From IMG/VR virus record IMGVR_UViG_3300008266_000772, positions 1 to 48,791 of that record: a stretch of 48,791 nt of DNA. The stretch is one strand, 5' to 3'. The notes under the pieces were generated by a model. It was given only the letters and a program-made list of their open reading frames with translations, was not told where the DNA came from and made no database searches. This DNA is from a virus. Below, piece after piece: positions 1 to 48,791 of this stretch. Position 1 is the stretch's first letter. The number at the start of each line of letters is the position of its first letter. The position numbers and the translations under genes were made by a program.

Positions 1-123
1 TTCATTTTCAGCATCGTAGATAAAGCCGAAGCTTTGCGGTAGATCGCCGACAAAGTATGGTGTGTATAGCACGCCGTTAACTTTGATTAGATTGTTCTTT
101 AAGAACTTAATTGATTTTTTCAT
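1..123 (-). CDS. Small protein, partial (continues beyond the window)
   Basis: The reading frame begins with ATG at 123 (MKKSIKFLKNN...) and is still open at base 1, so only the first 41 residues are visible. The start is basic, followed by a short mixed segment. It lies 21 bases downstream of the leftward motif at 145-182 and is probably the first gene of that transcript. I do not recognise the family. Confidence 0.6.
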   Translation of the reverse strand, partial: MKKSIKFLKNNLIKVNGVLYTPYFVGDLPQSFGFIYDAENE

Positions 124-144
124 AGTTATATTATTATTTGTTAC

Positions 145-182
145 ATTAATATTATCAATTCGCTATCGTGTTCAGATTGTAA
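145..182 (-). promoter_or_regulatory. 38-bp leftward promoter-like motif, copy 1
   Basis: Read on the minus strand it runs TTACAA, then AACACGA, then TTGATAATAT, at the same spacing as seven other copies. It lies between the stop of the 184-411 gene and the ATG at 123, leaving a leader of about 21 bases. Position and repetition favour a promoter. The recognising polymerase or factor is unknown. Confidence 0.75.
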
Positions 183-183
183 A

Positions 184-411
184 TTAATCTTTGTATTTAA
201 CATCCTTCATAAACGTTTCACACGCTATAGCACTCAATCGTTTGCACTCTGCATAGTGTGCTGCATTATCTACTTTATCTTTACGGAACGCAACGATTGT
301 ATCGTAGTCGGTAGAGATTAAAGCTTCGTCATCTATAGTACACTTGTAGTACATTACGTCAGGGAAATATATATTATTCCACTCAACTATTGGGTAATCA
401 TCGTATTTCAT
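184..411 (-). CDS. Small acidic protein of unknown function
   Basis: A 75-residue protein, MKYDDYPIVEWNN..., rich in Asp, Tyr and Lys, with no membrane segment. It ends in the operon of small leftward genes that begins at 1247. The stop is immediately followed by the next promoter-like motif. It is likely an early accessory protein; the family is not recognised. Confidence 0.65.
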   Translation of the reverse strand: MKYDDYPIVEWNNIYFPDVMYYKCTIDDEALISTDYDTIVAFRKDKVDNAAHYAECKRLSAIACETFMKDVKYKD

Positions 412-413
412 AA

Positions 414-584
414 CTATTCTTCAATTAAGTTAAATTCTACACCTAAATAATCTCCAGAGTCTAATACCTCTTCTCCGTCCATATACCTGTCTCGAACTAT
501 TTTTATAGCATATTCTTCACAGCTAGCGGTCACCATAATCTCTCTAGTTAGGGTTTCTACAATTTCTATTTTATACTCTTTCAT
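414..584 (-). CDS. DpnD/PcfM-like small protein
   Basis: ATG at 584 gives a 56-residue protein that starts MKEYKIEIVETLTREI and continues with a helix rich in Glu and Ala, then VLDSGDYLGVEF. The pattern of an amphipathic first strand, an EEYAIKIV helix and a terminal hydrophobic strand resembles the DpnD/PcfM family, whose biochemical role is unclear. Two bases separate it from the 184-411 gene, so they are co-transcribed. The family call is from pattern memory. Confidence 0.6.
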   Translation of the reverse strand: MKEYKIEIVETLTREIMVTASCEEYAIKIVRDRYMDGEEVLDSGDYLGVEFNLIEE

Positions 585-591
585 AATTTAC

Positions 592-690
592 TTAATTATA
601 TTTATCATTAAACCACTTAATTAACACTGCTCCTATTGCAAAACCTGCATATAAGGTGAATATCACAAATAATGTATCACCACTACTCAT
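592..690 (-). CDS. Single-pass small membrane protein
   Basis: A 32-residue protein (MSSGDTLFVIFTLYAGFAIG...) with one hydrophobic segment over about residues 7-24 and a charged tail ending NDKYN. Its ATG at 690 overlaps the stop of the upstream zinc-ribbon gene, a typical translational coupling. Function unknown; it could be an early host-takeover or superinfection peptide. Confidence 0.6.
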   Translation of the reverse strand: MSSGDTLFVIFTLYAGFAIGAVLIKWFNDKYN

Positions 691-793
691 CTTCGTCTTC
701 ATCTATAAATTCACAATGCTCTAAACAATCCGGACACAAACCATACTCTGTCATAAATGTGGATGCACCACAACAATCACTTACCATACTCAT
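683..793 (-). CDS. Mini zinc-ribbon protein
   Basis: A 36-residue protein with a CCGA motif near residue 8 and CPDC near residue 20, followed by LEHCEF and an acidic tail. Two cysteine pairs at this spacing are typical of small treble-clef or zinc-ribbon phage proteins found in early operons of Bacteroidota phages. It overlaps the next gene by 8 bases. Metal binding is inferred from the cysteines; no partner is known. Confidence 0.65.
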   Translation of the reverse strand: MSMVSDCCGASTFMTEYGLCPDCLEHCEFIDEDEDE

Positions 794-795
794 AA

Positions 796-969
796 TTAAA
801 TGTATTTATATATATTATTTTCTATATCCGCCACTACAGCATCTTCGTCGTACCATAGGTATGTTTCCTCAACAACTACATCAAATGTATCGTTCTTACC
901 CGTATCATCTCTGCGAGTATATTCTATATACCCACAACCCATATCTGTCTCAAATTCGATCTTTCGCAT
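796..969 (-). CDS. Small acidic protein of unknown function
   Basis: ATG at 969 gives 57 residues starting MRKIEFETDMGCGYIEYTRR, acidic overall (EETYLWYDEDAVVADIE), with no membrane segment. It sits 2 bases upstream of the zinc-ribbon gene in the same leftward operon. Family not recognised. Confidence 0.6.
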   Translation of the reverse strand: MRKIEFETDMGCGYIEYTRRDDTGKNDTFDVVVEETYLWYDEDAVVADIENNIYKYI

Positions 970-972
970 AAT

Positions 973-1130
973 TTACTTTAAATATATTATCATTTCATAT
1001 TTATCAGGTACACTTTCAAAGTATAATCCACTCGCATTTAGTATAGATTCTCACTATGACTTCGATCAAATTGGTAATCATTTCTAATAATACCAATACA
1101 CTCACACACTATTCTATCTATACTTTTCAT
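973..1130 (-). pseudogene. Small gene broken by an apparent one-base frameshift
   Basis: ATG at 1130 opens a 30-residue frame (MKSIDRIVCECIGIIRND...SENLY) that stops at 1038. A second frame continues without its own start as LNASGLYFESVPDKYEMII and ends at 973, three bases from the next gene. The whole span is 158 bases, so one extra base near 1040 would give a single 52-residue protein. Gene spacing fits the joined form better. The cause could be a sequencing deletion or a real mutation. Confidence 0.5.
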
Positions 1131-1148
1131 AATTTATTTTGTTATTAG

Positions 1149-1247
1149 TTATCTATTTAGCGCGTATGAAGCGTTTCTAGCACCTTCTAAGAGCTCTTTT
1201 TTCACTTTTAATATTACCACACTAAAGGCATCGTTAAATCTTCTCAT
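1149..1247 (-). CDS. Small basic protein
   Basis: A 32-residue protein (MRRFNDAFSVVILKVKKELL...) that looks like one amphipathic helix. It is the first gene after the motif at 1277-1314, with a leader of about 29 bases, and heads the leftward operon running to 184. Function unknown. Confidence 0.55.
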   Translation of the reverse strand: MRRFNDAFSVVILKVKKELLEGARNASYALNR

Positions 1248-1276
1248 AATTAGTTATATTTGTTTGTTATACTTAC

Positions 1277-1314
1277 ATTTATATTATCAATTCGCTATCG
1301 TATTTTGTCTGTAA
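1277..1314 (-). promoter_or_regulatory. 38-bp leftward promoter-like motif, copy 2
   Basis: On the minus strand: TTACAG, AATACGA, then TTGATAATAT, with the same 38-base frame as the others. Its central part (ACGATAGCGAATTGATAATA) is identical to copy 1. It would drive the operon 1247 to 184. Confidence 0.75.
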
Positions 1315-1381
1315 AAGGTTGAACTTTATTTGTCTAAAAATAGTAGTCAAATGGGTAACCCTCTATCTCGCTGTGTATCAG

Positions 1382-1528
1382 TTATTTAGGTTTGATACTT
1401 GTGCTTAATTTTCTCAAAACATTATATAATTCGGGTGATAATATATCAATTCCGCCAACTTGATCGATTTTATCGAAGATTAGGTTTTTTAATTGAGAAA
1501 CTTCGCTGTTGTTTAGTTGTAATTTCAT
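1382..1528 (-). CDS. Small helical protein of unknown function
   Basis: A 48-residue protein, MKLQLNNSEVSQLKNLIFDK..., mostly amphipathic helix with a basic tail (STSIKPK). It starts 19 bases after the motif at 1548-1585. The start MKLQ is shared with the neighbouring gene at 1809-1952, but the rest differs. Family not recognised. Confidence 0.6.
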   Translation of the reverse strand: MKLQLNNSEVSQLKNLIFDKIDQVGGIDILSPELYNVLRKLSTSIKPK

Positions 1529-1547
1529 ATTGTTTGTTTTTATATTC

Positions 1548-1585
1548 AATTATATTATCATTTTTAGTTCGTATTTTGTCTGTAA
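1548..1585 (-). promoter_or_regulatory. 38-bp leftward promoter-like motif, copy 3
   Basis: Minus-strand elements TTACAG, AATACGA and ATGATAATAT at the fixed spacing, 19 bases before the ATG at 1528. Confidence 0.75.
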
Positions 1586-1606
1586 GAGTTGATCAAGCGA
1601 ACGCGG

Positions 1607-1624
1607 TGTATAGCATGTATAGCA
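1607..1624. repeat. Tandem pair of the 9-mer TGTATAGCA
   Basis: TGTATAGCA occurs twice back to back here and again at 63-71, 1712-1720, 2011-2019 and 2463-2471. Three copies (1712, 2011, 2463) lie 1-4 bases from the outer edge of a 38-bp motif, which is the upstream side of that promoter. The placement suggests an upstream activator or operator site, or part of a duplicated promoter cassette. Confidence 0.6.
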
Positions 1625-1672
1625 AAAGTAGGACGGAGTCTACTCTTCCGACTATATTTCAAAGCCAGGCCC

Positions 1673-1710
1673 AGTATTATTATCAAAACACCTTCGTATT
1701 CGTACTGTAA
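1673..1710 (-). promoter_or_regulatory. 38-bp leftward promoter-like motif, copy 4 (no gene directly after it)
   Basis: Minus-strand elements TTACAG, AATACGA and TTGATAATAA at the fixed spacing. Between it and the next motif (1586-1672) I find no credible ORF, so it is either a tandem promoter for the 1382-1528 gene or makes a short RNA. Confidence 0.7.
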
Positions 1711-1754
1711 ATGTATAGCATTTTAGACAGGGACCGAAGGGACCGTTAAAAAGA

Positions 1755-1800
1755 GTGACATTAGCGTATTAAGGTAATAAATAACAGGCTAACGTCGCAC
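1755..1800. repeat. 46-bp hairpin repeat, copy A
   Basis: It starts GTGACATTAGC and ends GCTAACGTCGCAC. The two arms are near inverted repeats, and the loop is AT-rich. Read leftwards the stem is followed by TCTTTTT, so this copy may also terminate the 1809-1952 transcript. A second copy of the same length is at 2975-3020. Confidence 0.65.
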
Positions 1801-1808
1801 TATTTGAA

Positions 1809-1952
1809 CTATCTTTCCATCTCAAGGATGAACATTATGTAATTACCGATCTTTAATTTATCAGAGTATGATAACATTATGTATTCGGTTGTACGTGTGT
1901 ACTTGTAGCCGTGTTTAGAGGCTAGTTTCTGAGCTAGTTTTTGTAGTTTCAT
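1809..1952 (-). CDS. Small basic protein of unknown function
   Basis: A 47-residue protein, MKLQKLAQKLASKHGYKYTR..., with a basic N-terminal helix and a hydrophobic C-terminal half (KIGNYIMFILEMER). It begins 18 bases after the motif at 1971-2008 and is followed by hairpin copy A, so it appears to be a single-gene transcript. Confidence 0.6.
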   Translation of the reverse strand: MKLQKLAQKLASKHGYKYTRTTEYIMLSYSDKLKIGNYIMFILEMER

Positions 1953-1970
1953 AGTTATATATTTAATTTC

Positions 1971-2008
1971 ATTAATATTATCATATTTGGATCGTATTCA
2001 GTCTGTAG
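1971..2008 (-). promoter_or_regulatory. 38-bp leftward promoter-like motif, copy 5
   Basis: Minus-strand elements CTACAG, AATACGA and ATGATAATAT, with the 9-mer TGTATAGCA two bases beyond its outer edge. It drives the 1809-1952 gene. Confidence 0.75.
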
Positions 2009-2060
2009 AGTGTATAGCAACGCTTCAGCAGATTACAGCGTGTTGAGGTTAAAACAACGA

Positions 2061-2299
2061 CTATTCAGCCGCTGTCTCAAGTTGTTCAACTGTAGCCAAG
2101 TGTCTTACGTTACTCGGCATATCAGTGGATTGTGACCAGTACTCACGTTTGATCCAACATGGCATGATAGATAACTTCGGTAACATCACTTTCAACACTT
2201 CATCGTCGGTGATAACTTAGATATCGCTTGAGCGATCAATTCTTTGTTAGTTAATACTACTTCTACAACTTCAACTGTTTTTTCTACTTTACTTTTCAT
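2061..2299 (-). pseudogene. Small gene broken by an apparent one-base frameshift
   Basis: ATG at 2299 opens MKSKVEKTVEVVEVVLTNKE... and stops at 2192 after 35 residues. From about 2213 another frame reads ITDDEVLKVMLPKLSIMPCW and on to ETAAE, stopping at 2061. The span is 239 bases, so one added base in CTAAGTTATCACC would give one 79-residue protein. The joined protein has a helical acidic start and a Trp-containing C-terminal half; family unknown. Sequencing error or true lesion cannot be told apart here. Confidence 0.5.
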
Positions 2300-2334
2300 A
2301 ATTATTATATTTATATTGTTATTTACTTACTTAC

Positions 2335-2372
2335 ATTATTATTATCAATTTCACTTCGTATTATTATTGTAA
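2335..2372 (-). promoter_or_regulatory. 38-bp leftward promoter-like motif, copy 6
   Basis: Minus-strand elements TTACAA, AATACGA and TTGATAATAA. It precedes the ATG at 2299 of the frameshifted gene by 35 bases. Confidence 0.75.
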
Positions 2373-2420
2373 GAACTTTTATTTTAATTTATTTATTTTG
2401 TTATTTACTTTGTTACTTAC

Positions 2421-2458
2421 ATATATATTATCAAATAGTCTTCGTGTTCGTCTTGTAA
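2421..2458 (-). promoter_or_regulatory. 38-bp leftward promoter-like motif, copy 7
   Basis: Minus-strand elements TTACAA, AACACGA and TTGATAATAT, with TGTATAGCA four bases beyond its outer edge. Only 48 bases separate it from copy 6 and no ORF lies between, so the two act in tandem or one makes a short RNA. Confidence 0.75.
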
Positions 2459-2467
2459 GAAGTGTAT

Positions 2468-2611
2468 AGCAACGCGAGCGTAGCGAGCATGCTCCGCCCT
2501 GTCAATTCCGTCACACAGAGTAGTAGTTGTTACAATTATATTATCAAAACCACGTCGTGTCGGTACTGTAAGTGCTATACGCGTATGCTATACGCTACGC
2601 TTCGCGTTGCT
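2468..2611. repeat. Inverted repeat flanking motif copy 8
   Basis: AGCAACGCGAGCGTAGCG at 2468-2485 is, with one extra base, the reverse complement of 2593-2611. Both arms are much more GC-rich than the surroundings. They bracket the motif at 2534-2571 and could form a cruciform or serve as regulator sites. Confidence 0.5.
2534..2571 (-). promoter_or_regulatory. 38-bp leftward promoter-like motif, copy 8 (outermost)
   Basis: Minus-strand elements TTACAG, GACACGA and TTGATAATAT. It is the most upstream copy, next to the palindrome ATACGCGTAT, and would start the leftward block. Confidence 0.75.
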
Positions 2612-2974
2612 CCGCTTCGCTTGCATAACATCACACATCCCATCGCTAACACATGCTGCCTGTATCGGATCCAAACGACACATGCCTAACGAATGCATCC
2701 CACAAACTATAGATGTTGCCAGCAGCTGCCTAAACCCACATGCATACACCGAAACCGAAAAGGTAAATCCTTTTTTCACATTCCCAAATCGAACCGGGGG
2801 CTGGGCTTTTTCAAAGTCATTTCCGTTGCGGCATCGCGGTTTCAAAACGTATATGGAACCCGTTGCTTCTCTTTTTGTAATAACATTATTTTCGCGTTGC
2901 TTCTATTTTTTTTAAAATGTACGTTATTATGTACAAAATGGCTAATAATGCACATAATATGATACATTAATAAT

Positions 2975-3020
2975 GTGACATTAGCTGATTAAGTATAAAA
3001 ATAAGGGGCTAACGTCGCAC
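2975..3020. repeat. 46-bp hairpin repeat, copy B
   Basis: It has the same start (GTGACATTAGC) and end (GCTAACGTCGCAC) as copy A at 1755-1800, and the same total length, with most differences in the AT-rich loop. It lies just upstream of the first rightward gene and of the promoter candidate at 3042-3059. An operator or origin-associated element is as likely as a terminator. Confidence 0.65.
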
Positions 3021-3041
3021 TGTAAAAGTTGTGTACTATGC

Positions 3042-3059
3042 GTAATAGTATAAGTTATA
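3042..3059 (+). promoter_or_regulatory. Candidate rightward (late) promoter element
   Basis: GTAATAGTATAAGTTATA lies 17 bases before the first rightward ATG. A near copy, GTAATATATAAGTTATA, precedes groEL at 12619, and weaker versions occur at 16036 and 26319, all in intergenic gaps. The match is short and the region AT-rich, so this is tentative. Confidence 0.4.
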
Positions 3060-3075
3060 ACTAAACTATGTTATT

Positions 3076-3606
3076 ATGAGAATGTCAAATACAAAACCTA
3101 TGAAAAATACAATGAGAAAACAATCACCAATGAAGATGGTTGATGGTGCTACCGGGGCTCTTAAGACCGTTAAAGCCGGTATTGATAAGGTTACAGAAGC
3201 CGCCGCAAAAGGCAAGGCAAAAAAAGCTGATGCCACTACCAGTAAGGAAAAGCCTGCTACTGTTAAGAGCAAGCCAACTAACTTTAAAGAAGCCGTTAGA
3301 AAGAATGCTGCGGACAGATCTGCTGCTAAAGCTGCTGCTAAAGCTGCCGCTAAAGACAAACCAGCCACTGGGCTTAGAGGTAAATTAGAGGCGTTCAAAG
3401 CCAAGGTTGCTGCAAAAAAAGCTGCCACTGAAGCTAAGCGCACAAACACCACTAAAGTTGAAGGCCCTAAACCAAAGCCTACTGGTGCAGCACCAAAAGC
3501 TGCGACTACAAAAACCAATCCAGGAACTACGAAGACTAATTTGTCAACCACCAAAACTGCTCCTACTATGATGAAGAAGATGGGGAAATCTAGTTGCGGT
3601 AAATAA
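3076..3606 (+). CDS. Lys/Ala-rich basic protein, histone H1-like composition
   Basis: A 176-residue low-complexity protein dominated by Lys, Ala, Thr and Pro, with AAKAAAKAAAKDKPATG-type repeats near residues 85-100 and a Thr/Lys/Pro tail. It resembles the tails of H1-type DNA-binding proteins, so a role in binding nucleic acid or the packaged genome is possible but not shown. The start could also be the second Met (MSNTKPMK, 3082). It is the first gene of the rightward block, which suggests strong expression. Confidence 0.65.
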   Translation: MRMSNTKPMKNTMRKQSPMKMVDGATGALKTVKAGIDKVTEAAAKGKAKKADATTSKEKPATVKSKPTNFKEAVRKNAADRSAAKAAAKAAAKDKPATGLRGKLEAFKAKVAAKKAATEAKRTNTTKVEGPKPKPTGAAPKAATTKTNPGTTKTNLSTTKTAPTMMKKMGKSSCGK

Positions 3607-3612
3607 TATACT

Positions 3613-3815
3613 ATGCCAAATACCGTAGTTAAGAAATCACCTTTGTTAAAACAAAAGCTATCACCGTTGGCTGCTAAGAAGAAAGCTGAACGTGATCTTG
3701 CTTATGCTAAAACTGACGATAGGAGGATTAAGAATTTAAGAGCGTGAAGAGCAACCGCGGGAATGATGGTGAAGGCACGAAGAAAGAAGGCGGTAAAAAA
3801 TATAGAGTAAAATAA
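3613..3815 (+). pseudogene. Small basic virion-type protein gene with an apparent frameshift
   Basis: ATG at 3613 gives MPNTVVKKSPLLKQKLSPLA...AKTDDRRIKNLRA and stops at 3747 after 44 residues. Another frame carries EFKSVKSNRGNDGEGTKKEG...YRVK to a stop at 3815, one base before the next ATG. The span is 203 bases; an extra A in ATTAAGAATTT would give one 67-residue protein. From memory, related phages carry proteins with both halves, sometimes with a longer middle, so an internal deletion is also possible. Confidence 0.55.
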
Positions 3816-3816
3816 T

Positions 3817-4074
3817 ATGGCTACACAAAGGTTTATGGGTAAGGGACAATTAGTTGATAGACTAATGGCTCAGGTTGGCGATAGAGGTATGGCTATAGGT
3901 ATATTAAAGAAGAGAGGGGATATGAATGCTTCTGGAGAACTAACCGCTAAGGGCAGGAGTAGAAATAATATGACAGCGGAAGAAAGAGCAAAGGATAGGG
4001 CATCTAAAGCAAGTGGTAAACCAGCTGGTAGCTTTAAATATAATCCTACAACTAACAACACAAGACTAAAATAA
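3817..4074 (+). CDS. Conserved small phage protein of unknown function
   Basis: An 85-residue basic protein: MATQRFMGKGQLVDRLMAQV, then ILKKRGDMNASGELTAKG, NNMTAEERAKDRASK and a tail FKYNPTTNNTRLK. This arrangement looks familiar from small proteins near tail genes of flavobacterial phages, with no known function. It is one base from both neighbours, so co-transcribed and probably coupled. Confidence 0.7.
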   Translation: MATQRFMGKGQLVDRLMAQVGDRGMAIGILKKRGDMNASGELTAKGRSRNNMTAEERAKDRASKASGKPAGSFKYNPTTNNTRLK

Positions 4075-4075
4075 T

Positions 4076-4720
4076 ATGGCAACAATACCGAATAACCAAA
4101 AAATATTAACATCAGCCCCGGAAGTAAACACTACGTATGGAGGTCCGGCGTCATTGCAGGCCTTAAACACGTGGTACACTATGGAGGATATAGCTAATAC
4201 AGTTAGGCCTTATAAAGTGTATACAGCTTTATTAACACAGACTGGAGGCGATGACCAATTAATTTTAGAAGATGAACCGTTAGCTATTGGTGTTACGTAT
4301 CAGATTGATGACCCAACGGGCGGTGACTTTACAAACGTTGGTGCTCCAGATAATAACCAAGGAACTTTTTTTATTGCTACAGGAACTACACCTAATAGTT
4401 GGGGAGCAGCTACTTTACTTTATAACACGGGAGCTCCAGTAGTAACAGTGTTAGAAAATACTATTGGTAATATTTGGTTTCTTTTTGATGGAGAAGGATA
4501 TTCTATTATTGAATCGGATAATTTATTTGAAAGAGACAAGACTTGGATGGTTATAAATGGGAATCAAGACGGTGTTGATGATTTCAGGTACGTTATGTTC
4601 GATGCTTTTAACAACAAGCAAATATACATAAATACGTTTAGGGTTAATAGTTCTGGTGTTAAAACATATTATTCAAATATGCTAGAAAATACCCCAATAG
4701 AAATTAGAGTGTATAACTAA
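4076..4720 (+). CDS. Putative structural protein (beta-rich), unknown
   Basis: A 214-residue soluble acidic protein without signal peptide or membrane segment. It is rich in Thr, Asn, Gly and aromatic residues in short alternating strands, with a middle Gly/Thr-rich section (TGTTPNSWGAATLL) and a C-terminal part (DDFRYVMFDAFNNKQIYINT). Composition and position before the tail-appendage genes suggest a virion or appendage component. I cannot assign a family. Confidence 0.6.
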   Translation: MATIPNNQKILTSAPEVNTTYGGPASLQALNTWYTMEDIANTVRPYKVYTALLTQTGGDDQLILEDEPLAIGVTYQIDDPTGGDFTNVGAPDNNQGTFFIATGTTPNSWGAATLLYNTGAPVVTVLENTIGNIWFLFDGEGYSIIESDNLFERDKTWMVINGNQDGVDDFRYVMFDAFNNKQIYINTFRVNSSGVKTYYSNMLENTPIEIRVYN

Positions 4721-4730
4721 TAAACATAAC

Positions 4731-5078
4731 ATGGCAACAAATAAGAAAGTGGAACCTACCGCTCCTAAATCCGGAGTGATGAGTAATAAGTCAGGTCCGA
4801 CACCTTTAAAAAAAACAGCGGCCTGGACACGTAAAGAAGGGAAAGATCCTAAAGGTGGATTAAACGCAAAAGGGGTTGCTAGCTATAGAGCTGCAAATCC
4901 AGGATCTAAATTACAAACGGCTGTAACAAAGAAACCATCGGAATTAAAAGCTGGTAGTAAGGACGCTAAAAGACGTAAATCTTTTTGTGCTAGAATGTCC
5001 GGTATGCCAGGTCCTATGAAGAAACCAAATGGTGAACCAACAAGAAAGAAATTAGCACTAGATAAATGGAACTGTTAA
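4731..5078 (+). CDS. DUF6321-like small basic protein
   Basis: A 115-residue protein. The core WTRKEGKDPKGGLNAKGVAS, then NPGSKLQTAVTKKPSELKAGS, RRKSFCARMSGMPGP and the terminal KLALDKWNC match the pattern I know as DUF6321, common in cyanophages and crAss-like phages with no assigned function. The Lys-rich N-terminus and cysteine-containing C-terminus are typical. Its last 13 bases overlap the next gene. Confidence 0.75.
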   Translation: MATNKKVEPTAPKSGVMSNKSGPTPLKKTAAWTRKEGKDPKGGLNAKGVASYRAANPGSKLQTAVTKKPSELKAGSKDAKRRKSFCARMSGMPGPMKKPNGEPTRKKLALDKWNC

Positions 5079-5212
5079 AAAGAAAAGATGGATCTACGTC
5101 GAGACGTGGACTATGGGATAACATTAGAGAGAATAAAGGATCTGGAAAGAAACCTACAAAGGCTATGCTTTCAGAAGCAAAAAAAATAAAAGCTAAAACT
5201 AAAAAGAAATAA
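5066..5212 (+). CDS. Small Lys-rich conserved phage protein
   Basis: ATG at 5066, inside the end of the DUF6321-like gene, gives 48 residues: MELLKRKDGSTSRRGLWDNI, then KGSGKKPTKAMLSEAKKIK and a poly-Lys tail. The LWDNI...KPTK pattern is familiar from short proteins in Bacteroidota phages. Function unknown. The alternative frame from 5090 (33 residues) looks less natural. Confidence 0.65.
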   Translation: MELLKRKDGSTSRRGLWDNIRENKGSGKKPTKAMLSEAKKIKAKTKKK

Positions 5213-5214
5213 AC

Positions 5215-5529
5215 ATGAGATCTTCAATATTAAAGCATTGTTCAGGGAGAAATTACAACTCGCCATTTCGTCAAGAGGACGATCCAAAAAAAATTGAGGC
5301 TAACGTTTCTATTGACAAAGAACGAAAGATGCTGAGCCCATCACTATCCGCTTCGTCAGGGAACTTAAGCGCTAATGCCGACGCAAATATCTCTCCTGCC
5401 GGAACCGGGTTTAACGCTGGACTTAATTATAATAAAGGCGGATTCAGTGCTGGAATTGGCGTAGAAGGATCAAACAAAAGCAAACCAAATGTAACTGCCT
5501 CGGTAGGTTACAAAAAAACATTTAGATAA
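5215..5529 (+). CDS. Gly/Ser/Asn-rich small protein, unknown
   Basis: A 104-residue protein with a cysteine-containing N-terminus (MRSSILKHCSGRNYNSPFRQ), a charged patch, and a C-terminal half of alternating Gly/Ser/Asn strands (GFNAGLNYNKGGFSAGIGVE) reminiscent of short beta-barrel or decoration sequences. Two bases follow the previous stop. Virion role is inferred only from position. Confidence 0.6.
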   Translation: MRSSILKHCSGRNYNSPFRQEDDPKKIEANVSIDKERKMLSPSLSASSGNLSANADANISPAGTGFNAGLNYNKGGFSAGIGVEGSNKSKPNVTASVGYKKTFR

Positions 5530-5531
5530 AA

Positions 5532-5840
5532 ATGGCAATAATATATAGTTACCCGCATGCAACACCTACTATTACAGATATGGTGTTAGGCGCTAAGTTT
5601 AGAGATAACGAAGGCATATCTACTAATTCGTTTTATATACATGAGCTTATAAACTTAATGCAAACCACAACGGTTGTTTACGAAGGAGTAGGCGTGTTGA
5701 CCAAAGAGGATTTGAATGATCTATATCCAAACGCTATGATAGGCTTTAGAGCGCAAGGCACAAACGGATTGGTGGACACTATATATGAAAAGTCTAACGG
5801 TGATGTTTGGATTTCATACCCCATAACTATAGTACTATAA
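5532..5840 (+). CDS. Short tail-appendage protein, paralogue of the next gene's N-terminus
   Basis: A 102-residue protein. Its first 40 residues follow the same pattern as the start of the next gene: Tyr-Pro, an x-D-x3-G-x-K motif, then a Ser and an I/L helix ending in N-L or L-N. The rest carries KEDLNDLYPNAMIGFRA and a beta-strand tail. It probably attaches to the virion in the same way as the larger appendage and may cap or adapt it. Confidence 0.6.
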   Translation: MAIIYSYPHATPTITDMVLGAKFRDNEGISTNSFYIHELINLMQTTTVVYEGVGVLTKEDLNDLYPNAMIGFRAQGTNGLVDTIYEKSNGDVWISYPITIVL

Positions 5841-5841
5841 G

Positions 5842-8004
5842 ATGGCAATATCTAATGCGTATCCAAAAGGCGCACCTGTTGAGGATTTTGATTTATTTGT
5901 TGGGACTAAAGCTTTTAGCAATAGAACAGTAAATTATACCTCACAAGGAATAGCCGATTATTTGAACATAAATGCTAAGGTATCTATAGGAGGACAACTG
6001 TCCTTTAAATTTACCATAGTACCTAATGTGCCTAAGACTATTGCTTTTGATGGGGGCTTTGGTGATGGAACTGCATTCTCTGCTATTAACGAATTGATAG
6101 TATCCGCTATTGATGTATCTAGCAACAACATAACAGTATTCTTGAACTATTTAAACAATAGTAAGATACTGTTATCACAACAAAACCAACCGAATTTTTT
6201 CGGTCATTATAAAATAATAGGTTATACTCAGATTGGGTTAACTGACTTTTACAAATTAGATTTAGAATTTATAGGCGGCAATGGTACAATTGGGGATGAA
6301 CAGTATTATGATCTTGTTTCATTTGTATTAACATCGGCAGACCCGGTGGTAACTCCTAATTTACAAGAAGTAACAGATGTTGGATCTGTAACAACTAATA
6401 CAATAAGCGCATTAGGTTTTAGTAGTAATGATGGGTTTGGTAATAGCTTTTCACTTAGCGGAGCATATTTTGACATGTATGATGTCACGGGAGCATACTT
6501 CACGAATTTTGGCAGCGCATCATCGTTGTTCCTTACCGATGTAGCTGGTAATTCTTTTAGTGTAAATGCTAATGTGATTGATTTAGTAAATCCTTTAGGC
6601 ACTAGTGTCAACATCTCTTCATCAGGCATGTCTTTGTTTGATAACATTCTTGTTAATGCTTGGACGTTAAACTACCCTGTAAAGCCCAATGGTTATGTTG
6701 GAACATTTGCAATGTTAGACGACTTGCCTGCGGGCCAAGATTTACAAAGCGTAACGACTTTAGGCGCTAATACAAATATAGCTATAACCGTTGAAGACGC
6801 CGCGCTTCCTTTGCAGACTTATTCTCGTTTAAGTAAAGGAGGTTTATATGTTTACACCAGTGGAGAGCAATCTTCTTTATCTCATGCGCAACTATCTCTT
6901 CAAAGAGGAGGTACTGTTATTAATAACTTATTAATAGAACCGGGTGGTGGAAGTAGAAACTGTAATTTTTATTTGCCAATAAAAGCAAATGGAGATTATG
7001 TTTTAGCCACTATGAATGACATACCATCGGTTAGTGGGTTTGTTCCATATACCGGTGCTAACTCAAATGTCAACCTAGGCGTATATGGATTAACTTCTGA
7101 ATTTTTACAGTTAAACACTACACCTACCACGTACACACCGAGTATAGGTAAGATTGGTTGGAACGATACCGATGGAACTCTAGAGTTTCAATTAAAGGGA
7201 GGAAACGTAACGCTTCAAATTGGTCAAGAGCAGGTAATAAGAGTTGTAAACAAGACAGTTCCTCTTATAAATCTTCTTGAGGCTAACTACCAGGTCTGCT
7301 TAATTGCAGGAGCACAAGGGCAGAGAGTTTCTGTGAGACTTGCACAAGCAGATAATGATGCAAACTCCGCAGGTACTTTAGGTATTGTTACAGAGACTAT
7401 TAGCGCAAACCAAGAAGGATTTATTACCACAAGTGGTCAGGTTAAAAAAATAAACACAACAGGTTCTCTTCAAGGAGAAACTTGGGCCGATGGAGATATA
7501 CTGTACCTAAGTCCAACTACTGCGGGTGCTATAACAAATATAAAGCCTATTGCCCCTGCACACACAGTTATTGTAGGGTATGTTGAGTATGCTCACGCTA
7601 TTAATGGGAAGATATTTGTAAAGATTGATAATGGTTATGAGTTAGATGAACTTCATAACGTACTGATAAATACTCCTCTTAATAATCAAGCATTAGTTTA
7701 CGAAACAGCTACAACGCTGTGGAAGAACAAGACTATTATAGACGACTCTATTACAAATGGAGTTACAGACAGGGCTCCAGTTTCAGGATGGTCTTTGGTT
7801 GGAAGTTATTATGAATACACTTACACTGATGCTAATATAGCTGCTACGTCGTTCATTAATTTTACGCCAAATAACGCAAGTAATTTAGGGGTAACGAGTT
7901 GTAAAATGCTTCCTCAGATAGATGCCGCAGTTGGAAGTTGTAAATTTTATGCAATGTTTCCTCCTCAGACAGATATTGTAGGACAATTAATAATACAAAT
8001 ATAA
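5842..8004 (+). CDS. Tail fibre/appendage protein
   Basis: A 720-residue protein rich in Asn, Thr, Gly and Ser, with a short N-terminal attachment-type segment (MAISNAYPKGAPVEDFDLFV), a long repetitive beta-rich middle (about residues 180-430) containing GFVPYTGANSNVNLGVYGL, a pattern common in phage tail fibres, and a C-terminal domain (about 470-720). No intramolecular-chaperone peptidase motif was seen. It is followed without gap by the LRR protein, so the two probably form the host-contact structures. Confidence 0.75.
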   Translation: MAISNAYPKGAPVEDFDLFVGTKAFSNRTVNYTSQGIADYLNINAKVSIGGQLSFKFTIVPNVPKTIAFDGGFGDGTAFSAINELIVSAIDVSSNNITVFLNYLNNSKILLSQQNQPNFFGHYKIIGYTQIGLTDFYKLDLEFIGGNGTIGDEQYYDLVSFVLTSADPVVTPNLQEVTDVGSVTTNTISALGFSSNDGFGNSFSLSGAYFDMYDVTGAYFTNFGSASSLFLTDVAGNSFSVNANVIDLVNPLGTSVNISSSGMSLFDNILVNAWTLNYPVKPNGYVGTFAMLDDLPAGQDLQSVTTLGANTNIAITVEDAALPLQTYSRLSKGGLYVYTSGEQSSLSHAQLSLQRGGTVINNLLIEPGGGSRNCNFYLPIKANGDYVLATMNDIPSVSGFVPYTGANSNVNLGVYGLTSEFLQLNTTPTTYTPSIGKIGWNDTDGTLEFQLKGGNVTLQIGQEQVIRVVNKTVPLINLLEANYQVCLIAGAQGQRVSVRLAQADNDANSAGTLGIVTETISANQEGFITTSGQVKKINTTGSLQGETWADGDILYLSPTTAGAITNIKPIAPAHTVIVGYVEYAHAINGKIFVKIDNGYELDELHNVLINTPLNNQALVYETATTLWKNKTIIDDSITNGVTDRAPVSGWSLVGSYYEYTYTDANIAATSFINFTPNNASNLGVTSCKMLPQIDAAVGSCKFYAMFPPQTDIVGQLIIQI

Positions 8005-10202
8005 TGGGAGTTCAATTACCAATACAGAATTTTTTCAAACCAAAGCCTACTCCTACAGATTGGGTAAGACCTCTCGATTGGATAACTATTACAGATACAC
8101 CTGATGAAGTTCAGATGTTAGTAGCTGATGTTAACTTGGCTAATTTTACAATAAGAACAAACTTTGTTAAAAATTCAGGTACTAATATGTATATTGATTG
8201 GGGTGATGGCAGCCCTATTGATACTATTTCAGTAATAGGACTTACACTAACTTCTCATCAATATACAATAGGTACAGGCACGCCTTGTTCTAGAGGATAT
8301 ACTACTTTTAAAATTAGGATTTATGCTGACCCAACTTCTGTTATTTCAGTTTGTCAACCTGTTGCTCCACTTATAACAGGTAGTTCACTAGCTTATCAAA
8401 TGGGTCTTTTAGAGGTTTATTATGGAAATGGGACTATAAATCTAAATGCTCCTAGTTTTGGAGGTGTAGGTTCTGCCGCTACAATAGTTGGAGGTTTTGG
8501 ATTTTTAGAATATGTAAAATTACCACAAACTATAGGATGGACAGGTGGTATGTCTTTTATGTTTTCTCAAAATACATCAATACAAAAAGTTGTATTATAT
8601 GAAACAAGCACAGGAAATCCTGACTTTAGACATTTTTTTAGTGGATGTACTAATTTAAGAGGAGAATACACTATTCCAAATATACCAATACTTACAGGAG
8701 TAGGGTTAGAATCAACATTCTCAGGATGCTATAATATAACAAAGGTAACATTGCCAAATGTAATAAACGTAACGTCGTTAGCTGCAACATTTGCAAACTG
8801 TGCATCATTAAAGAATATAACTTTACCTAGTATTAGTACTGTTGCTAATTTATCTTCAACATTTGATGGATGTACAAGTTTAGAATGGGTTAAATTCACA
8901 AATTTACCTTCACCTGCTGGGGTTACTAATATTTCTATGTCTAATATATTTAGAGCTTGTATTTCATTAGAAAATGTATATTTTCCTTCGACTTGTTCTT
9001 CTAATGCTAGATATGATTGTAGCAATATGTTTAATGGTTGTACAAATTTAAAAAGAATTTTATTTCCTTTAAATTTTGAATCTACATCTTTAAGTTCCAC
9101 ATTTAATTTATGTTCGTCAATAACATCAATTATATTTCAAAATGGATTTACTAATTGTAATACAATAGCAAATGCTTTTAATAGTTGTAGAAATCTTTAT
9201 CAATTAACCTTACCTTCTACTTTAGGAGGTATATTGTCAGCAGGTTTACAGGCATTTGCATTTTGTTCTTCTTTAGAAACACTTGTAATTCCAAATACAT
9301 ATAATTTTAGTGGAAGTATAAATAGTTTTGTTAATGGTTGCACCATGTTAAAATCATTAACAATGCCTAATACAGCACAGAACAGTATAACAACTATGGT
9401 TTCATTTGCTCAAGATTGTAGAGCATTAGAAACAATTGTTATGCCTTCTTCAATGACAGGAGCTACGGACTTAACCTTGATGTTCAGTGAATGTAATAGT
9501 TTAAAGTCTATTGTACTTCCGCCTACTATGAATAGTGTTACAACAATGGTAACGGCATTTTTAAATTGTTATAATTTAGAAAGTATAACAATGCCAACAT
9601 CGATGAGCGCATGTAATAATTTTAATAGCACATTTATTAGGAATAGAAAGTTGGTTTCATTAACTATGCCTGTTACTGTAGGTCCTGGAACAAACTGGAT
9701 TACAGCATTTTTCCAGTGTCTTGCATTGAAAACGTTAGTATTACCAACATCACAAACAACCACATTAACTAGTGCAAATCAGCTTATAGAAAGCTGCGGT
9801 AGTCTTACCACAATAACAAATGTTGATAAATTAGGAAGTTTAGGAGCTACACCATTAGTAAATTTATCAGGAATGGTTGGAGCTAATTTAGTGCCATCAT
9901 TAACTTTTACATGTCCAATGTCTCAATTTGGGTTTAACGGTTCAGCCACTACCACTAATTTAATAACGTCTATAAGATTTTTAAATACATCAGCAGGTCA
10001 ATGGACAGGAACTTCTCCTCAGATAAACATAAGTTACACATCTCTGTCTACAGCAGCTTTAGTAACACTATTTAACGACATGGCTGCACAAGGAGTTGTT
10101 GTAGGGAAAACAATTAACATAACAGGAGCTACAGGTGCCGCTGGATTAACGGCAGCAAATAGATTAATAATAACTTCATTAGGATGGACGATAGTGGGAT
10201 AA
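8004..10202 (+). CDS. BspA-type leucine-rich-repeat tail adhesin
   Basis: A 732-residue protein. Residues 1-110 form an N-terminal domain with a PKD-like MYIDWGDGSPI strand. About residues 190-620 are some 20 repeats of the BspA/Treponema LRR type, with F..C.NLxxLTLPSxxxxxTxxxxxF spacing (for example FANCASLKNITLP). The C-terminus (GKTINITGATGAAG...GWTIVG) matches the cap often seen on such proteins. These LRRs bind host surfaces in bacteria, so a receptor-binding role is likely. It starts on the last base of the upstream fibre gene. Confidence 0.8.
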   Translation: MGVQLPIQNFFKPKPTPTDWVRPLDWITITDTPDEVQMLVADVNLANFTIRTNFVKNSGTNMYIDWGDGSPIDTISVIGLTLTSHQYTIGTGTPCSRGYTTFKIRIYADPTSVISVCQPVAPLITGSSLAYQMGLLEVYYGNGTINLNAPSFGGVGSAATIVGGFGFLEYVKLPQTIGWTGGMSFMFSQNTSIQKVVLYETSTGNPDFRHFFSGCTNLRGEYTIPNIPILTGVGLESTFSGCYNITKVTLPNVINVTSLAATFANCASLKNITLPSISTVANLSSTFDGCTSLEWVKFTNLPSPAGVTNISMSNIFRACISLENVYFPSTCSSNARYDCSNMFNGCTNLKRILFPLNFESTSLSSTFNLCSSITSIIFQNGFTNCNTIANAFNSCRNLYQLTLPSTLGGILSAGLQAFAFCSSLETLVIPNTYNFSGSINSFVNGCTMLKSLTMPNTAQNSITTMVSFAQDCRALETIVMPSSMTGATDLTLMFSECNSLKSIVLPPTMNSVTTMVTAFLNCYNLESITMPTSMSACNNFNSTFIRNRKLVSLTMPVTVGPGTNWITAFFQCLALKTLVLPTSQTTTLTSANQLIESCGSLTTITNVDKLGSLGATPLVNLSGMVGANLVPSLTFTCPMSQFGFNGSATTTNLITSIRFLNTSAGQWTGTSPQINISYTSLSTAALVTLFNDMAAQGVVVGKTINITGATGAAGLTAANRLIITSLGWTIVG

Positions 10203-10366
10203 CAACAGAAGGATTTTATAAACAAGATGGATACGGCTGGATTTATGCTCCTAACTTTGTTTATTCTGAAACATATGAGTTAAAAAAAGAATTAAAAGAT
10301 ACATACTCCTATCCAGTTGATGGATGGGTATGGCATGATGAACAACCTTATAATACAGAAATATGA
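10184..10366 (+). CDS. Small aromatic-rich protein, unknown
   Basis: A 60-residue protein overlapping the end of the LRR gene by 19 bases. It is rich in Tyr, Trp and acidic residues (GYGWIYAPNFVYSETYELKK; VDGWVWHDEQPYNTEI). Such short proteins often sit behind fibre genes, but I cannot name a family. Stop and next ATG overlap by 4 bases. Confidence 0.6.
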   Translation: MDDSGITTEGFYKQDGYGWIYAPNFVYSETYELKKELKDTYSYPVDGWVWHDEQPYNTEI

Positions 10367-10614
10367 GAAACGCACTACATGTAATACTTGGGATGGTTAT
10401 AATGTTTATAATTGGATGGTTAACTGGGTTTAACAGTTATACAACAGAGGGTAAGTATGTCGGTGTTCCTTTAGTATCGATATTCTTAGGCACTTTTATA
10501 GGGTTTGGATGGGAGTTATACCATTGGGTAAAAACAGGTGCTTATATGGATAAAAACGATATTATACGAACTGCAATCGGATTTTTAATTGGTGGACTTT
10601 TAGCAACTTTATGA
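10363..10614 (+). CDS. Three-segment membrane protein, lysis cassette
   Basis: An 83-residue protein with hydrophobic segments at about 6-23, 36-52 and 66-82 and a Gly-rich last helix (AIGFLIGGLLATL). ATG overlaps the previous stop, and its own stop overlaps the next ATG. It precedes CAP, holin-like, DUF5675-like and spanin-like genes, so a holin, antiholin or membrane-anchoring role is plausible. Confidence 0.65.
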   Translation: MRNALHVILGMVIMFIIGWLTGFNSYTTEGKYVGVPLVSIFLGTFIGFGWELYHWVKTGAYMDKNDIIRTAIGFLIGGLLATL

Positions 10615-11096
10615 GAATGGATAATTGGATATTAGGGTTGATTTTTTTATCTGTAGTAGGCGGAATACTTATTTTTTCTAGGTGCTCAAAGCCAGAGGAC
10701 ACTGAGGTGCACTTTAATTATACACCTGTGGAGAAGAGGGATGCAACTCCACAAGAGAAGAGGTTTGTAGAGTTAGTAAATAACCATAGAGACTCATTAG
10801 ATTTGCCAATATTAATACACGAGGTATTGTCAAGCGAGGTATGCAGGGAGAGAAACATAAAGGACATAAACGCTAATATAGGACCAGATCATAATGGTTG
10901 GTATGAGATGGTTCTAGCAAGTAAAGCAAAAGAAGGGAGCCATATTTTTGCTGAGTATTATATGAACGCTGATGAATTATTCAAGGGATACTTGAATAGT
11001 GAAGGGCACAGAAGTGCAATTGAGGGACACGACAGAACCCACATTGGGACAAGCTATATAAATATGAGAAATCACACACTAATCGTTAAATATTAA
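10611..11096 (+). CDS. Membrane-anchored CAP-domain (SCP/YkwD-like) protein
   Basis: A 161-residue protein. Residues 6-23 are an N-terminal membrane anchor and residues about 45-161 resemble the CAP superfamily: FVELVNNHRDSLDLPILIHE at the start, an HNGW motif, HIFAEY in place of the usual GENI, then GYLNSEGHRSAIEGHDRTHI followed by G-T-S, matching the W-x-S-x-x-H-R and I-G signatures. Bacterial CAP proteins are secreted and act at the envelope, with poorly known chemistry. Here it would face the periplasm. Confidence 0.65.
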   Translation: MRMDNWILGLIFLSVVGGILIFSRCSKPEDTEVHFNYTPVEKRDATPQEKRFVELVNNHRDSLDLPILIHEVLSSEVCRERNIKDINANIGPDHNGWYEMVLASKAKEGSHIFAEYYMNADELFKGYLNSEGHRSAIEGHDRTHIGTSYINMRNHTLIVKY

Positions 11097-11100
11097 AAGA

Positions 11101-11313
11101 ATGAGCAAAAAGAATTTAGACACATTAATAAACAAATGGATTAGCAGGAAGCTATTCGTTTTTTTAATAGCCAGCGGATTGTTAATGTTTGCGGACTTAG
11201 AATCTTCGGATTGGACTTTAATTGCGGTTGCATATCTAAGCAGTCAAACCGTATTAGACTCTGTTACGATATATTCGAAAATGAAAAATACAAATAATAA
11301 CGAACAAGCATAA
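11101..11313 (+). CDS. Holin candidate
   Basis: A 70-residue protein: a basic N-terminus, two hydrophobic segments (about 18-31 and 37-56, separated by a short acidic turn) and a hydrophilic charged C-terminus (KMKNTNNNEQA). Size, two-helix topology and location beside the endolysin and spanin candidates fit a class II-like holin. The evidence is topology and context, not a family match. Confidence 0.6.
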   Translation: MSKKNLDTLINKWISRKLFVFLIASGLLMFADLESSDWTLIAVAYLSSQTVLDSVTIYSKMKNTNNNEQA

Positions 11314-11316
11314 ACC

Positions 11317-11625
11317 ATGATTATGAGTGAAGATAGTGAAAGACTTGACCGCCTTGAGCACCATTTCAGAATATACAAACAAGATTTAAGCGACATCAAA
11401 GATAGTGTAAAAGAAATAAAGATACTATTGGGTGGATCAGCATTAAACGGAAACAAAGGGTTTGTGCATTTAATGGAATTAAACGATGAAAAAATAGAGA
11501 TCTTAGAGAAAGAATTGGCTCAAATTAAAAGTGATTTTGAAACGGCAAAATACTGGGGTAAAGGTGTAACAGGTGTTGCATTCGTAACATTAGGTTTAAT
11601 TATTAAAAAAATATTAAGTTTATAA
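11317..11625 (+). CDS. Coiled-coil protein with C-terminal membrane segment
   Basis: A 102-residue protein (start could be MSEDSERL at 11323) with two coiled-coil stretches (about 8-35 and 55-78) and one hydrophobic segment at about 82-100, ending KKILSL. The layout resembles XhlA-type holin partners, which help release endolysin. It lies between the holin candidate and the DUF5675-like gene. Confidence 0.6.
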   Translation: MIMSEDSERLDRLEHHFRIYKQDLSDIKDSVKEIKILLGGSALNGNKGFVHLMELNDEKIEILEKELAQIKSDFETAKYWGKGVTGVAFVTLGLIIKKILSL

Positions 11626-11628
11626 ATT

Positions 11629-12015
11629 ATGTTGATAGTAGTAAGAAGATTGTACAAAGGAGAAAACTCTATAATAGGGGAAATGACAGTAGATGGCATT
11701 TTTGAATGTTTTACATTAGAAGATGTAGAAAGACCGGTAAAAATAAAAGGGGAGACAGCCATACCTAAAGGAACGTACAAAGTTATAATAAACCAATCCA
11801 ACAGGTTCAAAAGATTATTGCCATTATTACTTAATGTTCCAGGATTTGAGGGAGTAAGGATACATTCTGGCAATACAAACCACAATACGGAAGGATGTAT
11901 ATTGGTAGGCCAAACAAGGCGTAAAGAATTTATAGGCCAATCAAGAAAAGCATTTAACAAGTTATTCGCTAAAATGCAAAAAGCCAAAGACATAACTTTA
12001 ATAGTCCAATCATAA
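11629..12015 (+). CDS. DUF5675-like protein, endolysin candidate
   Basis: A 128-residue protein. The pattern LEDVERPVKIKGETAIPKGT, then LNVPGFEGVRIHSGNTNHNT followed by E-G-C-I-L, matches the DUF5675 family. The His-Ser-Gly-Asn...Glu-Gly-Cys pattern recalls the His and Cys spacing of L,D-transpeptidase-fold enzymes. No signal peptide is visible, so access to the wall would need the holin. The gene overlaps the spanin candidate by one base. No other obvious endolysin is in the window. Confidence 0.7.
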   Translation: MLIVVRRLYKGENSIIGEMTVDGIFECFTLEDVERPVKIKGETAIPKGTYKVIINQSNRFKRLLPLLLNVPGFEGVRIHSGNTNHNTEGCILVGQTRRKEFIGQSRKAFNKLFAKMQKAKDITLIVQS

Positions 12016-12485
12016 TGAGGAATTTTATATTTATTATACTTATACTGCTAACGTCATGCTCTTCAAGGAAAGTTGTTGTAGACAAAACAGATATTAAAAA
12101 AGATAGTGTGTCAGAAACAAAAGTGACCAAGAATGTTACCGAGAATAAAGTAAAGACAGATACTACAACAGTAAGAACAATAGAGAGTACGGATGAAATA
12201 ACAATCATACCTATTGATTCTACAAAAGAAATATACATAAACAATGTGCCTTACAAGAACGTTGTTTTAAGGATCAAAAAAAACAAATCAAATACGTTAT
12301 ATACAAACGGCAAAAAAGAGTACAATACAAAGCGTATTGATTCTATCGTAACAAATAAGACGCAAACAAAAGAGAGAATAAAAGGGAAGACAAAGTTTAT
12401 AGACAAAGCTGCAATATATGCTCCTTGGATATTTTGGATTATACTAATCTTAATTTTATATTTATTATGGCGAAACAGACGTTAG
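12015..12485 (+). CDS. Lipoprotein with C-terminal membrane anchor: unimolecular spanin candidate
   Basis: A 156-residue protein. The N-terminus is a very short lipoprotein signal with lipobox LTSC (Cys15). A long polar, Lys/Thr/Asp-rich stretch follows (about 16-128), then one strong hydrophobic segment at about 132-150 and a basic end, LWRNRR. A lipidated N-terminus in the outer membrane plus a C-terminal inner-membrane anchor is the layout of u-spanins such as T1 gp11, which disrupt the outer membrane in the last step of lysis. Position at the end of the lysis genes agrees. Confidence 0.7.
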   Translation: MRNFIFIILILLTSCSSRKVVVDKTDIKKDSVSETKVTKNVTENKVKTDTTTVRTIESTDEITIIPIDSTKEIYINNVPYKNVVLRIKKNKSNTLYTNGKKEYNTKRIDSIVTNKTQTKERIKGKTKFIDKAAIYAPWIFWIILILILYLLWRNRR

Positions 12486-12598
12486 TTGTAAAACATACTG
12501 TCAAAAATATAGCGAGACCTGGTGTTCACGCTAAAACGAAAACATCAAGCTTAAAGATGTCAAAGAATTATAAAAAGCAGTATAGAGGGCAAGGTTAA
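12467..12598 (+). CDS. Small basic conserved phage protein
   Basis: ATG at 12467, overlapping the spanin candidate by 19 bases, gives 43 residues: MAKQTLVVKHTVKNIARPGV, then HAKTKTSSLKMSKNYKKQYR and GQG. The RPGVHAKTKTS...NYKKQYRGQG pattern is familiar from short proteins of flavobacterial phages. Function unknown; probably nucleic-acid or virion associated, given its charge. Confidence 0.65.
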   Translation: MAKQTLVVKHTVKNIARPGVHAKTKTSSLKMSKNYKKQYRGQG

Positions 12599-12610
12599 GT
12601 AAAAACCTTG
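12590..12610 (+). terminator. Weak hairpin terminator candidate
   Basis: CAAGGTT and AACCTTG form a 7-bp perfect stem with a 7-base loop around the stop of the small basic gene. No T-run follows, so termination may be partial. It separates the lysis cassette from the groEL unit. Confidence 0.4.
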
Positions 12611-12618
12611 AAAAATAG

Positions 12619-12635
12619 GTAATATATAAGTTATA
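12619..12635 (+). promoter_or_regulatory. Candidate promoter of groEL-groES
   Basis: GTAATATATAAGTTATA lies 22 bases before the groEL start and differs by one base insertion from the element at 3042-3059. The gap between 12598 and 12657 is one of the few real intergenic spaces in the rightward block. Confidence 0.4.
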
Positions 12636-12656
12636 TCAATTTAATCAAATAAAATT

Positions 12657-14201
12657 ATGTCAGACGCTATAGTCAAAAATTTAAGTTTTGGTAAAGAAGC
12701 TAGTGATAAGGTATTCGCTGGGATTGAAAAGTTAACAAAAGCAGTTAGTTCAACATTAGGAGCAAGTGGTAAGTGTGTGCTATTAGAGGATTCTTTAGGT
12801 AGACCAATTATAACAAAAGATGGCGTAACGGTTGCCGATTCAATTATTTTATTGGATCCTGTGGAAAATATGGGTGCTACATTACTAAAAGAAGCTGCCA
12901 GGAAAACCGTTAGAGAAGCAGGCGATGGTACAACTACCGCAACAGTATTGGCGCACTCTATTTTGAAAAATGCTTATGCGGTTGAAAATCCAAACGAAAG
13001 AAAAATTAAAGAAGGAATAAATAAAGCTGTTGACAATGTTATAGCGTACCTTGAGAGAATAGCTATAACAGTAGATGATAACATGCTAAATCAAATAGCG
13101 ACTATATCAACAAATAATGACCCTGAATTAGGTAAGTTAGTTGGTGACGCATTTAGGTCTGTGGGAAATACCGGAGTCGTAATGATGGAAACAACATCTG
13201 ATCCCGAATGTAGCTTAGAACTGGTTGAGGGCATACAATGCAATATGGGGTTAAAGAATATGCATTTTGTAACTAACCAAAAAAACAAAACTGCAGAACT
13301 GGATAATCCTTTAGTATTATTGGTTGAATCGCCCATAGACAACATAAGACAAATACAGTCTATATTAGAATATGTTATAAAGAATAATAAATCATTGTTA
13401 ATAGTTAGTGACATGGATCCGATTCCGTTATCTACATTAGCAATGAACAAACTAAAAGGGAATATAAAAATAAACATTATTGATGCCCCAACATTCGGTG
13501 TCAATAGAAAAGAAATATTTGACGATCTAGCATTACTTACTGGGGCTACGGTAATAAACGAAGACCTTGGTGATGATTTAGATTTAATACAACCGGATAT
13601 GTTAGGATCCTGCGTTAAAAGCATTACCAGTCAAGAGGAAACGATATTACATATAGGGGATACTCCAGAAGGCGTTTTAGAGATTATAGAAGACATTAAA
13701 AAGTCTTTATTGGAAAACCCTTCTGCAAACAAAGTAATAGCTTTAGAAAAAAGACTAGCAAGATTAACTGGCAGAATTGCTTTAGTAAAAGTAGGGGCAA
13801 ATTCTGAGATAGAATTAAAAGAATTAGCAGATAGAGTTGAAGACGCTATTTGTGCAACCAAGGCAGCGATTAAAGAAGGTATTGTGCCAGGAGGAGGAAT
13901 TGCTTTATTGAATGCTTCTCATAACATAGATACCTTCTCACTTGGCGAAGAAATATTAATGGATTCTATCAGAGCACCGTTTAAAACAATATTAGATAAT
14001 GCAGGTATTGAAAATGCTCCATTAGAAACAATATCAAAAACTGGATATGGCTTGAATGTTGTAACAGGAGAAACTGTTAATATGATTGAAGCTGGTATAA
14101 TTGATCCATTACTTGTTACTAAAAGCGCGTTAAGAAACGCTGCGTCTGTAGCAACTACTATATTATCAACTGACTGTGTAATCAATAATCTGAGAGCATA
14201 A
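12657..14201 (+). CDS. groEL: Phage chaperonin GroEL
   Basis: A 514-residue ATP-dependent group I chaperonin subunit. It has the nucleotide-binding ITKDGVTVAD (about 52-61), GDGTTTATVL (89-98) and the catalytic Asp at about 396 in RVEDAICATKAAIKEG, followed by IVPGGGIALL. All equatorial, intermediate and apical parts are present. It is shorter than bacterial GroEL (about 548) and lacks the Gly-Met-rich C-terminal tail. The stop overlaps the groES start by one base. Phage chaperonins probably fold capsid or tail proteins. Base composition is like its neighbours, so it is a resident gene and not host DNA carried over. Confidence 0.95.
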   Translation: MSDAIVKNLSFGKEASDKVFAGIEKLTKAVSSTLGASGKCVLLEDSLGRPIITKDGVTVADSIILLDPVENMGATLLKEAARKTVREAGDGTTTATVLAHSILKNAYAVENPNERKIKEGINKAVDNVIAYLERIAITVDDNMLNQIATISTNNDPELGKLVGDAFRSVGNTGVVMMETTSDPECSLELVEGIQCNMGLKNMHFVTNQKNKTAELDNPLVLLVESPIDNIRQIQSILEYVIKNNKSLLIVSDMDPIPLSTLAMNKLKGNIKINIIDAPTFGVNRKEIFDDLALLTGATVINEDLGDDLDLIQPDMLGSCVKSITSQEETILHIGDTPEGVLEIIEDIKKSLLENPSANKVIALEKRLARLTGRIALVKVGANSEIELKELADRVEDAICATKAAIKEGIVPGGGIALLNASHNIDTFSLGEEILMDSIRAPFKTILDNAGIENAPLETISKTGYGLNVVTGETVNMIEAGIIDPLLVTKSALRNAASVATTILSTDCVINNLRA

Positions 14202-14461
14202 TGAAAGCAGTAGGCAAAAGATTGATTATAGAAAAAATAAAAGAAGGTACAACCGAAACAAAAGGAGGTCTTTTATTGGCAGAAAATCATAGAGAAGATA
14301 TTAGGTATATAGAAGCCAAGGTTATTAGTGTTGGCGATGAAGTAGTAGGAGTTAAAGAAGGAGATCATATATTTTATGATAGACATAACGGGCATAAGAT
14401 TGAGTCTGGTAAAGAAACTTACTATGTTATACGTTTAGACGATGTTGTGGTTGTGTTATGA
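14201..14461 (+). CDS. groES: Co-chaperonin GroES
   Basis: An 86-residue protein with the GroES fold pattern: MKAVGKRLIIEKIKEGTTET leads into the mobile loop with GGLLLA (about 23-28), then AKVISVGDEVVGVKEGDHIF and a terminal DDVVVVL strand. It is slightly shorter than E. coli GroES (97). It would cap the phage GroEL ring. Order is groEL then groES, opposite to most bacterial operons. The stop overlaps the next start (ATGA). Confidence 0.85.
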   Translation: MKAVGKRLIIEKIKEGTTETKGGLLLAENHREDIRYIEAKVISVGDEVVGVKEGDHIFYDRHNGHKIESGKETYYVIRLDDVVVVL

Positions 14462-14919
14462 GTCGTTTAGAGCCATCAGATATTAAAGAGTTAGGTTTAC
14501 TAAAACATTATAGAATAATAAGACGATGGGCTTGTAGGAACAATAATTTGACCGATGCCGATCTAGAGTTGTTAATCTATTTTGATTGCATGGAATTCTT
14601 TACAAAACAAGATTATAAAATAGGTACTTACGCTTACAGCTGGGACAATAAACGCTGGAACAATTTATTAAAAGAAGGGTGGATAGTGGTTTGGAGAAAC
14701 AGAAACCATACAACCCAAAAATACAATATATATAAAGTTTCATTTAAGTGTAAACAGCTAATAAGTAGGATGTACCGTATAATGCTTGGTAAAGAAGATT
14801 TGCCAACCAGTCATAGAAATACTATAATGAGCGGTAAAACATATATGGATAACCTTATGATAACCGCAATAAAAAACGTAAACAAAGATAAAACAAGACG
14901 CAATGATGAATCAACTTGA
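14458..14919 (+). CDS. Putative winged-helix DNA-binding protein
   Basis: A 153-residue basic protein with helices LKHYRIIRRWACRNNNL and LTDADLELLIYFDCMEFF, then a KRWNNLLKEGWIVVWRNRNH stretch that looks like the recognition helix and wing of a MarR-type winged helix. The C-terminal half is basic. Translationally coupled to groES. It may regulate late transcription or assist packaging; assignment is by pattern only. Confidence 0.5.
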   Translation: MSRLEPSDIKELGLLKHYRIIRRWACRNNNLTDADLELLIYFDCMEFFTKQDYKIGTYAYSWDNKRWNNLLKEGWIVVWRNRNHTTQKYNIYKVSFKCKQLISRMYRIMLGKEDLPTSHRNTIMSGKTYMDNLMITAIKNVNKDKTRRNDEST

Positions 14920-15130
14920 ACCAACACCAATAAATCCAACAGGGTTTACAAATACAAATAATATACAAGGTGTTTTTGGAGAACAAATGCCAAATACATT
15001 TACAAGAAACGTTAATAATCCTTACAGTCAACCAAGCATGGAGCAAGGTAATGCATTATCAACACCTGTTCCGCCCCCTGCTGGAGTTGAAACACCTATA
15101 ACACCTAAATACGATATAAACAATTACTAA
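14903..15130 (+). CDS. Pro/Asn-rich small protein, unknown
   Basis: A 75-residue disordered-looking protein rich in Pro, Asn and Thr (for example TPVPPPAGVETPITPKYDIN). ATG lies inside the end of the previous gene. Possibly a virion linker or head-associated peptide. Family unknown. Confidence 0.55.
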   Translation: MMNQLEPTPINPTGFTNTNNIQGVFGEQMPNTFTRNVNNPYSQPSMEQGNALSTPVPPPAGVETPITPKYDINNY

Positions 15131-15132
15131 CT

Positions 15133-15351
15133 ATGGATCTAATTACTAAGAGACACCCAATGAGTGTTCACGATAAAGAAGCAAAGATGTCAGGGGTTGG
15201 AGCTAATGCTCTATGGAATGGACCCTTTGATACCACTGGATTACCAAAAGGCAAAGGACTAAGTTCTGGCAAAGATGGTATTATACTAAATAACGCAAAG
15301 CCTGTGTGTGATCCTAGAGCAATAACTCAAAGAGCTAAAGGCAGATATTAA
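15133..15351 (+). CDS. Small protein, unknown
   Basis: A 72-residue protein starting MDLITKRHPMSVHDKEAKMS, with a Gly/Lys-rich middle (TTGLPKGKGLSSGKDGI) and a basic end. It has no cysteine pair or membrane segment. It lies 2 bases after the Pro-rich gene, so probably the same transcript. Confidence 0.6.
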   Translation: MDLITKRHPMSVHDKEAKMSGVGANALWNGPFDTTGLPKGKGLSSGKDGIILNNAKPVCDPRAITQRAKGRY

Positions 15352-15388
15352 AATTATTACATAAACAACCAAAACAAAAACGAACAAA

Positions 15389-15649
15389 ATGGCAAAATTT
15401 ATCTCAATTCCTGTAACAGCTAAAGGAACATCCTTAATACCTACTGATGGTTTAGTTACTACTTTTATTAGCGCGACAAGTATCGTATTAGCTGCTGGTG
15501 GAAAAACACTTAGTTTAACAATGGCAGGCACCGCCACTACCGCTGCTTTAGATGCTATTAACAACGCTGTTCTTCAACTTAATGGACCTCTTGTATGCCC
15601 AGTGGTTTTCCCTACTGGCCAAACTTGTACTGCTATCGCAATATCATAA
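15389..15649 (+). CDS. Small Ala/Thr-rich protein, possible capsid decoration
   Basis: An 86-residue protein of alternating small and hydrophobic residues (FISIPVTAKGTSLIPTDGLV; TLSLTMAGTATTAALDAINN), without charge clusters. It has its own A-rich leader and is followed by a strong hairpin (15662-15692), as for a highly expressed structural protein. Decoration or head-fibre role is inference. Confidence 0.6.
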   Translation: MAKFISIPVTAKGTSLIPTDGLVTTFISATSIVLAAGGKTLSLTMAGTATTAALDAINNAVLQLNGPLVCPVVFPTGQTCTAIAIS

Positions 15650-15661
15650 TAACAATTTTAG

Positions 15662-15692
15662 ATTCCCTATAGGCATAAAGTTTATAGGGAAT
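15662..15692 (+). terminator. Strong hairpin terminator
   Basis: ATTCCCTATA and TATAGGGAAT make a perfect 10-bp stem around an 11-base loop, 13 bases after the stop of the 15389-15649 gene, followed by TTAATAATAT. It may limit read-through into the next gene. Confidence 0.65.
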
Positions 15693-15714
15693 TTAATAAT
15701 ATCTATTACTTTAT

Positions 15715-16029
15715 ATGGCATTTACCATGAAGGGCGCTCCTTACAATATTGACAATACTCCTATCTATAGTACAGATATGGAAGACAACGTACTTGGTAT
15801 GGCGCAATCTAATGGAACTATATTAATAAACAGGAATGTATCTCCTTTAGAATTGAAGAAGAATAAAACTATATCACACGAGAAAGTACATATAGATCAA
15901 ATGAAACGTGGTGATTTAGATTACAACGATTCTGATGTTTTCTGGAAAGGTAAAAAATATCCTCGATCTAAAATGAAAGAAGGGGCTAAGAATTTGCCAT
16001 GGGAGAAAGAGGCTTATAAAAAGCAATAA
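15715..16029 (+). CDS. Mini HExxH metallopeptidase-like protein
   Basis: A 104-residue protein with ISHEKVHIDQMKRGDLDYND near residues 58-77, giving the zinc-binding HExxH signature (HEKVH) followed by a Gln and an acidic run. The rest is ILINRNVSPLELKKNKT before it and a KYPRSKMKEG...PWEKEAY tail, where the last Glu could be a third ligand. Far shorter than typical metallopeptidases, it may be a minimal gluzincin used in virion maturation or a degenerate binding protein. Activity not proven. Confidence 0.6.
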   Translation: MAFTMKGAPYNIDNTPIYSTDMEDNVLGMAQSNGTILINRNVSPLELKKNKTISHEKVHIDQMKRGDLDYNDSDVFWKGKKYPRSKMKEGAKNLPWEKEAYKKQ

Positions 16030-16035
16030 ATACGC

Positions 16036-16056
16036 GTAATAATAATATTATATAAA
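16036..16056 (+). promoter_or_regulatory. Weak candidate promoter
   Basis: GTAATAATAATATTATATAA lies in the 44-base gap before the secreted-protein gene at 16074. It resembles the elements at 3042 and 12619 in its GTAATA start, but AT-richness makes this weak. Confidence 0.3.
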
Positions 16057-16073
16057 TCTAATATTATTTAATT

Positions 16074-16430
16074 ATGAAAAAAGTAATCCTTATTATCGTA
16101 TTTTTAGCATTTAGTTCCTATGCTCAATCCCAAAAACTTACCAAAGATTTTTTGGTTGGCACCTGGGCTTCTGAAACTGTTCAGATAGAATTTTCTATTT
16201 TAAACAAAAAAGATTTTAACGTTGTGTCGTTTTCTTATTTAACCGGTAATTATTTTAAAATATTAGGTTACCAGTTTGATAAAAACAACTTTTACTTAAA
16301 TACATTGCATGAGCCAAACAACTGGGAAGCTTTATGTAAATTTATAGTTGTAGATGAAAACACAATGGTAGCTGATTACGTAAGTGATTCACCGGGAGCG
16401 GTAATTTATAAAAGAATAACAAACAAATAA
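16074..16430 (+). CDS. Secreted lipocalin-like small protein
   Basis: A 118-residue protein with a clear signal peptide (MKKVILIIVFLAFSSYAQSQ) with likely cleavage after about residue 17-19. The mature part has alternating strands and TKDFLVGTWASETVQIEFSI, a pattern common in host-type lipocalin-like Bacteroidota proteins (a G-T-W near the start). It stands alone with its own upstream gap, so it looks like an acquired accessory gene acting in the periplasm. Confidence 0.65.
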   Translation: MKKVILIIVFLAFSSYAQSQKLTKDFLVGTWASETVQIEFSILNKKDFNVVSFSYLTGNYFKILGYQFDKNNFYLNTLHEPNNWEALCKFIVVDENTMVADYVSDSPGAVIYKRITNK

Positions 16431-16438
16431 AAAACAAG

Positions 16439-16912
16439 ATGGCATTTAAGCAAAATCCAGGTAGAGGGAATAACTCTAAAACAGGGCACGGATTACCTAC
16501 CCCTTTTAAGCAAGACATAGAGCTTACTAAAAAATATACACAAGGTAAAAAGAAATTAGCAACTCAAAGAGAAAAAGGGAATGTAGATTCAGGTTTGAAT
16601 GTTGATAAAGCCTCTGGATTTGCTACTGCTAAACCTTATGAGAAGAGCTTTATTACAAATGAAAAAACAAAGCAATCATATATTGTAGGTGGTGATAAAA
16701 AAACTACTGCTAGTGCTTCTTCATACGGTAATGACAAAGCAATTAAAGACTTGCGTAAGAAGTTTGTTAGTGATAGTACATCTACTATGAAAGCTAGAAA
16801 TAGAAGCGCTGAATTATACAATGCTACAAGCGGGGGAACATCTCCGGATAAGCTGTCTACGGGGCAGAAAGCATCGTTAGTAACTATTGGTAAAGCGAAA
16901 AAAGTTAAATAA
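16439..16912 (+). CDS. Basic protein of unknown function
   Basis: A 157-residue Lys/Ser/Thr/Gly-rich protein, probably flexible, starting MAFKQNPGRGNNSKTGHGLP, with AIKDLRKKFVSDSTSTMKAR and a basic end KAKKVK. No catalytic motif. Virion or DNA association is possible from its charge and place before the packaging genes. Confidence 0.6.
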   Translation: MAFKQNPGRGNNSKTGHGLPTPFKQDIELTKKYTQGKKKLATQREKGNVDSGLNVDKASGFATAKPYEKSFITNEKTKQSYIVGGDKKTTASASSYGNDKAIKDLRKKFVSDSTSTMKARNRSAELYNATSGGTSPDKLSTGQKASLVTIGKAKKVK

Positions 16913-16940
16913 TAAAATAAAATAAATCAAATTAAATTAA

Positions 16941-17207
16941 ATGGAAAATACAAATAAGATCACGGATGAACAATTAAGCACTATTGTTAATCAACAAAAA
17001 GAGATGAGTACCCTATTATCGAATATAGGGTTACTGGAATCTCAGAAGCATGGCTTTTTACATCAAATTGCAGAGGTTAATAAAAAAGTAGAAGAGTTCA
17101 AATTAGAACTACAAAGACAATATGGTAATATAAACATTAACATTGAAGATGGATCTTATACTCTTATAGAAAAACCAGCAGATGTCAAATTAGAAAAAGT
17201 CGAATAA
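16941..17207 (+). CDS. Coiled-coil protein
   Basis: An 88-residue protein. About residues 8-58 form one coiled coil with heptad-like Leu/Ile (STLLSNIGLLESQKHGFLHQ; AEVNKKVEEFKLELQRQYG), followed by a short beta-like end. The position before the GroES-like and packaging genes is like small conserved coiled-coil proteins of crAss-like phages. Stop and next ATG overlap by one base. Confidence 0.65.
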   Translation: MENTNKITDEQLSTIVNQQKEMSTLLSNIGLLESQKHGFLHQIAEVNKKVEEFKLELQRQYGNININIEDGSYTLIEKPADVKLEKVE

Positions 17208-17431
17208 TGGATTACGTAATTAGAAAAATAAGTATAGGGGTAGACTACAAGAATGAGGCTATGCACTATTCTATAGGACAGAACGTTTACGGAGGCCATG
17301 AAATTACGCATATATTAAAACAGGATGATAAGTCCTGTATGATATATATAAAGAATGGAGATGAGGTAAAGCCATGGAAAGAATTCTATCCTACTATGGC
17401 TATTGCTCTTGAATATGATTTAGAATACTAA
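17207..17431 (+). CDS. Small protein, unknown
   Basis: A 74-residue protein with strands MDYVIRKISIGVDYKNEAMH and ITHILKQDDKSCMIYIKNGD and a short helix at the end. One-base overlaps on both sides (TAATG) indicate tight coupling. Family not recognised. Confidence 0.65.
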   Translation: MDYVIRKISIGVDYKNEAMHYSIGQNVYGGHEITHILKQDDKSCMIYIKNGDEVKPWKEFYPTMAIALEYDLEY

Positions 17432-18042
17432 TGAGAAGTATATTTAGTTTTATTGTTAAGCCCGTAAATGGTGATCGATACAACAACAAAATTAAATTAG
17501 GCGATAAAGAGTTAATAGTAAACACTAAAATAGAAAGCTTTAAGTCTGTGAACAACTTCGCAGAAGTAGTAGCAACACCATTAGCTTACTCGACTAATAT
17601 AAAAGTTGGCGATATAGTTGTAATTCACCATAATGTTTTTAGGGTGTTTTACGATATAAGAGGTAACAAAAAGAATAGTAGATCATATTTTAAAGATGAT
17701 TTGTATTTTTGTGAGTTAGATCAGATTTATCTATATAAGAATACGGGTAAATGGAAAACATTTGGAGACAGATGCTTCATTAAGCCAATTAAGAATACAA
17801 GCGATTTAAGCGCGAATAAAGAACAAAAGCTTATTGGTATACTAAAGTACGGCAATGACTCCTTAGAAGCGCTTAAAATAAACGAGGGAGACCTTGTTGG
17901 TTATACTCCTTATGGAGAGTTTGACTTTGTCATTGATGGACAGAGACTTTATTGTATGAAATCTAATGATATTGTAATTAAATATGAATATAAAGGAGAC
18001 GAAGCAGAATATAATACTCGCTGGGCACAAAGCAGTTCTTGA
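17431..18042 (+). CDS. Protein with possibly two GroES-like folds
   Basis: A 203-residue protein. An N-terminal half (about 1-100) has KVGDIVVIHHNVFRVFYDIR, resembling the GroES core strand order, and then KNSRSYFKDD. The second half (about 108-195) repeats the plan: DRCFIKPI at its start, EGDLVGYTPYGEFDFVIDGQ, then KSNDIVIKYEY. This suggests two tandem GroES-like domains. Phage co-chaperonins such as T4 gp31 support capsid protein folding. It lies upstream of TerS/TerL. This is a fold-level guess. Confidence 0.5.
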   Translation: MRSIFSFIVKPVNGDRYNNKIKLGDKELIVNTKIESFKSVNNFAEVVATPLAYSTNIKVGDIVVIHHNVFRVFYDIRGNKKNSRSYFKDDLYFCELDQIYLYKNTGKWKTFGDRCFIKPIKNTSDLSANKEQKLIGILKYGNDSLEALKINEGDLVGYTPYGEFDFVIDGQRLYCMKSNDIVIKYEYKGDEAEYNTRWAQSSS

Positions 18043-18259
18043 GTTAATTAAAGTGGCAGAAGAAGCTATTTTAGACAACGGAGAAGATGACTTATCAGCA
18101 GACAAGTTAAAGAATGCTGCGGCTACTAAAAAGCTTGCTATTTTCGATGCCTTTGAAATCCTAAGTAGAATACAAGAGGAAACTCGAATGTTAGAGGAGG
18201 AAGAAAAAGAATCTACAGCGAAGCCATTTAAAGGTTTTGCGGAAGGGAGATCCAAATAA
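17984..18259 (+). CDS. terS: Terminase small subunit candidate
   Basis: A 91-residue helical protein: MNIKETKQNIILAGHKAVLE, then DNGEDDLSADKLKNAAATKK, a coiled-coil tail and KPFKGFAEGRSK. It lies immediately before the large terminase gene (one-base overlap) and overlaps the previous gene by 59 bases. Position, size and a helical DNA-binding-like plan fit a small terminase that recognises DNA and stimulates the large subunit. The sequence is too divergent for a firm family call. Confidence 0.6.
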   Translation: MNIKETKQNIILAGHKAVLELIKVAEEAILDNGEDDLSADKLKNAAATKKLAIFDAFEILSRIQEETRMLEEEEKESTAKPFKGFAEGRSK

Positions 18260-20481
18260 TGTACGAGCAAACACTATATAAAATATTACCAAACCATATA
18301 AAGCAATCGGTGATTAAACAACAAAACCGATATAATAGATGGAAGTACGGTTACAATAAAGAGCACGATGTGATCGTTATTAGTAAGACTGGTAAGATTG
18401 GTGAAATATACGAAATACAAAATCTTAAGATAGCATTGCCTTTATTAGAAGGCGGCTACAAAAGAAGTAATAAGAAAGAAGAGCAATATTGGGAGCAAAT
18501 ACCCGTTCCTAAGGAGCTTGAAAGAATAAAGAGTGTATTCGACTGGAATAAATACCCGGATGCATTTAAAGAGAGATGGTACGATTATATTGATACGGAA
18601 TTCAAGTATAGAGACGAAGGTTTTTCATTCTATAATAACGGTACGCCATCATATATAACAGGATCACACTATATGTACTTACAATGGAGTAAGATAGATG
18701 TTGGTGCTCCTGATTTTAGGGAATCCAATAGATTGTTCTTTATATTTTGGGAAGCTTGCAAAGCGGATCCTAGATGTTATGGTATGTGCTACCTAAAGAA
18801 TAGACGTTCTGGCTTTTCATTTATGTCCTCCGCTGAGTTAGTTAATTTAGCTACTATGTCTAGCGATTCTAGGTTTGGTATATTATCAAAGTCTGGAGCC
18901 GATGCTAAAACAATGTTTACCGATAAGGTTGTTCCTATATCTTTAAACTATCCTTTTTTCTTTAAGCCAATACAAGATGGTATGGATAGACCTAAAACAG
19001 AACTAGCATATAGAGTTCCTGCTTCAAAGTTTACTAGAAAGAAATTAGATAACAGCGAAAGCTCAGAAGAGATTACTGGATTAGACACAACTATAGATTG
19101 GAAAAATACAGGTGATAACAGTTATGATGGGGAAAAACTAAAGTTATTAGCGCATGATGAATCTGCTAAATGGTTAAAGCCTGATAATATACTTAATAAC
19201 TGGCGAGTTACTAAAACGTGTTTAAGATTAGGTAGTAAGATTATCGGTAAATGCATTATGGGTTCAACATCCAATGCCTTAGATAAAGGCGGATCCAACT
19301 ATAAAAAACTTTATTATGACTCCGACGTTACGAAAAGAAACCGCAATGGGCAGACTAATTCAGGACTATATAGTTTGTTCATACCTATGGAATGGTCCTA
19401 CGAGGGATTCATTGATACTTATGGCATACCTGTCTTCGACACTCCAAAAACACCAATCAAAGGTATAGATGGAAATGAAATAGATTATGGCGTTATTGAA
19501 CACTGGCAGAATGAAGTAGATGGACTGAAGCAAGACTCTGATGGATTAAATGAATATTACAGACAGTTTCCAAGAACAGAACAGCACGCATTTAGAGACG
19601 AAACAAAACAATCTCTATTTAACCTTACAAAAATATACGAACAGATAGATTACAATAACGATTTAAGAAATACAAACATCTTAACACGCGGTAATTTTCA
19701 GTGGGAGAATGGCATACAAGACACAAGGGTAGTATTCTATCCTAATAAAGACGGTAGATTTTTAATATCTTGGATACCACCGGCTCACCTGCAGAATAAT
19801 ATAATATTAAAGAATGGATTAAAATACCCTGGTAATGAACACGTTGGCGCATTTGGATGTGACCCTTACGATATATCAGGTACAACAGATGGTAAAGGAT
19901 CTAAAGGAGCGTTGCACGGCAGAACAAAGTTTTCAATGGAAGAGGCCCCTTGTAATACATTCTTTTTAGAATACATATCAAGACCACAAACAGCGGAGAT
20001 ATTTTTTGAAGATGTGTTAATGGCTTGTGTATTTTACGGTATGCCAATATTAGCTGAGAATAATAAACCAAGGTTATTATACCATTTTAAAAGAAGGGGA
20101 TATAGGGGGTTTTCAATGAATCGACCAGACAGGGCTTTTAATAAATTGTCAACAACCGAAAGAGAGATAGGTGGAATACCAAACTCTTCACAAGATATAA
20201 TGCAGGCTCACGCTGCGGCTATTGAAACTGAAATAGAAGATCATATTGGTTTAACAGAAACAGGCTATGGAACAATGTACTTTCAGGATACACTTGAAGA
20301 CTGGGCAAGATTTGATATAAATAGAAGAACAAGTCATGATGCGTCCATAAGTTCTGGTTTAGCTATAATGGCTTGTAATAAAAATAAATATATGCCTACT
20401 CAAAAGAAAGAAATAGTGTCTGTGCCTTTGGGATTTAGAAAATACAATAACGAAGGGAATACATCAAAAATTATTAAGTAA
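18259..20481 (+). CDS. terL: Terminase large subunit
   Basis: A 740-residue DNA-packaging motor. The ATPase half has a Walker-A-like NRRSGFSF at about 181-188 (divergent: Ser/Gly in place of GKT) and a hydrophobic strand ending LLAHDES at about 296-302 (Walker B with catalytic Glu). The nuclease half has FGCDPYD (Asp about 535), ILAE (Glu about 600) and TSHDAS (Asp about 694), the expected RNase H-type acidic triad. The portal gene starts with no gap. Closest resemblance by memory is to crAss-like and flavobacterial podovirus terminases. Confidence 0.9.
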   Translation: MYEQTLYKILPNHIKQSVIKQQNRYNRWKYGYNKEHDVIVISKTGKIGEIYEIQNLKIALPLLEGGYKRSNKKEEQYWEQIPVPKELERIKSVFDWNKYPDAFKERWYDYIDTEFKYRDEGFSFYNNGTPSYITGSHYMYLQWSKIDVGAPDFRESNRLFFIFWEACKADPRCYGMCYLKNRRSGFSFMSSAELVNLATMSSDSRFGILSKSGADAKTMFTDKVVPISLNYPFFFKPIQDGMDRPKTELAYRVPASKFTRKKLDNSESSEEITGLDTTIDWKNTGDNSYDGEKLKLLAHDESAKWLKPDNILNNWRVTKTCLRLGSKIIGKCIMGSTSNALDKGGSNYKKLYYDSDVTKRNRNGQTNSGLYSLFIPMEWSYEGFIDTYGIPVFDTPKTPIKGIDGNEIDYGVIEHWQNEVDGLKQDSDGLNEYYRQFPRTEQHAFRDETKQSLFNLTKIYEQIDYNNDLRNTNILTRGNFQWENGIQDTRVVFYPNKDGRFLISWIPPAHLQNNIILKNGLKYPGNEHVGAFGCDPYDISGTTDGKGSKGALHGRTKFSMEEAPCNTFFLEYISRPQTAEIFFEDVLMACVFYGMPILAENNKPRLLYHFKRRGYRGFSMNRPDRAFNKLSTTEREIGGIPNSSQDIMQAHAAAIETEIEDHIGLTETGYGTMYFQDTLEDWARFDINRRTSHDASISSGLAIMACNKNKYMPTQKKEIVSVPLGFRKYNNEGNTSKIIK

Positions 20482-22890
20482 ATGAATATATATACAAATC
20501 CAAACAGCGCCTTCCCTAGCCAGGTGGTAGATGATGCTACTAAGGCTTCAGAAGAATACGGGTTGCAGGTATCTCGTGCTATAGAGCAGGAGTGGTTTAA
20601 CCAAGGGAGGACAAGTGGTAATAAGTATTTAACACATTGGAATAATTTTAATAAACTTAGGTTATACGCCAGAGGAGAACAGCCTGTTCAGAAATACAAA
20701 GATGAATTGTCGATAAACGGCGATTTGTCTTATTTAAATTTAGACTGGACGCCGATACCTATACTATCAAAGTTTGTAGATATAGTTGCTAATGGCATTT
20801 CGCAAAAAACCTATGATGTAAGAGCTTTCGCACAGGATCCTGAGTCACTTAAGAAAAGAACAGACTACGCTTCTTCTGTTAAGTTTGATATGGTTAACCA
20901 ACCAATAATCCAAGACGTATTACAAAAAACAGGAACTAATATAGCCAAGTCAAACATACCTGGAGCAGACTTACCATCAACACAGGATGAATTTGAGTTG
21001 CACATGCAGTTATCCTATAAACAGTCGATTGAGATTGCTGAAGAGGAAGTAATAAACACTGTATTAAAAACTAATAAATACGACTTAACTAGAAAGAGAT
21101 TAAATTACGATCTAACAACTATTGGGATTGCGGCAACTAAGACATCGTTTAATCCGTCAGAAGGCATCGTCGTAGATTATGTTGACCCAGCATATATGGT
21201 TTACTCATATACTGAGGATCCTAATTTTGAAGATATTTATTACGTAGGGGAAGTTAAAGCGGTTACAATAGCTGAATTGAAAAAACAATTCCCGTATATA
21301 TCGGAGGAAGAGTTGCTTACAATACAGCAGATGCCTGGTAATAGACAATACATACAAGGCTGGGGTAACTACGATGAAAACACTGTTCAGGTATTATATT
21401 TTGAGTATAAGACATATATGAACCAGGTGTTCAAGATAAAGCATAACGACAATGGACTTGAGAAGGTAATTGAAAAAGATGATTCTTTCAATCCTCCTCA
21501 GAATGATAACTTTGAAAGAGTATCAAGAACCATAGAGGTATTATATACTGGAGCTAAAATTGTTGGTACCAATATGATGTTGGAATGGCAGTTATCAAAC
21601 AATATGTCAAGACCCTATGCTGATACTACTAGGGTTAAAATGAACTACAACATTGTAGCGCCAAGGTTATACAAAGGCAGGATTGATTCTCTTGTTAATA
21701 AGTGTATATCTTTTGCGGATATGATTCAATTAACCCACCTAAAATTACAGCAAGTAATGTCTAGAGTAGTTCCTGATGGGGTATTTTTGGATGTTGATGG
21801 TTTAATGGAGGTTGATTTGGGCAACGGAACAAAGTACAATCCAGCGGAAGCATTAAATATGTACTTCCAAACTGGTAGTATTGTTGGTAGATCGTTAACA
21901 CAGGATGGCGATTTAAATAGAGGCAAGGTGCCTATTCAAGAATTAACTACATCTAGTGGCCAAGGTAAGATACAAAGTTTAATACAAACTTACCAGTATT
22001 ATCTACAAATGATACGAGATGTCACAGGTCTTAATGAGGCAGTTGATGGTAGTAAGCCAGATTCAAACGCTTTGGTTGGATTACAAAAGATGGCAGCTAA
22101 TAGTTCTAATGTGGCAACACGCCATATAAAAGACGGTAGTTTATATTTAACAACCGCAATATGTGAGAATATATCGTTAAGAGTAGCTGATTGCTTAAAT
22201 AATCCGTTAACAGCAAATTCATTGAAGCAAAGTATATCTACCTACAACGTAGAGGTGCTAAAAGAAATAGAACATTTAAATCTGCATGACTTTGGTATAT
22301 ATTTAGAAGTTGAGCCAGATGAAGAAGAAAAAGCGCAGTTAGAACAAAACATACAAGTTTCTTTACAAAACGGCGGAATTGATTTAGAAGATGCTATTGA
22401 TATAAGACAAGTAAAAAATCTTAAGTTAGCAAATCAGCTATTGAAATTAAAAAGAAAGAAGAAACAAGAACAAGTACAACAGCAGCAGTTAGCGAATATA
22501 CAAGCGCAAGCCGACGCTAATTCCCAAAACGCAGAAAAAGCAGCAATGTTTGAAGTGCAAAAGCAAGAAGCTTTGGCCCAAACGCAAATACAAATAGAAC
22601 AAGCTAAATCCCAGTTTGAAATGCAAAGATTACAAACGGAAGCTCAAATTAAAAAACAATTATTAGCCGAGGAGTTTAGTTACAATATGCAGTTAGCACA
22701 ATTAAAGGTGCAGGCTGATATGAGTAAGTTTAATCAGCTAGAAGACCGAAAAGACGAAAGAACTAAGTTACAAGCTACACAACAATCAGAACTAATAGAC
22801 CAGCGTAAGAATGATTCTTTACCAAAAGATTTCCAGAACGAAGCAGCTGATCTAATGGGTGATCTAAGTGGTATGCTGCAAATGGAATAA
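20482..22890 (+). CDS. Portal protein
   Basis: An 802-residue protein located directly behind TerL. The N-terminal part contains FVDIVANGISQKTYDVRAFA and KKRTDYASSVKFDMVNQP, which resemble crAss-like portals. The middle (about 180-560) carries the stem-type helices and VVDYVDPAYMVYSYTEDP. The last 150 residues are a long Gln/Ala/Glu-rich coiled coil (about 640-770). Portals form the dodecameric DNA entry ring at one capsid vertex. It is somewhat long for a portal because of the C-terminal coiled coil. Confidence 0.85.
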   Translation: MNIYTNPNSAFPSQVVDDATKASEEYGLQVSRAIEQEWFNQGRTSGNKYLTHWNNFNKLRLYARGEQPVQKYKDELSINGDLSYLNLDWTPIPILSKFVDIVANGISQKTYDVRAFAQDPESLKKRTDYASSVKFDMVNQPIIQDVLQKTGTNIAKSNIPGADLPSTQDEFELHMQLSYKQSIEIAEEEVINTVLKTNKYDLTRKRLNYDLTTIGIAATKTSFNPSEGIVVDYVDPAYMVYSYTEDPNFEDIYYVGEVKAVTIAELKKQFPYISEEELLTIQQMPGNRQYIQGWGNYDENTVQVLYFEYKTYMNQVFKIKHNDNGLEKVIEKDDSFNPPQNDNFERVSRTIEVLYTGAKIVGTNMMLEWQLSNNMSRPYADTTRVKMNYNIVAPRLYKGRIDSLVNKCISFADMIQLTHLKLQQVMSRVVPDGVFLDVDGLMEVDLGNGTKYNPAEALNMYFQTGSIVGRSLTQDGDLNRGKVPIQELTTSSGQGKIQSLIQTYQYYLQMIRDVTGLNEAVDGSKPDSNALVGLQKMAANSSNVATRHIKDGSLYLTTAICENISLRVADCLNNPLTANSLKQSISTYNVEVLKEIEHLNLHDFGIYLEVEPDEEEKAQLEQNIQVSLQNGGIDLEDAIDIRQVKNLKLANQLLKLKRKKKQEQVQQQQLANIQAQADANSQNAEKAAMFEVQKQEALAQTQIQIEQAKSQFEMQRLQTEAQIKKQLLAEEFSYNMQLAQLKVQADMSKFNQLEDRKDERTKLQATQQSELIDQRKNDSLPKDFQNEAADLMGDLSGMLQME

Positions 22891-22920
22891 GTTTATTAAC
22901 CAATTTTATATTATTATATT

Positions 22921-24093
22921 ATGTCACAAGAAGTAAAACAAGAAGGCGACTTTAAAATGAAAGCAAAGAAACCTTCGGTAAAAAAATTAAATAAAGTAGA
23001 TGAACCTATTAAGGTGGATCTTACAGAAAAGAAGGAAGATATAACAAGAGTAGTAATCCCTAAAGAAGATACAGATGCCGTTCAAGAGCAAACAACAGAT
23101 GAAAGCGTGTTACGCGATAAACAGTCCGAAGTGGGATTGCAAGAAGTGGTCGAAGGAAACCAAGGGACCGCTGAAAATGTTATTGAAGAAATCTTTGAAC
23201 AAGAAATAAAGAAAGAAGTTGCAGACATTAAAGATGAGTTGCAATTTCATACACAGGCACAGGAAAATAACAATACTCAGTTACCTGAAAACATAGAGAA
23301 GCTAGTTTCGTTTATGCAAGAAACAGGAGGAACTATTGAGGATTATGTTAGACTTAATGCTGATTACTCAAATGTAAACAATGTTGCTCTATTAAAAGAA
23401 TACTACAGAAATACTAAACCTCACTTAGATGCGGAGGAAGTGGAATTCTTACTCGAGGATAAATTCTTTTTCGATGAGGACATTGATGATGAAAGAGAAA
23501 TTAAATTAAAGAAGATGGCTTTTAAGGATGAAATTTCTAAAGCTAAAAACTTCTTAGAGGAAGCAAAACAAAAATACTACGCAGAGATTAAGGCAAGACC
23601 TGGGGTTAATGCGGAACAACAAAAAGCTGTTGATTTTTTCAATAGATATAATACCGAGCAAAACAAAGTGGCTCAACAACAAGAGATGTTTAAAAAACAA
23701 ACGTCTAATCTTTTTAATAACGAATTCAAAGGTTTTGAATTTAACTTAGGTGAAAAAAGATTTAGATACAATGTTCAAAATCCAAATCAAGTTGCCGAAA
23801 CCCAATCAAATATACAAACCTTCGTCGGAAAGTTTCTAGACAAAGAAGGTAATGTATCAGACGTACCGGGTTATCATAAGGCTTTGTATTCAGCAATGAA
23901 TGCTGACAAAATAGCTGCTCATTTTTATGAACAAGGAAAAGCTGACGCTGTTAAACAAGTTGTCAGTAGTTCCAAAAATCCAAGTACGGATGCTCCTAGA
24001 ACTGCTAGCGCGCCATTCATTAATGGACTTAGAGTTAAATCTATAAGCAGTGAGGATACCTCTAAATTAAGGATCCAAACAAGAAAATTTTAA
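22921..24093 (+). CDS. Scaffold-like protein
   Basis: A 390-residue very acidic protein with a charged disordered N-terminal 100 residues, helical segments (about 110-270, including EFLLEDKFFFDEDIDDERE), a Gln-rich coil and a basic end. It lies between portal and major capsid, the normal place for the scaffold that guides capsid assembly. No catalytic protease motif is seen. No sequence homology established. Confidence 0.7.
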   Translation: MSQEVKQEGDFKMKAKKPSVKKLNKVDEPIKVDLTEKKEDITRVVIPKEDTDAVQEQTTDESVLRDKQSEVGLQEVVEGNQGTAENVIEEIFEQEIKKEVADIKDELQFHTQAQENNNTQLPENIEKLVSFMQETGGTIEDYVRLNADYSNVNNVALLKEYYRNTKPHLDAEEVEFLLEDKFFFDEDIDDEREIKLKKMAFKDEISKAKNFLEEAKQKYYAEIKARPGVNAEQQKAVDFFNRYNTEQNKVAQQQEMFKKQTSNLFNNEFKGFEFNLGEKRFRYNVQNPNQVAETQSNIQTFVGKFLDKEGNVSDVPGYHKALYSAMNADKIAAHFYEQGKADAVKQVVSSSKNPSTDAPRTASAPFINGLRVKSISSEDTSKLRIQTRKF

Positions 24094-24112
24094 CAATTAA
24101 AAATTAAAAACT

Positions 24113-25510
24113 ATGGCAAATGTAACGCCTTCATTCGGTTCAATTAAACCGTCTCAAAAACAGCAAGCATTAGACACTAACTATTTAAATTTTACAAATG
24201 GTACTAATGACTTTGCACAACAATATTTACCAGAAATCTATGAGCAAGAAATTGAGCGTTATGGTAATAGAACTTTATCAGGTTTCTTACGTATGGTAGG
24301 AGCTGAAATGCCAATGTCCTCCGATCAAGTAGTTTGGTCTGAGCAAAACAGATTGCATATTGCATATAATAATGTTACTTGCGTTAATGCTACAACATTA
24401 AGATTTGCCGTAAATAATACAGCTGGCGCAAACTTTGTACGCAATGTTATTTCAGTTGGGCAAACATTAGTAGTAATGAGCCCTACAACGGGTAAAGAAC
24501 TTAAAGTTTATGTTACAGCATCTACAGACCCTGATACTGGAAACGCTGATCTTACAGTTAAACCTTATACTCAGGCAGATTTAGGGGGTACAGTTGATTT
24601 TGTAACTGGAACGCCTACAAATCTTAAGATTTTTGTATATGGTTCTGAATTTAAAAAAGGAGATACTGACGCTACTATTAACTCAGTAACGCCTTCATTC
24701 ACTCAATACAGTAATTCACCAATTATTGTTAGAGAAAGATATCAAATTTCTGGTTCTGATACTGCTCAAATCGGATGGGTAGAAGTTGCTACTGAAGATG
24801 GAGCTTCTGGGTACTTATGGTACTTAAAAGCTGAATCTGAAACAAGATTACGTTTTGAAGATTACTTAGAGATGTCAGTAATTGAAGGTGAATTAGTATC
24901 TGGTGGTTCTACATTAGGATCTAATAAAATCAAAGGAACTCAAGGTCTTTTCTCTGCTGTTAGAGAAAGAGGTAACGTTGTAAACAACTTTGCTGCTTCT
25001 TCTGGTATTGGTGATTTCGATTCTATCTTGAAAAACTTAGATACTCAGGGGGCTATTGAAGAAAACATGTTATTCTTAAACCGTTCAACTTCTTTGGAGT
25101 TTGACGATATGTTGGCATCTCTATCTTCTGGTGCTGCTGGTGGTGTAGCTTACGGTTTATTCGAAAACTCTGAGCAAATGGCATTGAACTTAGGTTTCTC
25201 TGGATTTAGAAGAGGATCTTACGATTTCTACAAAACTGACTGGAAATACTTAAACGATGCATCCACTCGTGGAGGAATGGCTACTACATCAATTGATGGA
25301 TTACTTGTTCCTGCCGGTACATCAACCGTATACGATCAACAATTAGGTACTAACATCCGTAGACCATTCTTACACGTTCGTTATAGAGCTAACCAAGCTG
25401 ACGATAGAAGAATGAAATCTTGGATCACTGGATCTGTTGGAGGTGCTTATACTTCTGATCTTGATGCAGGCAACAAAAACCACAGCAAAAAAAGAATTAG
25501 AATTAAATGA
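24113..25510 (+). CDS. Major capsid protein
   Basis: A 465-residue protein: an N-terminal arm with FAQQYLPEIYEQEIERYGNR, a mostly beta central part, an RFEDYLEMSVIEGELVSGGS strand/helix region and a C-terminal VRYRANQADDRRMKSWITGS. Order after portal and scaffold, size and the mixed alpha/beta pattern fit an HK97-fold capsid protein of the crAss-like type. Codon use is regular and A/T-ending, as for a highly expressed gene. Its last 47 bases overlap the next gene and its tail (NKNHSKKRIRIK) looks unlike a capsid end. Confidence 0.85.
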   Translation: MANVTPSFGSIKPSQKQQALDTNYLNFTNGTNDFAQQYLPEIYEQEIERYGNRTLSGFLRMVGAEMPMSSDQVVWSEQNRLHIAYNNVTCVNATTLRFAVNNTAGANFVRNVISVGQTLVVMSPTTGKELKVYVTASTDPDTGNADLTVKPYTQADLGGTVDFVTGTPTNLKIFVYGSEFKKGDTDATINSVTPSFTQYSNSPIIVRERYQISGSDTAQIGWVEVATEDGASGYLWYLKAESETRLRFEDYLEMSVIEGELVSGGSTLGSNKIKGTQGLFSAVRERGNVVNNFAASSGIGDFDSILKNLDTQGAIEENMLFLNRSTSLEFDDMLASLSSGAAGGVAYGLFENSEQMALNLGFSGFRRGSYDFYKTDWKYLNDASTRGGMATTSIDGLLVPAGTSTVYDQQLGTNIRRPFLHVRYRANQADDRRMKSWITGSVGGAYTSDLDAGNKNHSKKRIRIK

Positions 25511-26315
25511 CCTTGAAGAGACAATGACCGCAGAAGAGAGGGTTGTACACAAGGAACCAAAACAAAAATCATTAAAAGATACCTGGGTAATTAAGGATAG
25601 AACATATATCATAGCTGATAGTCATTCTCCTTTAACATATACTTTACAAAGTAGACACTCATTAAGGTATCCACTATTATGGTTTAATAAAGAAACAGGA
25701 GATCAAGAAGAGTTGAGATACGCAACTAACCAAAACTCTCCATTAGTATCACAACAGAAAGGACAGGTTACATTAGGACATATTATATTTGAGAATGGAG
25801 TATTGAATGTACCTAAAGAAAAACAAAACCTGCAAAAGTTATTATCACTTTATCATCCAGGCTTAAATATTAGGTATACAGAATTTGATCCTACATTAGA
25901 AGCAGAAGATGAATTAGAGGATATAGAATTGGAAATCCACGCTATGAATGCTGCATTGGAAATGGATATTGATCAGGCAGAATCTATTGTTAGAGTAGAG
26001 GTTGGGTCGAGAGTAAACAAGATGAGCTCAAAAGAAATTAAAAGAGACTTATTGTTGTTAGCTAGAAATAATCCAGCATTGTTTATAGAATTAGCAAATG
26101 ATGACAATGTGCAACTTAGGAATATCGCTATTCGAGCGGTTGAAGCAAACATTGTAACTTTATCGCAGGACAATAGGACATTCCATTGGACTGAGAATAA
26201 CAGGAAGCTAATGACGGTACCTTTTGATGAAAATCCATACTCAGCCATGGCGGCCTTCTTCAAAACAGATGAAGGTATAGAGGTGCTCAAGTCTATAGAT
26301 AAAAAATTAAAATAA
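25464..26315 (+). CDS. Capsid-adjacent conserved structural protein
   Basis: A 283-residue protein if started at MQATKTTAKKELELNDL (25464); the frame is open to 25437 (MEVLILLILMQATK), but the earlier start lies deep in the capsid gene. It contains RTYIIADSHSPLTYTLQSRH, then KLLSLYHPGLNIRYTEFDP, an acidic helix and KLMTVPFDENPYSAMAAFFK. The same overall pattern, by memory, follows the capsid gene in crAss-like phages, where it is a virion component. Exact role unknown. Confidence 0.75.
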   Translation: MQATKTTAKKELELNDLEETMTAEERVVHKEPKQKSLKDTWVIKDRTYIIADSHSPLTYTLQSRHSLRYPLLWFNKETGDQEELRYATNQNSPLVSQQKGQVTLGHIIFENGVLNVPKEKQNLQKLLSLYHPGLNIRYTEFDPTLEAEDELEDIELEIHAMNAALEMDIDQAESIVRVEVGSRVNKMSSKEIKRDLLLLARNNPALFIELANDDNVQLRNIAIRAVEANIVTLSQDNRTFHWTENNRKLMTVPFDENPYSAMAAFFKTDEGIEVLKSIDKKLK

Positions 26316-26318
26316 TAC

Positions 26319-26334
26319 GTAATATTAATATATA
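26319..26334 (+). promoter_or_regulatory. Weak candidate promoter
   Basis: GTAATATTAATATATA resembles the GTAATA...TATA elements at 3042 and 12619, but it lies just before a terminator hairpin, so its use is uncertain. Confidence 0.25.
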
Positions 26335-26356
26335 GGCGGTAGCTCTGGTTACCGCC
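26335..26356 (+). terminator. Hairpin terminator after the capsid operon
   Basis: GGCGGTA and TACCGCC form a perfect GC-rich 7-bp stem with an 8-base loop, followed by TTAATATTAT, 19 bases after the stop at 26315. It would limit high-level capsid transcription from running into the neck genes. Confidence 0.75.
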
Positions 26357-26380
26357 TTAATATTATAATAAATATATAGT

Positions 26381-27091
26381 ATGGCAATAAATGTAAATAC
26401 GGTTTATAGAACTGTTTTATTAATAATCAATAAAGAACAAAGAGGTTACTTAACCCCTGACGAATTTAATAGAACAGCTTCCCAAGTACAGCTTGAGATA
26501 TTCAATGAGTATTTCGAAAGTCTTAACCAGCAACTAAGAGTACCTGGTAATGACAGCGAGTACAGCGATCGTATAAAAAACTTAGAAGAAAAAATTGCAA
26601 TATTTCAGGATAGTGGCAACTGTACTTTTTCCGGTGGTAAATTTAACCTGCCTACATTAGCCTCGCCATACGAGTTTTATAAATTAGGCACTGTTATATA
26701 TAACAACGAGAAAGAAGTTCAATACGTTCGGCCTAATGAGTTATTAGAACTTAATTTATCACCAATAACAAAACCATCGGTATACTGGCCGGTTTATACT
26801 TATAAAAACTTTAAAATAACAGTATCGCCAAACACTATTCAAACCGGTATTTCTTGTACATATATAAGAAAACCGCTTGATCCAAAGTGGAACTTCACAT
26901 CTACCCCGCTAACTAATTTCCAATATGTATATACGCCTGTAGGTTCTCAAGACTTTGAGTTGCATCCTACAGAACAGGTTAGTTTAATAACAAGAATATT
27001 ACTTTATTCTGGAATAGTTATTAAGGATCCGCAGATAGTACAAGCAGCTGCTCAACAAGTACAAATGGAAAATATTAATTCAAAAAGTTAA
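26381..27091 (+). CDS. Neck/ring protein candidate
   Basis: A 236-residue protein: helical N-terminus (NTVYRTVLLIINKEQRGYLT, DEFNRTASQVQLEIFNEYFE), then beta strands and a C-terminal helix (EQVSLITRILLYSGIVIKD). The plan resembles ring or head-completion proteins of crAss-like podoviruses, which bridge portal and tail. Function is from context and pattern. Confidence 0.65.
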   Translation: MAINVNTVYRTVLLIINKEQRGYLTPDEFNRTASQVQLEIFNEYFESLNQQLRVPGNDSEYSDRIKNLEEKIAIFQDSGNCTFSGGKFNLPTLASPYEFYKLGTVIYNNEKEVQYVRPNELLELNLSPITKPSVYWPVYTYKNFKITVSPNTIQTGISCTYIRKPLDPKWNFTSTPLTNFQYVYTPVGSQDFELHPTEQVSLITRILLYSGIVIKDPQIVQAAAQQVQMENINSKS

Positions 27092-27097
27092 TAAAAA

Positions 27098-28315
27098 ATG
27101 CCTATACCTAACAACGGATTAATAACCGAAACAAATAGACAATACTACGAAGGAGCACAAGGCTTTATAGTAGGTGTTGGTACAACTCAATTCACTACAA
27201 CGTTTAATACAGACTTAGTTTTTGGTAGTTGGGATCCAAACGAAATAAACTATGCCTTAAACAATTTTAAGTTATATACAAGCCCTAGCGGGTTGCCAGA
27301 TACATTTGAAGAGTACGTATCAGCATACACCGTGGCAAATAACGTTATAACAATAACGCCGGCTTTAGCAGAAGGAACTTATCTTGTTGTACAGTTAAAG
27401 ATACTAGACGGTGGAAATTACGGCGATAGGGATGCTTTTGGTAATACAGTAGAAGAAAACTATGGCAGCTACTCCTATATCTCCTTAAACGACGTTATAA
27501 ACAACTTTATGGTTGCATACGTAGGAACTGGTAAATTAATCGGGGCAGTGAAGCGAACTGATGTTATATTCCACGCAAAACGTGGTATGCAAGAGTTTAG
27601 TTATGACACCCTAAAAAGTATAAAATCGCAAGAATTAAATATACCACATAGCTTGAGCGTCGCAATACCACAAGACTATGTTAACTACGTTAAAATGTCC
27701 TGGATCGATCATCATGGTGTGAAACACCCCATATATCCAGTTAATGCTTTAACCACTAATCCTTATGAAAATCCAATACAAGATAATAGAGGATTACCAA
27801 TACAAGATAACTTTAACGCAAACATCGAGGGTGATTCATTAACAGAGGAAAGATGGAACAGCAATAAAGGATTTGTTGGAGTGAATTTTGAGAACAGTTT
27901 AGATGATAGCCTATATAACGGAGACAACTGGGTACAAGATAGATTCTTTGGAAGACTATATGGCTTAGATCCACAATATGCTAATATGAATGGTTATTTT
28001 TCTATAAACGATAGGGAAAACAAAATATCTTTTAGTAGTGACTTAGTTGGTAAACTAATTGTACTTGAGTATATATCCGATGGATTAGCTTATGATTTGG
28101 ATTCTAGAATACCTAAAATGGCTGAAGACGCAATGTATGCTTATATATTACATGCTGTTGTTGCTCATCGCTCTGGGTCTCAGGAATATCTTGTTAGAAG
28201 ACTACAGCAAGATAAAACAGCAAAATTAAGGAATGCTAAAATAAGACTTTCAAATATTAAGCTTGAAGAAATAACTCAAGTATTTAGAGGTAAATCTAAA
28301 TGGATTAAACACTAA
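27098..28315 (+). CDS. Tail tube/ring protein
   Basis: A 405-residue protein with VGTTQFTTTFNTDLVFGSW near the start, then ISLNDVINNFMVAYVGTGKL, VKRTDVIFHAKRGMQEFSYD, a VAIPQDYVNYVKMSWIDHHG strand and a basic C-terminus. These strings recall a conserved virion protein of crAss-like phages (neck/tail ring). A structural role is likely; the exact ring layer cannot be set. Confidence 0.75.
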   Translation: MPIPNNGLITETNRQYYEGAQGFIVGVGTTQFTTTFNTDLVFGSWDPNEINYALNNFKLYTSPSGLPDTFEEYVSAYTVANNVITITPALAEGTYLVVQLKILDGGNYGDRDAFGNTVEENYGSYSYISLNDVINNFMVAYVGTGKLIGAVKRTDVIFHAKRGMQEFSYDTLKSIKSQELNIPHSLSVAIPQDYVNYVKMSWIDHHGVKHPIYPVNALTTNPYENPIQDNRGLPIQDNFNANIEGDSLTEERWNSNKGFVGVNFENSLDDSLYNGDNWVQDRFFGRLYGLDPQYANMNGYFSINDRENKISFSSDLVGKLIVLEYISDGLAYDLDSRIPKMAEDAMYAYILHAVVAHRSGSQEYLVRRLQQDKTAKLRNAKIRLSNIKLEEITQVFRGKSKWIKH

Positions 28316-28318
28316 GAA

Positions 28319-31300
28319 ATGGCAGAATCAAAAAATATATTTTTAAAATCTAAAATGAATAAAGATTTCGATAATCGTCTTTTACCAGATGGCGAATATC
28401 GAGATGCATTAAATATATCTGTTGGTAAGTCTGAAAGTCAAAATGTTGGGTCTTTACAGAATATACTTGGTAATAAAGTTTTACAAAAACCATCTGGTAC
28501 CGGCACAGTAGATTTTGAAGAGGACACAACTTTGCAATGCATAGGCTTTGTAGTTGACAATGAAAAGAATAGAATCTATCAATTCTTAACGAATTATACA
28601 GATGGTAATCCATCATTAAATCAATTACCGCCAGCTGACAGAACAATGAAAATTTCTGTATATGATGCTAACAACAGCGGTAACCCTTACACAACTTTAG
28701 TCGAGGGCATATTCCTTAACTTTTCAACTACAAATATAATAACCGGAGTTAATATACTTGAGAATTTATTATTTTGGACTGACAATAGAAACCAGCCAAG
28801 AAAAATAAATATTGACAGCGCTTTAGCAAACTCAGCGGAGACAGCAACTCCTTACTACACAAACTCAGAACAATTATCTGTTGCAAAATATGCGCCATTT
28901 AAATCGCCTTTGCTATATAGCGAGGTAAATAATATTGCTGTAATTGACTCTGACGTTACTGTTGGAGTGGGGACTAGATTAGAAATATTAACAGCGGATA
29001 TACAAAGCTCAGGCTTAGCTGTTGGTTGTCAACTTATTAGTGAAGATTTTGTTATTTCGCAAGGCGATTCAGCTATAGTTGTTAATATAGTTGAAGCTAC
29101 TGCTACCACATCCTATGTATATATCACAGGGGATTGGACTATAACAACGCCAACGACATTAGACTTCTACAAGTCCTCTATGCGCACAGATGCCGTAGCG
29201 GCCGCATCAAGCGGAAATAATAACTTTCTACAAGACAAATTTATAAGATTTAGTTATAGATTTAAATTTGACGATAATGAGTATTCATTAATGGCTCCAT
29301 TTACGCAGCCAGCATTTATACCAAGACAGAAAGGATACTTTATAAACGGTGACGAAGAGGCGGCTTATAGATCAACTGTTTTAGAATGGATGGAGAACAG
29401 CATTAATGAGGTTGGTTTGTTTATTGAATTGCCAGACAATACAAATAATATATTTAATAATTACAAGATTAAAAGTATAGATATACTATATAAAGAATCA
29501 GACTCATTAGCGGTTAAAGTAGTTGAAACAATTGATATAGCTAAGGTACAATTACAATTTCCGAATACTAATCTGTACTCATACAAATATAGATCACAAA
29601 AGCCTAAGAAAACATTACAAGAAGCAGAAACATTAAGGGTCTCGGATAAGGTTCCAGTTAGGGCTTTAGCACAAGAAGTTTCAGGTAATAGAATAATTTA
29701 TGGTAATTTTGTTAATCAGAATACACCCCCGGCAAATATAGACTATAATATAACGGTTATCGATAAAGATGTACCATTTACGGGTTATGTGGCATGGGCC
29801 GAATACCCTACTCATACATTAAAAGAGAACAGGACATACCAAGTTGGATTTGTTTTATCTGATAAGTTTGGTAGAGAGTCTTCGGTTATATTGTCGTCAG
29901 CAGAGCCATTTGTTTCTGAAGCTTTAGAGTCTTTCAGTGCATCGTCGGTATTTGTACCATATAAAAATGAGCAAACAATAAATAATGTTAAAGAATGGCT
30001 CGGTAACGAATTAATCGTAATATTAAATAACGTTATATCTTCCTCAAAAGACGAAGCTACTGGAACGCCTGGATTGTACGCAACTGTTTCTGGAGCGATC
30101 GAGAATAGCAGCGAAGGATTTCAAATAATGAGCGGGAGTATAGTTGGCAACGTATATACGTTTGTAGCTCCACCATTCCCAATATTACCCGGAGATCCAC
30201 AACCGCAATTTAATATACCTGTTATTGGCGGTTTTTTAAGAGGCAAATACAGAGATTATGTTAAGGTCACTAACGTTGTGGAAGTTGATGGAGAGTGGAT
30301 AGTAACAACTGAATATCCCATTAATGATTTATACTTACCTAATGAAGATAGTGAGGTCGATATAAAATACGCGTATGCAATAAACGAAGGTGGCTGGTAT
30401 TCTTATAAGATAGTAGTTAAACAACAAGAACAGGAATACTATAATGTATATGTTCCTGGTATGCTTGCTGGTTATCCTGATCAAACCGTAAACACGTTCC
30501 CTGCTAATTTTGAAGATACTGTTACATGTCATTTTGTTTCTATAAACGATAATATAAATAAAGTGCCTAGAGATTTATCTGAGGTAGGACCTAACCAAAC
30601 GCAGTATAGAAGTAGCGCACAGCTATGGACCAGGGTTGCAAATAACCTAGCAGACGATAATGCTCAATATTTTCCAAGCACGTTACCAGAGGTTGTTAAT
30701 ACAATAGCTCCAACTAATGATCTAAATTTTCTGCCGTATGATGCTACAACAAACCCAATAGCGACTGCTCCAGATAACTTTTATCAATTTGACACGACCC
30801 CTCTAATAAATAGAGTATCAACAACTGCTCCAGTAGGTATCACAGCAGCTACTATGGCTCCTGTTCTAGGGGTCTTTGAAACAGAGCCTGTATCATCAGC
30901 ATTAGACATATTTTGGGAAACTTCAACAACTGGGTATATATCAGATATAAATTATGATGTATTATCTGGATCAGACAGTATTATAGGCACATCTGATTTA
31001 GATTTCCTATATAGAGAAAATCAAGAATATGGGGGAGGTGGAGATGTTACGGGGGCTAGCAACAGCCCTTTTATAACCGATTACTTTTATTTTAGAAATA
31101 CTGCTGGGGTTGAGGTTGCGGATATAGATAACTTAGTTTTCACTGCAAAAGCGGGCGGAATAGCCGTTGTTGGTAAGTTTGAGTTGATTAGGAACGATGA
31201 TCCATTAAGTCCTTTTTTTGAACAATATAGAATTAAAATATTACAAAGTGATTACTACTTTGGTATAAATGCCGATGTTGACACCGCTTTTGAATTTATA

Positions 31301-32428
31301 TTTAATATAACCCACACTGTTGGAGGCACGACTTATAACCCTACAATATCGACGGGTATATTAAAATTAACTAATGTTGTGCCGGTAATACTGAATCCAG
31401 CACTTGATAATGAAACCTATTACTTACCATACAACCCAGCAATTGCTCCAATAATTGACTGTGTTGGAGAGAACGGAAATGTTAGCCCTCCTATTGCAGG
31501 AGCAACTTCGCCTAACCGATTAGCTGATTTGTATTGGTCACTAGAATCAAATGCCTATCCGCTGTATTTTGATATAGAAAGCGATACAGGGGTTTTAAAA
31601 TGTTTATCAACCACTGTGCCAGGGGGTAATTACGAATTAACAATTAAACTGCAAGACGCTTGTAATGTATTCGGTGTTCAATCACCGGCTGTTGGGCCTT
31701 TATTTGCAGAACGTACGGTTTTTATAGACGTGGCCACTTTTACACAAGGCTGTTCGCAGTTTACTGGATGGATTAATCCACCAGTGGAAGAGGGCGCTCC
31801 GCAGCAAGTATTTGTTAATGGGTATATAAACCTTTGGAAATTATTAAATCCGGGTGAAACTATAATTTCTAGCACCGTTACATTATACAAATACACCGAC
31901 GAAGGGGGCACTACTTATACACTAGGGGAAGACGGCAATTTAAATCCTTTGCCGGTTACTTTTCCGCAAGGTGCTCTTTATACAGGTAATGGTAATTTCA
32001 ATGGTACTGTACGCTTAACTCCTACTTTAGAGTTCTCTCCAGTAGCTTTAATGCTGTTTTTTCAAGGGCAAATAACAACTTCTGATGGTATTATAGAAAG
32101 AGATATTTTTGTTGATTTTTCAATAGAAGGAGAGATTACTGGGCCAGATGCGTCGGCTAGTACATCTTGTACTATTTCGTTAGATCCTCCTAATCCGCCG
32201 TATGTGCCTCAAACGCCGGCAGGGTTTACTATATTTAATAATTCAAATTTACCTGTTGTGTTTTCAGGATTAGCAGCTGATGGTGAAACTATAATAGGAG
32301 GTACAATAGCCGCTGGCGGAAACGCTAAAAGCATCAGTCAAGGCGGAGCCTATTTAGAAGTTAGAGAAGATAGTATAACCGCAACAGGAGCAGTTGGAAC
32401 AGATGTTATAATCACATATTACCCTTAA
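28319..32428 (+). CDS. Large tail/stabilisation (muzzle-type) protein
   Basis: A 1369-residue beta-rich protein. N-terminus MNKDFDNRLLPDGEYRDALN, GKSESQNVGSLQNILGNKVL and ENLLFWTDNRNQPRKIN resemble the beta-propeller start of P22 gp10-like stabilisation proteins. The middle (about 450-700) carries further propeller-like repeats. The C-terminal 450 residues look like Ig/cadherin-type domains (for example DCVGENGNVSPPIAG, LTIKLQDACNVFGVQSPAVG). It probably forms the tail end or muzzle. No enzymatic motif seen. Confidence 0.75.
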   Translation: MAESKNIFLKSKMNKDFDNRLLPDGEYRDALNISVGKSESQNVGSLQNILGNKVLQKPSGTGTVDFEEDTTLQCIGFVVDNEKNRIYQFLTNYTDGNPSLNQLPPADRTMKISVYDANNSGNPYTTLVEGIFLNFSTTNIITGVNILENLLFWTDNRNQPRKINIDSALANSAETATPYYTNSEQLSVAKYAPFKSPLLYSEVNNIAVIDSDVTVGVGTRLEILTADIQSSGLAVGCQLISEDFVISQGDSAIVVNIVEATATTSYVYITGDWTITTPTTLDFYKSSMRTDAVAAASSGNNNFLQDKFIRFSYRFKFDDNEYSLMAPFTQPAFIPRQKGYFINGDEEAAYRSTVLEWMENSINEVGLFIELPDNTNNIFNNYKIKSIDILYKESDSLAVKVVETIDIAKVQLQFPNTNLYSYKYRSQKPKKTLQEAETLRVSDKVPVRALAQEVSGNRIIYGNFVNQNTPPANIDYNITVIDKDVPFTGYVAWAEYPTHTLKENRTYQVGFVLSDKFGRESSVILSSAEPFVSEALESFSASSVFVPYKNEQTINNVKEWLGNELIVILNNVISSSKDEATGTPGLYATVSGAIENSSEGFQIMSGSIVGNVYTFVAPPFPILPGDPQPQFNIPVIGGFLRGKYRDYVKVTNVVEVDGEWIVTTEYPINDLYLPNEDSEVDIKYAYAINEGGWYSYKIVVKQQEQEYYNVYVPGMLAGYPDQTVNTFPANFEDTVTCHFVSINDNINKVPRDLSEVGPNQTQYRSSAQLWTRVANNLADDNAQYFPSTLPEVVNTIAPTNDLNFLPYDATTNPIATAPDNFYQFDTTPLINRVSTTAPVGITAATMAPVLGVFETEPVSSALDIFWETSTTGYISDINYDVLSGSDSIIGTSDLDFLYRENQEYGGGGDVTGASNSPFITDYFYFRNTAGVEVADIDNLVFTAKAGGIAVVGKFELIRNDDPLSPFFEQYRIKILQSDYYFGINADVDTAFEFIFNITHTVGGTTYNPTISTGILKLTNVVPVILNPALDNETYYLPYNPAIAPIIDCVGENGNVSPPIAGATSPNRLADLYWSLESNAYPLYFDIESDTGVLKCLSTTVPGGNYELTIKLQDACNVFGVQSPAVGPLFAERTVFIDVATFTQGCSQFTGWINPPVEEGAPQQVFVNGYINLWKLLNPGETIISSTVTLYKYTDEGGTTYTLGEDGNLNPLPVTFPQGALYTGNGNFNGTVRLTPTLEFSPVALMLFFQGQITTSDGIIERDIFVDFSIEGEITGPDASASTSCTISLDPPNPPYVPQTPAGFTIFNNSNLPVVFSGLAADGETIIGGTIAAGGNAKSISQGGAYLEVREDSITATGAVGTDVIITYYP

Positions 32429-32438
32429 AATAAACTAA

Positions 32439-34061
32439 ATGGCAGCAGCAATAGAGGTAAAATTCTTTAATTCATACTTATTAAAAAGAATAAAGTCCAT
32501 ACAACCAGTAAGCCCTACAACTATACCGGAGGCCGAAGGGGATTTATACACTTTTGTTAATGGAGACAACTTTTTTATATACGAGCCCATAGGAGGTTTG
32601 CCAGCCGAGATAGGTCCAGGCCAGGAGTTTTCATACACTCTAGGAGGCGTTGAGTATACTTTTACAATTGTTGGAGTAGAAGAGGTCGCGGTAGGGGAAT
32701 TTAAAATATACTTAAACAAAGAAATAACATCAGCAGGTTTTACTGAGGCAACTATTCCATTAGTTGAATTAATTTTTGGTGAAATAATAGATTTTAATTA
32801 CATACCAGGAGCTGGACAATACACTAATAATGTTGCTAAGGATTGGTATATAGAAGAATCTAGAATAAAGGGTGGTTATAACAATACATCAACAGATTAT
32901 GGCGTTAGGGCATATATAGTTGAGGAATCCACAACTAGGCAGAAAAGACTTAGTTCTTTGATATACTCTGGTATTTTTAACTCCAGAACAGGTATTAACA
33001 ATACAAACCAGTTTTCTGTAGCAGAAGATATTACAAGAACATTAGATCCGGCACAAGGATCAATACAGAAGCTATATTCTGAAGATACAAACTTAATTAT
33101 ATTCCAAGAATTAAAAGTGAGTAGAGCTCTTATAGACAAGAATGCTATTTATTCAGCTGAGGGAGAACCAATCACGACATCATCACTTGACGTTATAGGA
33201 CAAGTACAGGCTTACTCTGGTAACTACGGTATTAGCACAAACCCTGAAAGCTTCGCGGTTTACGGCTATAGAAAATACTTTGTTGACAAAAATAAGAATG
33301 TAGTGCTCAGACTTTCCCAAGATGGTATTACTGAAATATCAGCTAATGGCATGGTTGATTACTTCAGAGATGTAATAGCTATAACGGAAGATACCGGCAA
33401 GATAGTTGGGTCTTGGGACATGCATAATAAATTATATACCGTATCAATTCAAACCCCTGCAAATAGTATTAACCCACAATTCCATACTTTATCCTTCGAC
33501 GAGGACTCATTAGGGTGGACTAGTAGATTCTCTTTTAAGCCAGACTTTGGTTTTAGCCTTAGAAGTGATTACTTTACTGCTTTTGAAGGTAATATATGGA
33601 AACATTATTCAACTGGGGTACCATACTGTAGTTTCTACGGGGAACAATATTTATCTAGCGTAACAGTGGTTATGAATCCAGAGCCATCATATTCTAAAAC
33701 ATTCCAGACTGTGAACTACGAGGGATCACCAGGGTGGGCTTTAACTGAGATAGTAACAGATTCAAGTATTGGTATTCCAATAACGTCTGCGTCGTCTCCT
33801 ACGAGCTTAGCAGGATTAGAAAATCAATTGTTCTTGAATAACTTTAAAGCAAAAGAAAATAAATACTTTGGCAATATAGTTAATAACACATCGGTAGCTG
33901 GTGGAGAGGTTACTTACGGCCAATCAATGTCTGGTATATCTGGATTTTACGCGATAGGAACATTTACGTTTCCAGACCCACTTCAGTCGCGTATTGACTA
34001 TAGCAGACCAGCGACATTATTTGCGGTCTCTTCAACATTTGCACAATCATTAAGTAATTAA
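32439..34061 (+). CDS. Second stabilisation/tail propeller protein
   Basis: A 540-residue beta-rich protein with SRIKGGYNNTSTDYGVRAYI, LIYSGIFNSRTGINNTNQFS and GSWDMHNKLYTVSIQTP strands, typical of propeller-like tail stabilisation proteins. Residues 1-110 form a separate barrel-like domain. It follows directly after the larger muzzle-type gene and probably sits in the same tail assembly. Confidence 0.7.
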   Translation: MAAAIEVKFFNSYLLKRIKSIQPVSPTTIPEAEGDLYTFVNGDNFFIYEPIGGLPAEIGPGQEFSYTLGGVEYTFTIVGVEEVAVGEFKIYLNKEITSAGFTEATIPLVELIFGEIIDFNYIPGAGQYTNNVAKDWYIEESRIKGGYNNTSTDYGVRAYIVEESTTRQKRLSSLIYSGIFNSRTGINNTNQFSVAEDITRTLDPAQGSIQKLYSEDTNLIIFQELKVSRALIDKNAIYSAEGEPITTSSLDVIGQVQAYSGNYGISTNPESFAVYGYRKYFVDKNKNVVLRLSQDGITEISANGMVDYFRDVIAITEDTGKIVGSWDMHNKLYTVSIQTPANSINPQFHTLSFDEDSLGWTSRFSFKPDFGFSLRSDYFTAFEGNIWKHYSTGVPYCSFYGEQYLSSVTVVMNPEPSYSKTFQTVNYEGSPGWALTEIVTDSSIGIPITSASSPTSLAGLENQLFLNNFKAKENKYFGNIVNNTSVAGGEVTYGQSMSGISGFYAIGTFTFPDPLQSRIDYSRPATLFAVSSTFAQSLSN

Positions 34062-34071
34062 ATTAAATAAA

Positions 34072-34479
34072 ATGGAATTAACAGTAAGAGCACTACAAGA
34101 ATCAGATTGGGAAACTTTACAATCATGGTGGACAAAATGGGAATGGCCTGAGATGAACAGGGATCTACTTCCTTTAAATGGATTAGGTGGACTAATGATT
34201 TTCAAAAATGAAATACCGGTAGTATCTGGATTTTTGTACTTAACAAACTCTAGTGTAGCGTGGATGGAATGGATTATTTCAAACCCAGAATACAGAGACA
34301 ATGACAGAAAAGAAGCTATAGAACTTTTAATAAAAGAATTAGAAAATGTAGCTTTAAGTATGAACAAAACGATAATACTGAGTGTAGGTAGAAATAAAGG
34401 TTTAATAAATGCACATCGAAACCTTGGGTATGTTATTGACGACAATCCATCGCATGAGATATCAAAAAAATTAATATAA
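34072..34479 (+). CDS. GNAT-family acetyltransferase-like protein
   Basis: A 135-residue protein with the GNAT order: MELTVRALQESDWETLQSWW, a central strand FKNEIPVVSGFLYLTNSSVA, NPEYRDNDRKEAIELLIKEL as the helix after the acetyl-CoA loop (loop divergent), ILSVGRNKGLINAHRNLGY near the end. It probably acetylates an amine substrate, but lies in the middle of virion genes. The usual Q/R-x-x-G-x-G/A loop is not clear, so catalysis is uncertain. Confidence 0.65.
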   Translation: MELTVRALQESDWETLQSWWTKWEWPEMNRDLLPLNGLGGLMIFKNEIPVVSGFLYLTNSSVAWMEWIISNPEYRDNDRKEAIELLIKELENVALSMNKTIILSVGRNKGLINAHRNLGYVIDDNPSHEISKKLI

Positions 34480-34480
34480 T

Positions 34481-35257
34481 ATGGCAGTAGCAGCAGCAGT
34501 TGGAGCAGGAGTCTCCTTAATAGGTGGAGCAGTAAGCGCTCATCAAGCGGGTCAAGCGGCAAAAGGCGCGCGCAATGATGCAAGACGTGCAAAGGCAGAA
34601 ATGGACGCAATTAGAGCGAACAGACAGCCAATAACAAATCCGTACGCGTCAACAATGGATATGAGTGCCTTAGCAAGTGATTTATCTGGAATGATAACAA
34701 ATCCTTATGCGAATTTAGGAGTAGCCACTCAAGCGGCAGAGATGCAGGCGGAGCAAGCGGATATGGCATTAGCTAATACGTTAGATACTTTAAGAGCAAC
34801 AGGAGCCGGAGCAGGTGGAGCAACAGCTTTAGCACAAGCGGCATTACAAAGCAAGAAAGATATTTCTGCTAGTATAGAACAGCAGGAAGCGGCTAATGAA
34901 AAATTGCGTGCTCAAGGAGAGATGGAACGTAATCAAATGAAAATGGCAGAGCAACAAAGATTACAATCTATACAAATAAGCGAAGCACAAAGAGTGCAAG
35001 GAGCAGAAGCTGCTGGCCAGCAATTTATGTTTGGGGCTAGAGAAGATAGAACTAATGCAGACTTAGGGCAGCAGGCTGGGCAATACGCTCAGGCTCAACA
35101 AAACCAAGTTTCCGCAAACGCAGCACAGGCAGCTGCATGGGGAGGAGCAATACAGGGAGTTGGATCAGCTATTGGAGGCGCTTTAGGAGGGATAGGAGCG
35201 GCTGGTAAAACGGCACCAACGTTCAAAGCAGACCCAAGTATAACCGCTACAAGATAA
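34481..35257 (+). CDS. Internal virion/ejection protein, Ala/Gly-rich
   Basis: A 258-residue protein. A Gly-rich hydrophobic start (AVAAAVGAGVSLIGGAVSAH), a long Ala/Gln helix with coiled coil (about 40-200) and another Gly-rich hydrophobic end (IQGVGSAIGGALGGIGAAG). This layout resembles T7 gp14-type internal proteins, which form the channel for DNA entry. Position directly before two larger helical internal proteins supports it. Confidence 0.7.
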   Translation: MAVAAAVGAGVSLIGGAVSAHQAGQAAKGARNDARRAKAEMDAIRANRQPITNPYASTMDMSALASDLSGMITNPYANLGVATQAAEMQAEQADMALANTLDTLRATGAGAGGATALAQAALQSKKDISASIEQQEAANEKLRAQGEMERNQMKMAEQQRLQSIQISEAQRVQGAEAAGQQFMFGAREDRTNADLGQQAGQYAQAQQNQVSANAAQAAAWGGAIQGVGSAIGGALGGIGAAGKTAPTFKADPSITATR

Positions 35258-35273
35258 TAATAAATAAAAATAT

Positions 35274-36869
35274 ATGAGTGCATACGATAATCCAACGATA
35301 ATAAAAGACGATACCGCAATGGCTTGGGCACAAAGCTTAGGAAATGTAGGACAAGCGTTTACGGAAAGTTTTAATATAGCAAGAAGAGAAAGAGAAGCAA
35401 AGGAAAAAGAGGCTAGACTAGACGCTGAAAGAAAAGCGAAAGAAGACAAAATAGATTCTTTAAACAAGCAGATATTTAATAGCGAACAAGCCTATAATGC
35501 ACAAGCTAGAGCGTCTAAAATTAATGACGGTTTAGTAAAAGCTGGGGTTAGTCCAGATGGCGCCGCTTTAGTTAATGAATATAGCGTTAGTACTAGTAAA
35601 GTAGAAGCGGAAGCAAATTTTAACACTGCTTTTGAGATACTTAGCAAAGAACAACAAGACAAAAACAATTTGTATGCGGCACAAAGAGCTAAAGGCGAAG
35701 AGAACTTAACTAGAGTTGCTGGCGCAATGTATTCCCAAGCACAGGCTATTAAGAATGGAGATATCAACGGAACAAACATAGCTAATATTAAATTTAAAGG
35801 CAACAACATCTTAGATCAAACACTGAATAGGATTACTACGTATGCTTTAGCTTACCCGGACAATGATAAAACAACTAAAACATTGGACTACGACGCTAAC
35901 GGTGATCCCTCCGATATTACTTTACAAGTAAACACTAAAATAGGTAGTCGCAATGATCTTGTAAAAACCTTTAGGGATACGAATCCTGGTGTTAGCCAAG
36001 AAGAAATAGAATTGAAAATTGCAGAAGGCATTAGTAAAGGTTTCATTACACAAGAAGGAGGAGAGGGGAATGAACAATACGCTATTAATTTTAAAAAGAA
36101 AATTAACCCGGACTACGATGGTGAATTATATACCACCATCCCTGAAATTAAATATGGTGATGCACCTGTTACAGCTGGTATATATAGTAAGGAAAATGAT
36201 ACAGAAGTATCAACTATTTACATGCTCCCGACAGAATTTGCGGATGTAGCCGGTAATGCTAAACTAGGAAAAGAGCAAGGAACAGTTAAATACCAAAGAA
36301 CTCCAGTTGATATTAAAGCGATGAGGATAGCGATAAAACCAGCTTTGATAGCTAAGGCTGAAGGTATGATAGCTGCTTATTTCTCTGATCCAGATACTAC
36401 AGATGGAATATTACAGAAATTAGGGTTTGGTACTAATTACCAATCTAAAGAATTTGCAACAAAAAGCCTTGAAGAAAAAGTAAATCTTTTGGTTGGAAAA
36501 ATGGAAGAAAATGAAATTAAAAACATAATTGCTAAATCTCAACTTAAAGAAATTAACGGACAGTACTATAAGATGGACGCTGAAAATGTAAAAATATTTG
36601 ATAATGCGTCTAGTCGTTCTGGATCTAAATCATCAGGAGGTAAAACTAAAACAGAACAGAAAAAAGAGGCGGATTTACAAAGAGTAATAAAGAAGGTGTG
36701 GGATATGCAAAGCACAGGCACAGCTGATTTAGACTATGACGGGCGTAAAGTGTCTCATAGTGGCGGTGAATTTATTATACAAACTGCTGGAATAAACAAA
36801 GACATGCCAATAGGTAGAAAAGAAGACGTTATTGAATATCTAAGAACAGGCGCATATAATCCAAAATAA
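35274..36869 (+). CDS. Internal virion protein with coiled coil
   Basis: A 531-residue protein. Coiled coil over about residues 30-80 (rich in Arg/Glu/Lys), then a mixed soluble middle (about 100-440), a Ser/Lys-rich linker and a C-terminal domain with DLDYDGRKVSHSGGEFIIQT. By order it corresponds to the second internal virion (T7 gp15-like) protein. No catalytic motif identified. Confidence 0.65.
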   Translation: MSAYDNPTIIKDDTAMAWAQSLGNVGQAFTESFNIARREREAKEKEARLDAERKAKEDKIDSLNKQIFNSEQAYNAQARASKINDGLVKAGVSPDGAALVNEYSVSTSKVEAEANFNTAFEILSKEQQDKNNLYAAQRAKGEENLTRVAGAMYSQAQAIKNGDINGTNIANIKFKGNNILDQTLNRITTYALAYPDNDKTTKTLDYDANGDPSDITLQVNTKIGSRNDLVKTFRDTNPGVSQEEIELKIAEGISKGFITQEGGEGNEQYAINFKKKINPDYDGELYTTIPEIKYGDAPVTAGIYSKENDTEVSTIYMLPTEFADVAGNAKLGKEQGTVKYQRTPVDIKAMRIAIKPALIAKAEGMIAAYFSDPDTTDGILQKLGFGTNYQSKEFATKSLEEKVNLLVGKMEENEIKNIIAKSQLKEINGQYYKMDAENVKIFDNASSRSGSKSSGGKTKTEQKKEADLQRVIKKVWDMQSTGTADLDYDGRKVSHSGGEFIIQTAGINKDMPIGRKEDVIEYLRTGAYNPK

Positions 36870-36875
36870 TTATTT

Positions 36876-39800
36876 ATGTTAGAATACGAACTTAACGGTA
36901 AAATATATACAGAAGAAGATCTAATTAATGCAGCCGGAGGTAAGGATAAACTTTCGGCTTACATTAAAAGCAAAGGCTTTAAGGTAGCTTCTAAGAAAGC
37001 AAAACAAACCACAAAGTTTTACGAAAAGCCTAGTAAAGATTTATACAAAGAGGTATTTGGTTTTGAAAATCCAGCAAAAGATAACTTTTCTGAAATAAAT
37101 AAAACTAAGAAAAAGAAAGCACAACCAGCCGCCCCTAAAAAATGGACTGGATTAATAACACCAGAAGAATTAGCAGGAGAAGAAAGTACTGTAGCAGAAA
37201 CTCTAGGTAAAAAGCTGTCGTTGTATGGATTAACTCCTAGCGAAGCTACATTTGGTCTTAATAGAATTACTATTAGGGGAGATAAAAAACAACCGTTATA
37301 TTCCGCTATAAACAGGTGGGGGGTTGAGACTGCTGTTGATTTACCTGAAGTTGCTGTTGGTGCCGGATTGTCTAGAAAGGAGTTAGAAGCCAGTGCTAAG
37401 CAATTAAATGAATATATAAGAATACACGGAAATAAGAATTACACTCAAAAAGTTAAAAAGCAAAATCCTTCTTTAGCCGCAGAATATAATAACGCAATAT
37501 CACCTAAGAGTAGAACTTTTGACGAAAAATTAAACCTACGCAATGAAGAGTTAGTTAACGAGTTCAAGGATAAAGAGACTATTGCTAAAAATAGGTTGGG
37601 TATAAAAGGTGGATATGAGCCAAGGGCCGATATTAATCTAACAAAAACTGATTTTGATACTCCTGAAAAATACAATGATTATAAAACCTGGAAAAAAACA
37701 GGCCAGCTACCAATACCTAGTGAAGAAAAACTAGAAAAATTTATTGGAGAATATAACGATAATTACAGGCGGACTAAATCATCAGAGTTTATGTCTGACG
37801 CTCCACAAGAGCAACGTGTAATGTTAAATGCTTTAGCTGCTGAAAAAGAGGAAGAAGCGATTAAGACTACGGAATATTTAAAAACCAAAGGACAAGAGTT
37901 AGATAAAAGAAGTAAAGAGTTTAGTATAAGTACCTCTAAGTTTGAAAAAACACCTCCGACTCCAGGGGAACTTGAAGCATACAAAAAAGAATATTTTGCA
38001 TTACAAAACGAAACTGCAGAATATAATAAGAAAGCATTGACGACCAAAAAGGATTTTAATACTATTAAAGCAGTGTATGAAACAGCTTTGAAAGATTATA
38101 GCAGACTAAATCAAACCGGATCTCTTCTAAAACAAACAGCATTAGGATTACTAGGTGGAGCTGTTGACTTAACAACTAGCTTAGCAGCCGGTTTAGATAC
38201 CGCTTCTCCTATACCTTACAGTGTTAAGAAAAGTTTATTAAAGGAGACATTACTAGACCCTATATATTCCGAGCAAAAAGCAGCAACAAAAGAATTAGAA
38301 TCTTACCAGCAAGATTTATCTGTTAAGGATATAAAAAGCATGAAAGATCTGGGTAGATGGGGGGCTGGAGTATTAACACAAATGCCATCATCTATGGCTA
38401 TGGCTGTTACCGGCGAAGCTGCATTACCATTATTTTTCCTTAGCGGATATGGGTCAAAGCAATACGAAATAGCTAGCTCACAAGAAGCCGCGCTTAGTCG
38501 ATTACAGTACAATGCTGACCAACTGGAGAAGGGATTAGTTGCTGAAGAGGATATGGCAGAGATTCAAAAACAGGTAGCATCAGATAAAAAAACATTGCAG
38601 ATCTCAGAAGGAGCAAAACTAACTTCCCAATTATTAGCAGGAGCATCCGAGGTATTACTTGAAAAATACGGTACATTAGGTATTATAAAAGAAACGAATA
38701 ATATACTTAGAGCAATACCTGCTCAAGAAATAAAACGCCAATTAAAAACTATTGGCAAGGAAATGGGTAAAAGTGCTGGCGTAGAAGCTTGGACAGAGGG
38801 CTTAACTCAAGTATCTAATAATTTTGGTGATATTTATTTATTAGGCCAAGATAAAAACTATTTCGATGGTGTGCCTGACGCTATGGCGGGAGGAGCCTTT
38901 ATGGGGCCTGGATTTGCGGCCATGGGAGGTGCTCAAACAATTGGTCAAAATATAACTAAAGCTGTTGTTAGTGAAATAACAACAAAAGAAGAACTTAAGG
39001 CAAGAGAAAGAAAACTTGAGGAAATAAAAAAATTAACCGGATTAACCGATATAACCGGGTTAACAAAAAGAGAACTTGACAAATTAACTTTGCAGCCGCC
39101 TGTTAGGAAAGCAGTTGAAGAACTAGTTGGGCAAATAGAAGGAGAAGATCTTCGTATATTAGATAGACTAGGCAAAGACTTATCTATGGAAACAGCTAGA
39201 GAAGTTGGGGACCTTAATCAAAAACTTAGAAAAATAACAAAAGAATGGACAGAAGCCAGCGCTACAACCGGAATTGACGATGCTCAACTAAAATCCCTCC
39301 GTGATTACTATCAAAAGCAATATAACGAGACTTTTAGTGCTAGGGAAGCATTGCTGAAAGATACACAATTAGCAGGTAAAAGTAAAAAAGATAACGCCTT
39401 AAAAAGAATATCTTTCGAAGCTACCAAAGGATCTCAAATTTACGACATCAGATTAACAAGAAAAACATATTTAGAAAAACTTGCTAATTTTGATAAACTA
39501 TCTACTGAAGAAAAACAAAGGTATAATGATCTAGCTTTAAATGAATTAAAAACGCAAGGGACAGAAAGCGAATTATCGGATGCTCAGATTAATAGCAGAG
39601 CAAGGAGTTTGTATGCTGGGGAAGAAATATCTAAACAATTAGATAGGGACATTGAAGCCGCAAATGCTTTTTCTGAAGAAACAGGATTAAATGTTAAGGT
39701 TGAAGTAATAAACAATGAAAAAGAATTATTAGAAAAATATGGCAATATTATTAGCGAAGCTGACTTAAAAGAAATTCGGGAAGGGCGAACAAACGCTTTT

Positions 39801-42800
39801 AATATAGACGACAATACACTAGCTGTATATAAACCAAATGCTATTAAAAATGGGCATGTAAGCTCTGGCTCCCACGAAGTATTACATACGGTGTTGTCTA
39901 AGGCCTTTAAGGGAAATCAAGAAGAAGCCAATAAGAACGGTATAAAATTGCTAGAATATTTAAAAACAGCACAACCAGACCTCTATGCTGCAGTTGAAAC
40001 AAGAATGAAAGCTTACGACCCGGAATATGCTGCTTATGGAGAAGAGGTATTTAATGCTCTTTCAGATTCTTTTAGTGATGGCAAAGTACCAAATGATAAT
40101 GTATTTATGCAAATATCTAAAATTGTTAATAAAATAACAAAGGGAGCATTTGGGGCATCATCTACATTTGATATTAGTAACATAGATACAGATTCAGGTA
40201 AAGCTTTATTCGATACAATAAAAGCGTATAATCAAAAAGCCGGTGCTAAGAAAACTAAAACTGGTAAAAACATAAGATTTATTTATTCTGATACAGAGGA
40301 CAAAATCGCGGAAGGTACTACTGGTTTTAAAGCGTCTAAAACTAAAGTAGCCGAAGTTCAAAAGAAAATAGATGATTTAGAAGATCAGTTAGACAATGAT
40401 GAAATTGACTATGACGCTTACGAAAATAAGCTTAAAATATACGAAGCTGAATTAGCAAAAGCCAAAACAATGCCTGAGGAAGCTCCTAAGCCAGATGTTA
40501 AAAAAGTTGAAGTTTCTGATGAAGACGCAGATAAAGAAATAATAAAGAATGAAAGATCGTCATTGTCTTCAGATAAGGTGCAAAAAATATATGATGATAA
40601 AGGAGTAAATGGAGCGCAAGAAATTATAGACTTATTTAGACCTATCACTAAAAAATTAGTGAATAGAAGAATGGATGCCCCTGGATTTGATAGAGAGTTA
40701 TTAACAGATGAGATAGAGACTGGAACAGGCGGTATTTTAGACTTAATAACAAAATACAAACCAGAAGGAGGCGTGCCATTAGCTGCTTTCATTAATAAGT
40801 ATTTACCGGTTAGAGCTATTGCGGCTTCAAGAAGAGTGCTAGATAAAGACTTTAGTAAAGACGTAACAGAAGAGAAAGGTTTAATGGCTGAAGAGACTGT
40901 CTCTGAGGTAAAAGAAAAACCAAAGTATAAGAATGCATTAGAATCAAATGTTTTTGAGCCAGAAGTGTTAAAAACGCTTTCTGACAAGGTTGTAACAATA
41001 ACTAGAACATTGAAAAATAGAATCGATGCTCCTATAACCCTAAATCGTACTGTGACCCCTTTGATAAGCGAGATTAGAGACGAAGTAGGCAGGTTATTGG
41101 ACATTGATGTTAAAACCGCTATGGGTGGTAAAAAAGATGATCAGCTTAAAAAATGGTTATTAAAAAATAAGCGTTATGTATTGGAAAACATGACTACCAC
41201 TTGGTTAATGGGTAAAGATGGAGTCGGAGGAATGCCGCAGGCAATACAAAAACAAGTTGACGGCAAATGGGTTAGCTATCCTGATTGGGTTGGCAAGAAA
41301 ATTGATAGAGAAAAAACCACAACAGATCAAGCTGGCAGAACATCAGGGGCTGAATTAGTTAGACGTTTACCTAATGTAAACAATAATGTTCCTAATGACG
41401 TTTATTTAGCGCAGGTGTTAGAACCTAGCGGTAATCCAATTAGAGGCAGAAAAGAATCATTGGCTAAAGCAATTGCTGAAGAATCAGCATTTGATATAAT
41501 TAATAATGACCTTGAAAATGAAGGACCTATATTTGAAGCTTTAGCGACTAATCAAGAAAGACTAGGATACGAAGTTACTAACGCATTTGCGGTTGAAATT
41601 GCTAAACAGTCAGAAAGAGGTAATGTTAAATTTTCTAAAACAAATGTTAATGCTGTAGATAAAATTGGAACTGAATTTTACAATTTTTATAAAGATTTAA
41701 ATACAAATAATAAAGCATTAGTATTTAATTATTTAGATAATAGAGAATTTAAAGGTATTGATGACAATATAAAAAATGAATTAGATGATATACTAAATAG
41801 ATGGGAAACAGCGTATATAAATAATTCTGATAAAATATTAAATAAAATTAATGTTGAAAGAAGAAAAAAATTTAAAGAAGAATATCCAAAAGTAGAAAGT
41901 TTTAATAAATATTTTGAAAAGGAAAAAGAAGATATTAAGGTTTCAAAAACAGCATTATTAGGGCTATCAAAAACAGGATTAAATTTTATAGAAAGTAATA
42001 AAGATACAATAAATGAAATAAATTCTTATATTTTTGAAAATTTAAAATATCAAGTAGAAAATACTAAAAATGAAAATGAAAAAATAGAATTTATAAATAG
42101 TTTTCTAAGAACTTATAGAGCAGTTTTTACAGGAGGAGATTATGGGAAGTTTTTTGGGGGAAGTAATACTAATCTTTTAAAAAAATTAAATGACATCAAA
42201 GGATTTGATAAACTAGGCTATAGTTTAAAAACTATTGGTACTAATAACATAATTATTGATAAAAACGGCATTAACCCTACGTATGTTGAAAATCAGTCAA
42301 CTAAAGCCGATGATATAAAAAATATAATAGAAAAAGGTATTGATAATTTGAATACAGATAGGATAAAACAAAGTAATCTTGCTTTAAAGGATATATTGAA
42401 TTTTGCGGATTTTATTAAAAATTCTAGTATGTCCCCAAAAGCAAAAGCTATGGCTATTATTTTTATGAAGTCTAGCACATACTCTCCTCTGCGAACATTA
42501 GGCAAAGTTGATTCTATAATATTAGATAAAAATACAAAAAACAGGGAGGCGTATACATGGGAGCATGTCATTCCCGCAGACGAGATGGTTAGACATATTA
42601 TGTCCTATGCCTTAGACCTACCGTTTGCTAATAAGCCTATAACAACTAAAGAGAATTTAAAATTATTATTAGAGGATAGTAAAATATCCCTTTTGCCTAA
42701 CAACATTAATAATATATTAAATACCATACTTAAAAGTCAAATGCCATCATCCTGGGAAATTGGAGATAACGCATATAATGCTAGGTATTTTAACCAAAAA

Positions 42801-42851
42801 ACATTAGATATATTAAAGGCAAACGGTATTGTTTTGAATCTAAATCTGTAA
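36876..42851 (+). CDS. Giant multi-domain virion protein (front part of a split polyprotein)
   Basis: 1991 residues. Order: residues 1-420 charged, with a YTEEDLINAAGGKDKL start and long coils; 420-700 hydrophobic Gly/Ala stretches that could insert into membranes; 700-990 coils; HEVLH at 1000-1004 with a YGEEVFNAL Glu at about 1056-1057, a zinc-metallopeptidase-like site; about 1249-1320 a sigma-region-2-like helical segment (ILDLITKYKPEGGVPLAAFI); a conserved block ending in VKFSK at 1586-1588; then 400 residues ending in an EH-type motif (YTWEHVIPA, 1894-1902). It is probably injected with DNA, like T7 gp16. The stop is 38 bases before the next frame's first start codon. Confidence 0.75.
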   Translation: MLEYELNGKIYTEEDLINAAGGKDKLSAYIKSKGFKVASKKAKQTTKFYEKPSKDLYKEVFGFENPAKDNFSEINKTKKKKAQPAAPKKWTGLITPEELAGEESTVAETLGKKLSLYGLTPSEATFGLNRITIRGDKKQPLYSAINRWGVETAVDLPEVAVGAGLSRKELEASAKQLNEYIRIHGNKNYTQKVKKQNPSLAAEYNNAISPKSRTFDEKLNLRNEELVNEFKDKETIAKNRLGIKGGYEPRADINLTKTDFDTPEKYNDYKTWKKTGQLPIPSEEKLEKFIGEYNDNYRRTKSSEFMSDAPQEQRVMLNALAAEKEEEAIKTTEYLKTKGQELDKRSKEFSISTSKFEKTPPTPGELEAYKKEYFALQNETAEYNKKALTTKKDFNTIKAVYETALKDYSRLNQTGSLLKQTALGLLGGAVDLTTSLAAGLDTASPIPYSVKKSLLKETLLDPIYSEQKAATKELESYQQDLSVKDIKSMKDLGRWGAGVLTQMPSSMAMAVTGEAALPLFFLSGYGSKQYEIASSQEAALSRLQYNADQLEKGLVAEEDMAEIQKQVASDKKTLQISEGAKLTSQLLAGASEVLLEKYGTLGIIKETNNILRAIPAQEIKRQLKTIGKEMGKSAGVEAWTEGLTQVSNNFGDIYLLGQDKNYFDGVPDAMAGGAFMGPGFAAMGGAQTIGQNITKAVVSEITTKEELKARERKLEEIKKLTGLTDITGLTKRELDKLTLQPPVRKAVEELVGQIEGEDLRILDRLGKDLSMETAREVGDLNQKLRKITKEWTEASATTGIDDAQLKSLRDYYQKQYNETFSAREALLKDTQLAGKSKKDNALKRISFEATKGSQIYDIRLTRKTYLEKLANFDKLSTEEKQRYNDLALNELKTQGTESELSDAQINSRARSLYAGEEISKQLDRDIEAANAFSEETGLNVKVEVINNEKELLEKYGNIISEADLKEIREGRTNAFNIDDNTLAVYKPNAIKNGHVSSGSHEVLHTVLSKAFKGNQEEANKNGIKLLEYLKTAQPDLYAAVETRMKAYDPEYAAYGEEVFNALSDSFSDGKVPNDNVFMQISKIVNKITKGAFGASSTFDISNIDTDSGKALFDTIKAYNQKAGAKKTKTGKNIRFIYSDTEDKIAEGTTGFKASKTKVAEVQKKIDDLEDQLDNDEIDYDAYENKLKIYEAELAKAKTMPEEAPKPDVKKVEVSDEDADKEIIKNERSSLSSDKVQKIYDDKGVNGAQEIIDLFRPITKKLVNRRMDAPGFDRELLTDEIETGTGGILDLITKYKPEGGVPLAAFINKYLPVRAIAASRRVLDKDFSKDVTEEKGLMAEETVSEVKEKPKYKNALESNVFEPEVLKTLSDKVVTITRTLKNRIDAPITLNRTVTPLISEIRDEVGRLLDIDVKTAMGGKKDDQLKKWLLKNKRYVLENMTTTWLMGKDGVGGMPQAIQKQVDGKWVSYPDWVGKKIDREKTTTDQAGRTSGAELVRRLPNVNNNVPNDVYLAQVLEPSGNPIRGRKESLAKAIAEESAFDIINNDLENEGPIFEALATNQERLGYEVTNAFAVEIAKQSERGNVKFSKTNVNAVDKIGTEFYNFYKDLNTNNKALVFNYLDNREFKGIDDNIKNELDDILNRWETAYINNSDKILNKINVERRKKFKEEYPKVESFNKYFEKEKEDIKVSKTALLGLSKTGLNFIESNKDTINEINSYIFENLKYQVENTKNENEKIEFINSFLRTYRAVFTGGDYGKFFGGSNTNLLKKLNDIKGFDKLGYSLKTIGTNNIIIDKNGINPTYVENQSTKADDIKNIIEKGIDNLNTDRIKQSNLALKDILNFADFIKNSSMSPKAKAMAIIFMKSSTYSPLRTLGKVDSIILDKNTKNREAYTWEHVIPADEMVRHIMSYALDLPFANKPITTKENLKLLLEDSKISLLPNNINNILNTILKSQMPSSWEIGDNAYNARYFNQKTLDILKANGIVLNLNL
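41640..42844 (+). mobile_element. 1205-bp inserted segment splitting the giant virion gene (candidate)
   Basis: Both ends carry TCTAAA (41634-41639 and 42839-42844). Removing exactly one repeat plus the segment would join VKFSK to SVKGISVFDFDDT and fuse the two large ORFs into one frame of about 2650 residues; 1205 is not a multiple of 3, so the insert breaks the frame. Its first 780 bases are markedly AT-richer than the flanks (hand counts 10/60 and 8/60 GC against 23/60). It encodes about 400 residues in frame with the front ORF, with an EH-type motif. No intron core or transposase is seen. A domain gained by recombination is the alternative. Confidence 0.45.
42530..42851 (+). other. EH-type nuclease-like module at the end of the front ORF
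   Basis: Codons read AYTWEHVIPADEMVRHIMSY, followed by helices and NNINNILNTILKSQMPSSWE and YNARYFNQ. A Glu-His pair followed by Pro-Ala recalls EH/HNH-type toxin nucleases and modules in phage polyvalent proteins. It could cleave host nucleic acid after injection. The remaining catalytic residues are not clear, so this is a low-certainty call. Confidence 0.35.
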
Positions 42852-42889
42852 AAGGTATTTCTGTTTTTGACTTTGACGACACGGTTGGT

Positions 42890-45800
42890 TTGACTAAAAG
42901 CAATGTGCTATACACAAAGCCTGATGAAACAGTTATATTCCACGGTGGAAGTATCAAAGGTTTAAAAGATATAAAAGGTCCATTATATGCAGCTACTGAC
43001 CCAAAGCAAGCTAAAGCTTATGCTAAAGAGCACAAGGGAGCAGTTAAATCCTTTGTTATAAAAACAAATGAGATTGTAGATGAAGATGTTGTTATAGAGG
43101 AAATCAATGCTTTAGGGTTAAAACCTAAAGACAGCAACTACAATGTTGACGAATTAAATCTATACGAATTAATAGATCCAAATTTTGAAACATCGCTTAG
43201 TGAAAAAGATCTTAATACTTTATTTAATTCGCTTAAGAAAAAAGGTATTAAAGCAGTTGAGTTCTTGGATATGAACCTGGAGAGTCTAAAAAATGATATT
43301 TATAACATTGTTATATTAGACAAGGGAATTGTACAAGAGCAAAGTAAACTTACCGGCGAAGAATTCGCAAAAGAGGGAACTAAACTGTTAGAGGAAGGGG
43401 TTACATTTGACTTCTCTGAATTCAGTAAAGTTGTAGATGGTAAGCCAGGACCTATGGTTGAGAAGATGAAAAAAATGATTGACAAGTTTGGTCCAGAAAA
43501 TTTCTTTATCCTTACAGCTCGACCTCAAGAAGCAGCAGGCCCAATTTATGAATTTTTAGATTCTATAGGTATTAATATACCATTAGAAAATATAACGGGA
43601 TTAGGCAACAGCGCTGCACAAGCAAAAGCGGACTGGATGGTTGGTAAAGCTGCTGAAGGATATAATGATTTTTACTTTGCAGATGATGCGCCTCAAAATG
43701 TTAAAGCAGTTCAAGACGCGCTAGATGTTCTTGACGTTAAATCAAAAATACAACAAGCTAAGATTAAATTTAGCAAATCAATGTCGGAGCGTTTCAACGA
43801 AATCATTGAAGAGAATAAAGGTGTTGAAAGCTATAAGGTATATTCTGATATTACCGCTAGAAGACGAGGTTTAAAGAAAAACAGGTTTGATTTTTATGTT
43901 CCGCCATCTGCCGCAGACTTTGAATTATTACTTTATAACTTTATGGGTAAAGGGGCATTAGGTGAATCACAGAAAGAATTCTTTGAAGACGCTTTAATAA
44001 AACCTTATATAAATGGAGTTAACTTAATGGATGCTGTTAGACAATCTATAAAAAGAGAATACAAGGCATTGTTAAAGTCGTTCCCTGAGATTAAAAATGA
44101 GCTTGAGAAATTAACGCCAAATAAAGATTTTACTTATGATCAAGCGATGCGTGTTGCTATTTGGGATCAATTTAATGTTGAAATTCCAGGCTTGTCTCAA
44201 AGAGATAGAATTTACTTGTCAGATCTTATTAATAATGACCCAGATCTTGCTGCTTTTAAAGATGGCTTAATTGTAATGGGTAGACAAAAAGACGGATGGT
44301 TACCTCCAGGTACTTATTGGGATGCCGATACTATTATTTCTGATTTGTACAATATAACAGAAGGATCAGGTAGAAAAAAATTCTTAGGGGAATTCATTGA
44401 AAATGTAGAGGAGCTATTTGGAACATGGTCTGAGGGTAGGTTAGTTGGGCCTAATATGAATAAGATTGAAGCCGTTTACGGAACAAACGTTAGAGAAGCG
44501 TTAGAAGATTCTATATACAGAATGACTAATGGTAAGAACAGAAGCTTTGGGCAAGACAAAGAAACAACAGCATGGAACAGTTGGGTAAATGGATCTACTG
44601 GTGCAATCATGTTCTTAAACACTCGCTCAGCTGTACTACAAATGTTAGGAGCAGTTAACTTCTTGAACTGGAGAGATAATAATCCTTACAATGCTGGTAA
44701 AGCATTTCTAAACCAACCACAATATTGGAAAGACTTTGCTCGTATATGGAACTCTGATAAATTAAAAGAAAGACGCGGAGGCTTAAGAGAAGATGTGGCG
44801 TCTGCTGAGATTGCTAATGCCGCTGCTGGTAGTAAAAATAAAGTAGTGGCAGTAACATCGTACTTATTGAAGATAGGATATACACCTACACAATTAGCGG
44901 ATAGTTTTGCTATTGCTTCAGGAGGGGCACCGTTCTACAGAAACAGGATTAACTCTTATTTGAAAGAAGGATTAACAGAGCAGGAAGCAGAGGATAAAGC
45001 ATGGCAAGATTTCTCGAAAATATCAGATGAGACACAACAATCAGGTGATCCAAAGGATATATCAAAACAACAATCAAGCGCTGCTGGTAGATTACTATTG
45101 GTTTTCCAGAACTTTACAATGCAGCAATCCCGCATCGTTAAGAAGGCTGCTCTAGATCTTAAGAATGGCAGAGGCGATGCTAAAACAAACATAGCTAAGA
45201 TAGCGTATTATTTAGCGGTACAGAATATAATGTTCTCGACGTTGCAGCAAGGCATATTTGCCACTTTCTTTGATGATGATGAGGAAGAAGATAAGAAGGC
45301 CAAAACAAAACAAGATGCTGCTTATGATGTTGCTAATGGTGTACTTGATAGTATACTTAGAGGCACAGGATTTCTTGGAGGCGTTGTTTCAACTTTAAAG
45401 AATACAGTTGTTAAATACCTTGGAGAACGAGCTAAAAAACAAAAAGCTGAATATGCTAAAGTTGTACTAGAAGTTGCTAATATGTCACCGCCTATTGGAT
45501 CTAAATTAAGAAAAACATATTCTGCATTACAGCAAACAAAATATGACAAAGACTTAATAGAAGCAAGAGGTTGGGGCGTTATGCAAGATGGTAGAGTTCA
45601 TTTAGGACCAATGTATTCTGTAACCGGTAAATTAGTTGAGGTAGGAACTAACTTCCCTATGGATAGGTTAGTTAACAAGGTAGAGAATGTTTCTCAAGCA
45701 TTTAATTCTGAAAACACCACAATGCAAAGAATTGCTACTGGATTAGGTTACTCTCCGTGGACTGTTGGTATTGAAGGAACCAAAGGAGATATACTTATAA

Positions 45801-46039
45801 AAGAAACCGCTAAAGAAAAGCGTAAGAAAGAGGGTATTGAGAAAGGGAAGGTTACTAGAAAAGAAAATGCTGAGAGACTAAAAGACAGTCTTAAAAGTTT
45901 ACCCGTAGAAGAAAGAATAAAATACAAGCGTAAAGTTGCTCTTGAAAAAAGGGAAAAAAGAATAGAAAAAGCAAAAGAAAAAAGAGAAGAAAGACGCAAG
46001 AAAATGGAAATGATAAATAAATTAAACGCAAACAAATAG
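42890..46039 (+). CDS. Giant virion protein, rear part: HAD domain with nested ADP-ribosyltransferase-like domain
   Basis: 1049 residues from a TTG start. The frame is open from 42794 but has no ATG there. Just before the TTG lies SVFDFDDTVG (nucleophile motif at 42869-42883) of a HAD hydrolase; downstream LTARP and YFADDAPQNVKAV complete it. Between them, about 42926-43345, is FHGGS, LYAATDPKQAKAYAKEHKGA and IYNIVILDKGIV, which resemble an ART fold of the H-Y type. After another KFSKS linker (43766-43780) comes a conserved block (FDFYVPPSAADFELLLYNFM; AIMFLNTRSAVLQMLGAVNF) typical of giant internal proteins, and a very basic coiled-coil end. With the TTG start the HAD nucleophile is lost. 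Confidence 0.75.
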   Translation: MTKSNVLYTKPDETVIFHGGSIKGLKDIKGPLYAATDPKQAKAYAKEHKGAVKSFVIKTNEIVDEDVVIEEINALGLKPKDSNYNVDELNLYELIDPNFETSLSEKDLNTLFNSLKKKGIKAVEFLDMNLESLKNDIYNIVILDKGIVQEQSKLTGEEFAKEGTKLLEEGVTFDFSEFSKVVDGKPGPMVEKMKKMIDKFGPENFFILTARPQEAAGPIYEFLDSIGINIPLENITGLGNSAAQAKADWMVGKAAEGYNDFYFADDAPQNVKAVQDALDVLDVKSKIQQAKIKFSKSMSERFNEIIEENKGVESYKVYSDITARRRGLKKNRFDFYVPPSAADFELLLYNFMGKGALGESQKEFFEDALIKPYINGVNLMDAVRQSIKREYKALLKSFPEIKNELEKLTPNKDFTYDQAMRVAIWDQFNVEIPGLSQRDRIYLSDLINNDPDLAAFKDGLIVMGRQKDGWLPPGTYWDADTIISDLYNITEGSGRKKFLGEFIENVEELFGTWSEGRLVGPNMNKIEAVYGTNVREALEDSIYRMTNGKNRSFGQDKETTAWNSWVNGSTGAIMFLNTRSAVLQMLGAVNFLNWRDNNPYNAGKAFLNQPQYWKDFARIWNSDKLKERRGGLREDVASAEIANAAAGSKNKVVAVTSYLLKIGYTPTQLADSFAIASGGAPFYRNRINSYLKEGLTEQEAEDKAWQDFSKISDETQQSGDPKDISKQQSSAAGRLLLVFQNFTMQQSRIVKKAALDLKNGRGDAKTNIAKIAYYLAVQNIMFSTLQQGIFATFFDDDEEEDKKAKTKQDAAYDVANGVLDSILRGTGFLGGVVSTLKNTVVKYLGERAKKQKAEYAKVVLEVANMSPPIGSKLRKTYSALQQTKYDKDLIEARGWGVMQDGRVHLGPMYSVTGKLVEVGTNFPMDRLVNKVENVSQAFNSENTTMQRIATGLGYSPWTVGIEGTKGDILIKETAKEKRKKEGIEKGKVTRKENAERLKDSLKSLPVEERIKYKRKVALEKREKRIEKAKEKREERRKKMEMINKLNANK

Positions 46040-46068
46040 AATAGGCACCATACCTAAAGTTGCGTAAA

Positions 46069-46102
46069 AAAGAAAGGGGACCACATAAGTGAATCCCCTT
46101 CT
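46069..46102. terminator. Bidirectional terminator between convergent blocks
   Basis: AAGAAAGGGGA and TCCCCTTCTT form a stem with one bulged A and a 13-base loop. T-runs or A-runs follow on both sides (cttttatt to the right; ttttttacg when read left), so it can stop the late rightward and the leftward transcripts. It lies between stops at 46039 and 46107. Confidence 0.8.
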
Positions 46103-46106
46103 TTTA

Positions 46107-46310
46107 TTATTCTTTAGTTTCCTCTTCTGGAGGTTTAACTCTTTCGGTTACAACTTTCATAGCTTCCTCATATCCCGGCATTTCTTTCATAACTTGGTAT
46201 GTTCCTACTGCCATTGTTTTTGTATTTTCAATCTCACCTAATACAAACTGAGTGATCCTTGATAGAGCGTCTATCTTATTCTGCATTTCTATTAATTTGC
46301 TTTCTTTCAT
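46107..46310 (-). CDS. Small helical protein, unknown
   Basis: A 67-residue protein, MKESKLIEMQNKIDALSRIT..., largely one helix with a charged, Pro/Glu-rich end. Start overlaps the end of the oxygenase-like gene (ATGA), so it is translated with it. Function unknown. Confidence 0.6.
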   Translation of the reverse strand: MKESKLIEMQNKIDALSRITQFVLGEIENTKTMAVGTYQVMKEMPGYEEAMKVVTERVKPPEEETKE

Positions 46311-46870
46311 TTTTTTATTTTATAAAACATTACGAATACAACTCTACTTTCTGTAAACTCATTTGGATACTTACTATGGAAGTAATTACACGGGTAAGAT
46401 ATTAACCTGTTCTTTTTATGCCCTATAACAGATTTTAAATACCATAGATCAAGATCGTTAGCGTCTTCATTTAGTAATCTATTTTGTTCTTCAATACTTA
46501 CATTCTCAAATCTATCACCGTGTTTCTTGTGCTCCCAAAAAGCCGTACCATTCAACCCCTCTTGTTTAGTTTCTGATAAATATAAAACACAAGCTCTATC
46601 TGGTTGTTGGCCTTCTATAATTGAATCATTGTGTATACGCCAATCATTATCTTGGCCTTCTTTTGCTTCGCGAATGAAATATAGTATAGGCTCAATTCTA
46701 TTGCTCTCTAAATCTTCAATTTCAAATTTTATAATATCAGCAATAGGCTTTGGAACATTCTTAACCCAGAAGGACTTTCCAGGGGTTTTTACTTCCTGGA
46801 ATTCATCCTTATTGGTATTTAATAATTCAATTAAATTATCATCTAAAAAATCATCTTTTATATAAATCAT
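46307..46870 (-). CDS. 2OG-Fe(II) oxygenase-like protein
   Basis: A 187-residue protein with the double-stranded beta-helix pattern: WRIHNDSIIEG supplies the HxD metal pair (His and Asp), ACVLYLSETKQEGLNGTAFW is the core, then LISYPCNYFHSKYPNEFTES supplies the distal His and the Arg (ESR) that binds 2-oxoglutarate. Such enzymes in phages hydroxylate proteins or nucleic acids; the substrate is unknown. It precedes the small 46107 gene and follows the ribonucleotide reductase in the same leftward unit. Confidence 0.75.
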   Translation of the reverse strand: MIYIKDDFLDDNLIELLNTNKDEFQEVKTPGKSFWVKNVPKPIADIIKFEIEDLESNRIEPILYFIREAKEGQDNDWRIHNDSIIEGQQPDRACVLYLSETKQEGLNGTAFWEHKKHGDRFENVSIEEQNRLLNEDANDLDLWYLKSVIGHKKNRLISYPCNYFHSKYPNEFTESRVVFVMFYKIKK

Positions 46871-46904
46871 ACAATTACATACTTGCTTTTCCTTGTTTTA
46901 ATTA

Positions 46905-47252
46905 TTATTGTTTTTTTTTCAATTTAAATTTTAACATTTCTTTTTTGTTTGTATAGAAATACAAATCATCATCAATAGTTAATAACATAGTATAACTATA
47001 TACATCATCTGAACAAGAATATAAATTGCCTGTAGCCTGTTGCTTATTATCAAACAACAAACGTTTAGAGATTATTTTTAATCCTTGTTCAAATAGATAT
47101 ATACTGTCATTCCTAATTATAAAATCACCTTCTTTGTTTATAACATTAAATTTACCTAGATTATCTCTAAGATAAATTTCGTCGTAACAATACTCTTGCG
47201 ATATTAATTTACTTGAAAAAAATAAAAATACTATTAATAATGACTTTTTCAT
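46905..47252 (-). CDS. Secreted protein of unknown function
   Basis: A 115-residue protein with signal peptide MKKSLLIVFLFFSSKLISQ (cleavage after about residue 19). The mature part is beta-rich with CYDEIYL and NLYSCSDDVYSYTMLLTIDD; two cysteines may pair. It ends with a basic tail, KFKLKKKQ. It lies 5 bases downstream of the ribonucleotide reductase. An acquired accessory gene of host type is likely. Confidence 0.6.
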   Translation of the reverse strand: MKKSLLIVFLFFSSKLISQEYCYDEIYLRDNLGKFNVINKEGDFIIRNDSIYLFEQGLKIISKRLLFDNKQQATGNLYSCSDDVYSYTMLLTIDDDLYFYTNKKEMLKFKLKKKQ

Positions 47253-47257
47253 ATTGA

Positions 47258-48791
47258 TTATGTTATTTCACAATTACCACCACCACAAGCAGCTGAATCG
47301 CTAAAGTTAGTGTTGTCTTGTACTTCAATAACTCTTGATAGATCAACATCTTTTAATGCAAGCATCATTTCCTCATATTGCTCTTTAGTACAATCTTCAA
47401 ACGGAGTTTGCTTGTAGGTTCCGCCATGGTATGGCAATACAGATAAACCGTTATAGTATTCTTTGTTTGCCCACATCCATTCACCTACAATTTTCCACTC
47501 ATCATCTCTTACGGAAACTGTACAAGAAACATTGTGCGTATTATTACCTTTATCGTGACCAGTCTTAACCCAATCCTTAGAAATCAATTTAACTCTTTCT
47601 AATAGATCTAATGTTGACTCATGACGCGTTATGGCACCATTAGGAGCCTTCTGAGGCACAGAAACGACTGCTTGTAATGTTGGATTAAAATATTCATCTT
47701 CGATCAGTTCTGGATGATTTATCGCAAGATAAGAATAAATCGCTTCATTCTTACCTAGTCTCATACGACGGATATAATAATCATTGTGCCAAGCATGAAT
47801 ACCACTAGAAGTTCCCAAAACCAAACTTGTCGTACCAGCTGGTTTAACAGCAGTAGTCCTAGCAGCCCGGTTAATATTAAGAGCAGCAGAAATAACGTTG
47901 TTTGTATCTTTAACCACTTGAGCAGCTTCTTCATAATTTAAACATTGTATATTGTGTTTTGATGCAATACCTGTCATTGACACCCCAAGCAATGCATCTT
48001 TTTCCGTGTTCTTTCTCCATATATCTCTTAAGTAGTGAAAGTCTGAGTATGATGCCTGTAGTGTCCCGATGAACGCTGCTGCAGATGATCTCGCATTAAA
48101 GTCTTCTTGGTCTTGTACATCTGCCATATTGATTTCAGTTAGGTTGCAGAACTGATAAGGCCGTAAAGCAATCTCGCAACAAGGATTTGTACCCCAATCT
48201 TTATCATTAGTTAGATAAATACCGGGTTCGCCAGATCCTGATGCTTCAATACGTTCCCACACTTTATCAAAGGTTTTCTTATCAATCTTATGGCGTAATA
48301 AAACAACAGAGTTATTTGATCTACCTCTTTGGGGATTATCCTCCCACCAACTACCTGCCTTACAATTTAACATCGCATCTGAATCAAGATCAAACAAACT
48401 AATCATTGCGGCTCTACGAATACCACCGGCTAAAACGGCATCGGCAATATGGCACTGAATATCATGGCACTCAATGTCTGTTAATTTGGATCTGTCGTCT
48501 TTTTCACGTAATACAGCCTCAATCTTAACTAATGCAATTCTAAGCGGCTCAGGTCCCGGCGCTTTACCTCCAGCTGTTATAAGCAACGCTCCTTTAGGCC
48601 TTATGTCAGAGAAGTCAAACTCTATGTGAGATGTTAATCCTCCTGTGTAAGATTTGAATAAAGCTTTAACAGCGTCAGCCCAACCAATTATACTATCCTG
48701 AACAACATACTTTTTCTTACGATTGTAATTAGGTTTTCTGATCTCAGGAAGTTTCTCAATGTGGTGGTTTTGGACCGAATAACCAACTCCA
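47258..48791 (-). CDS. nrdJ: Class II (adenosylcobalamin) ribonucleotide reductase, C-terminal part
   Basis: The frame is open at the right edge, so the start is missing; 511 residues are seen. GVGYSVQ, GGKAPGPEPLR, NPCCEIALRPYQFCNLTEIN (active-site Cys/Glu and the second Cys), KPAGTTSLVLGTSSGIHAWH and the C-terminal redox pair CGGGNC identify the RTPR family, monomeric B12-dependent enzymes that reduce NTPs to dNTPs without oxygen need. It supplies dNTPs for phage replication. An internal ATG at 48586 is not the start, because the conserved sequence continues upstream. Confidence 0.92.
   Translation of the reverse strand, partial: GVGYSVQNHHIEKLPEIRKPNYNRKKKYVVQDSIIGWADAVKALFKSYTGGLTSHIEFDFSDIRPKGALLITAGGKAPGPEPLRIALVKIEAVLREKDDRSKLTDIECHDIQCHIADAVLAGGIRRAAMISLFDLDSDAMLNCKAGSWWEDNPQRGRSNNSVVLLRHKIDKKTFDKVWERIEASGSGEPGIYLTNDKDWGTNPCCEIALRPYQFCNLTEINMADVQDQEDFNARSSAAAFIGTLQASYSDFHYLRDIWRKNTEKDALLGVSMTGIASKHNIQCLNYEEAAQVVKDTNNVISAALNINRAARTTAVKPAGTTSLVLGTSSGIHAWHNDYYIRRMRLGKNEAIYSYLAINHPELIEDEYFNPTLQAVVSVPQKAPNGAITRHESTLDLLERVKLISKDWVKTGHDKGNNTHNVSCTVSVRDDEWKIVGEWMWANKEYYNGLSVLPYHGGTYKQTPFEDCTKEQYEEMMLALKDVDLSRVIEVQDNTNFSDSAACGGGNCEIT

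Follow-up and report, generated by a model that had tools for sequence, protein, structure and literature searches.

A rigid four-box motif, most likely an early promoter, in a lineage of uncultured crAss-related phages and a phage sigma factor as its candidate reader

The left end of a viral DNA record of 48,791 nucleotides (IMG/VR record IMGVR_UViG_3300008266_000772; the whole stretch is called the window in the following) carries eight leftward copies of a 38-base pattern. Are these repeats promoters of a phage-specific class and, if so, which transcription machinery reads them? From sequence analysis, we consider them most likely to be the leftward promoters of an early gene module that belong to a lineage-specific four-box family.

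Leftward sites and early genes of the window

The original prediction listed eight 38-mers of identical spacing on the minus strand, and all of them match YTACAR-N4-RAYACGA-N7-WTGATAATAW with 0 mismatches at the places it named. The ninth best match within the 48,791 bases has 5 mismatches, and a window scan with a slightly looser pattern yields 8 reverse and 0 forward hits (reversed control: 0). The claimed 20-base gap between TTACAR and GATAAT was reproduced as well, while the motif is longer than had been stated, i.e., at most sites it reaches TGTAA at positions -1 to +4 of the predicted transcript. All eight sites are located within the first 2.6 kb ahead of small leftward ORFs, and next to their cluster the structural module starts divergently in the rightward direction.

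In the following, sites are given from -38 to +8 on the minus strand. Sites 1 to 3 form a tandem trio ahead of the first early gene, namely the pattern match of site 1 (2526..2571, predicted +1 at 2533, matrix score 41.0), the tandem site 2 (2413..2458, +1 at 2420, score 48.2) and site 3 (2327..2372, +1 at 2334, score 46.0). Further downstream follow site 4 (1963..2008, +1 at 1970, score 46.3), site 6 (1540..1585, +1 at 1547, score 49.6), site 7 (1269..1314, +1 at 1276, score 49.8) and site 8 (137..182, +1 at 144, score 53.6). Five sites had been placed 18-35 nt upstream of an ATG, and this holds for sites 3, 4, 6, 7 and 8, for which the distance from the inferred +1 to the ATG is 35 (ATG 2299), 18 (1952), 19 (1528), 29 (1247) and 21 nt (123), respectively. 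Two of the remaining three 38-mers, at 2421 and 2534, are the tandem copies upstream (sites 2 and 1). The third, at 1673, is site 5 (1665..1710, predicted +1 at 1672), a weaker variant without TGTAA (score 26.0) that heads a noncoding element.

The early gene behind site 3 (2061..2299, minus strand) is conserved in 17 of 22 relatives. In the window it is split by a frameshift near position 2200, which is either a sequencing error or real. Behind site 6, a 48-aa early ORF (1382..1528, minus strand) has a 96% identical homologue in the related record G030, where it is likewise preceded by a motif site. A run of small early ORFs covers 1..969 of the minus strand (796-969, 683-793, 592-702, 414-584, 184-411 and the end-cut 1-123), with homologues in relatives.

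Two further repeat types are found in this part. Copies of TGCTATAC are present in both orientations within window positions 1590-2590 and in relatives, near several promoter sites; we dropped them as part of the site architecture since orientation and distance are inconsistent. An imperfect inverted repeat, GTGACATTAGC...GCTAACGTCGCAC, occurs in two copies (1757-1802 and 2970-3021, plus strand), and related hairpins recur in the early regions of relatives, some of them followed by T runs.

Motif anatomy and carriers

The matrix scan covered 27 related phage records which were picked for carrying the motif, such that presence counts are biased while strand, spacing and placement are unaffected. 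The original prediction had named equal abundance within genes and in both orientations as evidence against a promoter family. We observe 257 versus 2 sites by strand, and 8 of the 257 are located inside ORFs of more than 80 aa. Shuffled sequences gave 0 sites, and none were found in MW202828 and elemoA. When the motif halves were scanned separately, 254 pairs were found at the fixed spacing and 0 at offsets of +/-1 to 6.

The motif comprises TTACAR (-38 to -33), AYACGA (-27 to -22), GATAATA (-12 to -6) and a purine at +1, usually within TGTAA. Nearly or fully invariant are T-37 A C A-34, A-25 C G A-22 and G-12 A T A A T A-6. If the inferred +1 (G in 77%, A in 23%) is right, GATAAT would fall in the -12 to -7 place of a sigma-70 -10 box. 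The ATG of the next ORF peaks 19-22 nt past the predicted +1 purine, and in seven sites the ATG is located exactly at the predicted +1, i.e., the gene is leaderless.

The noncoding element behind site 5 (1628..1672, minus strand; GGGCCTGGC...GTCCTAC) provides an independent sign of a transcription start, as it begins exactly at the predicted +1. No gene follows this weak site; instead, a conserved stretch, GGGCCTGGCTTTGAAATATAGTCGGAAGAGTAGACTCCGTCCTAC, extends from the +1. In several other genomes the same stretch is found behind a variant site with ACGG, and in others no site is directly ahead of it. Among the fetched related loci, we found 32 distinct copies. A hairpin CC-U-GAY...RUC-GG, which was named only after viewing the sequences, covaries with 15 double-change cells compared to 3.4 in shuffles. 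Its covariation score is 0.309 versus 0.178, and the signal is lost when the partners are slid. RNAalifold reports for the same alignment a different, weak helix without covariation, and an Rfam search with the element gave no match. The element may represent a new small RNA.

The predicted promoter family is thus supported by the geometry, the distance to the ATG, the leaderless genes and a structured RNA from +1, and we regard the motif as very probably a promoter, with transcription presumably starting at the predicted +1. It is improbable that the motif is instead a protein-binding operator or a partition or replication site ahead of the early genes. Four boxes about one helical turn apart could indeed hold a regulator, and TTACA and TGTAA make distant inverted arms. 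These arms do not covary (rho 0.01), and a symmetric-arm architecture was rejected since there is no coupling between them. The strict gene orientation, the set ATG distance, the leaderless ATGs and the RNA element at +1 suit a promoter.

With regard to its carriers, the window belongs to a crAss-related podophage. In addition to crAss muzzle domains, it encodes a terminase, a portal and further virion families. The portal shares 51% identity with that of MW202828, 41% with those of Flavobacterium elemo phages and 34% with that of Cellulophaga phi38:1. The contig is incomplete, i.e., the replication part of its 58-70 kb relatives is missing. A motif scan of IMG/VR returned at least 118 stretches, and among the matches listed all 33 larger motif contigs encode the portal with 53-88% identity. 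The motif hence marks one lineage of uncultured crAss-related podophages, whose hosts are probably Bacteroidota bacteria. Cultured phages scanned with the 54-base consensus gave nothing convincing. In MW202828, a relative without the motif, a palindrome GTGTCGTTAACGACAC is found ahead of many early genes instead (44,500-49,000).

Host enzymes often read early genes of phages, so one may ask whether the motif is a host promoter for the primary or an alternative host sigma factor. We consider this very unlikely. A scan of bacterial and archaeal genomes (257 Gb) yielded 17 matching stretches, compared to about 15 expected by chance according to our own estimate, which argues against a general host promoter. 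A single cellular contig is rich in motifs (9 sites in 20 kb); it is binned as Sphingobacteriales and phage-like in appearance, and no cellular genome has a set of sites outside phage-like contigs. Bacteroidota sigma-A recognises TTTG/TAnnTTTG (PMC6847099, PMC9723704). Such a promoter has TAnnTTTG at -12 to -5 and TTG/TTTG near -33. A TAnnTTTG box is absent from the motif, as had been noted, given its nearly invariant G-12, A-8 and A-6. Host-type promoters (TTG-N17-23-TAnnTTTG) are also found in intergenic DNA at near chance level only, with 14 versus 11.6 expected for the early and 19 versus 14.4 for the late strand, where both totals include two outgroups. A few good-looking host-type promoters are present in elemoA and MW202828.

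Candidate readers of the motif

For the relative G014, we investigated ten larger proteins of the replication side, one of which (255 aa, encoded at 46010-46777) belongs to the sigma-70 family. Both regions expected for this family are present, i.e., Pfam Sigma70_r2 matches with 2e-5 (above the curated cut-off) and Sigma70_r4 with 1e-4 (just under it). The protein further matches phrog_351 (3e-21), and its best PDB match is RpoD/SigA (RpoD 2e-7). Among the matches listed, 30 of the 33 motif records other than the window carry the sigma gene. The contigs of the other three (G010, G015, G024) break off in that region, and the window lacks the gene because its contig is incomplete. No such gene was found in MW202828, elemoA and phi38:1. 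All 22 relatives that span the region encode both the sigma factor and, just upstream, a protein of 206 aa whose HTH match is weak, while neither is present in MW202828 or elemoA. That is, motif and sigma gene occur together in the lineage and are both missing from these outgroups. The sigma gene belongs to an operon that is headed by motif sites, and its position is close to the distal end of the motif-driven module. In G013 the gene directly follows a motif site.

A second element may be relevant for the role of this factor. GTAATAnTA is found upstream of the first late gene (3042..3050, plus strand) and again at 16036 and 26319 of the plus strand. In intergenic DNA of the relatives, 63 copies are located on the late and 11 on the early strand, while relatives without the sigma gene show only 3-4 copies per strand. 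It is thus a candidate for a late promoter class. When a late motif was searched for by Gibbs sampling, mostly terminators and coding sequence came up. Given a distal sigma gene and a separate late element, the sigma factor reads either the early motif with feedback or the late element while something else reads the early motif.

The original prediction proposed a dedicated factor or a phage polymerase. The former gains support from the lineage-wide sigma gene, while no polymerase was found in the larger replication-side proteins of G014 or in the giant late protein, i.e., the proteins tested include no cognate enzyme of a T7-type or virion RNA polymerase promoter. The giant protein has no Pfam match and nothing meaningful in PDB. 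Its C-terminal model is all helical (pLDDT 64), and the model of its middle part is mostly helical and of low confidence (pLDDT 65), with no significant Foldseek match in PDB. We thus rejected a virion RNA polymerase within this protein based on sequence, PDB and the two models, which cover 1849 residues beyond the N-terminal 840. In the window, the protein is split into two frames at 42851-42890 (plus strand), while in relatives it is encoded by a single ORF of 2900-3400 aa. It also contains a sigma-region-2-like stretch beside an HExxH motif (40545-40874, plus strand), whose top PDB profile match is sigma-K (E 0.12), with an hhalign E-value of 0.04 against the phage sigma factor and many weak Foldseek matches to sigma factors. 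We dropped this stretch as a general reader because only about ten of the motif genomes show it clearly.

Among the possible readers, we lean towards host core RNA polymerase that is redirected to the early motif by the phage sigma factor, possibly together with its HTH neighbour. We infer this role since region 4 could use the upstream box, since there is no enrichment of host-type promoters and since we found no other reader. The sigma-70-family factor would recruit the host core enzyme to the early promoters, and the HTH protein encoded upstream might join the complex. Being encoded downstream of motif promoters, the factor would amplify its own expression, so its first molecules would have to be delivered with the virion or to stem from leaky transcription. 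The placement of its gene also weighs against this role, given that a distal position behind motif sites is the usual spot for a factor of the next gene class. The same holds for GTAATAnTA as an alternative target and for the 20-bp gap with zero spacing variation, which is unlike ordinary sigma-70 promoters. The missing variation suggests a composite complex rather than the sigma factor alone. More tentatively, the rigid promoter of about 45 bp may be read only as a whole, either by host core together with the phage sigma factor and another DNA-binding protein of the phage or by an unrecognised virion-carried factor, such that a phage dependent on host polymerase would run its early genes without host-type promoters.

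Phage transcription cascades in which a sigma factor switches to the next gene class are usual, as in T4 and SPO1. Accordingly arranged, the early motif would be read by host polymerase plus a factor delivered with the virion, or by a virion polymerase that escaped recognition, and the sigma factor would serve as a late switch acting on GTAATAnTA. The gene's position near the module end (in G013 directly behind a site), the strand bias of GTAATAnTA and its low counts in sigma-less relatives are in line with such an order. On the other hand, no polymerase turned up among the tested proteins or within the modelled part of the giant protein, and the latter's sigma-like stretch is too restricted among motif genomes. 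We consider this order possible but doubtful.

Relation to known systems

For an uncultured environmental lineage, a transcription map thus becomes readable from sequence, in crAss-like kin that apparently do without the RNA polymerase of their relatives, and a candidate reader of the early motif can be named. If true, the lineage would show how early genes can be expressed independently of the unusual Bacteroidota promoter by a phage that has no polymerase of its own, and an orthogonal sigma/promoter pair would be on offer. The start of infection also becomes a concrete question, as the sigma gene sits behind its own candidate promoters. We found no description of the motif family in the literature searched, a set without the key publication on the virion polymerase of crAss-like phages.

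If the inferred start is right, the sites would resemble sigma-70 promoters in GATAAT at -12 to -7, the purine at +1 and TTACAR near -35. They differ by the 20-bp gap, the nearly invariant ACGA middle box and conservation up to +4, and 254 of 254 show one spacing instead of a variable 16-18 bp spacer. T4 middle promoters, read by host RNA polymerase with MotA/AsiA, combine a -10 box with an activator box at fixed distance and serve a timed gene class. This layout is shared, but the boxes differ and the present lineage has a phage sigma factor instead. CrAss-like phages that carry a virion RNA polymerase (phi14:2 gp66) have related structural proteins (muzzle domains) and a giant gene that ends the late module; unlike there, the giant protein shows no RNA polymerase signature and a dedicated sigma gene is found. 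SPO1 gp28 and T4 gp55 are phage-encoded sigma-70-family proteins of early or middle regions, as is the factor considered here, which forms a lineage of its own, has region 4 and faces a long and rigid candidate target promoter. Promoter classes specific to phages are known, and so are phage sigma factors. A four-box probable promoter that is about 45 bp long, has no spacing tolerance and replaces host-type promoters lineage-wide in uncultured phages is a new form of these.
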